From Gemmatimonadota bacterium (lineage in GTDB: Bacteria > Gemmatimonadota > Gemmatimonadetes > Gemmatimonadales > GWC2-71-9), in the NCBI GenBank assembly GCA_016874005.1, contig VGVQ01000008.1, positions 1 through 64,000 on the forward strand: 64,000 bases of DNA, in the 5' to 3' direction. Shown here in pieces: positions 1 through 64,000 of the stretch. The notes below the pieces were generated by a model. That model did not search any database and had not been told where the DNA came from. It saw nothing but the letters and a program-made list of their open reading frames with translations. Position numbers and translations under genes: made by a program. How positions within the stretch are numbered: the first letter of the stretch is position 1; each line of letters starts with the position of its first letter.

Positions 1-179
1 TGAATCAAGTGGAACTCTGGTTCGCGAAGATTGAACGCGATCTCATCCATCGAGGCATCTTCACGTCAACGAAGGATCTGGCCCGTCGGATCATGCGCTA
101 CATCCGTCACTACAACGACGATCCCAGCCCCATCAAGTGGAAGTACCATGACCCCGCGCATCGTATCCGCGTCGCTTAA
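1..179 (+). mobile_element. IS630-family transposase, C-terminal end (5' end outside window)
   Basis: An open frame enters from the left edge (first whole codon at base 3) and ends with TAA at 177-179, giving 58 residues. It begins NQVELWFAKIERDLI and continues with a MRYIRHYN segment. This is the C-terminal DDE-domain signature of IS630/Tc1-mariner-like transposases, in which the E of 'VELWF..IER' is the last catalytic acid. The protein would cut and join the ends of its own element. I see no clear terminal inverted repeat between the stop and base 240, so the element boundary is not set. Whether the copy is intact cannot be told from here. Confidence 0.85.
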
Positions 180-340
180 CGTTCAGGTGGTACAGTCAAC
201 TAGGCCTGCGCGCATGGGGTAGCTCCTGGTCGACTCAGGGGATCAAAATGGCACTGACCCGACAGTCTATTCCCCCCCGGTCATTTCCGGATCACGCCGC
301 TATCACTCCAGCCCGAATTGGACCGGACCGGCCAGCCAGG

Positions 341-358
341 CATGGCCTTTAGGCCATG
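341..358. repeat. Perfect 8-bp inverted repeat
   Basis: The arms CATGGCCT and AGGCCATG are separated by two bases. The repeat lies between the transposase remnant and the 3' end of the metallo-hydrolase gene. It has no T-tract, so it is not a classical intrinsic terminator for either direction. Confidence 0.5.
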
Positions 359-410
359 GTACCACAGCGCCGGGCCCCGACTAGCTAGCGGGCTAGCTCC
401 CGGTACCATG
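355..410. repeat. Long-loop inverted repeat around the 3' end of the MBL gene
   Basis: CATGGTACC (355-363) is exactly complementary to GGTACCATG (402-410). Three more pairs can form outside through a one-base bulge. The 38-base loop holds nested CTAGCTAG and GCTAGC palindromes and also the stop codon of the minus-strand hydrolase gene (385-387). It could act as a transcription or mRNA 3'-end structure, or be a scar of transposition near the IS630 remnant. Both roles are inference. Confidence 0.45.
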
Positions 411-1350
411 CCTGAAATGCTGTCGGCATAAACTGCTTGGTGAACAAGGTCCACTCACCAAGGCTCGCCGGCAGGGCAAACGCGGCCCCAGCCTCGGCCG
501 CCGGCTGCCCCCGAGCATGGGCCTGGCGGGCGGCCTGCTCCACCGCTTGGAGCACGGCAAGGTATCGGTCGACGTCGGCCGCCTTTGCCACCGGCCCGTG
601 CCCCGGAATGACGAGCCGATCCGGCCCAGCCCGAAGCGACCTCACCGTCTGGGCCAACTGGATCGGGGCAGCGTCGACGTAGTTCGGGAACATCCCGTTC
701 CAGATCAGGTCGCCGGCAAACAGGACCGCCGGATCCGCCAGGGTGACGACGACGTCGCTGGCGGTATGACCCGTCAGCGGCTCGATCCGAACCGTCCGGC
801 CACCCAGATCGACCTGGGTCGCGGCCGCCGGATCGAGCACCACCACGTCGGCCAAGCGGGTCAGCCGCGCGGGTTCGGCCGGCAGGTTCTTGTCGCGGGC
901 CTGGTCGCGCGTGGCGGTCGTGGCAAGCACCTTCGGGGCCGGTCCACCCGCCGAATACCCCGCCAGCCCGTTGACGTGGTCAGCGTGGTAATGGGTCAGC
1001 ACCGCGTGGGTCGGCCATCGGCCGGTGAGGGTCCGAGCCTGCTCGGCCAACCAGGTCGCCCCGGCCGGCTGCATCAGGCCTTCAATCACCAACACGCCGC
1101 TGGAGCCCGCGACGATACCTCCGTTGGCGACGGTGGTGAAGTCGCCACCCAACGGGGTCGAGATCAGGGCCCAGACGCCATCGGCGACGGCTTCCAGACG
1201 CCCAAACGGCTCCGCGGCAACGATCCGACCGACCGCGGGCGCCGTCCACCGCCTGGCCAAACCTGGGGGCAGGACCGCCGCGGCCAGGCCCAGGTGAGCC
1301 GCGCAGGTTCCGGTTTGGCGAAGGAAATCACGACGGGAGGTCGGTACCAC
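385..1350 (-). CDS. Exported metallo-beta-lactamase-fold hydrolase
   Basis: This 321-residue MBL-fold protein has a Tat-type leader (SRRDFL at residues 5-10, followed by a hydrophobic stretch), so it probably acts outside the cytoplasm. The dinuclear metal site looks complete: THYHADH (H120, H122, D124, H125), GHTASD (H195), FAGD (D214) and PGHG (H251). The sequence resembles the broad beta-lactamase-like/SoxH-like MBL group, but the substrate cannot be read from it. The start is GTG with only a weak AGGA upstream. It is the last gene of the minus-strand block, separated from tRNA-Met by about 200 bp. Its 3' end sits inside an inverted repeat next to an IS630 remnant. Confidence 0.85.
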   Translation of the reverse strand: MVPTSRRDFLRQTGTCAAHLGLAAAVLPPGLARRWTAPAVGRIVAAEPFGRLEAVADGVWALISTPLGGDFTTVANGGIVAGSSGVLVIEGLMQPAGATWLAEQARTLTGRWPTHAVLTHYHADHVNGLAGYSAGGPAPKVLATTATRDQARDKNLPAEPARLTRLADVVVLDPAAATQVDLGGRTVRIEPLTGHTASDVVVTLADPAVLFAGDLIWNGMFPNYVDAAPIQLAQTVRSLRAGPDRLVIPGHGPVAKAADVDRYLAVLQAVEQAARQAHARGQPAAEAGAAFALPASLGEWTLFTKQFMPTAFQAWYRELAR

Positions 1351-1551
1351 GGGGCGTTCCTGAGAATGGATGAGGAAGGATAACCCCCAATGTCCAAGCG
1401 GAAAACGACCACACCGAGGGCCGTATCGCCCCGAATACCTGCGACACGCCGGAAGCGACCAAGAACAAGTTTAGGTTAGGCCGCCCTGGGCAGATAAGGG
1501 GGCGCCCGGGCAAGAAAAAGGCCACCCAGCATGCGCCGGCCGGCCTCCAGA

Positions 1552-1625
1552 TAGCAGGGGAGGGACTCGAACCCTCGACCCCGGCATTATGAGTGCCGTG
1601 CTCTAACCACCTGAGCTACCCTGCC
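1552..1625 (-). tRNA. tRNA-Met (CAT)
   Basis: The 74-nt cloverleaf folds fully on the minus strand. Acceptor is GGCAGGG/CCCTGCT with a closing G-T pair, D stem GCTC/GAGC, anticodon stem CGGCA/TGCCG around loop CTCATAA, and T stem GAGGG/CCCTC with loop TTCGAGT. The anticodon is CAT. The form looks like elongator tRNA-Met; a tRNA-Ile2 whose C34 becomes lysidine is not excluded. The 3' CCA is not encoded. It lies 37 bp after ftsB on the same strand and may be co-transcribed with it. Confidence 0.95.
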
Positions 1626-1662
1626 ATGGGGCGCCAATGCTAGCCCAGGCTCCCTGCCCCGG

Positions 1663-3272
<1,610 letters not shown>

Positions 3273-3304
3273 TCAAGAATAGACAGGGCCGGGAGGGGAG
3301 ACAA

Positions 3305-4009
3305 CTACTCGTGCGCGCCCAGCTCGAGCATCGCGGCGCGGACTTGGTCGGCCAGCCGATCTCGGTCCTGGTAGCCGAGACCGGCGGTCGGGATCGGCCG
3401 GCCGATTCGCAGAAAGACCGTCCCCGGCCGCGGGGCGATGCTCCCCTTCGGCAGGGCCTCGAAGCTCTGGTCGCAGAAGATCGGAACGACCGGGGCCTGG
3501 GCGGCGATGGCCAACACGAAGGGCCCCTTCTTGAACGGCAGCAGCTTGCCCTGGCGGCTTCGGGTGCCCTCGCAAAACACTACCGCGCTGGTGCCTTCCT
3601 TGATCGCGGAGGCGGCCCGGTCGTACGATGCAAACGCCGATCCGCGATTGCCCCGATCGATCTCCACGTGTTTCATCGCATGGATCGCCCACCCGAGAAC
3701 CGGGACCCGAGACAACTCACGTTTGAACACGAAACGGATCGTGCCCGGGAGACCGGCCAGGATCATCCAGATATCCACCCAGCTCTCGTGGCTCGAGGTA
3801 AACACGTAGGGCCGGCCGGGCTCGAGCCGATCGAGACCCTCGACGACGAGGCGGATCCGGGTGGCTCGAAGGTGCGCCAGGGCCCAGCCCCGTTGACTGG
3901 CGTTGAAGGCTGGCGCCCCGAGGCCGACCATCGCGCTCACCAGGACACGGGTCCCGTACCACGCGGTGTAGACGCAGCTGGCCCAGAGGAATCGTAACGC
4001 CCGGATCAT
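3305..4009 (-). CDS. plsC: 1-acyl-sn-glycerol-3-phosphate acyltransferase (PlsC family)
   Basis: This 234-residue PlsC-type acyltransferase would acylate lysophosphatidic acid at the inner membrane to make phosphatidic acid for phospholipids. A hydrophobic N-terminus (residues 5-30) suggests membrane anchoring. The catalytic H-x4-D motif is SSHESWVD (H74, D79), and the glycerol-phosphate site is FCEGTRSRQGKLLPFKKG (E147-R150). A block-IV-like APVVPI motif follows. The reading frame stays open far upstream through thiL, but the ATG at 4009 overlaps the thiL TGA by ATGA and gives the normal family N-terminus. Confidence 0.93.
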   Translation of the reverse strand: MIRALRFLWASCVYTAWYGTRVLVSAMVGLGAPAFNASQRGWALAHLRATRIRLVVEGLDRLEPGRPYVFTSSHESWVDIWMILAGLPGTIRFVFKRELSRVPVLGWAIHAMKHVEIDRGNRGSAFASYDRAASAIKEGTSAVVFCEGTRSRQGKLLPFKKGPFVLAIAAQAPVVPIFCDQSFEALPKGSIAPRPGTVFLRIGRPIPTAGLGYQDRDRLADQVRAAMLELGAHE

Positions 4010-4938
4010 CGGAAGTGATCGTAACCCGCGAACGTCAGTGGCGTCCCCCGCCAGGCGAAGTCGACTTGGGGTGGCGTGGTGACGGTGCCGATCCGGGTGA
4101 GGCGGGTCCCGGTCTCGACGACCAGTTGCTCGCCGGCAGCGAACGTGGGCGGGAGGGTCACCAGCAACTCGTAGTCCTCCCCTCCGGCCGCGGCGTCCCG
4201 CCATGGTTCGGCACCAGCCACCGCGGGATCGACCGGGATCGCCTCGAGATCGACCGCGAGGCCGACGCCGCTCGCCCGCGCCAAATGGTGGGCATCGCCG
4301 GCAAGGCCGTCGCTCAGATCGATCATGGCCGTGGCCCCGCGCGAGGCGAGCCAGCTGGCCTCGCGAATCCGGGCCATCGGCCTGGCAAACCGCGCTCGAG
4401 CCGCGGGGGGAGGCTCCCGGCCGCCCTGCCAGGATCGGAGAGCGGCCCGGGCGCCGCCTAACATACCAGTGACCCAGAGACCGTCGCCGGGCCGCGCCCC
4501 CACCCGACGAACCGGCCGTTCCGCCCGTCCCAGCACGGTCACGGCCAGGCTGAGCGCGCCGCCGGTCGAAAGGTCGCCCCCGACCACGGTCGATTGGCAT
4601 GCCATCGCGGCCGCGCCAACGCCGGCCATCAGCTCGACCAAGGACTCGATCGGTTCGCTCGAGGGGGTCGAAAGGGCCACCAGGACTCCTGCCGGCGTCG
4701 CGGCCACCGCGGCCAAATCGGACAGCGCCGCCATCGCGGCCCGCCAGCCAATTTCCCGAGACGACAGCCACTCCCGGCGAAAGTGGACGCCCTCGTTCGA
4801 CACGTCGGTGCTCGCGCACCAGCCGTCGGGAAGAAAGGCGCAGTCATCCCCCAACCCGCTGCCCGCTTGCCCCAACGCGGTGGCGATCGCCCGAATCCGG
4901 TCGAATTCGTTGCCGGGACCGAGCGGGGTAGCGGTCAA
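4006..4938 (-). CDS. thiL: Thiamine-monophosphate kinase
   Basis: ThiL phosphorylates thiamine monophosphate to the active cofactor thiamine diphosphate with ATP. The 310-residue product has the PurM/ThiL-like fold signatures: GDDCAFLP near the N-terminus, the STDVSNEGVHFRREW metal/substrate segment, GDLSTGGALSLAVTVLG, and a C-terminal SDGLAGDAHHLARAS plus AGGEDYELL. I chose the TTG at 4938 because a strong GAGGAG lies five bases before it; no ATG or GTG fits as well. It sits 38 bp after nnr and overlaps plsC by ATGA. Downstream coupling to a lipid gene is unrelated in pathway. Confidence 0.93.
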   Translation of the reverse strand: MTATPLGPGNEFDRIRAIATALGQAGSGLGDDCAFLPDGWCASTDVSNEGVHFRREWLSSREIGWRAAMAALSDLAAVAATPAGVLVALSTPSSEPIESLVELMAGVGAAAMACQSTVVGGDLSTGGALSLAVTVLGRAERPVRRVGARPGDGLWVTGMLGGARAALRSWQGGREPPPAARARFARPMARIREASWLASRGATAMIDLSDGLAGDAHHLARASGVGLAVDLEAIPVDPAVAGAEPWRDAAAGGEDYELLVTLPPTFAAGEQLVVETGTRLTRIGTVTTPPQVDFAWRGTPLTFAGYDHFR

Positions 4939-4976
4939 TGGAACTCCTCGGGCCTCTGGCGCGACGGGGTCCGGCC

Positions 4977-6530
4977 TCAAATCCGAAGCGGCGCCGGCAG
5001 CTCGTGCCGAATCGGCGCGATCCCCAATGCCGGCTCGCGCCGTTCGAGGTCCCACCGGCGCCAGACGTCGGGGAGCGCCTCGATCACGTCCATTGGGCGG
5101 ACCGACCGCGCGGTGACCCGGCGGGCGGCGATGTCGGCGGCGTCACCTAACGCCTGCGCTCCGGCCGCGGCCGCCTGGACCACATCGTTACCCTGCGCCA
5201 TCCAGGTGGCGATGATTCCGCTCAAGGTATCGCCGCTTCCTCCGGTCGCCAGGCCGGGGTTGCCGGCGGCCACCGTCACCGGCGGTTCCCCCGGGTAGAC
5301 CACGACCGTCGGCACGCCCTTGAGCAGCACCACCGCCCCGGTGGCGCCCGCGGCCGCCGCCGCCGCGCCCCACGGGTCGGTGGCGGTGCGACCGGCATCC
5401 TCCGGGAACAAGGCTCGAAACTCTCCCGCGTGGGGAGTCAAGACGACCGGCCGATCCGCGGCGAGGTGGCGCAGCTCGGCGGCGGCCCCGGCAAACGCCA
5501 TCAGCCCATCGGCGTCGATCACCAGGGGGGCCCGGGTCGCCGAGGCGACCTCCGCGACGAACCTCGCCTTCCCCGACCCCCGCCCGAGCCCGGGGCCGAT
5601 CACCACCGCGTCCGCCCGTTCGAGCAAGGCTCGAAGCGAGTCGGAGACCGTCCTCAGGTCGCAGAGAGCGACCTGGAGGTCGGGCTCGGTCGCGGCGACC
5701 GCGGCCGCGCTGTCCTGGGCCACCGCCAGGTGAACCAGTCCAGCACCCGCCGCGAAGGCCGCCCGCCCGGCCAGACGCGGCGCCCCGGCCATCCCGACAT
5801 CGCCGCCCACGACGACCACCCGGCCCCGCCCGCCCTTGTGGCTGGCGGCCGCCAGGGGCGGGACCATCCGAGCGGCATCGCGAACCTCGAACAAGCTGGG
5901 CCAGGCGGCGTCGGGGGGGCAGAAGCCGATGTCGATGACGCAGAGATCGCCGACTTCGTCCCGGGCGAGCAAATGGCCGCGGCGGTACCCGCCGAAGGTG
6001 ATGGTGAGTTCCGCCCGGAGCCCATCATAGGAAACGCCCGTCTCGAGGTCGAGGCCGGTGGGGCCGTCGACCGCCACCACCGGGAGACCAAGTTCGTCGA
6101 TCCGAGCGACCAACGAGGTGATCGAGGAGCGAAGCGGTCCCCGGGCGCCGGTGCCCAGGATGGCGTCGATCACCAGACTCGCGGCCGGCCACGGCCCGTC
6201 GGGGTCCAGCTCCCGAACGCCGTCCGCCCGGGCGAGCCCGGCCACCTGCCCACATAGCTCCGATCGTGGTCCATGCGGCGACACCACCCACACTGGAAGG
6301 CCGAGCGCATGCAGCGCCCGCGCGATGACCCACCCGTCGCCACCGTTGTTGCCCGGCCCGGCGGCGACGAGAGTGCCCCCCCTGAGCCGGCGAGCCATCC
6401 GGGCGGTGACGACCGAAGCGATGCCGCGGCCGGCGGCTTCCATCAGGGTATGGAGCCCAATCCCCCGCTGGGCCGATTCCTGGTCCCATCGGGCCGCCTG
6501 CGCGGGAGTCAGGACGGGGAGGACGCCCAT
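4977..6530 (-). CDS. nnr: Bifunctional NAD(P)HX epimerase / ADP-dependent NAD(P)HX dehydratase
   Basis: Nnr repairs hydrated NADH and NADPH. The N-terminal YjeF_N domain epimerises the R form, and the C-terminal ribokinase-like domain dehydrates the S form with ADP. The 517 residues hold both halves: GPGNNGGDG (58-66) and DAILGTG in the epimerase, and SHKGGRGRVVVVGGD, DADGL, LTPHAGEF and ATGGSGDTLSG (D434) in the dehydratase. Length and order match E. coli YjeF. It begins at ATG 6530, 18 bp after the Minf_1886 gene, and is followed by thiL, so it is probably in the same minus-strand transcript. Confidence 0.96.
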   Translation of the reverse strand: MGVLPVLTPAQAARWDQESAQRGIGLHTLMEAAGRGIASVVTARMARRLRGGTLVAAGPGNNGGDGWVIARALHALGLPVWVVSPHGPRSELCGQVAGLARADGVRELDPDGPWPAASLVIDAILGTGARGPLRSSITSLVARIDELGLPVVAVDGPTGLDLETGVSYDGLRAELTITFGGYRRGHLLARDEVGDLCVIDIGFCPPDAAWPSLFEVRDAARMVPPLAAASHKGGRGRVVVVGGDVGMAGAPRLAGRAAFAAGAGLVHLAVAQDSAAAVAATEPDLQVALCDLRTVSDSLRALLERADAVVIGPGLGRGSGKARFVAEVASATRAPLVIDADGLMAFAGAAAELRHLAADRPVVLTPHAGEFRALFPEDAGRTATDPWGAAAAAAGATGAVVLLKGVPTVVVYPGEPPVTVAAGNPGLATGGSGDTLSGIIATWMAQGNDVVQAAAAGAQALGDAADIAARRVTARSVRPMDVIEALPDVWRRWDLERREPALGIAPIRHELPAPLRI

Positions 6531-6548
6531 GTGGCCTCGGAAGGCGAC

Positions 6549-6935
6549 CTAACGTCCGTCCAGCCCGGACCAACGATAGCCGGTCGAAAACGCCGCATCG
6601 AAATCGTACACGCCCCTGAAGTCCTCTTCTCGGTCGTTCGGCTGGGTCGACAGCAGCCCCACGTTTACCAGAGCGAACACGATCCGACCCAGGTCGTCGG
6701 TCCGCCGGATTCCCCAGTGCTCGAGGACCTGGCGGGCCAGCAGGCCGTACTGATTCAAGGCGTGCTCCCGGCAGGCGTGAGCCAGCTCGGCACCGCTGAC
6801 GTGGCGGCGAAGCGGGAGCGAGGTCTGGAGGTACTCGATGCTCTCCAGGACGAAGATGTACGCCCCCTCGTCGTAATGGCTCTCCGCCTCGCGAAGCCGA
6901 GCCACCAGATCGGGATTGAGGCGCAGCTCGATCAC
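6549..6935 (-). CDS. Minf_1886-family conserved protein
   Basis: This 128-residue soluble protein of unknown function resembles the Minf_1886 family, named from Verrucomicrobia/Planctomycetes and also found in related phyla. Visible features are a helical N-terminus, a [17 protein letters not shown] segment (about 21-37), [16 protein letters not shown] (about 45-60) and a C-terminal [14 protein letters not shown] block. These conserved Glu/Asp/His patches are family marks with no known activity. It overlaps glyA by ATGA (6932-6935), so it is likely translated after glyA. There is no signal peptide or membrane span. Confidence 0.75.
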
Positions 6936-8200
6936 GCCGCGGCACCCTTCTTCACGGACTGGTAGAGCGGGAATCGGCGGGAGAGCTGCTCGACCTCGCG
7001 GCGGATCCGGACCAGGCTGGCGGGTTCGGGGTCGGTCAACGCCCGATCGATCAGGTCGGCGATCTGGACCATCTCGGCTTCACCCATGCCTCGGGTGGTC
7101 AGCGCCGGGGTGCCGAGCCGGACCCCACTGGTGACGAACGGCGAGGCCGGGTCGTTGGGAATGGTATTGCGATTCACGGTCATCGCGGCCTGGCCCAGGA
7201 GCTCTTCGGCTCGCTTCCCGGTGACATTCTTCGAACGGACGTCGACGAGCATGACGTGAGTATCGGTCCCCCCGGAGATAATCCGAAGCCCGCGCTCGGA
7301 CAGGGCCGTGGCAAGTCGCTTGGCGTTGGCCACCACCTGCCCGGCGTACCGCCTGAACTCGGGCGTCAACGCCTCGCCGAACGCGACCGCCTTCGCGGCG
7401 ATGACGTGCTCCAAGGGCCCCCCCTGAGTCCCCGGAAACACCGATTTGTCGATGGCCTTCGCCAGTGGGTCGCCGCAGAGGATCAGGCCGCCTCGGGGGC
7501 CGCGCAGCGTCTTGTGGGTGGTCGAGGTCACCACCTGGGCGTGCGGCACCGGCGACGGATGGACCCCTCCGGCCACCAACCCGGCGAAGTGGGCCATGTC
7601 CACCAGCAGCGTCGCCTCGACCTCGTCGGCGACCGAGCGGAAGGCGGGGAAGTCGATGATGCGAGAGTACGCCGACCCGCCGCAGACAATCAGCTTGGGG
7701 CGTTCGCGCCGGGCCAGCTCGCGAACCTGATCCATGTCGATCCGACCGGAATCGGGGTCGACGCCGTAATGCACCGCCCGCCAGATCGTCCCGCTGTGAT
7801 TGACCGGGTGTCCATGCGAGAGGTGGCCACCGTGCGGCAGGGCCATCGCCAGGATGGTCGACCCTGGCGCCGCCACCGCCATGAACGCGGCAAAGTTGGC
7901 CTGGGCGCCGGCGTGTGGTTGCACGTTCGCGTGTTGGGCCGCGAACAGCGCCTTGGCTCGATCGATGGCCAGCTGCTCGATTTGGTCGACGACTTCGTTC
8001 CCGCCGTAGTACCGCTTTCGCGGATACCCTTCCGAATACTTGTTGGTCAGCGGGGTTCCCATCGCATCGATGACCGCGCGGGAGGCGAAATTCTCGCTGG
8101 CGATCAGCTCGAGCCCCTCCCGCTGGCGGAACAGCTCCCGGTCGATCAGCGCGGCAACCTCGGGGTCGGCGGCGCGCAAAGGGGCGTTGTGGTCGAGCAT
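6932..8200 (-). CDS. glyA: Serine hydroxymethyltransferase
   Basis: GlyA is a PLP enzyme that converts serine and tetrahydrofolate to glycine and 5,10-methylene-THF, the main one-carbon source. The latter is formylated for PurN and PurH, which are also encoded in this window. The product is 422 residues. It has the [10 protein letters not shown]-terminal motif, [12 protein letters not shown], the PLP lysine in [13 protein letters not shown], and [15 protein letters not shown] near the C-terminus. The ATG at 8200 lies one base after the rpiB stop (TGAGATG arrangement), and the 3' end overlaps the Minf_1886 gene. Operon transcription rpiB-glyA is likely. Confidence 0.98.
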
Positions 8201-8201
8201 C

Positions 8202-8645
8202 TCAGTCGGATTCCGTTTCGATCTTGGCGATGCGGCGAGCGTGCCGGCCGCCTTCGAACGGCGTGGTCAGCCAGGCCTTGAGAATGTCGACGCCCTGGTC
8301 TTCGGTGACGAAGCGCGCGGGCAGGACCAGGATGTTGGCGTCGTTGTGCTCCCGGGCCAGTCTGGCGATCTCGGCCGTGCCCGCCACCGCGGCCCGGACC
8401 CCGTGATGGCGGTTGGCCGCGTACGACATCCCGAGCCCGGTGCCGCACAAGAGCACGCCCCGGGTCACCTGGCCACGCGACACCTGATCCGCGACCAGGT
8501 GGGCATAGTCTGGGTAATCCGTCGACTCGGCCGAATGGGTCCCGACGTCCTGGGGCTCGAAACCCAACGCCGCGAGTTCCTTGACGAGCCGCTGTTTCAG
8601 CTCGAAGCCCGCATGATCGGACCCGATCGGAATGATTTCGGACAT
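8202..8645 (-). CDS. rpiB: Ribose-5-phosphate isomerase B
   Basis: RpiB interconverts ribose-5-phosphate and ribulose-5-phosphate, feeding PRPP synthesis (prs is also in this window). The 147 residues match RpiB/LacAB length. Visible motifs are [10 protein letters not shown] near the N-terminus (D9/H10 substrate residues) and the catalytic Cys in [17 protein letters not shown], followed by GVRAA. It starts at ATG 8645, 29 bp after the 3-hydroxybutyryl-CoA dehydrogenase gene, without a strong ribosome site, and runs directly into glyA. Confidence 0.96.
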
Positions 8646-8674
8646 GGCTGAAAGGTAACCGACAGTCGGCGCGC

Positions 8675-9517
8675 TCAGTACTCGTAGAAGCCCCGGCCGC
8701 TCTTGCGTCCGAGGTGGCCGGCGGCGACCATCCGACGGAGCAGCGGGCAGGGACGGTACTTGGGGTCGCCGAGCCCCTTGTGCATCACCTCGAGAATGGC
8801 GAGGCAGACGTCGAGACCGATGAAGTCCGCCAGCGCCAGCGGGCCCATCGGATGAGCCATCCCCAGCTTCATCACCGTGTCCACCGAGTCCACCGTCGCG
8901 ACGCCCTCCATGACGGTGTAGATGGCCTCGTTGATCATCGGCATCAGGATCCGGTTGGCCACGAAGCCGGGATAGTCCTGGACCTCGACCGGCGTCTTGC
9001 CTAACGCCTTCGCCATCTCCAGGACGGCGGCGGCCGTGGCATCGCTGGTCGCGTGCCCTCGAATCACCTCGACCAGCTGCATCAACGGCACCGGATTCAT
9101 GAAGTGCATCCCGATGACGTTCTCGGGGCGTCCGGTCCGAGCGCCGATCTCGGTGATCGAGATCGAGCTGGTGTTCGACGCCAAGATCACGTCGCGGGCG
9201 CAGACCCGGTCGAGGGCCTCGAAGAGCGAGAACTTGACCGGCGGGTTTTCGGTCGCCGCCTCGACCACGAATTGGGCCGGGGCGGCCGCGTCGAGGGCGG
9301 TCGCGGTCTGAATCCGCCCGAGAATCTGGGGCGGCGCGTCACCGGGGATCGCTCCCTTCTTCGCTTGCCGATCGAGATTGGCCTGGATGGTCGCCCGGGC
9401 CTTGTCCAACGCCGCCTGGGAGACGTCGATCAGGGTGACGCTCCAGCCGAATTGCGCGAAGACGTGGGCGATCCCGTTACCCATCGTGCCCGCGCCGATG
9501 ACTGCCGCCTGTTTCAC
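8675..9517 (-). CDS. hbd: 3-hydroxybutyryl-CoA dehydrogenase
   Basis: This cytosolic enzyme interconverts 3-hydroxyacyl-CoA and acetoacyl-CoA with NAD(P). The 280-residue length is typical (about 282). It has the Rossmann motif GAGTMG (8-13), '[12 protein letters not shown]', the catalytic His in [17 protein letters not shown], and the C-terminal helical domain with [11 protein letters not shown] and [11 protein letters not shown]. The start is GTG 9517, with GAGAGGAG just upstream and a GTGA overlap with the CPBP gene; the longer frame upstream is not real. With the thiolase two genes upstream it forms an acetoacetyl-CoA/3-hydroxybutyryl-CoA module. Confidence 0.95.
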
Positions 9518-10353
9518 GCCGACTCCTCTCGTTTGCTCCAGCGCATCGCCGACACCACACCCACTCCGAGCGCCACCGAGGCCAACAACCCGCCTTCGGG
9601 GCCAAACGAACCGCCCGTCATCCACGCCGGCTCACCCGGCACGAAGTCGATCCACGGCACCTCGAAGGGGAGGCCGCTCACCGGCGCCGCCAACGCCGCC
9701 AGCACCACGTTCCACCCCAGGTGCGCACCGGTCGCGCTCCACAACCCACCCCGGGTCAAGAACGTAAGCCCGAGAAACACGCCGGCAAGGGCGATGTTGC
9801 CGAGGGCCAGCGGCGTGACCGAGGGGTTGGCCCGATGAGCCACCGCGAACAGGCCCGAGGTGACCAGCAGTCCGCCGAGCCGGCCGAGCCCGCGGGTGAG
9901 CCCGCTCAGCAGAACGCCCCGGAACGCGAGTTCCTCGAACAGCGCCGCCGGGGTGAAGAACAGCGCGAGGAGCAGGACTCGCCCCAGGTAGGGCCCGAAG
10001 CCGCCCCCATCAGCCTGCCATCGCGACTCCAGGGGCCAGCCCAGTCCCAGAGCCAACGCCCCGACCGCAAGGCCCAACCCGAGTCCCTTGCCGAACCCGG
10101 GCAATCCGGCACCCGGCGGCGCCCACCCCAGTTCTCGGTTCGACAGCCCGAGGGCCCTCCGCCCCACGAGCCAACTCAAGGCCCCGAATACCAGAAGGCC
10201 GGCGCCGGCCTGTAACAGGGACGTTTCGACCAAGGAGCGATCGGCGGGCAACGCCCACACCGCCGCGAGATACCCGACGGTCGTGAGCAGATAGCCCAGA
10301 ATGACGAACGCGAGTGACCAGGAGACCGCCGCGATCCGCTCTCGGATCGACAT
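9514..10353 (-). CDS. CPBP-family intramembrane glutamic protease homologue
   Basis: This 279-residue multi-pass protein (about seven or eight hydrophobic spans) carries the CPBP/Rce1-like (Abi) motifs. Motif 1 is [14 protein letters not shown] with the EExxxR set, motif 2 is [20 protein letters not shown] with the conserved His, and motif 3 is GAHLGWN with the Asn. Such proteins cleave within or next to the membrane; substrates here are unknown. I chose the ATG at 10353 because it follows AAAGAGGG and gives a natural membrane N-terminus. It is 23 bp after thiolase and overlaps hbd by GTGA. The metabolic neighbours do not explain a protease. Confidence 0.9.
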
Positions 10354-10376
10354 CGCGGCGGCCCTCTTTACGAGGT

Positions 10377-11564
10377 TCAGACCGCTTCGACGGAAAGGGC
10401 AACCGCGTTGCCGCCTCCCAGGCACAGCGTGGCGAACCCGGTGGCGACCCGGCGCGCCCGCATCGCATAGATCAAGGTCGTCAAGATCCTCGATCCGCTC
10501 GCGCCAATCGGGTGACCGAGGGCGATCGCCCCCCCGTTCACGTTGACCCGGTCCCAGTCCCAATTGAGACCCCGTCCGTCGGCGAGGCATTGGGAGGCGA
10601 ACGCTTCGTTGGCCTCGACGAGGCCGTAGTCGTTGATCGCGGTACCCTTCTTCTTCATCAAGTTCTGCACCGCCACGATCGGGGCGAAGAAGAGGTCTTT
10701 CGGTTCGCCCCCGCCGGTCGCGTACCCGGTGACCTTGGCCAGCGGCGCGAGCCCGTGTGCCTTGGCGAACGCCAGGGAGGCCACCACGACGGCGCTCGAG
10801 CCGTCGTTGAGCGTCGACGCGTTGCCGGCCGTCACCGTGCCGTCCTTCTCGAATGCCGGCTTGAGCTTGGCCAGCCCCTCCGCCGTCGTGTCCTTTCGGG
10901 GACCTTCGTCGCGGTCGATCGTGGTGTTACCGCCCTTTCCGGAGATCACCACCGGCACGATCTCTTCCGCGAAGGTGCCCGCCTCGACCGCCTCGGCCGC
11001 CTTGTTCTGACTGCCGGCCGCGTAGGCATCCTGGTCGGCCCGGCTCACGCCGGCCTTCTTCGCGGTGTACTCGGCCAGGCTCCCCATGTGGACGCCGCCG
11101 AAGGAATCCCAGAGGCCGTCGTGGATCATCCCATCCAGCATTGGCTGATTGCCGATCTTGACCCCGGCCCGAATCCCATGGAGGTAGTGCGGCGCGTTGG
11201 ACATCGACTCCATCCCACCAGCCACGACGCACTGATTGTCGCCGGCCCGAATCGATTGGGCCGCGAGCATCACGGCCTTGAGTCCGGAGCCGCACACCTT
11301 GTTGATCGTCACGGCGGGAATGACGCCGTCGAGGCCGGCGTGGATCATCGCCTGGCGGGCCGGAGCTTGGCCGGTGCCGCCCTGGAGAACGTGGCCCATG
11401 ATCACTTCATCGATGGCCTTGGGATCGATCTTGGCCCGGGCCACGGCGTGCTTGATCGCGAGGGCACCCAACTGCGGAGCAGCGAAGGAGGCCAGGCCGC
11501 CGAGGTACTTGCCGATCGGGGTACGGCAGGCCGCGAGAATGACTGGGGTCGTCTGGTCGGACAT
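10377..11564 (-). CDS. Acetyl-CoA C-acetyltransferase (thiolase)
   Basis: This biosynthetic-type thiolase (395 residues) condenses two acetyl-CoA to acetoacetyl-CoA or runs in reverse. The nucleophilic cysteine is in NKVCGSGLKAV (C91). The catalytic His is in GGAIALGHPIGASG (H351), and the acid/base Cys in TLCLGGGNA (C381). Length and motifs match PhaA/AtoB. With hbd nearby the likely role is C4 acyl-CoA or polyhydroxyalkanoate-type metabolism; no phaC is in view, so the end product is open. ATG 11564 follows AAGGTTCC. A 40-bp gap separates it from the GNAT gene. Confidence 0.95.
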   Translation of the reverse strand: MSDQTTPVILAACRTPIGKYLGGLASFAAPQLGALAIKHAVARAKIDPKAIDEVIMGHVLQGGTGQAPARQAMIHAGLDGVIPAVTINKVCGSGLKAVMLAAQSIRAGDNQCVVAGGMESMSNAPHYLHGIRAGVKIGNQPMLDGMIHDGLWDSFGGVHMGSLAEYTAKKAGVSRADQDAYAAGSQNKAAEAVEAGTFAEEIVPVVISGKGGNTTIDRDEGPRKDTTAEGLAKLKPAFEKDGTVTAGNASTLNDGSSAVVVASLAFAKAHGLAPLAKVTGYATGGGEPKDLFFAPIVAVQNLMKKKGTAINDYGLVEANEAFASQCLADGRGLNWDWDRVNVNGGAIALGHPIGASGSRILTTLIYAMRARRVATGFATLCLGGGNAVALSVEAV

Positions 11565-11604
11565 GGAACCTTGGGGAGTGATAGCGTCGGGGGCAATATA
11601 GCGA

Positions 11605-12069
11605 TCAGAGAACCTTCAGGTACGTCACGATTTCCGGGGCGTAACCCAGGTGTTCGTAGACCGCTCGGGCGTGGAGGTTGGCCGAAAAGGCGTTGAGGGT
11701 GATCCGCGAGTAGCCCCGAGCCCTGGCCCACTGTTCGGCACCGTCGAGCAAGATCCGGCCGACGCCCAGGCCCTGGGCCTCTCTCGATACCACCACCACT
11801 TCCACATGGGCGACCGGCGCTCCGTCGAAGTAGTCGTTTGTCGTGGTGGCAAAGAGACAGCCCACCGGTGTGCCAGCCTGATCGGCAATCAGGACCAGGG
11901 TTCGATCGCCGGGCCGGGCGACCGCTTCCAGGAGGATCCGACGGTCGGCCTGAGCGATCTGCGAAGCCGTTCGCCAGGACGGCACCGGGAAGTCGGCAAG
12001 CCGCTCGGTCGCTGCGATCAGATAGTCGGTGTCGTTGGGTCCCGCCCGCCGGAGCGTCACCGGGGTCAT
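11605..12069 (-). CDS. GNAT-family N-acetyltransferase
   Basis: This 154-residue single-domain GNAT protein has the strands and loops of the fold. A central VAHVEVVVVSREAQGLGVGRILLDGAEQWA segment (about 85-115) carries the acetyl-CoA pyrophosphate loop (Q-G-L-G-V-G), and NLHARAVYEHLGY is the usual C-terminal motif. The acceptor is unknown. I start it at ATG 12069, which overlaps the stop of the frameshifted kinase tail by ATGA; the frame runs on upstream but has no GNAT character there. Confidence 0.88.
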   Translation of the reverse strand: MTPVTLRRAGPNDTDYLIAATERLADFPVPSWRTASQIAQADRRILLEAVARPGDRTLVLIADQAGTPVGCLFATTTNDYFDGAPVAHVEVVVVSREAQGLGVGRILLDGAEQWARARGYSRITLNAFSANLHARAVYEHLGYAPEIVTYLKVL

Positions 12070-14926
12070 CGAACCGGGACCCCTTCCCCAGTGAGCCGGC
12101 GCACGGCCACTCTGGCTCGGTGACCAAGGCCACCTTGGATCGTGGCTTTGTCCCAGAGCCTGAGCACCCGCGACATCTTCGCGACGGCGCCAGCCTTGTC
12201 CCCGGCGTTTTCGAGCGCCTCCGCCTCGAGTGCGTGGACCAGCGCCGCCAAGTGGAAGTCGGCGGCGAAGCCCCACTCGAGCATCCTCATGCCCTCTGCC
12301 CGACTCTCGGCTCGACTGGCCAAGGTCGACGCGAGTTCCAGCCGGTGCGCGGTCGTGAGAAACGCGGCGCTGGTCCCCACCCGGCCGATCCCCTGACGCA
12401 CGTCGCGATCGCCCGCACCGTGTCGCCACGGGCCAGCTGCAGCCGACCCCGGTCGGCTGTGAAGAGCCCCCAGGTGAACCCGCCAATCGCGGTCGAGTCC
12501 CGCGCCAGGACCGAATCGACCAAACGGGTGGCGGCCGCGACCTCGCCAAGGGCCATGGCGATCTGAACCTGGGCGCGGACCACTTCGGCCCTGGCCCGCG
12601 GACTCGCGTTGATGGCCGCGATTTCCCTGGCGGCGAACGAGTCGGGTACGATTCCGACCAAAACGGGCAGCAACCGAGCCGAAAGCGCCATGTCCTGATT
12701 GAGGCTTCGCAGTGAATCGGCGACCGCCCCAGCGATGTCGAGACGGCCCAACCCCGAATAGAGCACCGACCGGGCGAACATCATGTCGGGGGTACCCGCC
12801 CCACCGAGGAGATCGAGGACCCCGTTGAGCGTCCTGATAACAGAATCGGAGCTTATCTCAGGCGCCCGGATCACGGCGCTGAGCGCCGACCGGAGTGCGC
12901 CGGGGCTCCGACCGGCCGCCCGCACGGTCGCGGAGTCCGTTCGGCCCTCGAACACAACCTGGGCGGCAGCACGAAAGGCCGCCGGGGTGGCGCCGTCCGA
13001 CGCCTTCTCCATCACGGCAACGTAGCGGTTGACCGCGACCGCGTCGCGGGCTTGGAGTGCCAGCTCGGTCGGATGTATCGCGGCGGGTGCCAGGGTGGAA
13101 TCGAGCGCCATCACCCGGTCGAACGGCTCCCGCAAGGTCGCTGGGTCGAGCATCCCGACCGCGTTCCCGTGATAAAGGAACTCCCCCAAGAGAAACCACC
13201 CGTCGACGTCGTTGGGATACCGAGCGGTGTATCCTCGCATCGAATCGGCGGCGGCTGGGAGTCCCCGATGAAACAGGTCGTACGCGACGACGATGGCCTT
13301 TTCCCGAGCCGGCAAGCGATCGACGAACCGAACCGCCGCGGCGCTGGCCTCGCGGGCCCGCCGCGACCCGTAGCCGCCTTTCCAGCCGATCGTGCTCCCG
13401 AGCCGAAAATGGGCCAGGCTGAAGGTCGAGTCGAGCTCGATGGCCCGGCCGAATGCCGCCTCCGCCGAGTCCCACCGCGCTTGGCGGTAGTACCGCTCGC
13501 CCGCCAGGTAGGCGCCCATCGCCGGAAAGGAAGCCGACGTGATCCCGCTGACCCGGAGGGAGGGAACCGGCTCGTTCGATTTCCAGAGGCCGCGGACCAG
13601 TTCGCCACTGAGCTGATCGACCAAGCCGAGCACGCTGTCCTGGGCGCCCTCGACTTGGGCCTTGGCGAGTTCCCCACCCTTGCCGTCGTAGGCCGTGGCC
13701 GCCAGCCGAGCTCGTGACCCCGTCGCGACCATGCTCCCAATGATGACGGCATTGGCGCCGAGCTCCCCGGCGAGCGAGGTCGCGGCCGCGACATCGCCCC
13801 CGCCGCCCCTCTTGGCCCACCGCGCCAGCACCAATCGGGGCTCGATCGCCTTGAGGCTGCCCCCGACGGCGTTGAGGTTGGTCGCCAGGAGGTCGACCAT
13901 TCCCTCGCCTAACGGCTCGATCCCCGCCCCAGTGGCGGAGAACGGGAGGACCGCGACGACGGTTCCGGACGCCGGGCCCCGCGCCCGCCCCTTGAGCCAC
14001 CGGTTGACGAGCCCCGTGGCCCAAGCCGCCGCGAAAAAGCCGACCAAGAACATCAGCACCCGCATCTGCTTCATGGTCCGCGCCCCCGGGTTGCGGGCGT
14101 CGGCGAGCGCGGCGGCGAACGCCGCGACGGACGGGTACCGGTCGGCCGGGTCGCTCGCGAGAGCCTTCGCGACGATCGGATCGGCGACCGAGGGCGTGGA
14201 GCGCGACACCTTGCTCAGCTTCGGGCGCGCGCCGGAGAGGCTCTGCTTGAGCACGGCCTGCACCGTGGGGCCCGAGAACGGGGGCGCGCCCGTGACCGAC
14301 TCATAGAGGACGCAGGCCAGGCTGTATTGGTCGGACCGGGCATCCACGTCGCTGGCGGTCGCTTGCTCGGGACTCATGTAGGCGGGCGTCCCGACCGCGA
14401 ACCCGATCCCCGTCAGCTTCTGGCCCTCCTGCGCCGCCGAGATCGCCCGGGCGATCCCGAAGTCGGCGACCATCGCGTGGCCCCCCGACAGCAGGATGTT
14501 CTCGGGCTTGATGTCGCGATGGACGACTCCCTGGTCATGGGCGTAGCTCAAGGCGCTGGCGACTTCCTGGATCAGCGGCAAGGCGCGATCGTAACTCAAG
14601 GTCTTATCGCGCTCGAGCCGGTCGCGCAGTGACTCCCCCTCGACGAACGGCATGACGTAGTAGACGATTCCGTCGACGGCGCCGGAGTCGTACAACGGCA
14701 CGATGTGGGGATGCTGCAATTTGGCGGAGAGCTCGATCTCGCGAACGAAGCGCTCGGTCCCCATCGTGGCCGCCAGCTCGGGTTTGAAGACCTTGATCGC
14801 GACCGTTCGGCCGTGCTTGCGGTCGACCGCGCGGAACACGGTGGCCATGCCGCCTTCGCCGATCTGGCGCTCGACCTCGTACCGGTCGCTCAGGCCGGTG
14901 CGGAGACGCTCGAGCAGGCCGGTCAT
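12066..14926 (-). CDS. Transmembrane Ser/Thr protein kinase with TPR tail; apparent frameshift near 12400
   Basis: This is a Hanks-type kinase: the glycine loop GEGGMATV, K45, HRDIKPEN (D138), DFG (155-157) and a SPEQ loop. One membrane span follows (about 289-306). The extracytoplasmic part has a FlgO-like segment starting VVAVLPFSATG, then helical TPR-like repeats beginning near ERYYRQARWDSAEAAFGRAIELD. From ATG 14926 the frame reads well down to GDTVRAIAT near 12400. It then loses character, while the -1 frame continues sensibly as VRQGIGRVGTSAAF to a stop at 12066-12068 that overlaps the GNAT ATG. A one-base deletion, assembly error or -1 slippage fits; the coordinates join both parts. 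ATG 14926 overlaps the thrS stop by one base (TGATG). Confidence 0.85.
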
Positions 14927-16851
14927 CAGGCGGGGACCCGGGAGCGGGTCCGGATTTCCTCGAGGATCTTGGCGCGGAAGGCGGCCATCGGCATCACGTC
15001 CTGTTTGCTTCCGGCCCCCCGGGTCCGGACCGCGACCGCGTCGCTGTCGGCCTCGCGTTGCCCGATCACCGCGAGATAGGGGACCTTCATGATTTCGCCC
15101 TGTCGGACCCGGTAGTTCAAGGTGTCGTTCCCGGCGTCGAGCACCGCGCGGACCCCCGCGGCGCGGAGGTCAGCGGTGACCCGGGCGGCCGCCGCTCGCT
15201 GGGCGTCGGAAATCGGCAGGACCCGGACCTGCTCCGGGGCGAGCCAGACCGGGAACGCCCCGGCGAAATGCTCGATCAGAATGGCCATGAACCGTTCGAA
15301 CGATCCACTCACCGCCCGATGGATCACGACCGGCCGGTGGGCGGCGTTGTCCTCCCCGACATAGCTCAGGTCGAAACGTTCCGGCGCGGCGTAGTCGAGC
15401 TGGATCGTGCCGAGCTGCCACTTGCGGCCGATGGAATCGGAGACGTCGAAGTCGATTTTCGGGCCGTAAAACGCTCCGTCGCCGACCTTGAGCTCGTACG
15501 GCAGTCCGGTTGCTTCGAGCGCGGCCCGAAGCGCCGCCTCGGCGCGGTCCCACATGTCGTCGGTCCCGACTCGCTGTTCTGGTCGAGTCGCGAACTTGAG
15601 CGTCGCGGTGAGCCCGAAGGTCTGGTAGTAGCCCAAAATGAACTGGGTGAGCCCCCGAACCTCCTCCGCGATCTGACTCTCCATCAGAAACACGTGACAG
15701 TCGTCTTGTTGAAACTGCCGCACCCGGGTCAGCCCCGACAGCGCCCCGGACACCTCGTTGCGGTGGAGGACATCATAGGTGCAGTACCGGAGCGGCAAAT
15801 CGCGATACGAGTGTTTCTTGGCCGCGTACATCAGGTAGTGCGAGGGACAGTTCATTGGCTTGAGCGAGAAATCGTGCTCGCCGGTCTCGCTGTCGAGCAC
15901 CAGAAACATGTTCTCCCGGTACTTGCCCCAATGGCCGGAAATCTCCCATAACCCTTTGTTGTAGAGGAGCGGGGTCTTGATCTCCCGGTAGTCGTCCCGT
16001 TGCAGGTCGCGAAGATACTCGTTGAGCGCATTCACCATGATGGTGCCCCGGTCCGTCCAGAACGCGGCGCCCGGGGCGAACGGATGGAACATGAACAGGT
16101 CCAACTCCCGCCCGACCCGGCGGTGATCCCGCTTCTTGGACTCCTCGAGCCGGTGGAGGTACTGGTCGAGATCGTCCTTCTTGAACCAGGCCGTCCCGTA
16201 GATCCGTTGGAGCATCTGGCGCCGTTCGTCACCGCGCCAATAGGCCCCGGCGGTGGTGAGCAGCTTGAAGTGCTTGAGCCGATTGGTGGACGGGATGTGG
16301 GGCCCCCGGCACAGATCGACGAAAGGGCCATCGGTGTAGATGGTGATCGTCTCGTCATCACCCAACTCGGAGATCCGCTCGAGCTTGAGCGGATCGTCCC
16401 CGAAACGGCGGTTCGCTTCGGCCCGGTCGACGACCTCCCGGGTGAACGGGTAGTCCGCCGCGGCGACCGCCCTCATCTCGGCTTCGATCCGCTCCAGATC
16501 GTCCGGCGTGAACGGCTGGGGCACCTCGAAATCGTAGTAGAATCCATCCTCGATCGGCGGGCCGAATCCGATCCCGGCGCCAGGGAAGAGCTTCCGAACC
16601 GCCGTGGCGAGGACGTGAGCCGCGGAGTGGCGGAGCAACTCGAGCGCGTCCGGATCGCGGTCGGTCACGATCGACACGGTCGCGTCCTGGTCGATCGGGC
16701 GGCCGAGGTCGCGCAGTTGGCCGTCGACCCGGATGGCGAGGGCAGCCTTGGCGAGCCCGGGCCCGACGTTCGCCGCGAGGTCGCGGCCGGTCGAGCCGCG
16801 GGGCAGGTTCCGGACGGTGCCGTCAGGCAACCGCAGCGCGACCTCGCTCAC
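14926..16851 (-). CDS. thrS: Threonyl-tRNA synthetase
   Basis: ThrRS charges tRNA-Thr. The 641 residues show the full bacterial layout. A TGS domain (about 1-60) comes first, then an editing domain with HSAAHVLA and the DLCRGPHIPST motif, then the class II core with HPFAPGAAFW, RYCTYDVLHRNE and LKPMNCPSHYLMY (zinc Cys). The C-terminal anticodon-binding domain contains LNYRVRQGEIMKVPYLAVIG. The start is GTG 16851, overlapping the stop of the upstream 55-residue gene by GTGA. No T-box or leader structure is visible upstream. Confidence 0.98.
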   Translation of the reverse strand: MSEVALRLPDGTVRNLPRGSTGRDLAANVGPGLAKAALAIRVDGQLRDLGRPIDQDATVSIVTDRDPDALELLRHSAAHVLATAVRKLFPGAGIGFGPPIEDGFYYDFEVPQPFTPDDLERIEAEMRAVAAADYPFTREVVDRAEANRRFGDDPLKLERISELGDDETITIYTDGPFVDLCRGPHIPSTNRLKHFKLLTTAGAYWRGDERRQMLQRIYGTAWFKKDDLDQYLHRLEESKKRDHRRVGRELDLFMFHPFAPGAAFWTDRGTIMVNALNEYLRDLQRDDYREIKTPLLYNKGLWEISGHWGKYRENMFLVLDSETGEHDFSLKPMNCPSHYLMYAAKKHSYRDLPLRYCTYDVLHRNEVSGALSGLTRVRQFQQDDCHVFLMESQIAEEVRGLTQFILGYYQTFGLTATLKFATRPEQRVGTDDMWDRAEAALRAALEATGLPYELKVGDGAFYGPKIDFDVSDSIGRKWQLGTIQLDYAAPERFDLSYVGEDNAAHRPVVIHRAVSGSFERFMAILIEHFAGAFPVWLAPEQVRVLPISDAQRAAAARVTADLRAAGVRAVLDAGNDTLNYRVRQGEIMKVPYLAVIGQREADSDAVAVRTRGAGSKQDVMPMAAFRAKILEEIRTRSRVPA

Positions 16852-17015
16852 GGCGCGAGTTCCTCGATCGCGGGGGTCGCCACGACCGGTGTCCGGGGAG
16901 CGAGCCAGAAGAACAGGGCGAGCCCCGCGAGCGTCATCACCAAAAGCAGGGTAGCCCCGGAACGCATCGCCGGCTTGGCCGGCGGAAGGGGTGTCGTCAT
17001 CGCTTCGTCGATCAT
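16848..17015 (-). CDS. Small single-span membrane protein upstream of thrS
   Basis: A short ORF (55 residues, ATG 17015) has a soluble N-terminus MIDEAMTTPLPPAKP, one strong hydrophobic span (about 19-40, containing LLLVMTLAGLALFFWLA) and a short acidic tail ending IEELAP. Its TGA overlaps the thrS GTG start by four bases (GTGA), the coupling style used by real genes around it. That overlap is the main reason to believe it. No family is recognised. Upstream is an AT-rich stretch (CTATTAAGTTAA) that may serve divergent promoters. Function unknown. Confidence 0.6.
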   Translation of the reverse strand: MIDEAMTTPLPPAKPAMRSGATLLLVMTLAGLALFFWLAPRTPVVATPAIEELAP

Positions 17016-17080
17016 CGAGTCGCTATTAAGTTAACCGCATGCGGTATCGTCGCATACGCCACTCGGACCCAGGGCCGCCG

Positions 17081-17479
17081 ATGGCCACGCTGACCCTGAT
17101 CGGGCTGGCCGTCGGCACGGCCGTGGGCTTCCTGCTCGGTGAGCTGTACTCCCGGGAGGGGTCGCGCCGGCTGAGCGCGGGATGGGGTCAGCTCCGCGCT
17201 CGCTTCGGGCCCGGCGCCAACCCCGGAGAGCGGGCCGACACGCTCCAGCAGCGAATCGAGGAGGCTCTCGGGCCGGACAGCTCGTCACTCGAGATCGTCC
17301 CGGTCGGACGTGAGGCCGTCGAGTTGCACGGCTGGGTCTCCTCCCGGACCGCTCGAACCCGGGCCTTCCGAGCCGCCCGCGCCGCGCTCGACCCGAAGAT
17401 CCGCTTGATCGACCGACTGCTGGTCTGGGGCGAGGACGACGGGCCCCTCCCAGCGGCGCCCCGTTTCGAGGAAAGTTAG
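17081..17479 (+). CDS. Membrane-anchored BON-domain protein
   Basis: This 132-residue protein has an N-terminal hydrophobic segment with glycine spacing (TLIGLAVGTAVGFLLGELY, about 3-22) and a C-terminal BON-like domain (about 60-118). The latter runs from TLQQRIEEALG through IVPVGREAVELHGWVSSRTARTRAF to IRLIDRLLVW. BON domains bind membranes or partner proteins in envelope proteins such as OsmY. The ATG at 17081 is preferred; an in-frame ATG at 17039 adds 14 residues and is possible. It ends six bases before valS. The exact role is unknown. Confidence 0.65.
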   Translation: MATLTLIGLAVGTAVGFLLGELYSREGSRRLSAGWGQLRARFGPGANPGERADTLQQRIEEALGPDSSSLEIVPVGREAVELHGWVSSRTARTRAFRAARAALDPKIRLIDRLLVWGEDDGPLPAAPRFEES

Positions 17480-17484
17480 ACCCC

Positions 17485-20202
17485 ATGCGAGCCGAGCCAG
17501 ACCCGCCCCCCGGCAACACCCCAGCGCTGCCGCCCCAGTACGATCCCGCCTCCGTCGAGCGGGACCTCTACCGGCAATGGCGAGAGGCGGGGTGGTTTCG
17601 GCCGCGGGGGCACGGCGAGCCGTACGTGATCATGATGCCGCCGCCGAACGTCACCGCCCAGTTGCATATGGGTCATGGCCTCAACAACTCCGTCCAGGAC
17701 GTGATGATCCGCTTCGAGCGGATGCGGGGCCGCGACTGCTTGTGGCTTCCGGGGACCGACCACGCCGGGATCGCCACCCAGAACGTGGTCGAGAAGCAGC
17801 TTGCCAAAGAGGGGAAAACCCGATTCGATCTCGGACGCGATGCCTTCGAGGCCCGGGTCAAGGCGTACGCCGACGAGACGGGAGAGGTGATTCTCCGGCA
17901 GCTCGAGAGCATCGGCTGCAGCGCCGACTGGGACCGGACCTACTACACCTTCTCCGACCGAATGTCGCGGGCGGTTCGCGAGGTCTTCGTCCAGCTTTAC
18001 GACGAGGGTCTGATCTACCGGGGCAAGTACATCATCAACTGGTGCCCTCGGTGCCTCACCGCCTTGTCCAACGAAGAAGCCGAAAAGACCGAGGTCGACG
18101 GGCGACTCTGGCGGATCCGCTATCCCCTCGCCGACGGGACCGGCCACATCGTCGTCGCGACGACCCGGCCGGAAACGATGCTCGGCGACACCGGCGTCGC
18201 GGTCCACCCCGACTCGACCCGGTATCGTGACCTGGTGGGTCGCGACCTCATCCTGCCGCTGGTGGGCCGACGGATTCCGGTCGTCGCCGACGCGGCGGTG
18301 GACCCCGAGTTCGGCACCGGGGCGGTCAAACTGACACCGGCCCACGACCCGCTCGATTTCGAGATCGCCCGGCGGCACGACTTGTCCCCGATCGACGTGA
18401 TGAACCCGGACGCCACCATGGCCGCCGCGGTCCCCGAGGCGTTCCGGGGCCTCGACCGCTTCGAGGCCCGCCGCCGCGTCATCGAGGCCCTCGACGCCGA
18501 GGGGATGCTCGAGAGCGTCGACACCCATCGGCACGCGGTCGGCCACTGCTACCGCTGCGACACGGTGGTCGAACCGCGGCTGTCGGACCAGTGGTTCGTC
18601 AAGATGGCCCCCTTGGCCAAGGCAGCCCATGCGGCCTATCTCGACGGGACGCTCCAGTTCGTTCCGGAGCGCCGGGGCGCCGAATACGCCAACTGGATGG
18701 AAGGAATCCGGGACTGGTGCATCTCCCGCCAACTGTGGTGGGGCCACCGGATTCCGGTCTGGTACTGCGACAACCCCCGCTGCGGCGCCACCATCGCCAG
18801 TCGCGCCGACCCCGATCGCTGCCCGAAGTGCCGCGGGCCCCTCCGCCAAGACGAGGACGTGCTCGACACCTGGTTTTCCTCGCAGCTGGTTCCCTTCAGC
18901 GCTCTTGGCTGGCCCGACCGGACCCCGGACCTGGCCCGCTACTATCCCGGCCACGCGCTGGTCACCGCGCCCGAGATTCTCTTCTTCTGGGTGGCCCGGA
19001 TGATCATGGCGGGCCTTAAGTGCCTGGGGCAGGTCCCATTCACCACCATCTACCTGCACGGCACGGTCCGCGACACCCAGCATCGCAAGATGTCGAAGTC
19101 GTTAGGCAACGGGATCGACCCGCTCGAGGTCGTCGACCGGTTCGGCGCCGACGCCCTCCGGTACACCGTGGTGGGCAATTTGGCGGTGGGCACCGACGTC
19201 ATCCTCGACCCCGCCGACCTCGAGGCGTCGTTCGCGGCCGGGCGGAACTTCGCCAACAAGCTCTGGAACGTGGGCCGGTTTCTGCTTTCCCACCTGCCGG
19301 CGGCGGTCCGGCCCCTCGGCGGCCCCGCGCCCGACCTGGTTCACCGCAACGAGCTGGCCTTGGCCGACCGCTGGATCATCGCCCGGTGCGACGCCATGGT
19401 GCGCGAGGCCACCGCGGGCTACCAGAAGCTCCGACTCAACGACGCCGCCGCGGCAGCCTACCGGTTTCTCTGGAACGATCTGGCCGACTGGTATCTCGAG
19501 GCCATCAAGCCGCGTCTGTTCGGGGAGCAGCCCGGCGGCGATGTCGCCCGGGCCGTCGCGGCCCAGACCTTCGACGTGGCGCTCCGGGTGCTCCATCCGA
19601 TCATGCCGTTCATCACCGAGACCCTCTGGAAGCGCCTCCCCGGCCGGCACCCCGATCAGACCATCATGATGGCGCCCTGGCCCGCCCCCGACGCCCGGGC
19701 GGTCGATCCCCGGGCCGAGGCGGAGTTCGGCGCGGGTCAAGATTTGGTTATGGCGATTCGATCGATCCGGGCCGAGTACGGCGTTCCGCCGGGCCAGCCC
19801 GTTCGAGCCGCCATCGATAACGTCGGCCCGACCACCCAAGCCGCCCTCCGACAACTGGCGGTCACCGTGGAGCGGCTGGCCAAGGTGTCCGACCTGGCGA
19901 CCGGCACCGGCGGCCAGCCCCCGCCCACCGCGGCCGCGGCCGCGATCTTGCCGGACGGCACCAGCCTCACGATTCCGCTCGGCGACCTGGTCGACGTCGC
20001 CAAGGAGTGCGGCCGGCTTGGCCAGGAAGCCGATCGGCTCCGACAACTGGTCGGTAACCAGGAAAAGAAGCTCGGGAACGAGCAGTTCATCAGCCGGGCA
20101 CCCGCCGACGTGGTCCAGAAGGAGCGCGACAAATTGGCCGCCTGGCGCGACCAGGTCGCGGCCCTCGACGAGAAGCGCGCCCAACTCGGGTGCGCTCGGT
20201 GA
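17485..20202 (+). CDS. valS: Valyl-tRNA synthetase
   Basis: ValRS charges tRNA-Val and edits mischarged Thr. The 905 residues include the class I signature HMGH (61-64) after PPPNVTAQL, the GTDHAGIATQ motif and a CP1 editing domain with TTRPETMLGDTGVAVHP. A zinc-like CDNPRCGATI...CPKCRG knuckle follows, then KMSKSLGNGIDP (K535) and the C-terminal coiled-coil arm (about 830-895, many Gln/Lys/Arg). GAGGAAAG precedes ATG 17485. The TGA overlaps the next gene's GTG start (GTGA). Confidence 0.98.
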   Translation: MRAEPDPPPGNTPALPPQYDPASVERDLYRQWREAGWFRPRGHGEPYVIMMPPPNVTAQLHMGHGLNNSVQDVMIRFERMRGRDCLWLPGTDHAGIATQNVVEKQLAKEGKTRFDLGRDAFEARVKAYADETGEVILRQLESIGCSADWDRTYYTFSDRMSRAVREVFVQLYDEGLIYRGKYIINWCPRCLTALSNEEAEKTEVDGRLWRIRYPLADGTGHIVVATTRPETMLGDTGVAVHPDSTRYRDLVGRDLILPLVGRRIPVVADAAVDPEFGTGAVKLTPAHDPLDFEIARRHDLSPIDVMNPDATMAAAVPEAFRGLDRFEARRRVIEALDAEGMLESVDTHRHAVGHCYRCDTVVEPRLSDQWFVKMAPLAKAAHAAYLDGTLQFVPERRGAEYANWMEGIRDWCISRQLWWGHRIPVWYCDNPRCGATIASRADPDRCPKCRGPLRQDEDVLDTWFSSQLVPFSALGWPDRTPDLARYYPGHALVTAPEILFFWVARMIMAGLKCLGQVPFTTIYLHGTVRDTQHRKMSKSLGNGIDPLEVVDRFGADALRYTVVGNLAVGTDVILDPADLEASFAAGRNFANKLWNVGRFLLSHLPAAVRPLGGPAPDLVHRNELALADRWIIARCDAMVREATAGYQKLRLNDAAAAAYRFLWNDLADWYLEAIKPRLFGEQPGGDVARAVAAQTFDVALRVLHPIMPFITETLWKRLPGRHPDQTIMMAPWPAPDARAVDPRAEAEFGAGQDLVMAIRSIRAEYGVPPGQPVRAAIDNVGPTTQAALRQLAVTVERLAKVSDLATGTGGQPPPTAAAAAILPDGTSLTIPLGDLVDVAKECGRLGQEADRLRQLVGNQEKKLGNEQFISRAPADVVQKERDKLAAWRDQVAALDEKRAQLGCAR

Positions 20203-21611
20203 ACGGGAGGCGGGCGCTCGCGGCCCTGGCGCTCGCCCTCGCGATCGGGTGCGCCAACATGGGCGAGCCGCCCGGCGGCCCACCCGACGCCGCTCCGCCG
20301 GAGATCGTGGCCACCCTCCCGGAGTCGACCGGTGTCTTCCCCGACTTCCGAGGCGACGCGGAGTTTCGCTTCAACGAGATCGTCAGCGAAGGCAGCAGCC
20401 CCAATTTCGGGCTGGGCACCGGCGATCTCGAAAAGCTGATCGTGTTGTCGCCCAGCAGAGACGTCCCCGATGTCAACTGGAAGAAGAGCCGCATCGCGGT
20501 GCGGCCCCGGGGCGGCTGGCGACCCAACACGGTCTACCGGGTGGAACTGTTGCCGGGCGTCGTCGACCTCCGGTCCAACCGAGCCACCGACGGCCACATC
20601 ATGACCTTTACCACGGGGGCCCCCATGCCCACTCGGTACCTCGAGGGCCGGGTGGTCGATTGGAGCAGCCGTCGCCCCGAGGCCCGTGGCTTGGTCGAGG
20701 CCACCCTGCTGCCCGACTCGCTCAGCTATCGAACACTGGCCGACTCGACCGGGACCTTTCGATTCGGCCCCCTCCCCGACGGAACCTATCTCGTCGCGGG
20801 GGTGCTCGATCAGAACCGGAATAGCCGGCGGGAAGCCCGGGAATCGTACGACACCGTGACCGTGGCGGCGGGGCGCGATTCGGTCGGTGAATTGTGGGCC
20901 TTCAAACACGATACCGTCGCTGCTCGAATCCAAACGCTGGCCGCCGTCGATTCGATGGGCATCGAGGTGCAATTCAATCAGCAGCTCAACCCCTACGCGT
21001 CGGTGGCGCCCGACTCGGTCCGGATCCGCCGGCTGCCCGACTCGACGGATGTGGCAGTCGAGGCCGTCCTGCGGAAAGAGGCGTACGACTCGGTGTACAA
21101 CCGGCCCGAGCGCTCCGCCGCGCATTCGGCTCGGGCCGACAGCGCGGCCGCGAAAGCGCGGGCGGATTCCGTCGCTCGGGCCGATTCGGTCGCTCGAGCC
21201 GATTCGATTCGAGCGGCTCGACAGGCCGAACTCGCTCCCGGCGTCCGCCGGCGCGACCGCTCGACGACCCCCGTGCGTCGCCAAGAGGTGGCGGCACTGA
21301 CCACCAAGCCGCCCTTGTCCGATCGCCTGGTTGTCCGGCTGCGGAGCCCGCTCGCGGCCGGAACCCGATACCTCGTCGAGTTCAAAGCGATCGAGAGTGT
21401 GAGCCGAGTCACCGGTCGCGCGATCCAGGGCTTCCAGGTGCCGGTGCCCAAGCCGCCGGACACCACCAAAGCGCGAGCCGACTCGGCCCGTGCCGACTCA
21501 GCCCGGGCCGACACCACTCGGGCGGCGCCACCGCCCGGACCGGTCCGGGTCGACTCGGCTCCACCGGATACCGCGCGCCGATTGCGGCGGGCGCGCCGAG
21601 GCGCTGGGTGA
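20199..21611 (+). CDS. Ig-like-domain lipoprotein with Ala-Asp-Ser repeat linkers
   Basis: The predicted lipoprotein has a signal peptide ending in lipobox LAIG-C. It then has an SbsA/Big_5-like Ig domain (about 35-145: APPEIVATLPESTGVF...PNTVYRVELLPGVVDLRSN), followed by a carboxypeptidase-regulatory-like segment (TFRFGPLPDGTYLVAGVLD). Two low-complexity linkers rich in ARADS repeats follow, one near residue 310 and one near 435. The GTG at 20199 overlaps the valS TGA by GTGA and puts the signal peptide at the start; GTG 20190 is an alternative. It is likely an outer-envelope or surface structural protein. The function is unknown. Confidence 0.8.
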   Translation: MNGRRALAALALALAIGCANMGEPPGGPPDAAPPEIVATLPESTGVFPDFRGDAEFRFNEIVSEGSSPNFGLGTGDLEKLIVLSPSRDVPDVNWKKSRIAVRPRGGWRPNTVYRVELLPGVVDLRSNRATDGHIMTFTTGAPMPTRYLEGRVVDWSSRRPEARGLVEATLLPDSLSYRTLADSTGTFRFGPLPDGTYLVAGVLDQNRNSRREARESYDTVTVAAGRDSVGELWAFKHDTVAARIQTLAAVDSMGIEVQFNQQLNPYASVAPDSVRIRRLPDSTDVAVEAVLRKEAYDSVYNRPERSAAHSARADSAAAKARADSVARADSVARADSIRAARQAELAPGVRRRDRSTTPVRRQEVAALTTKPPLSDRLVVRLRSPLAAGTRYLVEFKAIESVSRVTGRAIQGFQVPVPKPPDTTKARADSARADSARADTTRAAPPPGPVRVDSAPPDTARRLRRARRGAG

Positions 21612-22957
21612 GCGGCGACGGTCGCCGCGCGCTGCCATCGGTCGACACGCTGCTTCGGCTTCCGGAGATCGCGGTCCTGGTTCAATCCCACCCGCGGAAT
21701 GTCGTCGTCGCGGCCGTTCGAGATTCGGTCGCCGCCGCTCGCCACGCGGGAGAACCGCCCGAGGACTGGGCCGCCGACATCGCCGAGCGGGTCGACCAGC
21801 GGGCCGCCCCCTCGTTGTTTCCGGTCGTCAATGCGACCGGAGTGATCCTCCACACCAACCTTGGCCGGGCGCCGCTGGCCCCAGCGGCACTGGAGGCAGT
21901 CACCCGGATCGCCGCCGGCTATTCGAACCTGGAGCTCGACGCCGCGACCGGGAAACGCGGAAGCCGCCTCGATCATTGCGCCTCGTTGATCGCGGAGACC
22001 ACTGGGGCCGAAGCCGGGTTCGTGGTCAACAACGCCGCGGGCGCCCTGGTCCTGGCCCTCAATGCCCTGGCCGCCGGCCGGGAGGTCGTCATCTCCCGGG
22101 GCGAGCTGATCGAGATCGGCGGCAGCTTCCGAATCCCGGAGATCCTCGAGAAGAGCGGCGCGACCCTTCGAGAAGTCGGGACCACCAACCGAACCCACTT
22201 GGCCGACTACCGGCGAGCGATCGGGCCGAACACCGGCGCGGTCCTGGTGGTCCATCGGTCGAACTTCGCGATGGATGGCTTCGTCGCGACCCCCGAACCG
22301 GCCGAGATCGCCGAGGTTGCCCGGGCCGCCGCCGTCCCCCTGATCCACGACGTCGGAAGCGGTCTGATGGTGGACCTGGCCGACCTGGGACTCTCCGGCG
22401 AACCCATCGTACCCGCCGCTGTGCGGGTGGCCGATCTGGTGGTCTTCAGCGGCGACAAGCTGCTCGGCGGCCCTCAGGCCGGGCTGCTGGCGGGCCGCCG
22501 CGCAACGATCGAGCCGCTGAAAAAGAATCCGTTCGCCCGGGCCATGCGGACCGACAAGATGACGCTCGCGGCCCTGGAGGCCACCCTTCGGCTCTATCGC
22601 GATCCGGCCGCCGCCCGTCGCGGAATTCCGGTGCTCGCGATGCTGTCGGCCACGCCGGAGCGGTTGGTCGAGCGGGCCACCGCCCTCGCGGCCGCGATCG
22701 GGACCCGGTGGGGCCCCGAGCTTGCCGAGGGGACCTCGGCCGTCGGCGGCGGTTCGTTCCCCGAGGCGACGCTGGCCACCACCTTGGTGAGCGTCCCGGG
22801 CGGGCGGACCGGCGCCAACGCGCTGGCCCTCGCGCTCCGGCTCGGCGACCCGAGCGTCATGGTTCGAGTGGACGCGGATCGGGTCGTGCTCGACCCCCGC
22901 ACCATCGACGAGACCCAAGTCTGGGCCGTCGGCGCGGCGTTCGCCCGGATCGAGTAG
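21608..22957 (+). CDS. selA: L-seryl-tRNA(Sec) selenium transferase
   Basis: SelA is a PLP enzyme that converts Ser-tRNA(Sec) to Sec-tRNA(Sec) using selenophosphate, and forms a homodecamer. The 449 residues have the N-terminal helical tRNA-binding domain with LPSVDTLLR, followed by VVNATGVILHTNLGRAPL, NNAAGALVLALNALA, the RGELIEIGGSFRIPEI block and the PLP lysine in FSGDKLLGGPQAG (K284). This implies selenocysteine use if selB, selC and selD exist elsewhere; none is in this window. GTG 21608 overlaps the previous stop (GTGA), and the TAG shares its last G with the gmhB start. Some SelA-like folds have other roles, but the N-terminal domain favours true SelA. Confidence 0.92.
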   Translation: MSGDGRRALPSVDTLLRLPEIAVLVQSHPRNVVVAAVRDSVAAARHAGEPPEDWAADIAERVDQRAAPSLFPVVNATGVILHTNLGRAPLAPAALEAVTRIAAGYSNLELDAATGKRGSRLDHCASLIAETTGAEAGFVVNNAAGALVLALNALAAGREVVISRGELIEIGGSFRIPEILEKSGATLREVGTTNRTHLADYRRAIGPNTGAVLVVHRSNFAMDGFVATPEPAEIAEVARAAAVPLIHDVGSGLMVDLADLGLSGEPIVPAAVRVADLVVFSGDKLLGGPQAGLLAGRRATIEPLKKNPFARAMRTDKMTLAALEATLRLYRDPAAARRGIPVLAMLSATPERLVERATALAAAIGTRWGPELAEGTSAVGGGSFPEATLATTLVSVPGGRTGANALALALRLGDPSVMVRVDADRVVLDPRTIDETQVWAVGAAFARIE

Positions 22958-23505
22958 TGCGCCCCGCCGCGTTCTTGGACCGAGACGGGACCCTGATCGG
23001 GGACTCGGGGTTCGTGGCGGACGCCGCGACTGTCCGGTTGCTGCCCGGGGTCGAGCACGCCCTCGGCGAATGGCACCGGGCAGGCTACGCCCTGATCGTC
23101 GTGACCAACCAGTCGGGCATCGCCCGAGGCCTGATCACCTGGCCCCAGTATCATGCCGTGGCGGCCCGGATCGACGCGCTGCTCGGGGCCGCCGGCCTTT
23201 GGCTCGACGCGACCTACGTCTGCCCCCACTGGCCCGAGGTCACCGGCCCGTGCGACTGCCGGAAGCCGGGGCTGGCCCTGTACCGCCAGGCCGCCGCCGA
23301 GCGGGGCCTGGACTTGAGCCGCTCGGTCTGGGTCGGTGACCGAGTCCGCGACGTGGCGCCGAGCCGGGCGTTCGGCGGCCAGGGCTTCCTGATCGGCGCC
23401 TCCACCGAAGACGACGAGGGATTCCCGCGGGTCGGCGACTTGCCCGCCGCCGCGGCGCTCTCGATCGCGGGGGCTCGGTCGACGCCGCCCCCGGCTGGCC
23501 GTTAG
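22957..23505 (+). CDS. gmhB: D-glycero-D-manno-heptose-1,7-bisphosphate 7-phosphatase (HAD family)
   Basis: This 182-residue HAD phosphatase has the nucleophile motif FLDRDGT (D8, D10), the VTNQSGIARG Thr motif, a C-x-H...C-x-C zinc loop (CPHWPEVTGPCDCRKP), the following Lys in RKP, and WVGDRVRDV as the last acid motif. The zinc loop separates GmhB and histidinol-phosphate phosphatase from other HADs. GmhB makes heptose-1-phosphate for LPS core synthesis, fitting a Gram-negative envelope. GTG 22957 overlaps the selA stop by one base. Histidinol phosphatase remains an alternative. Confidence 0.85.
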   Translation: MRPAAFLDRDGTLIGDSGFVADAATVRLLPGVEHALGEWHRAGYALIVVTNQSGIARGLITWPQYHAVAARIDALLGAAGLWLDATYVCPHWPEVTGPCDCRKPGLALYRQAAAERGLDLSRSVWVGDRVRDVAPSRAFGGQGFLIGASTEDDEGFPRVGDLPAAAALSIAGARSTPPPAGR

Positions 23506-23530
23506 GCAGGCCGTCCGGCCCGGCCGGACT

Positions 23531-23536
23531 TATATT
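23531..23536 (+). promoter_or_regulatory. Probable -10 box of purN-purH (leaderless)
   Basis: TATATT lies eight bases before the purN ATG at 23545. A start about seven bases downstream of a -10 box would put transcription at or next to the ATG, and no Shine-Dalgarno fits in the gap. No clear -35 box is visible. The same spacing is seen at 48945 and at prs. Confidence 0.5.
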
Positions 23537-23544
23537 GGCGGGTT

Positions 23545-25674
23545 ATGCCGCTCCGGGTAGCCGTCTGCGTCTCGGGCCGCGGGAGCAACCTGCGGTCTCT
23601 GGTGGACGAGCTGAGCGCCGACCGCGCAGCCGAGGTGGTGCTCGTCATCAGCAATCGAGCCGACGCCGGCGCGATCGCGTTCGCCCACGCGGCGGGGATC
23701 CCGACCGCGATCCTGGGCGACCCGGACGACCCCGCCGAGTGGCTCCGGATCTTGGCGGCGGCCGCGCCGGAGCTGGTTGTCCTGGCCGGCTTCCTGAAAC
23801 GGGTGCCGCCCGCGGTGGTGACGGCCTACCGGGGGCGGATCATCAACATTCACCCTGCCCTGTTGCCGAAGTTCGGCGGGCCGGGCATGTACGGCATCCG
23901 GGTGCACCGGGCGGTGCTGGCGGCCGGGGAGCGTGAGTCGGGAGCCACGGTGCATGTGGTCACCGCCGAGTACGACGAGGGACCGATTCTCGCCCAGGGC
24001 AAGGTTCCGGTCCTGGCGGGAGATACCCCCGAGACGCTGGCGGCTCGAGTGCTGGCAGTGGAGCATCGCTTGTTGCCGGCCGCGGTGCGAGTCGCGGCGG
24101 CCGCGGGGCAGTTGACCCCGTTTACCTTCGACGCAGTGGGAGCCATGAAGCGCGCCCTCATCTCGGTCAGTGACAAACGCGGCATCGTCGAGTTCGCGAA
24201 GGGGCTGGTCGACCTGGGATTCGAACTGGTGTCGACCGGCGGAACCGCGGCGACTTTGGCCAAGGCGGGACTCGCGGTCACCGCGGTGGACGATGTCACC
24301 GGCTTTCCGGAAATGCTCGATGGCCGGGTCAAGACCCTCCATCCCCGGATCCACGCCGGCCTCCTGGCCCAGCACGACAACGAAGCCCACACCAGTACCC
24401 TGGCGCAACACGGGATCAAGCGGTTCGACCTGGTGGCGGTGAATCTCTACCCGTTCCAGGCTACCGTGTCGGCGCCGGACGTCACCTTCGAAAACGCCAT
24501 CGAGAACATCGATGTCGGGGGCCCCTCGATGTTGCGGGCCGCCGCCAAGAACCACCAGTTCGTCTTGCCGGTCGTCGATCCGACCGACTACCCTCGGGTG
24601 CTCGAGCTGTTCCGCGAGGGCACCATTGCGCCGGCCATTCGGCGCGATTTCGCCGCCAAGGTCTTCTCCCACACTTCCGACTACGACACCGCGATCGCCG
24701 GCTATCTGACGGTCCGCAACGACAGCCTGCCACCCCGGCTCAATCTCTCGGTCGAGAAGCTGCTCGAGCTGCGGTACGGTGAGAACCCCGACCAGCGAGC
24801 CGCGCTCTACGCCTCCGAGGAACCGCGGGGGATCCGGGATCTCAAGCAGCGCCAGGGCAAGGAGCTGTCGTTCAACAACCTCCTCGACATCGACGCCGCC
24901 ACCTCGGCGGTGGCGGTCTGGAAGAACCGACCGGCCTGCTGCATCGTCAAACACACCACGCCCTGCGGGATCGCGGTCGGGCAGACCGCCCTGGAGGCGC
25001 TCGAGAAGGCCCGCGCCACGGATCCGCTCTCGGCGTTCGGCGGTGTCATCGCCTGCAACACGGTCATCGACCGAGCCATCGCTGAAGCCCTCCGCGACCT
25101 GTTCTTTGAGGTCATCGTGGCGCCATCCGTTCACGAAGATGCCCTCGAGGTTTTCACCGAGAAAAAGAACCTCCGAGTGGTCGAGCTGCCGATCGGAACG
25201 CCGGCGGCGGCCCTCGACTGGAAACGGGTCCGAGGCGGTTTCTTGGTGCAGGATCGCTTCGGGTTCGACCCGAGTGAGGCCGGGTGGACGGTTCCAACCA
25301 GCCGGAAGCCCACCACCGAGGAGCTGAACGAGCTCCGCTTCGCCTGGGCGGCGGTGACGACGGTCAAGTCGAACGCGATCCTGCTGGCCCGAGACGAGCA
25401 AGCCATCGGCATCGGCGCCGGCCAGATGAGTCGAGTGGATGCGGTCTTCCTGGCGATCCACAAGGCCCGCCAGCAGGGACATGCCCTGGCCGGCTCGGTT
25501 CTCGCCTCGGACGGGTTCTTCCCCTTCCCCGATGGGGTCGAGGAAGCGGCCCAGGCGGGGGTCACCGGCATCATCCAGCCGGGTGGGTCGGTCCGCGACG
25601 CCGAGGTCATCGCGGCGGCCAATCGGCTCGGGATCGCGATGGTCGTCACCGGCCGCCGGATGTTCCGGCACTAA
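23545..25674 (+). CDS. purNH: Fused phosphoribosylglycinamide formyltransferase / AICAR formyltransferase-IMP cyclohydrolase
   Basis: One 709-residue frame joins two purine enzymes. Residues 1-195 are PurN (GAR transformylase) with SGRGSNL, the catalytic NIHPALLPKFGG (N101, H103), SGATVHVV and D144 in EYDEGPI. Residues 201-709 are PurH: ALISVSDKRGIVEFA, STGGTA, DGRVKTLHPRIHAGLLA, ELRYGENPDQRAALY, SFNNLLDIDAA, VKHTTPCG and a C-terminal FFPFPDGVEEAA block. Both halves use 10-formyl-THF, so fusion is pathway-sensible. An in-frame ATG at 24145 begins the PurH part, with GGGAG only two bases away, so separate PurH initiation is possible but poor. There is no stop between the halves. Confidence 0.93.
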   Translation: MPLRVAVCVSGRGSNLRSLVDELSADRAAEVVLVISNRADAGAIAFAHAAGIPTAILGDPDDPAEWLRILAAAAPELVVLAGFLKRVPPAVVTAYRGRIINIHPALLPKFGGPGMYGIRVHRAVLAAGERESGATVHVVTAEYDEGPILAQGKVPVLAGDTPETLAARVLAVEHRLLPAAVRVAAAAGQLTPFTFDAVGAMKRALISVSDKRGIVEFAKGLVDLGFELVSTGGTAATLAKAGLAVTAVDDVTGFPEMLDGRVKTLHPRIHAGLLAQHDNEAHTSTLAQHGIKRFDLVAVNLYPFQATVSAPDVTFENAIENIDVGGPSMLRAAAKNHQFVLPVVDPTDYPRVLELFREGTIAPAIRRDFAAKVFSHTSDYDTAIAGYLTVRNDSLPPRLNLSVEKLLELRYGENPDQRAALYASEEPRGIRDLKQRQGKELSFNNLLDIDAATSAVAVWKNRPACCIVKHTTPCGIAVGQTALEALEKARATDPLSAFGGVIACNTVIDRAIAEALRDLFFEVIVAPSVHEDALEVFTEKKNLRVVELPIGTPAAALDWKRVRGGFLVQDRFGFDPSEAGWTVPTSRKPTTEELNELRFAWAAVTTVKSNAILLARDEQAIGIGAGQMSRVDAVFLAIHKARQQGHALAGSVLASDGFFPFPDGVEEAAQAGVTGIIQPGGSVRDAEVIAAANRLGIAMVVTGRRMFRH

Positions 25675-25675
25675 G

Positions 25676-27907
25676 ATGACCCGGGAGCGTCCGCCGTATC
25701 TCCAAGCCGGGGTCATCGCCCTGGCGGTCTTCGCGATCTACCTCGTCACCCTGGCGCCGACCACCGCGTTCTGGGACACTTCGGAATACATCGCCGCCGC
25801 CAAGACGTTAGGCATTCCCCACCCGCCCGGGAACCCGCTGTTCGTGCTGCTGGCTCACGTCTTCGGGTTGTTGCCGCTGGCCGCCTCTTACGCGGAGCGG
25901 ATCAACCTCTTCGCGGCCGTGACCAGCGCGTTGGGCGCCGGCTGCTGGTTCCTGGTCTCGGAGCGCTGGCTTCGGGCCGTGGTGCCCGCCCGGTGGCCAC
26001 GGTTCCTGGCGGCCGCGGCGGGGGTGCTGGTCGGCGCGACCATGTGGACGGTGTGGAACCAGTCGACCGTGAACGAAAAAGTCTACACCGTCTCGATGTT
26101 CTTCATGGCACTGGTGACCTGGCTCGCGGTCCACTGGGGCGACGACGAACCCGGGGCCCATCGCGACCGGTGGCTGATCCTGATCGCCTATCTTCTCGCC
26201 CTGACGTCGACCAATCACATGATGGGCGTGCTCGCCGCTCCGGCGGTGGCGATCTACGTGCTCTGGACCGATTGGCGGGTGCTGACCCGCCCCTGGGTGC
26301 TCCTCGGGATTGGCATCGTGGTGATCATCGGGCTCACCCCGAATCATGTCTTCCTTCCGATCCGGGCGGCCCAGTTCCCTCCGATCAACGAGGGCGAGCC
26401 GGTCGGGTTCAACGCCATCTGCGCGCTGTCCGGCGGGCTGGCGCAGTGCAGCCAGGCGCTCGCCGACGTGCTCGGGCGGGTCCAATACGGCAAGCCGTCG
26501 GTCTTCGACAGCCCAATCGACGGGACCCCGCGCTCAGGAGCGCTCGTCTGGGCCCAGCTTGAGAATTACTGGCAGTATTTCACCTGGCAGTTCGCCCGCG
26601 ACTGGGGTCGGCTCGCCAACGTCTTCGCGGTGGCGTTCGCGGCCACCGGGCTGTACGGGCTGTATCAGCTCGTGAAACGCGACCGTCGGGCGGGGCTCGC
26701 CGCGGCGGCCATGTTCTTCACCCTCACCTTGGCATTGATCTTCTACCTCAACTTCAAGTACGGCTACTCGATCTACCCCGACCGCGCCGACATCACCGAC
26801 GAGATGCGGGAGGTCCGCGAGCGCGACTACTTCTTCGTCTGCTCCTTCGCCTTCTTCGGAACCCTGGTGGCGGCCGGGCTCGGGAGCGGGATGACCGCGA
26901 TCGCCCGCCGTTTCGGCGGAGACCATGACGGCTCGCCGGGGTGGCGCCTGGCGATGCCCCTCGGCGCGGTGGCCCTGATTCCGTTGTTCGGCAACCGGGT
27001 CACGGCCACCCGCGATCACGAGTTTGCCGCCCGCGACTTCGCCAGGGATCTGCTCGAGTCGGTGGAGCCGTACGGGATTCTGATCACCGCCGGCGACAAC
27101 GACACCTTCCCGCTCTGGTACGCCCAGGAAGTGGAAGGCATCCGGCCGGACGTGACCGTGGCGAACATGTCGCTGATGAATACCGAATGGCACCTGAAGC
27201 AGCTCCGGCGCCGGGAGGCGCCGGCCTTCGACCCGGCGAAGTCCATCGAGTTATGGCGGCAGCCCGACTCGGTCGGGATCGCGTTAGGCGATTCCACGGT
27301 CACGGCCGGCGGCTGGATCCAGCCCGATCGGAGCGTCTTCAACGTCTCGGAAGACGAGCTCAACACCTTGCCGGAGTACGTCGAGTCGCCGAAGCAGCCG
27401 ATTCGTTACGGCAACGTCACCCTCCAGTTCCGGCGACCGTACCTCGACCGGAAGGACCTCGCCACCATCTTCCTGATTCGCGACAACCTGGGGCGGCGCC
27501 CGATCTACTTCAGTTGGAGCGCCGGCTCGTTCCCGGACGCCACCCTGGGCCTGTCGCCCTACCTGGTCTCCCAGGGGTTCGTCCGCAAGCTCTACCCCGG
27601 GCCGGTGGTCCCAGGGGGGCCGGTGGTCCAGAGCCTCGGCATGGGGTTCGTCGATCTGGACCGATCGCGGAGCCTCCTCGACAAAGCCTACCGCTGGCAG
27701 AGCGCGGCGAGGGACCGGCCTCGAGGTTGGGTCGACAACCCGTCCCGGTCTATCTTGGATCTCTACGGGGTGATCTACGCCGGGGTGGCGGAGACCTTCC
27801 GCCAGCACGGGGACTCCGCCACCGCGGCCCGGGCCGACTCGATCGCGATCGCGGTCGCTCGGAGCCTTCGGCCCCGTGGCGCGGCCCTCCCGGCCGGGGC
27901 GCCCTGA
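25676..27907 (+). CDS. DUF2723-family multi-pass membrane protein
   Basis: The 743-residue protein has many hydrophobic spans in the N-terminal two thirds and a soluble C-terminal part. The opening segment, with APTTAFWDTSEYIAAAKTLGIPHPPGNPLF, is the DUF2723 hallmark and resembles GT-C glycosyltransferases such as protein O-mannosyltransferases, with an acidic residue (WDTSE) in the first extracytoplasmic loop. Some family members transfer sugars to proteins, so a lipid-linked-sugar transferase role is reasonable but inferred. It starts at ATG 25676, one base after the purNH stop. The tail (about 630-740) has TPR-like helices. It is followed by tRNA-Ser. Confidence 0.85.
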   Translation: MTRERPPYLQAGVIALAVFAIYLVTLAPTTAFWDTSEYIAAAKTLGIPHPPGNPLFVLLAHVFGLLPLAASYAERINLFAAVTSALGAGCWFLVSERWLRAVVPARWPRFLAAAAGVLVGATMWTVWNQSTVNEKVYTVSMFFMALVTWLAVHWGDDEPGAHRDRWLILIAYLLALTSTNHMMGVLAAPAVAIYVLWTDWRVLTRPWVLLGIGIVVIIGLTPNHVFLPIRAAQFPPINEGEPVGFNAICALSGGLAQCSQALADVLGRVQYGKPSVFDSPIDGTPRSGALVWAQLENYWQYFTWQFARDWGRLANVFAVAFAATGLYGLYQLVKRDRRAGLAAAAMFFTLTLALIFYLNFKYGYSIYPDRADITDEMREVRERDYFFVCSFAFFGTLVAAGLGSGMTAIARRFGGDHDGSPGWRLAMPLGAVALIPLFGNRVTATRDHEFAARDFARDLLESVEPYGILITAGDNDTFPLWYAQEVEGIRPDVTVANMSLMNTEWHLKQLRRREAPAFDPAKSIELWRQPDSVGIALGDSTVTAGGWIQPDRSVFNVSEDELNTLPEYVESPKQPIRYGNVTLQFRRPYLDRKDLATIFLIRDNLGRRPIYFSWSAGSFPDATLGLSPYLVSQGFVRKLYPGPVVPGGPVVQSLGMGFVDLDRSRSLLDKAYRWQSAARDRPRGWVDNPSRSILDLYGVIYAGVAETFRQHGDSATAARADSIAIAVARSLRPRGAALPAGAP

Positions 27908-27931
27908 CGGGCGGGTCCGATTGCAGCGTTA

Positions 27932-28018
27932 GGCGTGGTGGCAGAGTGGTTGAATGCACCGGTCTTGAAAACCGGCGAACCTCAACGGGTTCCGTGAGTT
28001 CGAATCTCACCCACGCCG
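27932..28018 (+). tRNA. tRNA-Ser (TGA)
   Basis: The 87-nt class II tRNA has acceptor GGCGTGG/CCACGCC, anticodon stem CCGGT/ACCGG around CTTGAAA (anticodon TGA), a long variable arm, T stem GTGAG/CTCAC with TTCGAAT, and discriminator G. CCA is not encoded. The anticodon TGA is shared with tRNA-Sec, but the seven-pair acceptor and normal T stem mark it as serine. Confidence 0.95.
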
Positions 28019-28238
28019 TTTTCCGATCGTTCGACCGACTGGTCCGAGGTCGGATCCTCCCCCTTCATCGAGGAACCGGCAGCACCAGCCGCTCCCGTTC
28101 CGCCGGCGAGCGTTCAGCGCCTCCAGGGCTGCCCCGGTTGCGGGGATAGCCCAACTAAGCACCGGGACTCGAGCCGCATCGTCCGCACCGAGGGTGGGGC
28201 CGCTTCAGGGCCTGAGCCCCGCCCGGGACCCGTGCTTG

Positions 28239-28264
28239 ACGTTGCCGGCGGCGAAGAGCAACGT
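28239..28264 (+). repeat. Inverted repeat before tag
   Basis: ACGTTGC (28239-28245) is complementary to GCAACGT (28258-28264) across a 12-base loop. It ends eight bases before the chosen tag ATG, so it could fold over the ribosome site or serve as an operator. Neither is shown. Confidence 0.35.
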
Positions 28265-28271
28265 TGCCGTG

Positions 28272-28901
28272 ATGAGTAGACTGCCCCAAGGCGTCGTCCG
28301 AGGCGAGGACGGCTTTGCCCGCTGCTGGTGGAGCGCCGCCACCCCCAAGTACCCTGCATACCACGACCACGAGTGGGGCCGCCCCGTCACCGATGACCGA
28401 ACCCTGTTCGAGAAACTTTGTCTCGAGGGATTCCAGTCCGGCCTCAGTTGGCTCACCATCCTCAACAAGCGCGACAATTTTCGCGCGGCGTTCGCGAACT
28501 TCGAGATCGACACGGTGGCCCGGTTCACCGGCCGCGAGGTGACCCGGCTTCTCGGCGATGCCGGCATTGTCCGCCACCGCGGGAAGATCGAATCGACGAT
28601 CAACAATGCTCGCCGAGCCTTGGACTTGATCGGCGAAGCCGGATCGCTGTCGGCCTACCTCTGGCGGTACGAACCCCCGCCGTCGAGCCGGCCCCGGCGG
28701 TTGACCAAGGCCGCCCTGAGCGCGATGACCACGAGTCCGCAGTCGGTCGCCCTCTCCAAGGACCTCAAGAAACGGGGCTGGACCTTCGTCGGGCCGACCA
28801 CCTGCTATGCCTTCATGCAAGCCATGGGACTGGTGAACGACCACCTGGAGGGTTGTCCCGCGAGGACGCTCGCGCTCCAGGCCCGCGAGAATCTCCGCTG
28901 A
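28272..28901 (+). CDS. tag: DNA-3-methyladenine glycosylase I
   Basis: Tag excises 3-methyladenine from alkylated DNA. The 209-residue protein has the family signature near the N-terminus (C18 in RCWWSA, then YHDHEWG), EGFQSGLSWLTILNKRDNFRAAF, and the C-terminal TTCYAFMQAMGLVNDHLEGC, which supplies the structural zinc His and Cys. It is slightly longer than E. coli Tag (187). I begin at ATG 28272; GTG 28269 directly before it and longer frames upstream are possible. It converges on the M24 peptidase with a 33-bp gap. Confidence 0.93.
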   Translation: MSRLPQGVVRGEDGFARCWWSAATPKYPAYHDHEWGRPVTDDRTLFEKLCLEGFQSGLSWLTILNKRDNFRAAFANFEIDTVARFTGREVTRLLGDAGIVRHRGKIESTINNARRALDLIGEAGSLSAYLWRYEPPPSSRPRRLTKAALSAMTTSPQSVALSKDLKKRGWTFVGPTTCYAFMQAMGLVNDHLEGCPARTLALQARENLR

Positions 28902-28934
28902 AGCCTGCCGAAGGATCGGGCTGGTCGGCGCGGC

Positions 28935-30230
28935 TCAGACCGCGAACGGGGTCTCGAGCGAGCGGCTCTGGGGCGTCATCAGTTCGGCGCCCGACTCGGT
29001 GATCACCATGTCGTCCTCGAGCCGGACCCCGAATTCGCCGGGCAGGTAGATGCCCGGTTCGTCGCTGAAGGTCATTCCGGGCTCGAGCAGGAGCCCGTTG
29101 TCTTTGACGAGGTAGGGCCACTCATGGCCATCCATCCCCATGCCGTGACCCACCCGGTGGGTGAAGTAGCGGTAATCCGGGCCGTAGCCGGCGTCGACGA
29201 TCACCTTCCGGGCGGCGGCGTCGACCGCGCCACAGGCCAGCCCGGGGCGGGCCGCCTGGAGCGCCACCGTTTGAGCCTCGAGTTCGATGTCGAAGACCCG
29301 CCTCATCTTGTCGGTGGGTTTCCCGAGCACGAAGGTGCGGCTGATGTCCGAGGCGTAACCGCCCACGCTGCAACCGCCGTCGATCAGCAGGATGGTACCC
29401 TCGCGGATGGTTTGCGGGGTGGCCGATCCGTGGGGCAGCGCCGAGTACGGCCCGACCTGAACGCCGGCACCGCCGCTGAAACCGAGGCGGTCGTGGGCGA
29501 GCCGGACCAGGCTGCCGAACTGGGTTTGGGTCATCCCGTCGTTGAGTGACCGCCAGGCCGCCTCGTAGGCCCGGAGGGTGACCCGCGAGGCCAGCCGCAT
29601 CAGGGCGAGTTCGTTCGGCCCTTTGACCATTCGGCACCCGGCGGTGACCGCCGTGGCACTTCCGAACCGGGCGGCCGGCAATGCCCGACTGATCCCGTCG
29701 CTGAATACATGTCGCACCGTTTCCTCGAACCCGATCAGGCCGGTGGCCGCACCCCGGGCCTTGAGGCCCTCCGCCAGCAATCGGTAGGGATCCTCATGCT
29801 CCTCCCACGTCATCACCTCGGCGTCGGTGCCTAACGGCCCCGTCGCGACTTGCTCCAAGGCCCGATCCCGCTCGAAGGCGGGACAGACCAGAAACGCCGA
29901 ACCGCGGGCGGGAACGACCACCGCCAACAGCCGCTCGGAGAGGCCCCATTCGATGGCGGTGAAGTAGCGAAGGCTGGTGCCGCCCGTGAGCACCATCGCG
30001 TCCATCCGCTGCTCTACGAGCAGCCGGCGGGCCTTCGCCAGACGGGCCACTCGTTCCGGCGTCCCGATCGGCACCATCTCGCCACGCATCGACTCGAGGG
30101 CCGCGATCGCGGGCGGTACCGGTTCCTGCCAGGCCGGTGCGTCCGATGCCAGCTCGGGGGAGAACCCACCGCTCGAGCCAATCCAGGCCGTCCCGGCAAG
30201 GGAGCCGAGGAACGCGCGTCGGGAAGCCAT
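28935..30230 (-). CDS. Exported M24-family aminopeptidase (Xaa-Pro peptidase type)
   Basis: This 431-residue protein has a Tat-like leader (SRRAFLGSLAG), a creatinase-type N-terminal domain (about 45-200) and an M24 pita-bread catalytic domain. The metal ligands are visible: Asp in LIDGGCSVGGYASDISRTF (two acids), His in HRVGHGMGMDGHE, Glu in TFSDEPGIY and Glu in FGVRLEDDM. It likely removes N-terminal residues before proline from peptides outside the cytoplasm. The precise substrate is inferred from family only. A possible -10 (TAGAAT) is 12 bases before the ATG. Confidence 0.88.
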   Translation of the reverse strand: MASRRAFLGSLAGTAWIGSSGGFSPELASDAPAWQEPVPPAIAALESMRGEMVPIGTPERVARLAKARRLLVEQRMDAMVLTGGTSLRYFTAIEWGLSERLLAVVVPARGSAFLVCPAFERDRALEQVATGPLGTDAEVMTWEEHEDPYRLLAEGLKARGAATGLIGFEETVRHVFSDGISRALPAARFGSATAVTAGCRMVKGPNELALMRLASRVTLRAYEAAWRSLNDGMTQTQFGSLVRLAHDRLGFSGGAGVQVGPYSALPHGSATPQTIREGTILLIDGGCSVGGYASDISRTFVLGKPTDKMRRVFDIELEAQTVALQAARPGLACGAVDAAARKVIVDAGYGPDYRYFTHRVGHGMGMDGHEWPYLVKDNGLLLEPGMTFSDEPGIYLPGEFGVRLEDDMVITESGAELMTPQSRSLETPFAV

Positions 30231-30353
30231 CTTCGGGCCTCGATTCTATGGGATTGGCCGGAAAGATGGACGCCCCTTGACAGCGGCGGAAGCGGGCCGG
30301 AACATGGCATACAGTTCGCTTCTTCGACAGTCGAATTTCACGACGGTGGCCCG

Positions 30354-30818
30354 GTGCAGGTCTTGTCGCGGCTCCTCAACAATTGTCCCGGTTTTGGCAA
30401 GGCGTTTCACGGCCTCGCCTGCCTGGCCGTGGCCGTTGGGGGCTGCTCGTCGTTCGGGCCGTCGGAGCCAGCCCTGCCGCCAGGCGCCGTTCCAATGGCG
30501 GCGGACAGCCGTTATCAAGACTGGTTTGGTCGAACGGAAGCCTGCAGCGGCCTCGACGGATCGTTCCAAACCATTACCTGGTACGTGGTTCCTAACGCCG
30601 AGACGTTCGAGACTCCCGAAGGCCCCAAGGTCGGCATGTGGGAGAAGAGCGGAGCCGTGACCCGGATCATCATCGCCGGCCGATACGTGGCCCACGAAAT
30701 GGTGGTCCGGCACGAGATGCTGCACCATTTGCTCGACCGGGAGGGCCACCCGTCCGAGTACTTCACGGCTCGCTGCCGCCTGACATGGGATAGCTGGGGC
30801 CAGATCGCCGCCCAGTAG
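30354..30818 (+). CDS. Small lipoprotein with an HExxH motif
   Basis: A 154-residue ORF starts at GTG 30354. It has a signal peptide and a lipobox (VAVGG-C, about residue 25), so it should be a lipoprotein. The mature part has few charged repeats and a central HEMLHHLLDREGH segment (about 122-134). This holds the zinc-protease motif H-E-x-x-H plus a further His, and reads VVRHEMLHHLL in context, as in small metallopeptidases. Cys in ACSGLDG and ARCRLTW may form a disulphide. The family is not recognised, and peptidase activity is inference. It is divergent from the M24 peptidase gene. Confidence 0.65.
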   Translation: MQVLSRLLNNCPGFGKAFHGLACLAVAVGGCSSFGPSEPALPPGAVPMAADSRYQDWFGRTEACSGLDGSFQTITWYVVPNAETFETPEGPKVGMWEKSGAVTRIIIAGRYVAHEMVVRHEMLHHLLDREGHPSEYFTARCRLTWDSWGQIAAQ

Positions 30819-31323
30819 CCACCGCCCTGCCGCCCGGCCTCGACACTGTGGCGGGCACCCCACAGTCTGCCCCTTCACGACGCCGGTCATTCGGACCACC
30901 TCGACATCGGATCCTTTGATCGTCTCGAGGGGTTCATTTCGCCGTCGTTCCACCGGGTGGCATCGGGGGCCGCAGCGACGACTGTCGGAAACGGCCCAAG
31001 GTGGCAGAATTGGCCCGGGGCCGAGCCGGATGATATAGGCCCGCCAGGTCCGACCCAGTGGCCCGGACCCGGATGTTGAGAAGCACAGGGATTTGACGCC
31101 TCCAGGTTTTCCACAGAAACGACTCCAATTCCCAACAGCCTATCGGCAAATCGTTTACCGGGTCAGTCCGACTTGAGGACCGGGAGCGATGAATGCTCGA
31201 CATCATGTCAATGTTGACAATTTGCTAACAACTCTGGACCTGAGACGCCCTGGTGATCGCTGCGGCGCTGGAGCCCTAAGGGGTTGCGTAGCTTCGCTTC
31301 CCACCACAATTTCCGACCCCGCT
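30819..31323. other. Non-coding stretch of 505 bp
   Basis: This is the longest gene-free segment in the window, between the HExxH lipoprotein and tRNA-Ser(GCT). Its composition is somewhat richer in A+T than the flanks, and the short open frames in it look like no known protein. The only structure I can name is the TGTCAA-TG-TTGACA inverted repeat at 31206-31219. A small RNA or regulatory region cannot be excluded. Confidence 0.5.
31206..31219. repeat. Operator-like inverted repeat TGTCAA-TG-TTGACA
   Basis: Two 6-bp arms are separated by two bases. The right arm TTGACA is a perfect -35 hexamer, but no TATAAT-like box lies 16-18 bases downstream. It sits about 105 bp before tRNA-Ser(GCT) and 230 bp before gltX. 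It could be a regulator site; that is inference. Confidence 0.35.
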
Positions 31324-31414
31324 GGAGTGGTGGCCGAGAGGCTGAAGGCGGCGGTTTGCTAAACCGTTATAGGGGTGAAAACCCTTATCGAGGGTTCGAA
31401 TCCCTCCCACTCCG
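31324..31414 (+). tRNA. tRNA-Ser (GCT)
   Basis: The 91-nt class II tRNA has acceptor GGAGTGG/CCACTCC, anticodon stem CGGT/ACCG around TTGCTAA (anticodon GCT), a long variable arm, T stem GAGGG/CCCTC with TTCGAAT, and discriminator G. CCA is not encoded. It reads AGC and AGU codons. It lies 34 bp before gltX. Confidence 0.95.
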
Positions 31415-31448
31415 TTCCCTGCTCGCCACCCCAGTTGCCGGCTTCCAA

Positions 31449-32879
31449 ATGCCACCTCCTGGAGCACCTCGGGTCCGGTTTGCGCCCTCGCCAACTGGCT
31501 TTCTGCACGTCGGCGGCGCCCGCACGGCCCTGTTCAACTGGCTCTACGCCAGGAAGACCGGCGGCACCTTCGTCCTCCGAATCGAGGACACCGACCAGGC
31601 CCGGAGCACCGAGGCGCACACTCAAGTGATCCTCGACGGGCTTCGGTGGCTCGGCATCAGCTGGGACGAGGGACCCTTCTTTCAAGGCGCCGAGGTCGCT
31701 CGGCACCAGCGGGACGCCGACCGGTTACTGGCTGCCGGCCAGGCCTATCGGTGTTTCTGCACCAAGGAAGATCTGGAGCAGCAGCGGGCCCGGGCTCCGG
31801 GCGGCGCCGAGACGTTCAAGTACGACCGCCGCTGCCTCCGACTGGACCAAGCCGAGATCGACCGCCGGGTCGCTGCCGGCCAGCCCTACGCGATCCGCTT
31901 CTTGATGCCAGCCGAGGAGATCGCCTGGGACGACGCGGTTCACGGAGTCATTACCTGGCACGGCCGCGATCTCGACGATCTGGTCATTCTCCGGTCGAAC
32001 CGCACCCCGATCTACAACCTCGCGGTGGTCTCGGACGATATCGCGATGGGGATCACCCATGTGCTCCGCGGCGACGATCACATCTCGAATACCCCGAAGC
32101 AGATCGCCCTCTATCGGGCGCTCGGCGCTTCGGTACCCCGGTTTGGACATGTCCCGATGATCTTGGGACCGGATGGGAAGAAGCTGTCGAAGCGACACGG
32201 GGCCACGGCCGTCGGCGACTATCAGCACCAGGGCATCCTCCCGGCCGCCATGCGGAACTTCCTGGCCCTCCTCGGCTGGTCGCCGGGGGACGACCGGGAG
32301 ATCATGACCGCGGCCGAGTTGATCGCGGCGTTCTCGCTCGAGGCCATTCAGAAGAAGGCCGCGGTCTTCGACTTCACCAAACTGGAGTGGATGAACGGGC
32401 AGTATTTGTCGGCCCTGCCGGCGGCAGCGATCGAGCCCCTCATCCGCCCGGCCCTCGCTAGCATGGGCGTCGATCCCGGCGATCGCCCAATGGGGCCGAT
32501 CATCGACGCGGTCAAATCCCGGGCTCGGACCGTGACGCAATTGGCGGAGCGCGCGGCCGTCCGGATCGACCCCACCCGGGCCAAAGTCGAGCCAAAGGGC
32601 ATCGCCTTGATCGAGAAGATGGGGCCCAAGTACCGGGAGAACCTCGGGCACGCGGTGACCGCGTTGAGCCCGCTGGGGTCCACCGAGTGGACCGCCGACT
32701 CGATCCTGGCGGCAATCAAGGGAGCGGGCGAGCGCCTCGAAATCAAACTCGCCGACCTGATGCAACCGATCCGGGTGGCCCTCACCGGCGACACGGTGTC
32801 GGAGCCGGTCAACGAACTGCTGGTTGCCGTGGGGCGGACTACCGCTCTCACCGTTCTCGAGCGAGCGGCGCGCGGCTAG
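31449..32879 (+). CDS. gltX: Glutamyl-tRNA synthetase
   Basis: GluRS charges tRNA-Glu. In organisms without GlnRS it also mischarges tRNA-Gln for GatCAB. The 476 residues contain the class I motifs FAPSPTGFLHVGG (HIGH equivalent 20-23), IEDTDQARS and KLSKR (245-249), and a C-terminal helical anticodon domain. ATG 31449 gives the normal N-terminus; the frame upstream runs through tRNA-Ser and is not coding. The gene converges with the ABM-domain gene; the TAG stops of both lie in one CTAG (32876-32879). Confidence 0.97.
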   Translation: MPPPGAPRVRFAPSPTGFLHVGGARTALFNWLYARKTGGTFVLRIEDTDQARSTEAHTQVILDGLRWLGISWDEGPFFQGAEVARHQRDADRLLAAGQAYRCFCTKEDLEQQRARAPGGAETFKYDRRCLRLDQAEIDRRVAAGQPYAIRFLMPAEEIAWDDAVHGVITWHGRDLDDLVILRSNRTPIYNLAVVSDDIAMGITHVLRGDDHISNTPKQIALYRALGASVPRFGHVPMILGPDGKKLSKRHGATAVGDYQHQGILPAAMRNFLALLGWSPGDDREIMTAAELIAAFSLEAIQKKAAVFDFTKLEWMNGQYLSALPAAAIEPLIRPALASMGVDPGDRPMGPIIDAVKSRARTVTQLAERAAVRIDPTRAKVEPKGIALIEKMGPKYRENLGHAVTALSPLGSTEWTADSILAAIKGAGERLEIKLADLMQPIRVALTGDTVSEPVNELLVAVGRTTALTVLERAARG

Positions 32880-33202
32880 GACGGTCGGGTCGGGTTGGCG
32901 ACTCGCACCTGGTAGTGGGTCGACCGGGCGTCGAAGCGGGATAGCAGCGCCCGGGCCCTCTCCGGCACCACCGCTACCTCGTAGTCGGTGCCAGCAAACC
33001 CTTTGATGTGCTCCAGCGAGTCGAACAGCATCGTGGTCACGAACTCGGTCTCGTCGGACTCGTCCCGCCGATACAACTCGATTCCCCGGTAACCCGCGAG
33101 CTGGCGACCCTCGATGCCGGGGAAGATCACCTCTTTGAGCAGCAGCTCGTATCGGTCGGCATTGGCCGGGGTCGTCCAGCCGCGCCAAACCCTCGCGACC
33201 AT
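32876..33202 (-). CDS. ABM-like dimeric alpha-beta barrel protein
   Basis: This small protein of 108 residues looks like the antibiotic-biosynthesis-monooxygenase (ABM) ferredoxin-fold superfamily. An RVWRGWTTPANADRYELLLKEVIFPGIE opening, GYRGIELYRRDESDETEFVTTMLFDSLEHIKGF in the middle, and the C-terminal strand HYQVRV fit that fold. Members include monooxygenases, heme-degrading and purely structural proteins; activity is unknown here. There is no signal peptide. ATG 33202 is 18 bp after the upstream 144-residue gene. Confidence 0.6.
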   Translation of the reverse strand: MVARVWRGWTTPANADRYELLLKEVIFPGIEGRQLAGYRGIELYRRDESDETEFVTTMLFDSLEHIKGFAGTDYEVAVVPERARALLSRFDARSTHYQVRVANPTRPS

Positions 33203-33220
33203 GGCTGTCGTCCTCCTGGG

Positions 33221-33655
33221 CTACATCAAGGCGGAATCGTCGCCGCCCCAAATGCGATCGAGCAATGCCGCCAGCACGCCGTGAGTGGTGAACATCTCGA
33301 CCGCCTGGGCCGTCGAAGCAGCCGTCATCCCCCAAAGAACCACCCGGGTGGGTTGGCTTTCGAAGTCGGCCTGTACGAATGCCTGCTCGTCGACCGAGAA
33401 CATGGTGGGGACGACCGGCACCAGCTGAGCGGCTACCGCATTGACGCCCGGACCACCGACCGCGATGGTCGGATGGCGCGACAACTCGGTGCCGCCGAGA
33501 TAGGCTTCATCCGCCACTACCACGGCCCGGCGGTACAAGGCCCCGCCGCGCTGGTTGATCTCGTCGTGCAACGCCATGGCCACGGCTCGGTCCTTCCCGC
33601 TGGTTTGTCCCCCAACGACGACCACGATAGTCTCCCGGCGATCGAGGAGTTTCAT
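33221..33655 (-). CDS. Conserved protein of unknown function
   Basis: I do not recognise this 144-residue protein. It starts with MKLLDRRETIVVVVGGQTSGKDRAVAMAL, which has a glycine/GKD loop but is not a true Walker A. It then shows alternating hydrophobic strands and the segment TIAVGGPGVNAVAAQLVPVVPT, which resembles the small GGP-N motif seen in some surface-layer-like proteins. The C-terminus is helical. The ATG at 33655 overlaps the previous gene's stop by one base (TGATG), supporting the start and a shared transcript. Confidence 0.6.
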   Translation of the reverse strand: MKLLDRRETIVVVVGGQTSGKDRAVAMALHDEINQRGGALYRRAVVVADEAYLGGTELSRHPTIAVGGPGVNAVAAQLVPVVPTMFSVDEQAFVQADFESQPTRVVLWGMTAASTAQAVEMFTTHGVLAALLDRIWGGDDSALM

Positions 33656-34578
33656 CAGCGGGGCGGCGGAGGTGGCGGCGGGGCCGGCGGAGTCGCGGTG
33701 GAGTCTCTCTTCTGGGGCGCGGTGCGTTGGTTCTTGGCAAACTCGCGCTCCTGCTCGCGTTGGGCTCGGAGTTCGCGAATCGCCCGTTTGAAGTCGCTGA
33801 TCGTCTGGGATCGGCGGGCGGCGATTTGGACGTCTTCCCGCATTTGCTGGAGGAGTCGGAACTTGGTGAAGTCGCTCGTCTCGGCGCTGCCGATCGACGG
33901 CATCACCAGAGCCAGCAAGGCCGTGGGGATCTTGATCGGCCCAAGGTAGATCCACCGCGAGTCGATTCCCACCTGTTGTTCGCCGATTCGGGTGGTCCAG
34001 CTCGGAGGCGGGGCATTGGCCGCTCCCGTGGCGATCACCGAGTCGAGGTACGCCTGAACGATCGCGGTGACCACGCTGTCGGCAATCTCGGCGCGAGTCC
34101 TGGTCACCGCTCTCGCCAGATCCTGGGGAGGCAGCGGGAGGGGCCTGACCCAGAGTTTGCCTTCGCCGAGGGCAGGGCCGACCCGTCCGGGGGCCCGGGC
34201 CGGCTGGTCGCCGGGAGGCCCGGGTTGTTCGGTCACCGGAGCGTCCGCCACCACGGTCGCGGTGTCGGGTGGCGTCCGGTCTTCAGGGATCGGACCGGTT
34301 TCGTCCCGAGGGAGGGCGGAGATTCCCGAGGTTGGCGGGCGCCGCCTCGCCGCACCGCCGGACGGTTCGCGAAAGGGCATCTCGGCCGCTCGGGGTCCTT
34401 CGGTACCCAGGGGCACCAAGATGATCCGATCGGGCAGGGGGCGCGGCGCGAGCCAGGCGCCGACTCGTACCAACAGCAGCAAGGCGTGCAGTCCGAGGCT
34501 GATGGCGATCGCGACCCACGACCACTGCCGGTCGCGGGGGAGGAACCAGGGCCGCGATGGGCCACTGTTAGGCGGCAC
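33655..34578 (-). CDS. TonB-like single-span periplasmic protein
   Basis: The 307-residue protein has a short cytoplasmic N-terminus and one membrane span (about 22-42, WVAIAISLGLHALLLLVRVGAW). A long proline-rich linker follows (about 60-155), then a helical domain (about 155-260) and a proline-rich end. The N-terminal layout (basic residues, span with an internal SLGLHALLL) is like TonB/TolA proteins, but no TonB C-terminal YP motif is visible. A role in energised envelope transport or as a scaffold is a guess. It overlaps the aminotransferase gene by 11 bases. Confidence 0.6.
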   Translation of the reverse strand: MPPNSGPSRPWFLPRDRQWSWVAIAISLGLHALLLLVRVGAWLAPRPLPDRIILVPLGTEGPRAAEMPFREPSGGAARRRPPTSGISALPRDETGPIPEDRTPPDTATVVADAPVTEQPGPPGDQPARAPGRVGPALGEGKLWVRPLPLPPQDLARAVTRTRAEIADSVVTAIVQAYLDSVIATGAANAPPPSWTTRIGEQQVGIDSRWIYLGPIKIPTALLALVMPSIGSAETSDFTKFRLLQQMREDVQIAARRSQTISDFKRAIRELRAQREQEREFAKNQRTAPQKRDSTATPPAPPPPPPPR

Positions 34579-35764
34579 CGGCCGTCGCCCGGGTGGTGAA
34601 CTCGGCGAGCGCCGTCCCGAGCCGCTCGATCGCCTCGGTCAGCCGGCCGGCACCAACCGTCAGGGCGATCCGGAAATACCCCTCCCCCGCCGGTCCGAAG
34701 CCGCTCCCCGGGAGAGTGACCACCCCATGCTCCTCGAGTGCGAACCTGGTGAACTTCGCCGAGGCCACGCCCTCGGGCAGAGGAACCCACAAATACATCG
34801 CGGCTTTGGGTGTCGTCACCGAGAAGCCGGCGCGAGCGAGCGCCGCCACGCCGGCGTCGCGCCGCCGCTCCAATTCTGCCCGAATCGGCTCGACGAGTCG
34901 TTCCGCCTGATCCAGCGCGACCGCCCCGGCTTGCTGGATCGCCAAGAACGGCCCGGTGTCGAGGTAGGACTTGATCTTCGAGAGCGCCGCGATCAGCGGT
35001 GCGTTCGCCACCGCGAACCCGATCCTCCACCCCGTCATCGAGAAGCTTTTCGAGAGCGAGAAGAACTCCACCGCGACGTCCCGGGCCCCCGGGACGTCGA
35101 AGATGCTCGGGGCTCGGTAATCGTCGAAGGTCAGGTCACAGTAGGCGTTGTCGTAGGCCAGAACGATCCCCCGCGCTCGGCATTCGTTCACCGTTCGGGT
35201 GAGGTAGTCGAGCGGCGCGATCGCGGCGGTTGGGTTGTTCGGGTAGTTGAGGTAGACCAGCCGGGTTCGATCGAGCACCGCCGGCGGGACCCGATCGAGC
35301 TCGAGGAGAAAACCGTTGTCCGCCACCAGCGGATAGACGAACGGCTCGGCCCCCGACAGCACCGCTCCACCGAGGTACGCTTGATAGCCCGGCTCTGGCA
35401 GCACCACCACCTCGCCGGGATCGACCAAACCGAACGGGAGATGAGCGAGCCCCTCTTTCGACCCGATCAACGGCAACAGCTCGGTCATCGGATCGAACTC
35501 GTGACCGAATCGTCGAGCCAGGTAACGCGCCGCGGCTCGGCGGTACTCGGCGTGTCCCAGCTGGAAACCGTACTTGCTGTTCGCGGGGTCGGCGAGCGCC
35601 TCGTTCATCGCCGCGACCACCTCGCCCGGAGGCGGGGTGTCGTTATCGCCCGCGCCCAGATCGATCACATCGACGCCCGCTTCGATCAGGCGGCGCTTGA
35701 TCCCCGGAATCTCGGCGAGCGGATATCCCGGCAGCCGCCTCAGCCGTTCGCTGATCCGGATCAC
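34568..35764 (-). CDS. dapL: Class I/II aminotransferase, LL-diaminopimelate aminotransferase-like
   Basis: This 398-residue fold-type I PLP enzyme has the PLP lysine in FFSLSKSFSMTGWRIGF. Also visible are LIGSKEGLAH, the LNYPNNPTAA Asn motif, LAYDNAYCDL (Asp/Tyr pair) and the C-terminal YFRIALTV arginine region. The overall sequence looks most like DapL-type LL-DAP aminotransferases, which make LL-diaminopimelate for lysine and peptidoglycan. The neighbours do not belong to that pathway, so another amino-acid substrate remains possible. ATG 35764 overlaps the FAH gene stop by ATGA. Confidence 0.75.
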   Translation of the reverse strand: MIRISERLRRLPGYPLAEIPGIKRRLIEAGVDVIDLGAGDNDTPPPGEVVAAMNEALADPANSKYGFQLGHAEYRRAAARYLARRFGHEFDPMTELLPLIGSKEGLAHLPFGLVDPGEVVVLPEPGYQAYLGGAVLSGAEPFVYPLVADNGFLLELDRVPPAVLDRTRLVYLNYPNNPTAAIAPLDYLTRTVNECRARGIVLAYDNAYCDLTFDDYRAPSIFDVPGARDVAVEFFSLSKSFSMTGWRIGFAVANAPLIAALSKIKSYLDTGPFLAIQQAGAVALDQAERLVEPIRAELERRRDAGVAALARAGFSVTTPKAAMYLWVPLPEGVASAKFTRFALEEHGVVTLPGSGFGPAGEGYFRIALTVGAGRLTEAIERLGTALAEFTTRATAGAA

Positions 35765-36375
35765 GCCGCCACCACCGGATTGCTCAGAACGCCGACCCCG
35801 GGGATCTCGACCTCCACCGTATCGCCGGGCTCGAGGCGCCCCACCCCTGCGGGGGTGCCAGTCGCCACGAGGTCACCGGGCTCCAGGGTCATGACCTGGC
35901 TGATGTGGGACAAGAGGAACGGAATCGAGAAGTGCATCTGAGAGGCTCGGCCATGTTGGCGGACCGACCCATTCACCCGCCCGATGATTTCGAGCGTGCG
36001 CCAATCGAGTCCGCCGACGACGCGCGGGCCGACCGGGCAAAAGGTGTCGAATCCCTTGGCGCGGGCCCATTGCGACTCCCGCTTCTGCCAATCGCGCGCG
36101 GTCACGTCGTTGAGACAAACGAAGCCTTCGATGCCCCGCATCGCCTCCGCTTCGTCGACCTGATAAAGCCGCTCCCGGATGACCACCCCGATCTCCGCCT
36201 CATGCTCGACGTGATTGGAGAGCTTGGGCAGCACGATCGGCACACCTGGCCCGATCAGCGCGCTGGGCGGTTTCAGGAAGATCAGCGGGTCAGGAGGAAG
36301 GGCGCTCCCCATCTCCTTGGCATGATCGAGGTAGTTCTTCCCGATGCAGACGATCTTGGAGGGTTTGAGGTTCAC
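35761..36375 (-). CDS. Fumarylacetoacetate hydrolase-family protein
   Basis: This 204-residue single FAH domain protein (YcgM/FAHD1-like) has IVCIGKNYLDHAKEMG, PLIFLKPPSALIGPG, the metal site EHEAEIGVVI (two acids), CLNDVTARDWQKRESQW (Asp and catalytic pair) and LATGTPAGVG-type motifs, all intact. Such enzymes hydrolyse or decarboxylate acylpyruvates or oxaloacetate; the substrate is not readable. GTG 36375 is the only standard start after an in-frame stop. No strong ribosome site is seen. It follows the helicase gene by 93 bp. Confidence 0.85.
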   Translation of the reverse strand: MNLKPSKIVCIGKNYLDHAKEMGSALPPDPLIFLKPPSALIGPGVPIVLPKLSNHVEHEAEIGVVIRERLYQVDEAEAMRGIEGFVCLNDVTARDWQKRESQWARAKGFDTFCPVGPRVVGGLDWRTLEIIGRVNGSVRQHGRASQMHFSIPFLLSHISQVMTLEPGDLVATGTPAGVGRLEPGDTVEVEIPGVGVLSNPVVAA

Positions 36376-36468
36376 GAAGGGCTCGACATTGGGGTCCAGG
36401 CCAGCGCTGCCGGCAGTTTTGGCCGGCCCTAAGTCTAATGCCTCGGGAGAACGAATGGTTGCCGGGGG

Positions 36469-38982
36469 TCAGGTCACGGCGCCAATGCCGTGCCGGGCAA
36501 AGAAGTCCTCCGCCGCAAGCCGAACCTGGCTCCATGGTCCCTCGACCCGGGCCGCCTTGGGGAGGCCAGCCAGGATCCAGCGACCGTAGCGCTTGGACAG
36601 CACTCGACTGTCGAGGAGCACCACGACGCCGACGTCTGACTTGGACCGGATCAGCCGCCCGAACCCTTGTTTGAGCTTGAGTGCGGCGTGCGGCAAGAGG
36701 TACTGGAAGAAGCCATCGGCCCCCGAATCGGCGAGCCGTTCCAAACGGGCCGCGGTGAGCGGCTCCGATGGTACCTTGAACGGGAGCTTGCAGAGCACCA
36801 AGGTCCGAAGGGCCCGGCCAGGTACGTCGACGCCTTCCCAGAACGAGTCGGTCCCGAGCAGGATGGCATTGCCGGCCTCGCGGAACCGCTTCAGGAGATT
36901 GTTGCGGGTTCCTTCTCCCTGTACCAGCAGTGGCCACCGATCGGCTAACTCGAGCCGGATCCGGGAGGCGCAGCGGCGGAGAGCGCCGTGGCTGGTGAAG
37001 AGAGCGAACATCCCGCCGTCCGAGGCGTAGGCGAGGTCGCGAATGACGGTCGCGACCGCGTCATCGTGGGCCGCCTCGTCCTCGCGAGGATCGGGAATGT
37101 CGTTCGGGATCCCGAAGAGAGACTGGTTCGGGTAGTCGAACGGCGAGGCCAGCATCTCGCGGACCGCCACCCTGCCGGGTGGCTCCGCCAGGCCCAGGCG
37201 CGACTCGAGAAAGTCGAATTCGCCTCCGGCGGCGAGCGTGGCGCTGGTGAGCACCACGGTGGCGTTGCGTTCGAAGATCAGCTCGCGAAGCAGCGGCGCC
37301 AGGTCGAGCGGTACGGCCGCCATGGACACGTTTTGCCCCTTCTGACCGGTGCGTTCGATCCACCGGACCACCGGGGCACCGCCACCGACCGGGCGGAGCG
37401 TCGCGTTCACCGCGTCGATGGCGGCCTCCAGTCGGCGCACCACGGCCTTCAGCTCTTGCACCAGCTGGAGCCGTCGCTCCCCCGCCTCCGCTTGGGCCAT
37501 CCGGTCGGCGACCGTCGCGACCCCGTCGGCAATCCGGCGGAAGGCCCCGGCGACGGCATCGACTTCGACCCCGAGTCCCTCCGCCCAGATATCGTCGCCG
37601 GCGAAGTCCTCCAGCAGGCGGATCGGTCCGCCGCCCTGAGCCGCCAGGCGGCCGTGGAGGCGGGCGAACATCGCCTCCGACGCGCCTCGGGCGTCGGCGA
37701 TCGCGGGAACGAGGTCCCGGCGGATCAGCTCGAGGCTGGCCCGCGAAAGCGAGTCGCCGTCGCGGGTCAGCTCCCGGACCAACGTCGGTACCAGTCCCCG
37801 CCCGGATCGCTCCAGGCGGCCCAGCGTCCGGCGCACCCCGACGGCCGAGAGTTGGGACCCGAGATGGGTCGCGGCGACGTCTTCGAGGTGGTGGGCTTCG
37901 TCGAGAATCAGCCGCTTGTAGGGCGGCAACACGGCGGCTTCTTCCCAGTTCTCGGAGGCGTGGCGCACCGCCAGGTCGGCGGCGAGCAGGTGATGGTTGA
38001 CCACCACGATGTCCGCTTCGGCGGCCCGCCGGCGGGCCTTGAACAAAAAACACCGGTCGAAACTGGGGCACTTGAGCCGGGGACAGAGGTCCGGTTCGGC
38101 GGCGACCTCGTCCCACACCTCCGAGCTGGGCGGGGTGGCCAGATCGCCTAACGTTCCGTCCGCGGTGCGGCCCGCCCATTCGGCCACCGCCATCAGCTCG
38201 CCGATTCGGCCCTCCTCGAGCAGCGACTGCTGCCCCGCCGTCGCCACCTCGAGCCGGGCCAGGCAGAGGTAGTTGCGCCAACCCTTGAGCAGGGCGAAGG
38301 TGGGCCGCCGCTCCTCGGTCCCGAGGGCTTGCCGAAGGAGCGGGAGGTCCTTGCCGACCAACTGCTCCTGGAGGTTGATGGTGTTGGTCGACACGATGGT
38401 CCGCTCGTCGTTGGCTCGGGCCCATTCCAGGGCCGGCACCAAGTACGCGAACGACTTGCCGACTCCGGTTCCGGCCTCGAGCAGGAGGACGCCGCCGTCG
38501 TTGTAGCCATCGGCGATGTAGGCGGCCATGTCGCGCTGGCTTTGCCGATCCTCGTACTGCCCCATCAGGCCAGCCACCGCCCCTCCTTCCGTGAGGAGGG
38601 CCACGACGTTCGGGGTATCGAGCTTGACCTCCACCCGTCCCTTCGGCACCTCCACCACCACGTAGAGAGCCAGGGCATCGTTGGAGATGATCCCGAATCC
38701 GATCCCGCCGTCATGGAGCCGGGCGGCCACGTCGAGGTCGGCGAACGACGGCTCCAACCGCCCCGACGGGTGATTGTGCAGCACCATGTCGCCCCGACGG
38801 GCCACGCCCGGGAGGGCCAGCACCGTCTCGGCCGTGCCCCGCGCCACCGCCCGAGCTTCGGCGACCGAGCCATCCGGGCCGATCGTCGCGACGAAGCACA
38901 CCTCGCGACCCTCCGCCCGGGCAATTTCGCCGGCGAGGTACTCGCGTACCGCGACCGGAAGGCGATCGGACTGGCCCGTCAT
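36469..38982 (-). CDS. DinG/XPD-like DNA helicase with N-terminal JAMM/RadC-like domain
   Basis: The helicase part (about residues 140-837) is superfamily 2 of the DinG type. It has Walker A EAGTGVGKS (169-177), four Cys in YLCL, DLCPRL, KCPSF and RCFLF that fit a 4Fe-4S site, LILDEAHHLED (DEAH box) and C-terminal motifs with LLGTDSFWEGVDVPG and KLKQGFGRLIRS. It should unwind DNA 5' to 3' in repair. Residues 1-130 are unusual: MVLHNHPSGRLEPSFADLDVA gives H69-x-H71-x7-S79-x2-D82, a perfect JAMM motif as in RadC, with E27 as a possible upstream acid. The usual DinG exonuclease domain is absent. The frame is continuous. Confidence 0.9.
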   Translation of the reverse strand: MTGQSDRLPVAVREYLAGEIARAEGREVCFVATIGPDGSVAEARAVARGTAETVLALPGVARRGDMVLHNHPSGRLEPSFADLDVAARLHDGGIGFGIISNDALALYVVVEVPKGRVEVKLDTPNVVALLTEGGAVAGLMGQYEDRQSQRDMAAYIADGYNDGGVLLLEAGTGVGKSFAYLVPALEWARANDERTIVSTNTINLQEQLVGKDLPLLRQALGTEERRPTFALLKGWRNYLCLARLEVATAGQQSLLEEGRIGELMAVAEWAGRTADGTLGDLATPPSSEVWDEVAAEPDLCPRLKCPSFDRCFLFKARRRAAEADIVVVNHHLLAADLAVRHASENWEEAAVLPPYKRLILDEAHHLEDVAATHLGSQLSAVGVRRTLGRLERSGRGLVPTLVRELTRDGDSLSRASLELIRRDLVPAIADARGASEAMFARLHGRLAAQGGGPIRLLEDFAGDDIWAEGLGVEVDAVAGAFRRIADGVATVADRMAQAEAGERRLQLVQELKAVVRRLEAAIDAVNATLRPVGGGAPVVRWIERTGQKGQNVSMAAVPLDLAPLLRELIFERNATVVLTSATLAAGGEFDFLESRLGLAEPPGRVAVREMLASPFDYPNQSLFGIPNDIPDPREDEAAHDDAVATVIRDLAYASDGGMFALFTSHGALRRCASRIRLELADRWPLLVQGEGTRNNLLKRFREAGNAILLGTDSFWEGVDVPGRALRTLVLCKLPFKVPSEPLTAARLERLADSGADGFFQYLLPHAALKLKQGFGRLIRSKSDVGVVVLLDSRVLSKRYGRWILAGLPKAARVEGPWSQVRLAAEDFFARHGIGAVT

Positions 38983-39037
38983 GCCACGAAGATAGGCGCC
39001 TCGCCAGCGGCTGGCGGCGCAAAGAAACGGGTACCGG

Positions 39038-40321
39038 TCAGGTCTTGAGTTCCTTCTTCTTGGCGGCCGGGAACAAGACGTTGTTGAGGATCAGCCGGTA
39101 GCCCGGCGAGTGGGGATGGAGCGACAGATCGGTCGGCGCGTCGCCAATCTGGTGCTGGGGATCCTCCGGATCGTGGCCCCCGAAGAAGCACCAGGTCCCT
39201 TGGCCCCGTTCCCCTCGGATGTACTTCGCCCAGGGGGCCCCGGGTTCGTCGGCCAGCACCGTGACCCCCGGCTTGAGCCGAGCTTTGACGAACGAGGTCG
39301 TCAAGCCGTAGAAGTCCGGAATGACCTGACGGTGGTTTTGCACCAACATCGTCGCCACCGGGTCGATCTTGGCGCTGAAGTTGAAAAGCGTGAACGTACC
39401 TAACGGTTGGCGACGGTCGGGCGAGTTGACCTGATGCCCGTCGATGTCCGAATACAACGCCAGGGAGGGACTCGGCTCCAGCCTGGCACCCTGGAACGCC
39501 ATGGCCCGGTCCCACTGCATCTTGGCCGAGGCGTTGGCGTCCATCGGCGAGCCGTCGGCGTAGGAGGCCGCGATGTCGACGCCGTCGCTCGCCAGGGCCA
39601 AGTCCAAGGTCTCGGTCGCGGTACACATCGCGAACAGGAAGCCGCCCCGCTCCACGAACTGGGCGATCGCGTAGGCCACCGCCCGCTTCTCCGCCGGCAC
39701 ATCCCGGAACCCGAGCTTGCGCGCCATCCGTTCGTTCCGGTCGACCATCTCTTGAAGCCACGGCGCGCCGTTGTAGTTCAAAAAGAACTTCGAATACTGG
39801 CCGGTGAAGTCTTCGTGGTGGAGGTGGAGCCAGTCATAGTCGCGGAGCTTGTCGCCGACGACTTCCTCGTCCCAGATCTTGTCGAACTTGATCCCGGCAT
39901 ACTGGAGCGCCATGGTCACCGCGTCATCCCACGGCGCGGCGCTGGGCGGAGCGTACACGGCCACTTTCGGCGCCTTCTCGAGCGGCACCGCGTCCATGTT
40001 CGCTTCCCGGATCTCGGCCTTGATCTGGAACACGGTGCCCTGCTCCACCGGTTCCGCGGTGACCCCGGCCAAAGCGGCATCCCGAATCGTCGCGCTGTCT
40101 GCCGGAAGCAGAAACGACCCGTTTCGGTAGTTGAGGAGCCACTCCCCCTTCCCGGCCCGCTCCAGCAGCCGAAAGGCGAGCCCGTAGGCCTTGAGGTGAT
40201 CGGTCTGGGCCTCGTCCATGGGAACGAGCAGCTGGTCGGCGAAACGACCACGCCCCCCGAACCGAGGCGGTACCCCGACCAGGGCGGCACCCGCCGCCTC
40301 GATGAACGTCCGCCGCCTCAT
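39038..40321 (-). CDS. Exported conserved protein, function unknown
   Basis: This 427-residue protein has a Tat/Sec-like leader (MRRRTFIEAAGAALVG). I recall relatives in Bacteroidota and Gemmatimonadota that start LLVPMDEAQTDHLKAYGLAFRLL and contain a WLLNYRNGSFLLP segment. Pipelines often label these 'asparagine synthetase B', but no AsnB glutaminase or synthetase motif is present. A later block, HHEDFTGQYSKFFLNYNGAPW, and a GGFLFAMCTATETLD segment suggest a flavodoxin-like or ThuA-like layer, as in glutamine amidotransferase folds. It is the last gene of the DUF4159-DUF4175-TPR cluster, overlapping the TPR gene by ATGA. No function is proven. Confidence 0.65.
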   Translation of the reverse strand: MRRRTFIEAAGAALVGVPPRFGGRGRFADQLLVPMDEAQTDHLKAYGLAFRLLERAGKGEWLLNYRNGSFLLPADSATIRDAALAGVTAEPVEQGTVFQIKAEIREANMDAVPLEKAPKVAVYAPPSAAPWDDAVTMALQYAGIKFDKIWDEEVVGDKLRDYDWLHLHHEDFTGQYSKFFLNYNGAPWLQEMVDRNERMARKLGFRDVPAEKRAVAYAIAQFVERGGFLFAMCTATETLDLALASDGVDIAASYADGSPMDANASAKMQWDRAMAFQGARLEPSPSLALYSDIDGHQVNSPDRRQPLGTFTLFNFSAKIDPVATMLVQNHRQVIPDFYGLTTSFVKARLKPGVTVLADEPGAPWAKYIRGERGQGTWCFFGGHDPEDPQHQIGDAPTDLSLHPHSPGYRLILNNVLFPAAKKKELKT

Positions 40322-42048
40322 ACCGGGGGGATCGCCCCCTTGGCCACGTCGAGCAGCCGCCGGGCCTGCGGCGCGACCGCGCTGGTCGGGAAGTCGAGGA
40401 GAAGGGTTTCGAGCGTTTCGATCGCGAGGGGACGGCGGTCGGAATCCACCATCATCCGGGCCGCCTCGAGCGCCGCCGCCGCGGAGGCGGCGGGAACCTT
40501 GAGACCGACGACGACCCCGAACAATCGTTCCGCGGCGGCCCGGTCGCCCGCGGCCTGGCGGATCCGACCGGCGAGGAGCAGCATCTCCGCTTGGCCGTGG
40601 TCCTTCGGAAAGCCGGGCGCCAGCGACTCCAGATCGGCGGCCGCCCCGGCGCTATCCCGGCGCTCCAGCTTGAGCAAGGCGGCGCCTAACGCTGGCACGC
40701 TGTCGTCCTCGATGACCTGGATCAGCGCCAAGGCCGCGGTCCGGGACACCGCGGCCTCGCGCGCCCCGGCATATGGCCCCGCCTCCCGCAGCAACGACGC
40801 CGCGGCGGCGAGGTCGCCCTGATACAACCGGATCCGGCCTCGGACCGCGAAGCCCTCGATGGTGCTGTCTTGAGCCACCATCGCCTCGGCCCGGTCGAGC
40901 TTCCCGGCGCGGATCCATCCCTCCGCGACTCGGAGTTCGAGCTGGTGCCGCTCCTCGGTTCCCAGCACTCCCTTGAGCTGTTCGAATTGCTTGGACGCCT
41001 CGTCCATCTTGCCCTCGGACACCAGCACCGACACCAGGGTCGACGTCGCCGAGGCAGCCATCGTGGCGGAGACCCGTTGGTCACTGGCGAGCCGACCCAG
41101 CATTCGTCGAGCCGAGCCCTGGTCACCCGCATCCGAGTAGGCCTGGGCCGCTTCGAGCCAATAGCGGGTCGACTGGTTCGGTACCCGGGTGGCGAGCAAC
41201 TCCAAAGCAACCCCTCGGGCCATCGCCGTCTCCCGTCCCGCGAGGGCCCGAAGCTCGTCGATGCCCTCCTGGAGCGCCTCGACCCCCGCCTCCGACAGCA
41301 ACGGCATCGCCCGCTCCAGCCGTCGGATCCCACCGACCGGGTCACCCCACCGGATCGTCAGGGTTCCGGCGAGCCGTTCCCCCAACGCGGTCTTGGACTG
41401 TTCGAGGGCCCGCAGCACGGTGGGCCGACCCACCACCGGCACCTGGCCCAACATCGACACGGCGGCCGACCGATACCCCGGGATCTTCCCGACCGCCACG
41501 AGCCACTCGCGAACCGCCGCCGGATAGTCCCCTTCGATGGTCGCCAGCTGGGCCAGCTCCCCGGCCAGGAGTTCCCCGCCGAGCCGGCTTCGGCCAAGCT
41601 GATATGCGGCCTTGGCCTGGGCCCGATCCCGAGCGGCGAGCGCGGCCGATCCCCATTCCTGATACGGTGCTTCGGACTTGGGTTCCAGGGCTGTCCACCG
41701 ATCGATGATGGCCGCTACGGTATCGGCCCGGCCCGCCGCGGCGTACACCCGAACCGCGATCCCGTACAGCGCCGACGACGGTTCCCCGCTGGCCAGCGCG
41801 CGCCGCAGCTCCGGTACCATGTCCGGCACTTTGGCCTGGGACGTCAGGGTCCGTTCGAGACCCAGGAGCGCCCCCAGATCGGCCGGTCTCGTCGCCAGGA
41901 TGCCGCGATAGAGCTCGGCCGCTTGGGCGTGGAGTCCGCGGCGTTCGAGATCGAAGGCCCGGGCGGCGGGGTCCGCTTGCTGGGCCGACATCGCTCTCCC
42001 AGCCACCACCAGGGTGGCGAGGGCGACCACCGTCACGCCCCGCGTCAT
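40318..42048 (-). CDS. Secreted TPR-repeat protein
   Basis: This 576-residue protein has a signal peptide (cleavage near AMSAQQ) and about a dozen TPR-like helical pairs. Examples are AFDLERRGLHAQAAELYRGILATRP near the N-terminus and AEMLLLAGRIRQAAGDRAAAERLFGVVVGL near the C-terminus. TPR arrays bind partners, so a periplasmic scaffold is the likely role. It overlaps both neighbours by ATGA (DUF4175 upstream, the exported protein downstream), which suggests translation as one unit. The partner is not known. Confidence 0.75.
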   Translation of the reverse strand: MTRGVTVVALATLVVAGRAMSAQQADPAARAFDLERRGLHAQAAELYRGILATRPADLGALLGLERTLTSQAKVPDMVPELRRALASGEPSSALYGIAVRVYAAAGRADTVAAIIDRWTALEPKSEAPYQEWGSAALAARDRAQAKAAYQLGRSRLGGELLAGELAQLATIEGDYPAAVREWLVAVGKIPGYRSAAVSMLGQVPVVGRPTVLRALEQSKTALGERLAGTLTIRWGDPVGGIRRLERAMPLLSEAGVEALQEGIDELRALAGRETAMARGVALELLATRVPNQSTRYWLEAAQAYSDAGDQGSARRMLGRLASDQRVSATMAASATSTLVSVLVSEGKMDEASKQFEQLKGVLGTEERHQLELRVAEGWIRAGKLDRAEAMVAQDSTIEGFAVRGRIRLYQGDLAAAASLLREAGPYAGAREAAVSRTAALALIQVIEDDSVPALGAALLKLERRDSAGAAADLESLAPGFPKDHGQAEMLLLAGRIRQAAGDRAAAERLFGVVVGLKVPAASAAAALEAARMMVDSDRRPLAIETLETLLLDFPTSAVAPQARRLLDVAKGAIPPV

Positions 42049-45000
42049 TGCCGAGTTCGGCTCGCCGCCAGCCGGCGGAAATAGTCGGTCACCAGGCGTC
42101 GTTCCTGAGGCGAGAGACGCTGCAGGTCCTCCCAGCTCGGGAGCCGAAGGCGACCCTCGCCGTCGAGAAGCCGTCGAAGCGGCCCCGGCACGCTGAGGCT
42201 GTCGCCCTTGGCAGCGGTGCTCTCACGGTCCTTCTTCTCATCCTCCTCTTGGCCTTGCAGGGTCCGGCCCGCATCGAGCATTCGCTTGAAGAGTCGCTCC
42301 TGTCGGTCGACGGTCTCCCGATCGAGCCGGCCGGCCTCGAGCTTGCGAGCCAACTCGCGGGCCTCCTCGGCGAGGTCTCGGGTCCCGGGGGCCTGGGTTT
42401 CCGCCCGAAGCCGCTCCAGTTCTTCCGCCAGCTGCCGCTGCCGTTGGGCCATCGCCTGCATCTGCGCCTGCATTCTTTGTTGGTTCGCCAACATCGACAG
42501 CAGTTCGTTGCCCTCCTGGCTGATACTCCCTTGTTGTCCGGCCAGCTGTTGCATCCGCTGCATCGCCTCCGCCAATCCGGATCCGGATGACGACCCACTC
42601 ACGTCGTCACGAGAACGGAGCATCTGGTAGGCCGCCACGTTCAAGGCATCCACCGCTTCACCGGCCTGCTCGGCGGCTTCCCGGAGGTTGGCCGACGCCG
42701 ACGACACGGCTTCCCGAGCCTTGGCCATCTGGAGGCGAGCCTGCACCAGCGCGGTCCCGATTTGGGGGGAGACGAGCGCGTTCTTGCCGCCGACCGAGAG
42801 GATCTGCTCGAGGATTTTCTGGACCCCCTCTTCGATCAGCCCCTGTTCGTGCCGAGACGCGTTCAGGGTGGCCCCGCGACCGACGCTGTGGGCAACCGCC
42901 AACTGACGCTGGCTCAGGCGAGCCGTTTCCGCCAAGGCGCGGTCCAGCGCGGCGATGACCTCTTCCCGCCATTCTTCCTGCTGCTCCTCGCGTTGCTCCT
43001 TGACGTCCTGCTCGATCTGCCCCATTTGCTCCGCGGCCCGCTCGCCCTGCTTCTTCGCCTGCTGCCGCTTCCCGCCCTTGGCGGACTTCGCCGCCTCTCG
43101 CATCTGTTGGGCGGCCTGACGGGCATTATTGGCGTTCTCCTGGAGGGCCTCCTGTCGCTCGCCCTCCTCGAGCCGCTTGGCTGCCTGGTCGAGTCCCTGC
43201 GCCAGCGAGTCCGTCCGCTCCGCCAGGCCCTCCTCCCGCGCTGCCGCCTGCGAGCTGTCGGCCGTGGCGACCCGCTCGTTCCAATCCCGCTGCTGCTCGG
43301 CAAGTTCTTTCGATTCTTGCTGGAGGCCGCCCAGCTCGCCTTCCAAGGCCGCCCGTTTGAACAGCTCTCGGGTCCGCTCCAGCGCTTCTTTCAAGCGCTG
43401 TTGGGCCTCGGCCAACTTTCGAAGAGCGTCTTTGGTCGCCTGGGGATCGAGGTTCTTGAGCGCCTCGCGAAGCTCGTCGAGGCGCTGGCGCATTTCGGGG
43501 GTGAGGGCCTTGTCGAGCTGGGCGCGGATTTCCTCCAGCTGCCGCTGAAATGCCGAATCCGCGATCCCGCCCCGCTCCGCGGCCTCTTCGAGATTCTCGA
43601 GCCGCTCCCTCGCCTCCTCGGCCCGGTCCATCAGCTCCTGCTGGTCGCGGGCGACCTGTTCCGCCCGTTTGGCGTCGTCGAACCCCAGGGTCGGGTCGTT
43701 GCGCTCCGATGCGTTGGCGCGGTTGCGTTCCCGGCTCAGGTCTTCGGTCTGCCGCTGGAGGCTGCGGCTTTGGGCAACGAGCGAGTCGATCTTCTTACCG
43801 AACTGCTCGGTCGCGTTCCGCTGCTCGGCCCGCGCCTCGGCGGTCGTCGGAACGTAGAGGACGAAGGTCGCCGAGCGACCCAGGTTCACCGCCGGCGCGT
43901 TGTCCTTGGCTTGGACCCAGTAGTGCATGGTGTCGCCTGGCGCGAGACCGAAACCGGCCAGCTCGAGCCGGGTCGACAACAGCGCCCGATCGCCGGTGGA
44001 GGGCGGCAGTGGCACCGTGAGGACTACCGGCGCTCGGCTGCCCCGTTGGACCGCGGCCACGACTTGGACCCCGGCGATTCCGTGATCGTCCCGAACGTCG
44101 ATCACCATCGCCAGCTCCTTCCCGAGCACGGCCATGGTATCCTGGCCCGGTACCGGAACCTCCACGATGGGCGGCGCGTCGGGAACCACGATGACGGGAA
44201 TGCGAATCGGGTCGCCTCCGAGCGGGGCTCCATCGGCCATCTCGAGCCCGAGCCGGAGCTCGCCCGACGCCCGTGGCACCACCAGGCCAGTGAAGGTCCG
44301 GTCGCCCGCGTCGAGGTCGAACCGGGCCGTCCCAAGGGTGAACTGGGCCGCCCGAAGCAGTGCCGTCGTCTCGCCAGCCACCGCGATCCGGGTCCCCGCC
44401 GGCAACAGCAACGTGTCGCCCGTCGTGGGCAGGGGCTCGTCCTCGAGCCCGAGATAGCTCGGGTACTTCGCGGTGAGGGCCAGCGCCCCCAAGAAGGCGG
44501 GCAGTCGAACTTTGACGAAGACCGTATCGGAGGTTCGCCCGCCGGACGCCGCGAAGTAGTAGACGTCACCGGTGAGCGGTCCGCTCGTCAGTGTCGCTCG
44601 GCCAGCCGAGTCGAGCGTGACCGGTTCGGCTCGCCACGATTCGCCGACCGACCTGGTCCACAGTTCCGCTCCGGGCCGTCCCACCGCGACGATGTCGAGC
44701 CGGACGCCCTCACCCCGATCGACCAGTACCCTGTCGGCCGCCAGGCGGACCGGCGCCAGAAAAGTTGCCCAAGCCTCGCCCGGCGACCAAAGCAATGACG
44801 CCGGACCGGAAGTAGTTCCGGCTCCCAGGAGCGTGGTCAGCGCGACGGCGAGGGCAACCCCACCGAATCGCCCCCGTTTCGCCCACCGTTCTCTCTCGGG
44901 CGCCAGGGAGGCCTCACCTCGGGTTCGGATCGCCCCCGCCGCCGTTCGGTCCGCCGCCGCCAACAACTCGGGGCTGGTGCCGTCGGCCGGATCCGCGAGC

Positions 45001-45308
45001 ACACCGCCCACCGAGCCGCGTCGCCACCCATCTCGCCCTTCGAGCCGCTCCGCCAGCGGTCCCGGCTCGAAACGCCGGATCAGCCGGTAGCTCGACAGGG
45101 AGGCGAGCCCAACGACAATGAGCGCGCCGGCCCAAGCCAGCGGGACCCAGAGCGGACTCGAGACCACCCCCAGTCGCGCCAGCCACGCTGGCACCGCCAG
45201 CGCGACGAGCCCGGCCGCCAGGCCGGCCACCAGGACCGCCGCAACCCCGGCGCGCCGAAGCGGTCTCCCGATCTCGGCGAGCGCCCGGGCGGTCTCGGGG
45301 CTCCTCAC
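42045..45308 (-). CDS. DUF4175-family large membrane protein with long coiled coil
   Basis: The 1087-residue protein has two N-terminal spans (about 19-42 and 52-75) plus a third near 150, then a periplasmic beta-rich part (about 200-500). A very long charged coiled coil follows (about 500-1000, rich in Glu, Gln, Arg and Ala), and the C-terminus ends VTDYFRRLAASRTRQ. This is the DUF4175/BatA-like layout found beside DUF4159 genes. It may span from the inner membrane into the periplasm as a scaffold. GTG 45308 overlaps the DUF4159 stop. No enzyme motif is visible. Confidence 0.75.
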   Translation of the reverse strand: MRSPETARALAEIGRPLRRAGVAAVLVAGLAAGLVALAVPAWLARLGVVSSPLWVPLAWAGALIVVGLASLSSYRLIRRFEPGPLAERLEGRDGWRRGSVGGVLADPADGTSPELLAAADRTAAGAIRTRGEASLAPERERWAKRGRFGGVALAVALTTLLGAGTTSGPASLLWSPGEAWATFLAPVRLAADRVLVDRGEGVRLDIVAVGRPGAELWTRSVGESWRAEPVTLDSAGRATLTSGPLTGDVYYFAASGGRTSDTVFVKVRLPAFLGALALTAKYPSYLGLEDEPLPTTGDTLLLPAGTRIAVAGETTALLRAAQFTLGTARFDLDAGDRTFTGLVVPRASGELRLGLEMADGAPLGGDPIRIPVIVVPDAPPIVEVPVPGQDTMAVLGKELAMVIDVRDDHGIAGVQVVAAVQRGSRAPVVLTVPLPPSTGDRALLSTRLELAGFGLAPGDTMHYWVQAKDNAPAVNLGRSATFVLYVPTTAEARAEQRNATEQFGKKIDSLVAQSRSLQRQTEDLSRERNRANASERNDPTLGFDDAKRAEQVARDQQELMDRAEEARERLENLEEAAERGGIADSAFQRQLEEIRAQLDKALTPEMRQRLDELREALKNLDPQATKDALRKLAEAQQRLKEALERTRELFKRAALEGELGGLQQESKELAEQQRDWNERVATADSSQAAAREEGLAERTDSLAQGLDQAAKRLEEGERQEALQENANNARQAAQQMREAAKSAKGGKRQQAKKQGERAAEQMGQIEQDVKEQREEQQEEWREEVIAALDRALAETARLSQRQLAVAHSVGRGATLNASRHEQGLIEEGVQKILEQILSVGGKNALVSPQIGTALVQARLQMAKAREAVSSASANLREAAEQAGEAVDALNVAAYQMLRSRDDVSGSSSGSGLAEAMQRMQQLAGQQGSISQEGNELLSMLANQQRMQAQMQAMAQRQRQLAEELERLRAETQAPGTRDLAEEARELARKLEAGRLDRETVDRQERLFKRMLDAGRTLQGQEEDEKKDRESTAAKGDSLSVPGPLRRLLDGEGRLRLPSWEDLQRLSPQERRLVTDYFRRLAASRTRQ

Positions 45309-45967
45309 CTGCTGCCCACCGCGTAGACGAACAAGTTCACTCCCATCCGCAGCGCCTCTTCGTGCTTCTCGGGAGGATCCTTATGGACTTCGAGATCCTC
45401 CCAGCCGTCACCGAGGTCGGTCTGGTAGCTGTAATAGAGCACCAATCGGCCGTCCAGAAAAATCCCGAAACCCTGAGCCGGCTTGCCGTCGTGCTCGTGG
45501 ATCTTGGGCAGGCCTTTGGGAAACGAGTACACCACCTTGTAGATCGGGTGGTCCCAGGGAACCTCGACGAGCCGCTCGTCGGGAAACAGCCGGCCAATCT
45601 CGCGACGAATCGATTCGTCGAGGCCGTAGTTGTCGTCGACGTGGAGAAACCCGCCCTGGCCGAGGAACTGCCGCAACGTGACAATCTCCCGATCGGAGAA
45701 CTTGACGTTGCCGTGGCCGGTCAGGTGCAAGAATGGTGTTTGCCAGAGATCGTCGTCGAGCACCCGAACCACCCGCTCCCGGGCAGCCACCTTGAGCCCG
45801 GTCCGCTCGCCGATGGCCTTGAGGAGATTCGGTAGACTGGACGGGTTGGCGTACCAGTCGCCGCCGCCCTCGTACTGGAGCCGGCCGATCGTCATCGCCT
45901 CCTGCGCCGCCCCGACCTCGGGACCCCACACCAGGGCGGCCAGAGCGATCAAGGCCCAACCCTTCAC
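45305..45967 (-). CDS. DUF4159-domain exported protein
   Basis: This 220-residue protein has a signal peptide (cleaved after GAAQ). The mature DUF4159 domain has the opening TIGRLQYEGGGDWYANPSSLPNLL, then LHLTGHGNVKFSDREIVTLRQFLGQGGFLHVDDNYG. That is a GATase-like or flavodoxin-like core resembling the glutamine-amidotransferase superfamily without its catalytic Cys. The start is GTG 45967 with GAGGAGG upstream and a GTGA overlap with rsmI. It is followed by DUF4175 and TPR proteins, a recurring DUF4159 neighbourhood whose function is not established. Confidence 0.8.
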   Translation of the reverse strand: MKGWALIALAALVWGPEVGAAQEAMTIGRLQYEGGGDWYANPSSLPNLLKAIGERTGLKVAARERVVRVLDDDLWQTPFLHLTGHGNVKFSDREIVTLRQFLGQGGFLHVDDNYGLDESIRREIGRLFPDERLVEVPWDHPIYKVVYSFPKGLPKIHEHDGKPAQGFGIFLDGRLVLYYSYQTDLGDGWEDLEVHKDPPEKHEEALRMGVNLFVYAVGSR

Positions 45968-46797
45968 GGAGCCTCCTCGAGGCTCACCCGATAGCTCTCG
46001 TTGCGGGAGAGGCCGTGGACCTCGGCGACGATCCGGGCGATTCGGCTCGGCTCGAGCCCTGCCCGAGCGAGCACGGCCGCCAACTCTCGGGCAGCGGAGC
46101 GGTCCGGCTGGGCGCCAACCGGCTCGGCGGCTTCGATCACCAGCGTCACTTCGCCCCTCGGCTCGGAATCCGCCAACTCCCGGGCCAACTCGCCCAGCGT
46201 GGTCACCCGATACTCCTCGTGCACCTTGGTCATTTCCCGGCCCAACATCACCCGTCGATCGGCCCCGCACCGTCCGGCCAGGTCCCGAACCAGGGCTGCG
46301 GTCCGACCCGGGGCCTCGAAGCATACTACGGATTCCGCGGCGTCGCGGATCCGATCGAGCCACCGTTCCCGCTCGCCGCCCTTACGGGGCGGGAACCCGA
46401 GAAAGAGGTAGTGATCGGCCGGCCAACCCGTCACCGACAACGCCGCGGGTACGGCGGAAGGCCCAGGGATCGGAACGACGGCGATTCCCCGCCGGCGGGC
46501 CTCCGTGACCAGGGCCGGCCCGGGATCGCTGATGGCCGGGGTCCCCGCATCCGTGCAGAGCGCGACGTCGTCCCCGGCGACGAGGCGGTCGACCACCTGC
46601 CCCAATCGGCGGGGGTCCGAGTGGGCGTGGACGCTGGCGAGCGGAACGGTCGACCCGATGTGGTCGAGCAGCTTGCGGGTGTGGCGAGTGTCTTCGGCAG
46701 CGATCAAAGCGACGCTGGAGAGCACCTGGCGGGCCCGATCGGACAGGTCACCGAGATGGCCGATCGGGGTGGCGACGACGAACAGGGTCCCCGACAA
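45964..46797 (-). CDS. rsmI: 16S rRNA (cytidine(1402)-2'-O)-methyltransferase
   Basis: RsmI methylates the ribose of C1402 in the 16S decoding centre using SAM. The 277-residue tetrapyrrole-methylase fold shows VATPIGHLGDLSDRA, AAEDTRHTRKLLDH, CTDAGTPAISDPGP, PIPGPSAVPAALSVTG and LGFPPRKGGERER, which together are diagnostic. No ATG or GTG fits the conserved start, so I use TTG 46797, five bases after the trxA stop. A longer frame through trxA is not real. It couples to DUF4159 by GTGA. Confidence 0.93.
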   Translation of the reverse strand: MSGTLFVVATPIGHLGDLSDRARQVLSSVALIAAEDTRHTRKLLDHIGSTVPLASVHAHSDPRRLGQVVDRLVAGDDVALCTDAGTPAISDPGPALVTEARRRGIAVVPIPGPSAVPAALSVTGWPADHYLFLGFPPRKGGERERWLDRIRDAAESVVCFEAPGRTAALVRDLAGRCGADRRVMLGREMTKVHEEYRVTTLGELARELADSEPRGEVTLVIEAAEPVGAQPDRSAARELAAVLARAGLEPSRIARIVAEVHGLSRNESYRVSLEEAP

Positions 46798-46802
46798 AAC
46801 CG

Positions 46803-47141
46803 TTAGGCAGCGGCGACGAGGTGCTTGTCGATCCGCTCTTGGAGCACCGATTTCTGGACCAGGCCCACGACCGTGTCGACGTGGCGGCCGTCCTTGAAGA
46901 ACAGCAGGGTCGGAATCGAGCGCACGTTGAACCGCATCGAGGTCCGCTGATTGGCATCGACGTCGAGCTTGGCGATCTGGACCTTGCCGGCGTTGTCGTT
47001 TGCCAGGGACTCCAGGATCGGCGCGATCGCGCGACAGGGAGTGCACCAAGTCGCCCAGAAATCGACCAGGACCAAGCCTTTGGCCCGCTCGACCTGATCG
47101 GCGAAGTCCTCGTCGGTCACATTGCTGATTTTTCCACTCAT
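46803..47141 (-). CDS. trxA: Thioredoxin
   Basis: Thioredoxin reduces protein disulphides in the cytoplasm. The 112 residues have the fold and the active site VDFWATWCTPCRAIAP. The x position is Thr (WCTPC) rather than the usual Gly (WCGPC), which can raise the redox potential. The buried Asp region and cis-Pro (VRSIPTLLFFKDG) are present. ATG 47141 is preceded by GGGAG. It heads the minus-strand run that continues through rsmI and the DUF4159/DUF4175 cluster, and is divergent from mce. Confidence 0.95.
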   Translation of the reverse strand: MSGKISNVTDEDFADQVERAKGLVLVDFWATWCTPCRAIAPILESLANDNAGKVQIAKLDVDANQRTSMRFNVRSIPTLLFFKDGRHVDTVVGLVQKSVLQERIDKHLVAAA

Positions 47142-47254
47142 TGTCCAACGCTCCCAATCGTCTGAGTATGTTCTACCATCGTATCTTGCTCGTCGCATCC
47201 TCAGCCTCACCGGGGCCGAGGCCGAGCCGCCTTCACCCTGCTGCCGGAGGTCCG

Positions 47255-47653
47255 ATGCCATTTGACGCCCGAATCGCTCATCTCGGCATCGCCGTCGAGT
47301 CCATCGAGGCCAGTCTGGCATTCTATCGCGACGTCCTCGGCCTGTTGCCCCACCATGGCCCCGAGCAAAAAGACGGTGCCCGAATCGTCTCGCTGCCCTT
47401 CGGAGACGCCGACGTCGAGCTGCTCGAGCCCGTGACCCCGGACGGCCCCATCGCGAAGTTCCTGGCGAAGCGGGGCCCGGGAATCCACCACGTCTGCTAT
47501 CGGGTTGCCGACCTCGACGCCGCCCTGGCCCGTTGCGCCTCGATGGGGTACCGGTTGATCGACGAACGCCCCCGCCTGGGCGCCGGCGGGAAACGAATAG
47601 CCTTCGTCCACCCGAAAGCAACGACCGGCATCCTCATCGAGCTTACCGAGTAA
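47255..47653 (+). CDS. mce: Methylmalonyl-CoA epimerase
   Basis: This 132-residue vicinal-oxygen-chelate protein epimerises (2R)- and (2S)-methylmalonyl-CoA, linking propionyl-CoA to succinyl-CoA. Metal ligands are visible in RIAHLGIAVES (His), LLPHHGPEQKDG (Gln), PGIHHVCYRVADLD (His) and TGILIELTE (Glu). GGAGG lies five bases before ATG 47255. It converges with a small lipoprotein gene, overlapping its 3' end by 11 bases. Methylmalonyl-CoA mutase is not in the window. Confidence 0.92.
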   Translation: MPFDARIAHLGIAVESIEASLAFYRDVLGLLPHHGPEQKDGARIVSLPFGDADVELLEPVTPDGPIAKFLAKRGPGIHHVCYRVADLDAALARCASMGYRLIDERPRLGAGGKRIAFVHPKATTGILIELTE

Positions 47654-48116
47654 ATCCCCGGCTCGGCGGCGGAGTTCCCGGCGACCCGCACGGCCGGCCC
47701 GGAACACCGGCGGCGTTGAGGTCGATCGCGTTGACGATCCACGAGCCTTGCTTGGTCACCACCATGGTAAAGGGGACGTTCTTGACGCACCCCTCCCGAC
47801 TGATCTCCACGATGATCCGACGGCGGTCGGCCCGGGCAACGCCCGGGTCTTCGCCGACGATCCGGTGGGTCCCACCTTTCAGGTAGGCATGAATCACCGA
47901 GACCCGTTGGGCCCAGTTGGCCGGCTTCCCGGTCGTCGCCGCCGGCCCGGAACTGGTGCCCCACAGCTCGCCGAGCTGGGCTACATTGCTGTCAGTCACC
48001 GCCTGCATGAATTTGGCGGCGACGGCGGCGGGGGCCCCGACCGGACCAACCTGCTCCACCACTTTCGTGCTGCAGGCAGCCGCGGCCACCGACCCGATCA
48101 GTAACCAGAAGCGCAT
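47643..48116 (-). CDS. Small lipoprotein
   Basis: This 157-residue predicted lipoprotein has a signal peptide ending in a lipobox (VAAAA-C). The mature domain (VGAPAAVAAKFMQAVTDSNVAQLGELWG...) is like small SnoaL/NTF2-type or DUF4878-type lipoproteins. It ends with a strand pattern, FTMVVTKQGSWIVNAIDL. The partner or ligand is unknown. A GGGGAGG ribosome site precedes ATG 48116. It is divergent from pdxJ and overlaps the mce 3' end. Confidence 0.75.
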   Translation of the reverse strand: MRFWLLIGSVAAAACSTKVVEQVGPVGAPAAVAAKFMQAVTDSNVAQLGELWGTSSGPAATTGKPANWAQRVSVIHAYLKGGTHRIVGEDPGVARADRRRIIVEISREGCVKNVPFTMVVTKQGSWIVNAIDLNAAGVPGRPCGSPGTPPPSRGFTR

Positions 48117-48179
48117 CGGATCTGCCTCCCCGGAACTGGATCCGGCGCGAAAGTAAATCGACCGGAAGGGCCCGAGCAA

Positions 48180-48911
48180 ATGCCGTCCATGCGTTTGTAC
48201 ATCAACATCGACCACATCGCGACCATCCGCGAGGCCCGCAAGACCGATGAGCCCGATCCGCTCGAGGCGGCCCGGATCGCCGAGCTGGCCGGCGCGCACG
48301 GCATCACCGCCCATCTCAGAGAAGACCGCCGCCACATCCAGGACCGCGATGTCGAGCGCCTCGCGGCCGAGGTCAAAACGGTCCTCAATTTGGAGTTGGC
48401 CTTGGCCCCGGACGTCGTCGACCTGGCCGCCCGCCTCGCTCCCTATCAGGTCACCTTGGTACCGGAGCGGCGAGAGGAGGTGACCACCGAGGGCGGACTG
48501 GATCTCAACGGCGACACCGGTCGGCTGGCGGAGGTCATTGCCAGGTTGAGCCAGGCCGGCTCCCGAGTGAGCCTCTTCATCGACCCGGATCGCGCGACCA
48601 TCGACAAGGCCCGCGCCCTCGGGGTGCCGGCCATCGAGCTTCATACCGGGCGCTATGCCCATAGCTACCGGTCGAGCCCGGTGGCGCTGGCTGCCCTCCA
48701 GAGCGCGGCCCGACACGGAGCGTCGCTGGGCCTCGCGGTTCACGCCGGCCACGGTTTGACCCGGGCCAACGTGGGCCCCGTGGCGGCCATCGAGGAGATC
48801 GAGGAACTCAACATCGGCCACAGCATCGTCAGCCGGGCTGCCATGGCGGGGATGTATGCGGCCGTGTCCGAGATGGCCGGGATCATCGCGGCAGCGCGGC
48901 GACCGCGTTGA
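48180..48911 (+). CDS. pdxJ: Pyridoxine 5'-phosphate synthase
   Basis: PdxJ condenses 1-deoxyxylulose-5-phosphate with 3-amino-2-oxopropyl phosphate to pyridoxine phosphate, which supplies PLP for enzymes such as GlyA and SelA. The 243-residue TIM barrel has LYINIDHIATIREAR, GAHGITAHLREDRRHIQD, NLELA, TLVPERREEVTTEGGLD, GLAVHAGHGLTRANV and ELNIGHSIVSRA, all family hallmarks. ATG 48180 is used; an ATG three codons later would also work. Confidence 0.97.
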   Translation: MPSMRLYINIDHIATIREARKTDEPDPLEAARIAELAGAHGITAHLREDRRHIQDRDVERLAAEVKTVLNLELALAPDVVDLAARLAPYQVTLVPERREEVTTEGGLDLNGDTGRLAEVIARLSQAGSRVSLFIDPDRATIDKARALGVPAIELHTGRYAHSYRSSPVALAALQSAARHGASLGLAVHAGHGLTRANVGPVAAIEEIEELNIGHSIVSRAAMAGMYAAVSEMAGIIAAARRPR

Positions 48912-48937
48912 CCGAAATGCCATAGCCGGCCTACACT
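48908..48937 (+). promoter_or_regulatory. Sigma-70-like promoter of the HPt-like gene (leaderless)
   Basis: TTGACC (48908-48913) and TACACT (48932-48937) are 18 bases apart, and the ATG at 48945 is seven bases after the -10 box. Transcription would begin at or next to the ATG, and there is no ribosome site. The -35 box overlaps the pdxJ stop codon. Confidence 0.6.
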
Positions 48938-48944
48938 TCCGACA

Positions 48945-50546
48945 ATGAGCGTGCCCGCCGGCCGGCTCCAGTTCTTCGCCCTCGAGGCAACCGACTACCT
49001 CGAGCGCCTGACGATTCTGATCGAGCGGCCCTCGCCGCCCGAGGGCACCGAGCTGGTCAGACTGGTCCGGGCGCTTCGCGGCGCGGCCCTGATGGCGGGA
49101 CTTCCCCCATTTGCCAATGCAGCCATGGCGGTCGAACACATCGCCAAAGGCTTTCGCGACGGCCAGCTCCCGTGGGACCCCGATCGAGTTTCGCTCTTCG
49201 CTGATGCGGTGACGGTTTTTCGTGACCTCGCCGGCCGAGCGGCGGCCTGGTCCGAGACCGAAACGGCCCGGGCGGAGTCGCTGGCGGCCCGATGCCGCCC
49301 CGGAACCACACCAGTCGAGCCTGCCCGACGCGACGACCACCTCAAGCCGAGCGTTCGATCGTTCGTGGGCCGAGAGGGGGCTCAGATCGCGGGAACGCTC
49401 GAGTTGGCGGCCCAAGCCGTCGAGTTGGGGACGCCGGGGTCGACCCCCGACGTTGTCATTCAACGCCTCCAGCCGGTCCGCGGGCTGGCGGGCCTCCCCG
49501 CCCTGGCTCCCTTGCCGGATTTGCTCGACGCCATCGAGCTGGCGATCGGGGTGGTTCGAGACGGAGCGGCGCCGCCGGGCGCGGCAGACTCGCTCCGGGC
49601 GGCCGCTCGCGCGGTCGCGACCTTGTCTCGGGACATCGCCGAACGGGGCAAAGCCGACGGCGACGATCCCGGGGTGATCGCTGGGGCGAGAGCCCTGTGC
49701 GACACCTTCGGCAGCGAGGACGACGTGGTGCCGATCCAGTCGCTCTTCGTGGCTCGCGACCCCGACCCGATCGTTCGACAGGGGATCGCCCCGGACCCGC
49801 TGGCGGCCGCCGACCCGCACCTCGAGCTGACCGGCCTCGCGGACCGGCTCCGACAAGGGGCCGATCAACTGGCCTCCGCACCCGGCCAAACCCTCCAAGC
49901 TCTCGGGCTCTTCGGTCTCGCTCTCCATCTCACGGCCCTCGGCCGGGGCATGACTGAGCGCCACCCGGTGCTGGCCTCCCTGATCGATCGGATTACCGGC
50001 GCGATCCGCAGCGGGGCGGCAGCCGGCCGGCCAACCCGATTCGCGAGCTTGCTCGTCGAAACGGCGGATGAGTTGGCCACGGTCGCCTCTTCTCGAAACG
50101 CGGTCTTGTTTCATGACCAGTTCGACGGTGTCATGAGCGGTTTGACCGGCCTCGCCCAGGAGCCGCCGCCGACCGAGGCCGCGACGGCCGAGCCGGTGCC
50201 GATCGAAAGCCTGGCGCCGGATGCCCGCATGAGCGACGAATCCGATGTCGTCCCGATCGAATCCCTCGCCCCCGACCCTGAGCCGGCCGTCGGGCCGAGC
50301 CCGTTCGAGCGCTCGTTCTCGACCTACTTCCGCCTGGTGATCGAGGGCTCTCCGCCCCCGCCGGAGACCGACCTGGTCGTCGTGCCGATCGAGACCCTCC
50401 TGTATCGCGGCCGGGCCGCGCTCGAGCGGGCCGATCTCGTCCGGCGCGAACTGAGCCTGGCGCTCGACCGCCGCCAGCCGTTCCCAACGCTCGAGCCGCT
50501 GGTCAACGAGCTGATCGACCTCGTTCCCCTCGCCCTTGCGGAATAA
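48945..50546 (+). CDS. FimL/ChpA-N-like protein with degenerate HPt domain
   Basis: This 533-residue soluble protein has no signal peptide. Residues 1-75 look like a phosphotransfer (HPt) helical bundle: RLVRALRGAALMAG aligns with the RLAHTLKG-type motif of CheA/ChpA, but the phospho-His position is Arg (R42). Helical bundle segments continue to about residue 390, followed by a linker and a short C-terminal helix. Four short motifs repeat: VVPIQSL (261-267), VPIESL (418-423), VVPIESL (435-441) and VVPIETL (479-485), usually after an acidic stretch. It may be a docking or scaffold protein for a chemotaxis-like or hybrid histidine-kinase system; none is in the window. Confidence 0.6.
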   Translation: MSVPAGRLQFFALEATDYLERLTILIERPSPPEGTELVRLVRALRGAALMAGLPPFANAAMAVEHIAKGFRDGQLPWDPDRVSLFADAVTVFRDLAGRAAAWSETETARAESLAARCRPGTTPVEPARRDDHLKPSVRSFVGREGAQIAGTLELAAQAVELGTPGSTPDVVIQRLQPVRGLAGLPALAPLPDLLDAIELAIGVVRDGAAPPGAADSLRAAARAVATLSRDIAERGKADGDDPGVIAGARALCDTFGSEDDVVPIQSLFVARDPDPIVRQGIAPDPLAAADPHLELTGLADRLRQGADQLASAPGQTLQALGLFGLALHLTALGRGMTERHPVLASLIDRITGAIRSGAAAGRPTRFASLLVETADELATVASSRNAVLFHDQFDGVMSGLTGLAQEPPPTEAATAEPVPIESLAPDARMSDESDVVPIESLAPDPEPAVGPSPFERSFSTYFRLVIEGSPPPPETDLVVVPIETLLYRGRAALERADLVRRELSLALDRRQPFPTLEPLVNELIDLVPLALAE

Positions 50547-51531
50547 GCTCACGATCGCCGTCGGCATCGCCGTGTCGGCGGTGTTCCTGTGGTGGGCGTT
50601 CAAGGGACTGTCGTTCGCGGAGATGTGGCATCACGCCCGGTCCGCGAACCTGCTCCTGATCATCGCGTCCGTCGCGGTCACGACCGCGACCTTCGTGATT
50701 CGGATCTTCCGCTGGCGACTGATGCTTCTCACCGACGACGGCGGGCCGGTGGGACGGATTCCGATGTGGCATGCGATCGCGATCGGGTTCATGGCCAACA
50801 ACGTGCTCCCGCTGCGGGCCGGGGAGATCCTCCGCGCCGTCGCCATCAGCCGGCTGGCCCCGGTCAGATTCACCAGCGCGCTGTCCTCCCTGGTGCTCGA
50901 ACGGCTGTTCGACGCGATCGCCATCATCGGGCTGCTGTTCGTCGGCCTGGTGAGCGCGGGAATCCCGCCGGCGACCAAGATCGGCGACATCGTGGTCGCG
51001 GACATCGCCATCCGACTGGCGGTCATTTGCGGCGTCCTCCTCGCGGGATGCGCCGTCACCATCGCCTGGCCCCAGTTCGTCAACCGGATCATCTCGGCAC
51101 TGATCCCGAACCGGGCCGTAGCCGGCCGGCTGATCGGGATCGTCGAGAGCATTCGGGCCGGCATCTCGACGCTGGCCTCACCGACCCGGATCCTCGCGGT
51201 CCTGGCCTGGTCGGTTGGGATGTGGCTGTTCAACGCCGCGTCCTTCTACCTGGGCTACCTGGCCTTCGGGATCGAGGTCGGCTTCGGTGGCGCGATTCTC
51301 CAGCAGAGCGTGCTGGTCCTTGGCATCGCGGCCCCATCGACACCGGGATACGTCGGCGTCTTCGAGGGAGTCATCAAGGCGGTGCTCGCGCTCTTCGCGG
51401 TTCCCGGCGATTTGGCCGTCGCCTTCGCCCTCACCTATCATGTCACCACCTTTCTCCCCATCACCTTGCTGGGGGCCTACTCGGCCCTCCGCACCGGGAT
51501 GAGCCTCAAGCCAGCCGCCGTGCCGCAATGA
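50536..51531 (+). CDS. UPF0104/lysylphosphatidylglycerol-synthase-type membrane protein
   Basis: This 331-residue multi-pass protein has about eight hydrophobic spans. The LPG_synthase_TM/UPF0104 (AglD-like) signature is seen in WWAFKGLSFAEMWHHAR, FRIFRWR-like RIFRWRLML, ANNVLPLRAGEILRA (about 90-104) and a late GYVGVFEGVIKAVLALF. Such proteins flip or build lipids; there is no lysyl-tRNA transferase domain here, so flippase-like transport is the inferred role. The TTG at 50536 begins inside the end of the previous gene (11-base overlap). It couples to ispE by ATGA. Confidence 0.8.
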   Translation: MRNKLTIAVGIAVSAVFLWWAFKGLSFAEMWHHARSANLLLIIASVAVTTATFVIRIFRWRLMLLTDDGGPVGRIPMWHAIAIGFMANNVLPLRAGEILRAVAISRLAPVRFTSALSSLVLERLFDAIAIIGLLFVGLVSAGIPPATKIGDIVVADIAIRLAVICGVLLAGCAVTIAWPQFVNRIISALIPNRAVAGRLIGIVESIRAGISTLASPTRILAVLAWSVGMWLFNAASFYLGYLAFGIEVGFGGAILQQSVLVLGIAAPSTPGYVGVFEGVIKAVLALFAVPGDLAVAFALTYHVTTFLPITLLGAYSALRTGMSLKPAAVPQ

Positions 51532-52379
51532 CGACCGTTTCTGCCGACGCTCCGGCCAAGGTCAATCTTTTCCTCCGGGTCCTCTCCCAAGAACGCTCGG
51601 GCTATCACGGCATCGAGACCCTCTTCTGTCGGATTGACCTCGCCGATCGGCTCTCCGCGACCATGACCGAGACGGGTCATGCCACCATCGAAACCAGCGC
51701 GGACCTGGGCCCACCAGCCGACAACCTGGCGGTCCGCGCGGCGGAGTTGGTGCTGAAGGCCACGGGCCGGCGTTTCGGGGTGGCCCTCGCGCTGGACAAG
51801 CAGATCCCCGTATCAGCCGGGCTCGGTGGGGGATCGGCGGATGCCGCGGCCGCGTTGCGCCTGGTCAACCAGCTCGCCGGGAACGCCATCCCGGAGTCCG
51901 AGCTGCTGCACTTCGCGAGCCGGGTCGGAGCGGACGTTCCCTTCCTGCTCTCCGGGGCATCCCTGGCCTTGGGATGGGGGCGCGGCGAACGACTGCTCCG
52001 CTTGCCCCCGCTCCCCAAGGCACCGGCACTGCTCCTCTGCCCCGCTGTGGGGATCCGCACCGTCGATGCCTATCGTTGGGTCGACGAGGCCCGGACCGGG
52101 ATCACCCGGGGTGCCTTGGCGCTCGAATTGGAGTCCCTGACGAGTTGGAGCGACGTCGCTCGAATGGCTGGCAACGGCTTCGAGTCGCCGGTCTTCGGGC
52201 GGGTGCCCCAGGTTCGGGCCGGGTTCGAGGCCCTCGCCAGCACCCGACCGATCCTCTGCCGGATGAGCGGGTCGGGCTCGACGCTCTTCGCGATCTACCG
52301 AACCGCCCGCGACCGGGACGACGCCAAGATGATGCTGGGGAAGAAGCACGGCCGGACGATCGCGACCGAGACCGCCTAA
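51528..52379 (+). CDS. ispE: 4-diphosphocytidyl-2-C-methyl-D-erythritol kinase
   Basis: IspE phosphorylates CDP-ME in the non-mevalonate isoprenoid pathway. The 283-residue GHMP kinase shows APAKVNLFLRVL at the start, the catalytic-loop motif GYHGIETLFCRID, the ATP loop PVSAGLGGGSADAAAAL (94-110) and the late RMSGSGSTLFAIY motif. ATG 51528 overlaps the previous TGA (ATGA). It converges with the SAM-hydrolase-family gene; the two stop codons share four bases (CTAA, 52376-52379). Confidence 0.95.
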   Translation: MTTVSADAPAKVNLFLRVLSQERSGYHGIETLFCRIDLADRLSATMTETGHATIETSADLGPPADNLAVRAAELVLKATGRRFGVALALDKQIPVSAGLGGGSADAAAALRLVNQLAGNAIPESELLHFASRVGADVPFLLSGASLALGWGRGERLLRLPPLPKAPALLLCPAVGIRTVDAYRWVDEARTGITRGALALELESLTSWSDVARMAGNGFESPVFGRVPQVRAGFEALASTRPILCRMSGSGSTLFAIYRTARDRDDAKMMLGKKHGRTIATETA

Positions 52380-53281
52380 CGCCGGATCGGCCGGATCGCG
52401 ATGCCCCACCGCGCCCCTTTGTCGATCCGGTAGCGCGCGGCGAAGCTCCCTTGATTCAGCGCCACCGCGAAGTCGAGCAGGCTGTTGAGGTAGCTGAGCG
52501 GCTGGCCCCGGCCCACCGCCCCAAAGCTCCGGACAAACGGCAGCCGGCCTCGGAACGCCACCCGGCCCTGGTGCCGGATCGTCACCTCGAGGGTATCACC
52601 GACCCGCACCCCCAAGCTGTCCAGCAGCCCCACCCTGACGTTGGTCCAGACGTTGCCAAAAGGCTGGTCGAGGGTGACCACCGCGCCTTCCGCTTGGCCC
52701 GAGGCGATCCGTGGGGCCAGGTGGTCCAGTTCGACCACCGAGCTGCCCACCAGCGGGCCGACGGCGTCGAAATCGATGGCCCCCGACGCGAGTCTCGCTC
52801 CGGTATACGCGAAGATGTCGCGCCCGTGAAAGGTGTGCGATCGGTCCGAACCCGGCAGCCGGTTGACCCGTTCGTCGATTTCGCGGACCGCATCGATCCC
52901 GAGCTTCTCGGCCACGAAGGTGAAGGTTCCGTTGTCCGGGCCGACGAAGAGTTGGTCGGTCTTGCTCCGGACCACCACCGCCCGACGCTCGGTCCCCACC
53001 CCGGGATCGACGATCGAGACGAACACCGTGCCCGGTGGCCAATAGGGAGCGGTCTGGTGAAGCCTGACCGCGGCCTCCCAGACGTCGTAGGCCGGAATGA
53101 GGTGAGTGATGTCGAAGATCCGCAGGTTCGGATCGACCGAAAACGCCACCCCCTTCATCTCCGCGATCGAGCCCTCCGCCAGACCGAAGTCCGTTTGGAT
53201 CAGGAGGGCCCGCTGAGCGACCAGATCCCGGTTGCCGAAGGTACCGATGACCGCCGCGACCATCATCAGGGTTCTCAACAT
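52376..53281 (-). CDS. Exported SAM hydroxide adenosyltransferase (DUF62) family protein
   Basis: This 301-residue protein is related to SAM-dependent chlorinase/fluorinase and the hydroxide-using DUF62 enzymes, which make adenosine and methionine from SAM. Motifs include LLIQTDFG, DITHLIPAYDV, VDPGVGTERRAVVV, VGPDNGTF and FHGRDIFAY. The usual 'FHGRDxFAP' Pro is Tyr here. Unusually it has an N-terminal signal-peptide-like segment (MLRTLMMVAAVIGTFG) ending near AQR, so it may be exported, where SAM is normally absent. Activity is therefore open. It is divergent from the tRNA-Gln/prs region. Confidence 0.8.
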   Translation of the reverse strand: MLRTLMMVAAVIGTFGNRDLVAQRALLIQTDFGLAEGSIAEMKGVAFSVDPNLRIFDITHLIPAYDVWEAAVRLHQTAPYWPPGTVFVSIVDPGVGTERRAVVVRSKTDQLFVGPDNGTFTFVAEKLGIDAVREIDERVNRLPGSDRSHTFHGRDIFAYTGARLASGAIDFDAVGPLVGSSVVELDHLAPRIASGQAEGAVVTLDQPFGNVWTNVRVGLLDSLGVRVGDTLEVTIRHQGRVAFRGRLPFVRSFGAVGRGQPLSYLNSLLDFAVALNQGSFAARYRIDKGARWGIAIRPIRR

Positions 53282-53331
53282 GGCGCGGAAAATAGCGGCT
53301 CCCTGGCTACCCTCGTTAACTTCTGCGCCAC

Positions 53332-53402
53332 TGGCCCCTCGTCCAACGGCAGGACATCAGACTTTGGATCTGAGAATGGTGGTTCGAATCCACCGGGGCC
53401 AA
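53332..53402 (+). tRNA. tRNA-Gln (TTG)
   Basis: The 71-nt tRNA has acceptor TGGCCCC/GGGGCCA, D stem GTCC/GGAC with a short loop, anticodon stem TCAGA/TCTGA around CTTTGGA (anticodon TTG), T stem GGTGG/CCACC with TTCGAAT, and discriminator A. CCA is not encoded. It reads CAA and by wobble CAG. Confidence 0.95.
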
Positions 53403-53480
53403 CTACCGCCGCTCCACCTTTCGTTTTCGAATTCACCGGCCCTTCGCCCCGAAAGGCCGCGACCGGGCGACCCCGTCCCC

Positions 53481-53510
53481 TTGCGGCCAACCCCAATCAG
53501 CGGCTATACT
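53481..53510 (+). promoter_or_regulatory. Sigma-70-like promoter of prs (leaderless)
   Basis: TTGCGG (53481-53486) and TATACT (53505-53510) are 18 bases apart, and the ATG at 53519 is eight bases after the -10 box. The predicted start of transcription is at or within a base or two of the ATG, with no ribosome site. The promoter lies after tRNA-Gln. Confidence 0.6.
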
Positions 53511-53518
53511 TAGGGGCT

Positions 53519-54478
53519 ATGGCCCTCCCCAACCAGTCGATGGTCCTGAGCCCAATGCTGCTCCTGTCCGGCACGGCCAATCGGTCGCTGTCGGAAGAGG
53601 TTGCGGCCGAGCTCGACCAGCCGCTGTGCAAGGCCACCATCCGGCGGTTTGCCGATGGGGAGATCTTCGTCAAGATCGACGAGAACGTCCGGGGCCGGGA
53701 CGTCTACATCATTCAGCCGACCAATCCGCCCGGCGACAACCTGCTCGAGTTGCTGTTGCTGATGGATGCCGCCCGGCGGGCGAGCGCCGCTCGGATCACC
53801 GCCGTCATCCCTTACTTCGGCTACGCCCGCCAAGACCGCAAAGATCAGCCCCGGGTCGCGATCAGCGCCAAACTGATGGCGAACATGGTGTCGGTGGCCG
53901 GCGCCGATCGGGTATTGGCGGTCGATTTCCATCAGCACCAGATGCAGGGGTTCTTCGACCTCCCGGTGGATCACCTCTACGCGGCGCCGGTCTTCGTCAA
54001 CCACTACCGCCAGAAGAACCTCAAGGATCTGGTCATCGTCGCGTCCGACGTTGGCGGCGCGAAGATGGCCCGCGGGTTCGCCAACCGGCTGAACGCGGGA
54101 TTCGCCATCATCGACAAGCGCCGGGTCGCCGCCAACGTCGCCGAGGCCGTGAACGTCGTGGGTGACGTCGAGGGCAAAGACTGCATCATCCCCGACGACA
54201 TGATCGATACCGGCGGCACCATGACCGAGGGCATCCACGCCCTGAAGCGTCTCGGCGCCCGGGATATCTACGTCTGCGCCACCCATGCCCTGCTGAGCGG
54301 CCCAGCGGTCGAGCGGCTCGCCGGCGCCCCGGTCAAGGAAGTCGCCGTCACCAACTCCATCGGGATCCCCGAAACCAAGCGTTTCGAGGCCCTCACGGTG
54401 CTCTCGATCGCCGGTCTCTTGGCCAAGGCGATCGGCTACACCCATAGCGATCAGTCCGTCAGTTCGTTGTTCGATTGA
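53519..54478 (+). CDS. prs: Ribose-phosphate pyrophosphokinase (PRPP synthetase)
   Basis: Prs makes PRPP from ribose-5-phosphate and ATP for purines, pyrimidines, His and NAD. The 319 residues match class I enzymes. The ATP loop RFADGEIFVKIDENVRGRDVYIIQ, the YFGYARQDRK segment with its flexible-loop Arg, the AVDFHQHQMQGFF metal region and the PRPP-binding motif CIIPDDMIDTGGTM are visible. The canonical VDDMIDTGGT start is IPDDMIDTGG here, with both acids kept. The start at ATG 53519 fits the promoter directly upstream. It is followed by rplY. Confidence 0.97.
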   Translation: MALPNQSMVLSPMLLLSGTANRSLSEEVAAELDQPLCKATIRRFADGEIFVKIDENVRGRDVYIIQPTNPPGDNLLELLLLMDAARRASAARITAVIPYFGYARQDRKDQPRVAISAKLMANMVSVAGADRVLAVDFHQHQMQGFFDLPVDHLYAAPVFVNHYRQKNLKDLVIVASDVGGAKMARGFANRLNAGFAIIDKRRVAANVAEAVNVVGDVEGKDCIIPDDMIDTGGTMTEGIHALKRLGARDIYVCATHALLSGPAVERLAGAPVKEVAVTNSIGIPETKRFEALTVLSIAGLLAKAIGYTHSDQSVSSLFD

Positions 54479-54503
54479 ATATCGGTTTGGAAGGATAGAC
54501 CAC

Positions 54504-55181
54504 ATGGCTACCGCAGCACTTTCAGCGCAGACTCGCGCCGGCACCGGCAAGGGCAACGCCCGGAGCCTCCGGCGTCAGGGACAGGTTCCGGCCGTCGTCT
54601 ACGGCAAGGGCCGAGAACCCGAGTCGCTGGCCCTCGACGCCGTCACCTTGGAACGATTGCTCGCGAGAGTGCGGGCGGCGACCACGATCATCGATATCAC
54701 GGTTGGCGACCGCGAGCCGTTCAAGGCGCTGATCCGAGAGATCCAGCGCAATCCGGTTCGGCCCACCGACATCATCCACGTCGACCTCTATCAGGTTCGG
54801 GCCGACGAGAAAGTGTCGGTCGAGGTACCGCTCAAATTCGTGGGGACGGCCGAAGGGGTCCGCAATAGCGGCGGCATCTTCGAGATCCTCCTCCACGACC
54901 TGGAGATTCTCGTCCTCCCGACGAACATCCCCGACCACCTCGACGTCGATGTCAACGACCTCGGCCTGGGTCAGTCGCTCCACGTGAGCGACCTCGAGCT
55001 GCCCGGAATCGAGATCCTGACCGACGGAACCGTGACCGTTTGCACCGTGGTCGCGCCGAAGGTCGAGGAGCCGGCGCCTGGAGCCGTCGCCGAGGCGGCC
55101 GCGGCCCCGGCCGAGCCAGAGTTGATTCGCAAAGCCAAGCCGACCGACGAAGAAGAGGCCGAGAAGGCCGAGAAGAAGTAG
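54504..55181 (+). CDS. rplY: 50S ribosomal protein L25/CTC
   Basis: This 225-residue CTC-type L25 binds 5S rRNA through the N-terminal L25 domain (about 1-95: TRAGTGKGNARSLRRQGQVPAVVYGKG) and carries the C-terminal TL5/CTC domain (about 100-185). The tail is low-complexity (AAAAPAEPE plus acidic/basic KAKPTDEEEAEKAEKK). GGAAGGA lies 8-10 bases before ATG 54504. The prs-rplY-pth order is a common arrangement. Confidence 0.96.
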   Translation: MATAALSAQTRAGTGKGNARSLRRQGQVPAVVYGKGREPESLALDAVTLERLLARVRAATTIIDITVGDREPFKALIREIQRNPVRPTDIIHVDLYQVRADEKVSVEVPLKFVGTAEGVRNSGGIFEILLHDLEILVLPTNIPDHLDVDVNDLGLGQSLHVSDLELPGIEILTDGTVTVCTVVAPKVEEPAPGAVAEAAAAPAEPELIRKAKPTDEEEAEKAEKK

Positions 55182-55184
55182 CCG

Positions 55185-55781
55185 GTGGGTGCGACCCGCG
55201 CCATCGTGGGGCTTGGCAACCCGGGCCCCGACTACGACGGTACGCGGCACAACGTTGGGTTCGCGCTGGTGGACCATCTCGCCGCGCGCTGGGGCTTCGG
55301 CCCGTTCCGGCGAGAGGGCCCCACGCGAGTGAGCCGGGACATGGTTCGAGGGCGCGAGGTCTGGCTGCTCAAGCCCACGACATACATGAATCGCAGCGGC
55401 GCCGCGCTGGTGGCCCTGCGGGAAGAACCCAGCTTCGACCCCGCCACCGACCTGTTGGTGGTGGTGGACGAGGCCGCGCTTCCGGTCGGCCGGTTTCGGC
55501 TCCGAAGCAAGGGCTCGGCTGGCGGGCACAACGGGCTCAGGAGCGTTGAGGGCGCGCTCCAGGGCCAGGACTATGCCCGACTCCGCATCGGAGTCGGACC
55601 GGTCCCACCCGACTACGACGACATGGCGGATTTCGTGCTCGATCGCTTCGAGCCGGATGAAGCCAGAGCGATAGATGAACTGCTCGACCCCGCGGCCGAC
55701 GCCGTCGAAACCTGGCTCGAGTTCGGGATCGAGATCGCGATGACGAGGCACAACCGGACCGGGCCATCACCGAGCCCCTAA
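55185..55781 (+). CDS. pth: Peptidyl-tRNA hydrolase
   Basis: Pth frees peptidyl-tRNA dropped from ribosomes. The 198 residues hold GLGNPG (N12), the catalytic His in TRHNVGF (H22), [10 protein letters not shown] (N69) and GGHNGLRS (H115). The catalytic Asp (D95) is in VVVDEAAL, where most Pth proteins have HDDLD, so the preceding His is replaced by Val. The start is GTG 55185, three bases after the rplY stop. The hppA ATG lies 11 bases beyond its stop. Confidence 0.95.
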
Positions 55782-55792
55782 CACTGCGACCA

Positions 55793-57859
55793 ATGATGAC
55801 CGAGAACCTCACTCTCTACGCACTGATCATCGGCCTGCTGGGCCTCGGCGCCACGGTTGCCACCTTCCTGAGCGTCAAACGGGCCGCCGACGGCAGCCAG
55901 GTCATGAAGGATCTCGCCGAGCAGATCCACATCGGCGCGATGGCGTTCCTCAAAGCCGAATATCGAATCCTGATTCCGTTCCTCACCGTCGTCGCCGTGC
56001 TGTTGGGGTGGGCGATCGACTTCAAGACCGGGATCGCCTACGCGTTCGGCGGTCTCTGCTCGATCGCCAGCGGCTGGATCGGGATGCAAGGTGCCACGGC
56101 CGCCAACGTCCGGACCGCGGAGGCCGCCAGGGCGAGTGGGCAGGCCAAGGCGCTCCAACTGGCCTTCTCCGGCGGCTCGGTCATGGGACTCGCGGTGGCC
56201 TCGCTGGGCCTCGCGGGGGTCTCGATCGTCTTCATGTTCCTCGGCCGCGACGAGGTCTCCGGCAACGTCAAGGCGTTCTCGGAGATCATCTCCGGGTTCG
56301 CGATGGGCGCCTCGTCGATCGCGTTGTTCGCCCGGGTCGGTGGCGGGATCTACACCAAGGCCGCCGACGTCGGCGCCGACCTGGTTGGCAAGGTCGAAGC
56401 CGGGATCCCGGAGGACGACCCCCGGAACCCGGCGACGATCGCCGACAACGTCGGCGACAACGTCGGCGACGTGGCCGGTCTCGGCGCCGACATCTTCGAG
56501 AGCTATGTCGGGGCGATCATCGCCACCGTGGCCCTGGCGGCCACCGCGACCGAGATCACCGACGGGTCGCGAACCACGGCGATGCTGCTCCCCGTGGGCT
56601 ATACCGCCGCGGGGTTAGTCGCCTCGTTGCTGGGGATCGGGACCATGCGGCTGCTCTCCGGCGGCAATCCGGCCAGCGCGCTGCGGTACGTCGCGCTCAT
56701 CGCCGCCGGTTTCTTCCTCGTCTTCGCCTACCTGTTGACCGGGGCGATGCCGCTCGCCATGGTCGACTCGGCCGGTGCCCCGTTGCCGGCGATGGGCCCG
56801 TTCTGGTCGGTGCTCGCCGGCACCTTGGCGGGGATTCTGATCGGCTTGGCGACCGAGTACTACACCGCGAGCAAGCCGGTCGAGCGGATCGCCGACTCGT
56901 CGCGGACCGGCCCGGCCACCAACATCATCGCCGGCCTCGCGGTCGGAATGCAGTCGTGCATCATCCCGGTGCTGTTGATCTGCGGGGCCACCTTCGTGGC
57001 CTACTCAATGGCGGGTCTCTACGGGATCTCGATCGCGGCGGTGGGCATGTTGGCGACGGTCGGCGTCACCATGACCGTGGACGCCTACGGGCCGATCTCC
57101 GACAACGCCGGCGGGATCGCCGAGATGAGCCATCTCGGCAAGGACGTTCGGAAGATCACCGATGGGCTCGATGCCCTCGGCAATACCACCGCCGCGATGG
57201 GCAAGGGCTTCGCCATCGGGTCGGCGGCGCTCACCGCGCTGGCCCTCTTCAGCGCCTACGCCACCGCGGTCGGGCTCCATGACACCGGCCTCAACTTGAT
57301 CGACCCGATGGTGGTCATCGGGCTGTTCATCGGTGGGGTGATGCCGTTCTTCGTCGGCGCTTCGACGATGACCGCGGTCGGCCGAGCCGCCCAAGGGATG
57401 GTCGAGGAAGTCCGCCGGCAGTTCCGCGAGATCCCCGGGCTGCTCGAGGGCAAGCCGGGTGTCAAGCCCGATAGCGCCCCGTCCGCCGAGATCTCCACCA
57501 ACGCGGCGCTCAAAGAGATGATCGTCCCAGGCGTCGCGGCCATTCTCCTACCGGTACTGACCGGATCGATTCTCGGCGTGAAGGCGTTAGGCGGCCTCCT
57601 GGCGGGGGCCACGGTGACCGGGGTCATGATGGCGCTCTTCATGGCCAATGCCGGCGGCGCGTGGGACAATGCCAAGAAATTCATCGAGGGCGGTGCCCAC
57701 GGGGGTAAGGGCTCCGACCCCCACAAGGCGGCCGTGGTGGGCGACACCGTCGGTGACCCCTTCAAGGACACCTCCGGTCCGGCGATGAACATCCTGATCA
57801 AGCTGATGAGCGTCGTCTCGCTGGTCCTGGCGCCCTGGTTCGCCAGCTTGGGTCGCTAG
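55793..57859 (+). CDS. hppA: Membrane-bound proton- or sodium-translocating pyrophosphatase
   Basis: HppA couples pyrophosphate hydrolysis to ion pumping across the inner membrane. The 688 residues have about 16 spans and the hallmark cytoplasmic loop [38 protein letters not shown]. The signature [18 protein letters not shown] has Ala where K+-independent enzymes have Lys, marking the K+-dependent subfamily. Whether it pumps H+ or Na+ cannot be settled by eye. ATG 55793 is 11 bases after the pth stop and lacks a strong ribosome site. A hairpin follows. Confidence 0.96.
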
Positions 57860-57874
57860 ATCGCTCGCATTCGG

Positions 57875-57902
57875 GGGCGGCGCGCTCGCTGGCGCGTCGC
57901 CC
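57875..57902 (+). terminator. GC-rich hairpin after hppA, no T-tract
   Basis: GGGCGGCGCG (57875-57884) pairs with CGCGTCGCCC (57893-57902) over an 8-base loop, with one G-U pair. It sits 15 bp after the hppA stop and before ychF. It lacks a downstream U run, so it may act with Rho or only stabilise the 3' end. Confidence 0.4.
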
Positions 57903-57932
57903 TCCCGCCTCCCCGCCCTGGACTTCCAACCC

Positions 57933-59030
57933 ATGCTGCGCCTCGGTATCGTCGGGCTCCCGAACGTCGGGAAGTCCACCCTCTTCAACGCCCTCACCTC
58001 GGCCAAGGCCCTGGTGGCCAACTACCCGTTTGCCACCATCGAACCGAACACCGGCGTCGTCGAGGTTCCCGACCAACGCCTTGCGGGGATCGCCGAATTC
58101 GTCAAGCCGCAGCGGATGGTCCCGGCCACGGTGGAGTTCGTCGACATCGCCGGCCTCGTCAAGGGGGCCGCCGAGGGCGAGGGGCTCGGCAATCAGTTCC
58201 TGGCGAACATCCGTGAGGTCGACGCCATCGTTCAGGTGATCCGGTGTTTCGACGATGACGACATCCAGCACGTCATGGGGTCGGTCGACCCGGTGCGCGA
58301 TCGGGAGGTAATCAACCTCGAGTTGGGGCTCGCCGACCTCGCCTCGGTCGAGAAACGGCTCGACAAGGCCGCTCGGACCGCCAAGTCCGGCGATGCCCAG
58401 GCCAGGGTCGAGACCCGTCTCCTGGAAACGCTGAAAGAGGCGCTTTCGGAGGGCCGACCCGCCCGGGAGGTCGTCCCCTCCCCCGAGGACCGGCCACTCT
58501 TCGACCAGCTCAACTTGCTCACCGCGAAGCCGGTGCTGTACGCCGCCAACGTCGGTGAGCAAGAAGCGAATAGCGGGAATACCCACGTGAGTCGCCTGGC
58601 GGCGGCGATTCGGGAGTCGGGCGAACCCGGCGAGGTGGTGTTGTTCTCCGCCAAGGTCGAAATGGAGCTGGCCGAACTTCCTCCCGAGGATCGGCCCGAA
58701 TTCCTCGACTCCCTCGGTCTCGCCGAATCGGGGCTCGACCGGCTCGCCCGGGCGGCGTACCACCTGCTCGGCCTCCGCAGCTACTTCACTGCCGGCGAGA
58801 AAGAAGTGCGGGCCTGGACCATCCGGGCTGGTGAACGAGCCCCCCGGGCGGCCGGGGTGATCCACACCGACTTCGAGAAGGGCTTCATTCGAGCCGAAAC
58901 GGTCGGGTTCGCCGATTTCATTCGAGTCGGTGGCTGGAAACCCGCGAGGGAACAGGGGCTGGTTCGATCGGAGGGCAGGGAATACGTCGTCGCCGACGGC
59001 GATGTTCTGCTGTTTCGCTTCAACGTCTAG
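57933..59030 (+). CDS. ychF: Redox-regulated ATPase/GTPase YchF
   Basis: YchF is a conserved Obg-family P-loop ATPase (365 residues) that binds ribosomes and affects stress responses. The P-loop is GLPNVGKST (8-16). G2/G3 is FVDIAGLVKGAAEGEGLGNQFL, and the usual NKxD is replaced by the NVGE type seen in ANVGEQEANSG, the ATP-preferring mark of YchF. A helical coiled-coil arm and the C-terminal TGS domain (FTAGEKEVRAWTIRAG...) follow. Its TAG shares the bases CTAG with the stop of the MOSC gene. Confidence 0.97.
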   Translation: MLRLGIVGLPNVGKSTLFNALTSAKALVANYPFATIEPNTGVVEVPDQRLAGIAEFVKPQRMVPATVEFVDIAGLVKGAAEGEGLGNQFLANIREVDAIVQVIRCFDDDDIQHVMGSVDPVRDREVINLELGLADLASVEKRLDKAARTAKSGDAQARVETRLLETLKEALSEGRPAREVVPSPEDRPLFDQLNLLTAKPVLYAANVGEQEANSGNTHVSRLAAAIRESGEPGEVVLFSAKVEMELAELPPEDRPEFLDSLGLAESGLDRLARAAYHLLGLRSYFTAGEKEVRAWTIRAGERAPRAAGVIHTDFEKGFIRAETVGFADFIRVGGWKPAREQGLVRSEGREYVVADGDVLLFRFNV

Positions 59031-59671
59031 CCGAGCTTGGCCCTCCAATCGGCCAACAAAGCCGGACACCCAGCGAGGAGCCGAGCCTCGTCCCGTCGCT
59101 CGGCTCGCTCCCGATAAACTCGGCTCGCCCGGATGATGGGCCACTGGGGATAGGGACGGTCGAGCAGGACGACATCGACGCCCGCTTCGAGCCAGCCCTC
59201 GACCTTGACCCGGAGGTACCAGCCCGATCGCGCCGTCTCGTTGACTCGGGCGATGAGCCCCGGACGCCCGTGACGCCGCTCGAGATTGGCGCAAGGCATC
59301 CTGGGACCCGACACTTCGAGCCGCACCGACCCGAGCTGGTAGATGTCTCCGACCGCGACGGTGCTTTCATCGAGACCGCTGATCGTCAGGTTCTCGCCGA
59401 AGCCACCCGGCCCGAGGGCTTTGGTTCCCCATTCGGCCCGCCAGCCTGGATAGTGAGAGGCCGAGTAGCCCAGGAGGGCCCGCTCGGGCCCTCCATGCAC
59501 CCGCCGGTTGACTTGGGCATCACCGTCGAGGCCCTCGAATCCCGCCCAGACCCGCCCGTGGACCGGTTCCTTCCAGATTGCACTCGTCCACGATCGAGCC
59601 GGCGAGTCCGCAGTGGCAGGCGGGTGGGAGGTCCGGGGCTGGCCGGTTTGTATCGATTCAACACGAGGCAT
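59027..59671 (-). CDS. MOSC-domain protein (YiiM-like)
   Basis: This 214-residue protein has the MOSC beta-barrel fold of YiiM/molybdenum-cofactor sulfurase C-terminal domains. The sequence has GDAQVNRRVHGGPERALLGYS, a GPGGFGENLTISGLDES motif and the conserved Cys in SGPRMPCANLERR, which would take part in sulfur or Mo-cofactor chemistry. YiiM reduces N-hydroxylated bases; the role here is inferred. The ATG at 59671 gives extra N-terminal residues (about 35) that are less conserved; a later start is possible. It converges with ychF. Confidence 0.8.
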   Translation of the reverse strand: MPRVESIQTGQPRTSHPPATADSPARSWTSAIWKEPVHGRVWAGFEGLDGDAQVNRRVHGGPERALLGYSASHYPGWRAEWGTKALGPGGFGENLTISGLDESTVAVGDIYQLGSVRLEVSGPRMPCANLERRHGRPGLIARVNETARSGWYLRVKVEGWLEAGVDVVLLDRPYPQWPIIRASRVYRERAERRDEARLLAGCPALLADWRAKLG

Positions 59672-59820
59672 TGGACCGCCTCCACGCGGACCCGACCGGT
59701 ACGGGCAAAGCCGTTGCGCTACAACGACCTAGCTGCTAGGTTTCCGGCGCTCGACAAACTAACCTCCCTGCCCCTCCGCACCCAGGGGTAGGGCGCCCAT
59801 CAGACCAAAGGACGGCGTGC

Positions 59821-60174
59821 ATGGCCAAACCCTACGAGGTGGTCTACATCTTCGACCCAGCCCTCGACGATGAGACCATCAACTCCAAGCTCACCAACTT
59901 CAACGCCTTGATTCAGGCCCCGGGCGCCGACGCCCCCCAGCTGAACCACTGGGGCCGCCGCACCTTGGCCTATCCGATCAAGCGGCGGGACACCGGATAC
60001 TACGTCGTGGCGACATTCACGACCGATCCGACCCAGCTCCCCGAGTTCGAACGGGCCATCAAGCTGGACGAGGGCGTGCTCCGTCACCTCGTGGTGCTGA
60101 ACGAAGAACCCCCGACACCGGCGAACTACGCCGCGGTCAAGCCTGCCGATGCCGAAGAGGAGGATGACGAATGA
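59821..60174 (+). CDS. rpsF: 30S ribosomal protein S6
   Basis: This 117-residue S6 has the RRM-like fold: [19 protein letters not shown], the [25 protein letters not shown] strand and an acidic tail (EEEDDE). It pairs with S18 on the 30S platform. AAAGGA precedes ATG 59821. It overlaps rpsR by ATGA (60171-60174). No ssb gene lies between rpsF and rpsR, in contrast to many bacteria. Confidence 0.97.
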
Positions 60175-60392
60175 GCCGCCACCGGAAGGGAGACCCGCTC
60201 GCGGAGTTGCGGATTCGGGTCGTCGACTACAAGGATGAGAAGCTGTTGGCCCGCTTCCTCACCGACCGGGGCAAGATCCTGCCCCGACGGCTGAGCGGTG
60301 TCACGGCCCGGCACCAGCGACAGTTGGCGGTTGCCATCAAGCGGGCGCGGTACCTGGCCCTCCTTCCATACATCAAGGGGTACAGCGGCTGA
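60171..60392 (+). CDS. rpsR: 30S ribosomal protein S18
   Basis: This 73-residue S18 binds S6 and 16S rRNA on the 30S platform. The core [49 protein letters not shown] is fully typical. There is no Cys in the N-terminal region, so this is the zinc-independent form. It overlaps rpsF by four bases and the next gene's ATG by one (TGATG). Confidence 0.97.
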
Positions 60393-61324
60393 TGGTTGAC
60401 CTCGCGGCGCCCCAGAGCGAGGGGCGCCGCCCCGCGCTTGGCACCGCATTCGCCCTGGCGGCGTTCCTTTCGGTGGCGCCGCCATTGTTGCTCCTTACCC
60501 CCCTCAGTCTGTTGCTGCTCTTCTCGCGACCACGAACCGGCCGCGAGTGGTTCTGGATCGTCGCCAGCGCCGCCGGGGTGGTTCGGTTCTCGTCGGCGGA
60601 CGGGAACCTCGTCGCCGCCTTCGGGGCATTTGCCGGCGCTGGCTTCCTGGCCGCAACCCACCTCCTCCGGAACCAGTCGGCGGTCATCCGGGGCCTCGTC
60701 GCGATCGTGGTGGCAGCCGCCCTGGTGGGCGCCTGGACCTGGCAGGGACCGATCGATTTCGGCGAGGTCGACCGGCAGCTCGAAGCGAGCCTTCGGGAGA
60801 CCCTTCCAGCCACCCTCAGGTACGCTCCGGCGGCCCAGATCACCGCGGCCGTGGCGGCGATCCCGCTCTTCGTGCACCTGGTGCCGGGTTTGGTCGCGCT
60901 TCAGGCCCTCGTTGGCCTCGGGCTGGCGTGGCGCTGGTATCATCGGGTCGCCGAGGCCCCCCTCGGCCCGCCCGCGGCCCCGCTGGCGGCGTTCCGGTTC
61001 CCGGATCCCCTCGTTTGGGGTGCTATCTTGTCCCTGGCATTGAGCTTGGTTCCCTTGGGGCCGGTTTGGTCCAGGGTCGTTCACAACGCCCTGGTGGTCT
61101 GGGGCGGTCTCTACGCCGTTCGGGGCCTGGCGGTGATCGCCGCGGCGACCCAAACCTGGTCCCTACCGGCGAAGATCCTCCTCGGCGGCCTGTCGTTCCT
61201 GGCACTCCCGGTGGCGACCGGCTCGATCGTCACCCTTGGGCTGGCCGATGTGTGGGTCGATTTCCGACGCCGAGCGGCGTCTCAATCAGAAGGAAGGAAC
61301 TCCGATGGAAGTCATTCTTCGTGA
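60392..61324 (+). CDS. DUF2232-family membrane protein
   Basis: This 310-residue multi-pass protein (about eight hydrophobic spans, starting after residue 16) lies between rpsR and rplI, the usual place of DUF2232 genes. No catalytic motif is visible, but DUF2232 proteins have been tied to membrane or division processes in some bacteria. The ATG overlaps the rpsR stop by one base, and its end overlaps rplI by 20 bases. The function is unknown. Confidence 0.8.
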   Translation: MVDLAAPQSEGRRPALGTAFALAAFLSVAPPLLLLTPLSLLLLFSRPRTGREWFWIVASAAGVVRFSSADGNLVAAFGAFAGAGFLAATHLLRNQSAVIRGLVAIVVAAALVGAWTWQGPIDFGEVDRQLEASLRETLPATLRYAPAAQITAAVAAIPLFVHLVPGLVALQALVGLGLAWRWYHRVAEAPLGPPAAPLAAFRFPDPLVWGAILSLALSLVPLGPVWSRVVHNALVVWGGLYAVRGLAVIAAATQTWSLPAKILLGGLSFLALPVATGSIVTLGLADVWVDFRRRAASQSEGRNSDGSHSS

Positions 61325-61748
61325 AGACGTGAAGGACCTCGGTGCCGCCGGCGCGCTGGTGAAGGTCAAACCGGGCTACGCTCGGAACTACCTCTTGCCC
61401 CGCGGCTTGGCCTACGAGGCGACCGAGGGCAACAAGCGACGGATCGAGAACGAGCGCCGGGCCCGGACCGCCAAGGCCGCCGCCGAAAAGGGCGAGGCCC
61501 AGGCGCTGGCGGCCAAGCTCGCCACGGCTCACCTCAAGTTGAAAGCCAAGGCCGGCGACGGCGACCGACTCTTCGGATCGATCACCACGGCCGACTTGGC
61601 GGAGGCGCTCCAGAAAGCCGGTTTCTCGGTCGACAAACGGAGGATCGAGCTCGAGCACCCAATCAAATCCCTCGGGTTCCACTCGATATCGGTGCGGATT
61701 CACCAGGACGTGACGGCCGAGGTCAAGGTCACGGTCGAGCAGGAATAG
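61305..61748 (+). CDS. rplI: 50S ribosomal protein L9
   Basis: This 147-residue L9 has the N-terminal domain (MEVILREDVKDLGAAGALVKVKPGYARNYLLPRGLAYEAT), a long connecting helix rich in Glu, Lys and Ala, and a C-terminal RNA-binding domain containing DGDRLFGSITTADLAEAL. ATG 61305 has AAGGAAGGA upstream. It overlaps the DUF2232 end by 20 bases and is followed at three bases by the DAK2-DegV gene. Confidence 0.97.
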   Translation: MEVILREDVKDLGAAGALVKVKPGYARNYLLPRGLAYEATEGNKRRIENERRARTAKAAAEKGEAQALAAKLATAHLKLKAKAGDGDRLFGSITTADLAEALQKAGFSVDKRRIELEHPIKSLGFHSISVRIHQDVTAEVKVTVEQE

Positions 61749-61751
61749 CCG

Positions 61752-63590
61752 GTGGCCATCAGGATCGCGTACCTGGACGGACCCCGGCTGGCCCGTTCCA
61801 TGTACGCGGCCGCCGACTGGGTGGCGGCCGGGCGGGACGAAATCAACCGCCTCAACGTCTTTCCAGTGCCCGACGGCGACACCGGCACCAACTTCTCCCT
61901 GACGCTCCGCTCCGTCGCCGACACCCTTCAGGCCCTGGGCAACGCGCCTCTCGACCAGACCGCCCGGGCGGCAGCCCGAGGAGCGGTGCTCGGCGCTCGC
62001 GGCAACTCAGGGATGATGTTGGCCCACTTCCTCCTGGGGTTCGCCGATGCGATCGGCGACCGTAAGACCGCGACGGCCCTCGACCTCGCCCGTGCCCTTC
62101 GGCAGGGCGCCGACGCCCTCTACCAGAGCTTGGACGAACCGCGCGAGGGGACCATCCTCACGGTCGCTCGCGAGGTGGCGCAGGCGGCCGAATCGGTCGC
62201 GGCCTCGACGACGGATCTCCGGGTGTTCCTCACCAGGACGCTCGAGATGGGACACGCCTCGTTGGCGCGCACGACCGACCTCCTCGCCGTCCTGAAAGAG
62301 GCGGGCGTGGTCGACGCCGGTGGCAAGGGCTTCGTGCGGATGTTCGAGGGGGTGGCTCGGCTGATTCAGGGCGATCCGATCCTGCCAGCCCCCTCGACCG
62401 GCACCACCGGGGAGTTCAACCCGGCAGCCGAGTTTTCGGTAGCCGCGGAACGCGATTTCCAGTTCTGCACCGAATGCTTGGTTCGCGGCGAGGCACTCCC
62501 GGCGGCCAACGAAGTTCGCGCGGCGATGCACAACTTCGGTGGCTCGGTCGTGGTGATCACCACCGGCGACATCCTCAAGATCCACGTCCATACCGACACC
62601 CCCGAGGCCGTTTTCGCCCACGCCGGACGCTGGGGAGAGATCACCTTCAAGAAGGCGGATGACATGAGGGCGCAGCACCGGGCCCTCCGGCACGACGAGA
62701 CCCGCCCGGTGGCCGTGGTCGCCGACTCCTCCGCCGACCTGCCTGACGCCGTGCTCGATCGCCACCAGATCTCGCTGGTCCCGCTGCAGGTGACATTCGG
62801 CAACGATACCTATCAGGACCGGGTCGGGCTGCGCCCGGCCGACTTTTATCAGCGGCTTCGGTCCGCCACGGCGCTGCCGACCACATCCCAGCCTGCCCCG
62901 GGCGAGTTCGTCCGCACCTTCCGGTCGGCGGCGGCCCAGGCGGACGAGGTCGTCGCCGTCCTGCTGTCGGCGAGCCTGTCGGGAACCCATCAGGCCGCGG
63001 CGGCGGCGGTTCGGGCGGCGCAACTCGATGCGGTACATCTATTTGACTCGCGGACAGTCTCCTTGGGCCTCGGGATGCTCGCGCTTCGGGCCAGCGAGCT
63101 GGCCGAGTCAGGGTGGCGGGCCCAAGAGATTATTACTGAATTGGATAGAGTGCGGTCGCAGTCGGGACTTTTTCTCACGGTCGACACTTACGAGAACCTA
63201 CTTCGTTCCGGGCGCGTTTCTCGAGGGAAGGCCTGGCTCGCGGGGATGCTCGATGTCAAGCCGATTCTCTCATTGGACGACACCGGCAAGATCGTTCCCG
63301 TCGATCGGGTCCGCGGGCGCGACCAAGTGGTATCCCGGGTCCTTTCGCTGGTTGACCGGGCCCTCACCCCGAGGCCCAAGACGGTTCGGTTCGGCATCGC
63401 CCACGCCGAGGCACCGGAGGTCGCCGAGCAGGTTCGTACCGCCCTGGTGGCAGCCTATCAGCCGAAGGACTGTTTCGTCTCCCTGGCCACGGGGGTCCTG
63501 GGCACCCATGTTGGGATCGGCGCCTGGGCGGTATTCTTCCAAGTGGAGGACGGCACCCCCACCCGTCCCGCAACAGGTGGCCGTGGCTAG
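61752..63590 (+). CDS. DAK2-DegV fusion: fatty-acid kinase FakA-like plus FakB-like protein
   Basis: This 612-residue frame unites two partners that are usually separate. Residues 1-205 are a DAK2 ATP-binding domain with INRLNVFPVPDGDTGTNFS (Mg acids D41, D43). Residues about 225-310 look like the FakA middle domain (FCTECLVRGEAL...KIHVHTDTPEAVF). From residue 318 on is a DegV/FakB fatty-acid-binding domain: VADSSADLP, LPTTSQPAPGEF, LSASLSGTHQAA, GRVSRGKAWLAGMLDVKPIL and a late ATGVLGTHVGIGAWA. FakA phosphorylates a fatty acid held by FakB for phospholipid synthesis. GTG 61752 has AGGA eight bases upstream. Confidence 0.9.
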   Translation: MAIRIAYLDGPRLARSMYAAADWVAAGRDEINRLNVFPVPDGDTGTNFSLTLRSVADTLQALGNAPLDQTARAAARGAVLGARGNSGMMLAHFLLGFADAIGDRKTATALDLARALRQGADALYQSLDEPREGTILTVAREVAQAAESVAASTTDLRVFLTRTLEMGHASLARTTDLLAVLKEAGVVDAGGKGFVRMFEGVARLIQGDPILPAPSTGTTGEFNPAAEFSVAAERDFQFCTECLVRGEALPAANEVRAAMHNFGGSVVVITTGDILKIHVHTDTPEAVFAHAGRWGEITFKKADDMRAQHRALRHDETRPVAVVADSSADLPDAVLDRHQISLVPLQVTFGNDTYQDRVGLRPADFYQRLRSATALPTTSQPAPGEFVRTFRSAAAQADEVVAVLLSASLSGTHQAAAAAVRAAQLDAVHLFDSRTVSLGLGMLALRASELAESGWRAQEIITELDRVRSQSGLFLTVDTYENLLRSGRVSRGKAWLAGMLDVKPILSLDDTGKIVPVDRVRGRDQVVSRVLSLVDRALTPRPKTVRFGIAHAEAPEVAEQVRTALVAAYQPKDCFVSLATGVLGTHVGIGAWAVFFQVEDGTPTRPATGGRG

Positions 63591-63963
63591 CAGAACCCTC
63601 GCATCGCTTCCCCTCACAGTGCGGACCGCGCTCGACGCCGCGGACGATCGGAAGGCCCGAGACATCGTGGCCCTCGACCTCCGGGGGCTCTCCAACGCCA
63701 CCGATTACTTCGTGGTCGCATCGGGAACCTCGGAAGCTCATGTGCGGGGGATCGCGGACTTGGTGGTCGAACGAATGGAGGCGCTGGGGTCGCCGGCGCA
63801 CCACGTTGAGGGGTTGACCGGGGGGCGGTGGGCGTTGCTCGATTTTGTCGATGTCGTCGTGCATATCTTCCACCCGGAGGCCCGAGCGTTTTACCAATTG
63901 GAACGGCTGTGGGGCGACGCCCCGGAGATCCGCTACTCGCCCGCGCCGGAAAGAAAGGTTTGA
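63583..63963 (+). CDS. rsfS: Ribosomal silencing factor
   Basis: RsfS (RsfA/Iojap) binds L14 on the 50S and blocks subunit joining when nutrients fall. The 126 residues have the core ALDAADDRKARDIVALDLRGLSNATDYFVVASGTSEAHVRGIADLV, then GLTGGRWALLDFVDVVVHIFHPEARAFYQLERLWGDAP. The GTG at 63583 overlaps the end of the previous gene by eight bases; GTG 63577 would add two residues. It is followed four bases later by a new gene. Confidence 0.95.
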   Translation: MASRTLASLPLTVRTALDAADDRKARDIVALDLRGLSNATDYFVVASGTSEAHVRGIADLVVERMEALGSPAHHVEGLTGGRWALLDFVDVVVHIFHPEARAFYQLERLWGDAPEIRYSPAPERKV

Positions 63964-63967
63964 AACC

Positions 63968-64000
63968 ATGCCTCGTAGCTTGATGGCCCTCGCGCTGCTC
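63968..64000 (+). CDS. Start of a further gene, truncated by the window edge
   Basis: ATG 63968, with AAAGG upstream, begins MPRSLMALALL, which looks like a signal peptide or membrane anchor. Only 11 codons are visible. In many bacteria an LCP-family (LytR-CpsA-Psr) gene follows rsfS, but too little is seen to assign one. Confidence 0.5.
   Translation, partial: MPRSLMALALL

Follow-up and report, generated by a model that had tools for sequence, protein, structure and literature searches.

The locus considered here raises the question of what a RadC-like JAB/JAMM domain does when it is joined, in a single reading frame, to a DinG-type helicase. The window that we analysed is a 64,000-nucleotide stretch of Gemmatimonadota DNA (contig VGVQ01000008.1, assembly GCA_016874005.1), and a preliminary description of it, made from the letters alone, had placed such a fusion at positions 36469-38982. 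That reading is borne out by a Pfam RadC match (PF04002), by the predicted fold and by the helicase families matched: an uninterrupted ORF of 837 amino acids with an ATG start occupies exactly this interval on the minus strand, and full-length homologues at 52-79% identity occur in the same taxonomic order as the source genome. The features of the gene, with the evidence for each, are as follows.

36469..38982, minus strand: complete gene, Fe-S DEAH helicase of DinG/YoaA type with a RadC-like JAB domain (ORF; full-length homologues)
38593..38982, minus strand: N-terminal RadC-type JAB/JAMM domain, residues 1-130 (PF04002; profile match to 2qlc; AlphaFold2 and Foldseek)
38902..38904, minus strand: E27, which would be the catalytic acid of a JAMM site (kept in 99/99 sequences with the domain)
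38770..38778, minus strand: H69-N70-H71, putative metal-binding histidines (99/99; aligned with HNHPSG of RadC 2qlc)
38737..38748, minus strand: S79-x2-D82, the serine of the JAMM motif and an aspartate that may bind metal (intact in 99/99)
36493..38580, minus strand: helicase part, residues 135-830 (NCBIfam YoaA; Foldseek match to DinG 6fwr)
38452..38472, minus strand: Walker A GTGVGKS, residues 171-177 (conserved in the alignment)
38050..38265, minus strand: Fe-S domain with cysteines C240, C300, C305 and C311 (conserved in the alignment)
37891..37902, minus strand: DEAH box, residues 361-364 (alignment)
36556..37041, minus strand: Helicase_C_2 domain, residues 648-809 (PF13307, 1.1e-42; the only one found in the genome)

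The possibility that an error in assembly or gene calling produced the fusion is refuted by independent genomes, and we regard its probability as negligible. We found no support for it; a few relatives from metagenome-assembled genomes (MAGs) are frameshifted or cut by a contig end (for example, L056 and L024), but the continuous frame recurs in dozens of independent assemblies, including those of Geobacter argillaceus and Geomonas.

Family and fold of the N-terminal domain

The Pfam RadC family (PF04002) matches residues 11-102. Searched on residues 1-135 alone, the match has E = 5.9e-8 and 33.1 bits (gathering score 22.1), and it exceeds the same gathering score in the full protein (E = 6.5e-6, 26.5 bits); it is present in 52 of the 52 family members scanned. 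The NCBIfam RadC equivalog, which models the whole protein, gives 25.3-30.9 bits and misses its cut-off of 180; judged by these scores, the helicase fusion contains a RadC domain without being a RadC protein. A search with a family profile retrieves the crystal structure of RadC (2qlc, 1.5e-7) and aligns HNHPSG...PSxxD with the equivalent stretch of that structure.

With 52 family members as input, AlphaFold2 gave a model of residues 1-135 (mean pLDDT 88.6, pTM 0.78, with the first residues and approximately residues 50-60 poorly modelled). Each of the top five solved structures matched by Foldseek is a chain of 2qlc, the RadC of Chlorobium, the best of them with E 3.4e-6 and a TM of about 0.5, indicating a related structure rather than a close one; the next neighbours are JAMM proteins, including CSN5, BubCD, Rpn11 and PfJAMM1. 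In the model H69 ends the strand formed by residues 65-70 and D82 lies near the start of the following helix (residues 80-91), a predicted placement that is the arrangement of JAMM enzymes. The family search and the structure prediction that had been proposed for residues 1-135 thus both returned RadC and a JAB fold.

Conservation and evolutionary rate

The alignment holds 106 sequences, of which 99 are taken as domain-bearing; the other seven comprise six that are contig-cut or frame-broken (L024, L029, L058, L059, L056 and L061) and one domain-less helicase (L030). The first half of the RadC domain of L056 sits in another frame, marking a frameshift, and the N-terminus of L061 is divergent. 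In the gene, H69-x-H71-x7-S79-x2-D82 and E27 ahead of it stand just as they had been described, and none of the five residues (E27, H69, H71, S79 and D82) is altered in any of the 99 domain-bearing sequences, which come from Gemmatimonadota, Desulfuromonadales, KSB1, Dadabacteria and other groups. The helicase motifs are conserved as well, and the Fe-S cysteines C240, C300, C305 and C311 are each kept in 101-105 of the 106.

In comparisons between congeners, the RadC domain has a pN of 0.17-0.25, as against 0.08-0.14 for the helicase, at similar synonymous divergence; the rate of the domain at amino-acid-changing sites is about 1.5 to 2 times that of the helicase. Such a pattern, a domain under loose constraint that strictly keeps its active site, suggests catalysis.

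The helicase part

The label 'DinG' originally given to this part stands insofar as it is an Fe-S DEAH helicase matched by DinG models, but NCBIfam YoaA is the top-scoring family (564.6 bits, 3.2e-169, residues 129-814) and the DinG models score lower; the cut-off of the YoaA equivalog NF053712 (680 bits) is not reached. YoaA and DinG models are matched by all 58 of the relatives scanned. The full-length predicted model (pLDDT 89.3) has DinG 6fwr as its best solved match by Foldseek (E = 3.1e-44) and terminates in a helix formed by residues 817-830. No exonuclease family (DnaQ/DEDD) was matched at the N-terminus in the Pfam and NCBIfam scans. PADLOC matches to the type IV CRISPR DinG reflect the common helicase, and a CRISPR or defence reading was dropped.

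Distribution and apparent loss of the domain

The same fusion was sought in other Gemmatimonadota and found to be widespread: 67 of the 81 genomes that are at least 90% complete have a homologue, and nearly all of these homologues extend into the N-terminal domain. In a GTDB scan, Desulfuromonadales, KSB1 and Dadabacteria also have the fusion (34-42% identity), with Geobacter argillaceus (L074) and Geomonas (L083 and L104) as named-strain carriers, and also in single MAGs filed under other groups. Near-identical proteins occur in MAGs filed as deltaproteobacterium and Dadabacteria (L063 and L064), and the copy in an 'Acidimicrobiia' MAG (L079) groups with KSB1 and Dadabacteria; misbinning or mislabelling is possible in both cases. 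Phage carriers of the fusion were also sought: in the five records inspected out of 42, the phage helicases match from residue 124 or later, without the domain.

In the helicase tree, a fully supported branch separates Gemmatimonadota from the rest, and the domain occurs on both sides of it, so the RadC-helicase architecture is old. Helicases without the domain occur in families f2 (G029, G033/G035 and G040) and f5 (G060 and G089) and call for three or more changes on branches with good support; the best tree has four. From the placement of these sequences, the RadC domain seems to have disappeared on three or more occasions with the helicase retained, which would make it an accessory domain. 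Where the helicase lacks a JAB domain, a search of the genome for a relocated JAB copy gave only weak matches of the canonical RadC type. Several genera of family f2 (L114, L115, L116 and L117) have short, unrelated N-termini from which the RadC domain is cleanly absent, and in L120 (G089:C1:1157500-1161800) a different N-terminal extension, apparently partly repeated, replaces the domain.

Genomic context

A whole-genome search identified the protein as the sole Helicase_C_2 (DinG/XPD-type) protein of the source genome, which also has a separate canonical RadC (G000:C3:86727-87086). HolC (PF04364) was not found in the source assembly, which is 97% complete; the Escherichia coli and Caulobacter controls were positive.

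We clustered the ORFs around 81 loci and found among them no gene partner conserved across phyla. The clusters that do span phyla consist of the gene itself, its overlapping or antisense frames, or a downstream aminotransferase-type gene whose cluster has only three members outside Gemmatimonadota. Three upstream minus-strand genes (39038-40321, 40318-42048 and 42045-45308) lie nearby in 20-25 Gemmatimonadota loci and, among the 81 loci, near the helicase gene in no other phylum. They have no Pfam match, weak TPR-type hits occur in the middle gene only, and no functional link is indicated. These genes are tightly packed, with overlapping ends and starts, and the first opens with a twin-arginine-like stretch (MRRRTF).

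Proposed function and alternatives

Sequence and predicted structure establish that the domain is present with its site residues intact, that the helicase motifs are in place and that the architecture is old and broadly distributed; on these we base the proposal that the protein would be a YoaA/XPD-type Fe-S DNA helicase with its N-terminal RadC domain acting as a zinc-dependent hydrolase. By homology to DinG, YoaA and XPD, the helicase part would use ATP to translocate 5'-3' on single-stranded DNA and would open forks or flaps at replication blocks, and the RadC domain might hydrolyse a target on the strand laid bare by unwinding. We hold this reading as a whole (a RadC-like DinG in which a YoaA-like helicase is combined with a zinc hydrolase for the exposed strand or an adduct) with modest confidence, and regard it as probable that the domain is a catalytic metal hydrolase.

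If the domain is such a hydrolase, its substrate would by analogy be, on balance, nucleic acid, the likeliest form being a nucleic acid or a modified DNA end; protein or an adduct is a less likely but real candidate, and any other substrate is improbable. The nucleic-acid substrate is made likelier by the position of the RadC domain, which corresponds to where ExoDinG and EndoDinG carry their nuclease domains, and by the reported lack of a groove for the ubiquitin tail in RadC-type JAB domains (PMC5512222, PMC3482391). Against it, of the JAMM enzymes returned by the fold search, the closest that have been characterised cleave isopeptide bonds, a point in favour of protein rather than DNA; a common fold does not by itself decide the substrate. 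The literature searched yielded no RadC-family enzyme with a proven substrate, and published opinion is split between a metalloprotease-like topology (PMC11981726) and nuclease activity or nucleic-acid processing (in 2012 and 2017; PMC3482391, PMC5512222). Also counting against the proposal are the apparent losses of the domain, which would make it accessory, and the lack of a cross-phylum gene partner that would indicate a pathway.

Two readings compete with this proposal. In one, which follows the preliminary description, the domain would be a peptidase acting on proteins that block the helicase, or on the protein component of DNA-protein crosslinks that do so. Its structural neighbours after RadC are the JAMM proteins CSN5, Rpn11, BubCD and PfJAMM1, a DALI search in Cheng 2025 (PMC11981726) likewise returned metalloproteases of similar topology and no nucleases, and a protease linked to a helicase would make mechanistic sense. 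The ubiquitin-tail groove is, however, said to be absent from RadC-type JAB domains (PMC5512222), no neighbour, and hence no conjugation partner, is conserved across phyla, and Pfam and NCBIfam scans recognised no adduct-binding module; we consider a peptidase unlikely, although it deserves serious attention. The more specific picture of a single-chain bacterial machine for unwinding and adduct removal, in which an active zinc protease or hydrolase would strip protein or covalent adducts from the unwound strand, strikes us as quite doubtful. In the other reading the domain would have no enzymatic role and would serve for docking or regulation as a module stabilised by zinc, one example being a substitute for the recruitment of YoaA by HolC. 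JAB folds often serve as scaffolds, HolC was not found in the source genome and the domain is dispensable in several lineages, all of which fit docking; but scaffold versions of the fold usually lose site residues, whereas all five are intact here in 99/99 sequences, including E27, and in JAMM enzymes the glutamate is the catalytic acid, not a metal ligand. The invariance of the acid and the metal ligands makes a docking role less likely, and we judge it rather improbable. The role of RadC domains is a long-standing question, and a version tied to a helicase and with an invariant active site narrows where the substrate is to be sought; the apparent repeated domain losses within Gemmatimonadota provide natural controls.

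Comparison with known systems

The preliminary description had held that known DinG proteins carry no such domain, which is contradicted by the literature: section 3.8 of Cheng 2025 (PMC11981726) divides DinG into ten subgroups and names one of them 'RadC-like DinG', and fusions of RadC to DinG/RAD3-like helicases were mentioned in 2017, with nucleic-acid processing as the inferred role (PMC5512222). The section describes a YoaA-like architecture, E/H/H/D residues and genomes without HolC, and states that no experimental work on the subgroup exists. Its members (for example, that of Desulfuromonas soudanensis) share with the gene here an N-terminal RadC-like domain bearing the E, H, H and D residues, a YoaA-like helicase with Fe-S and Arch domains and the absence of HolC, and the helix that ends the full model may correspond to their C-terminal helix; we found no architectural difference, the present copy coming from Gemmatimonadota. 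One ORF joins PF04002 (residues 11-102) to PF13307 (residues 648-809), as the predicted fold also indicates; the residues of a putative metal centre (E27/H69/H71/D82) and of a predicted Fe-S domain (four cysteines) are present, and the genome has no detectable HolC. By sequence and model, the gene is a member of this already named subgroup.

The architecture is thus real and old but was catalogued before (mentioned in 2017, named in 2025), which makes the find ordinary in itself. What is new is its spread in Gemmatimonadota, its sharing with Desulfuromonadales, KSB1 and Dadabacteria, the apparent repeated domain loss and the context in the source genome (a lone Helicase_C_2 protein, no detectable HolC, a separate RadC and no cross-phylum partner).

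Among other relatives, E. coli YoaA stands for the curated helicase family that comes closest (564.6 bits, residues 129-814) but has no RadC domain and partners HolC, which was not found in the source genome, and the score here does not reach the equivalog threshold of 680. E. coli DinG (6fwr) shares the Fe-S DEAH helicase fold, being the best solved match of the full model, but likewise has no RadC domain, and its family scores below that of YoaA. ExoDinG of Firmicutes (for example, Staphylococcus aureus DinG, 8zef) also combines the helicase with an extra N-terminal domain of catalytic type, which in that case is a DnaQ/DEDD exonuclease that the gene here lacks. Canonical RadC (2qlc) has the JAB fold with HNHPSG and PSxxD in common with the N-terminal domain, but stands unattached to a helicase, and a separate copy of it is present in the same genome.
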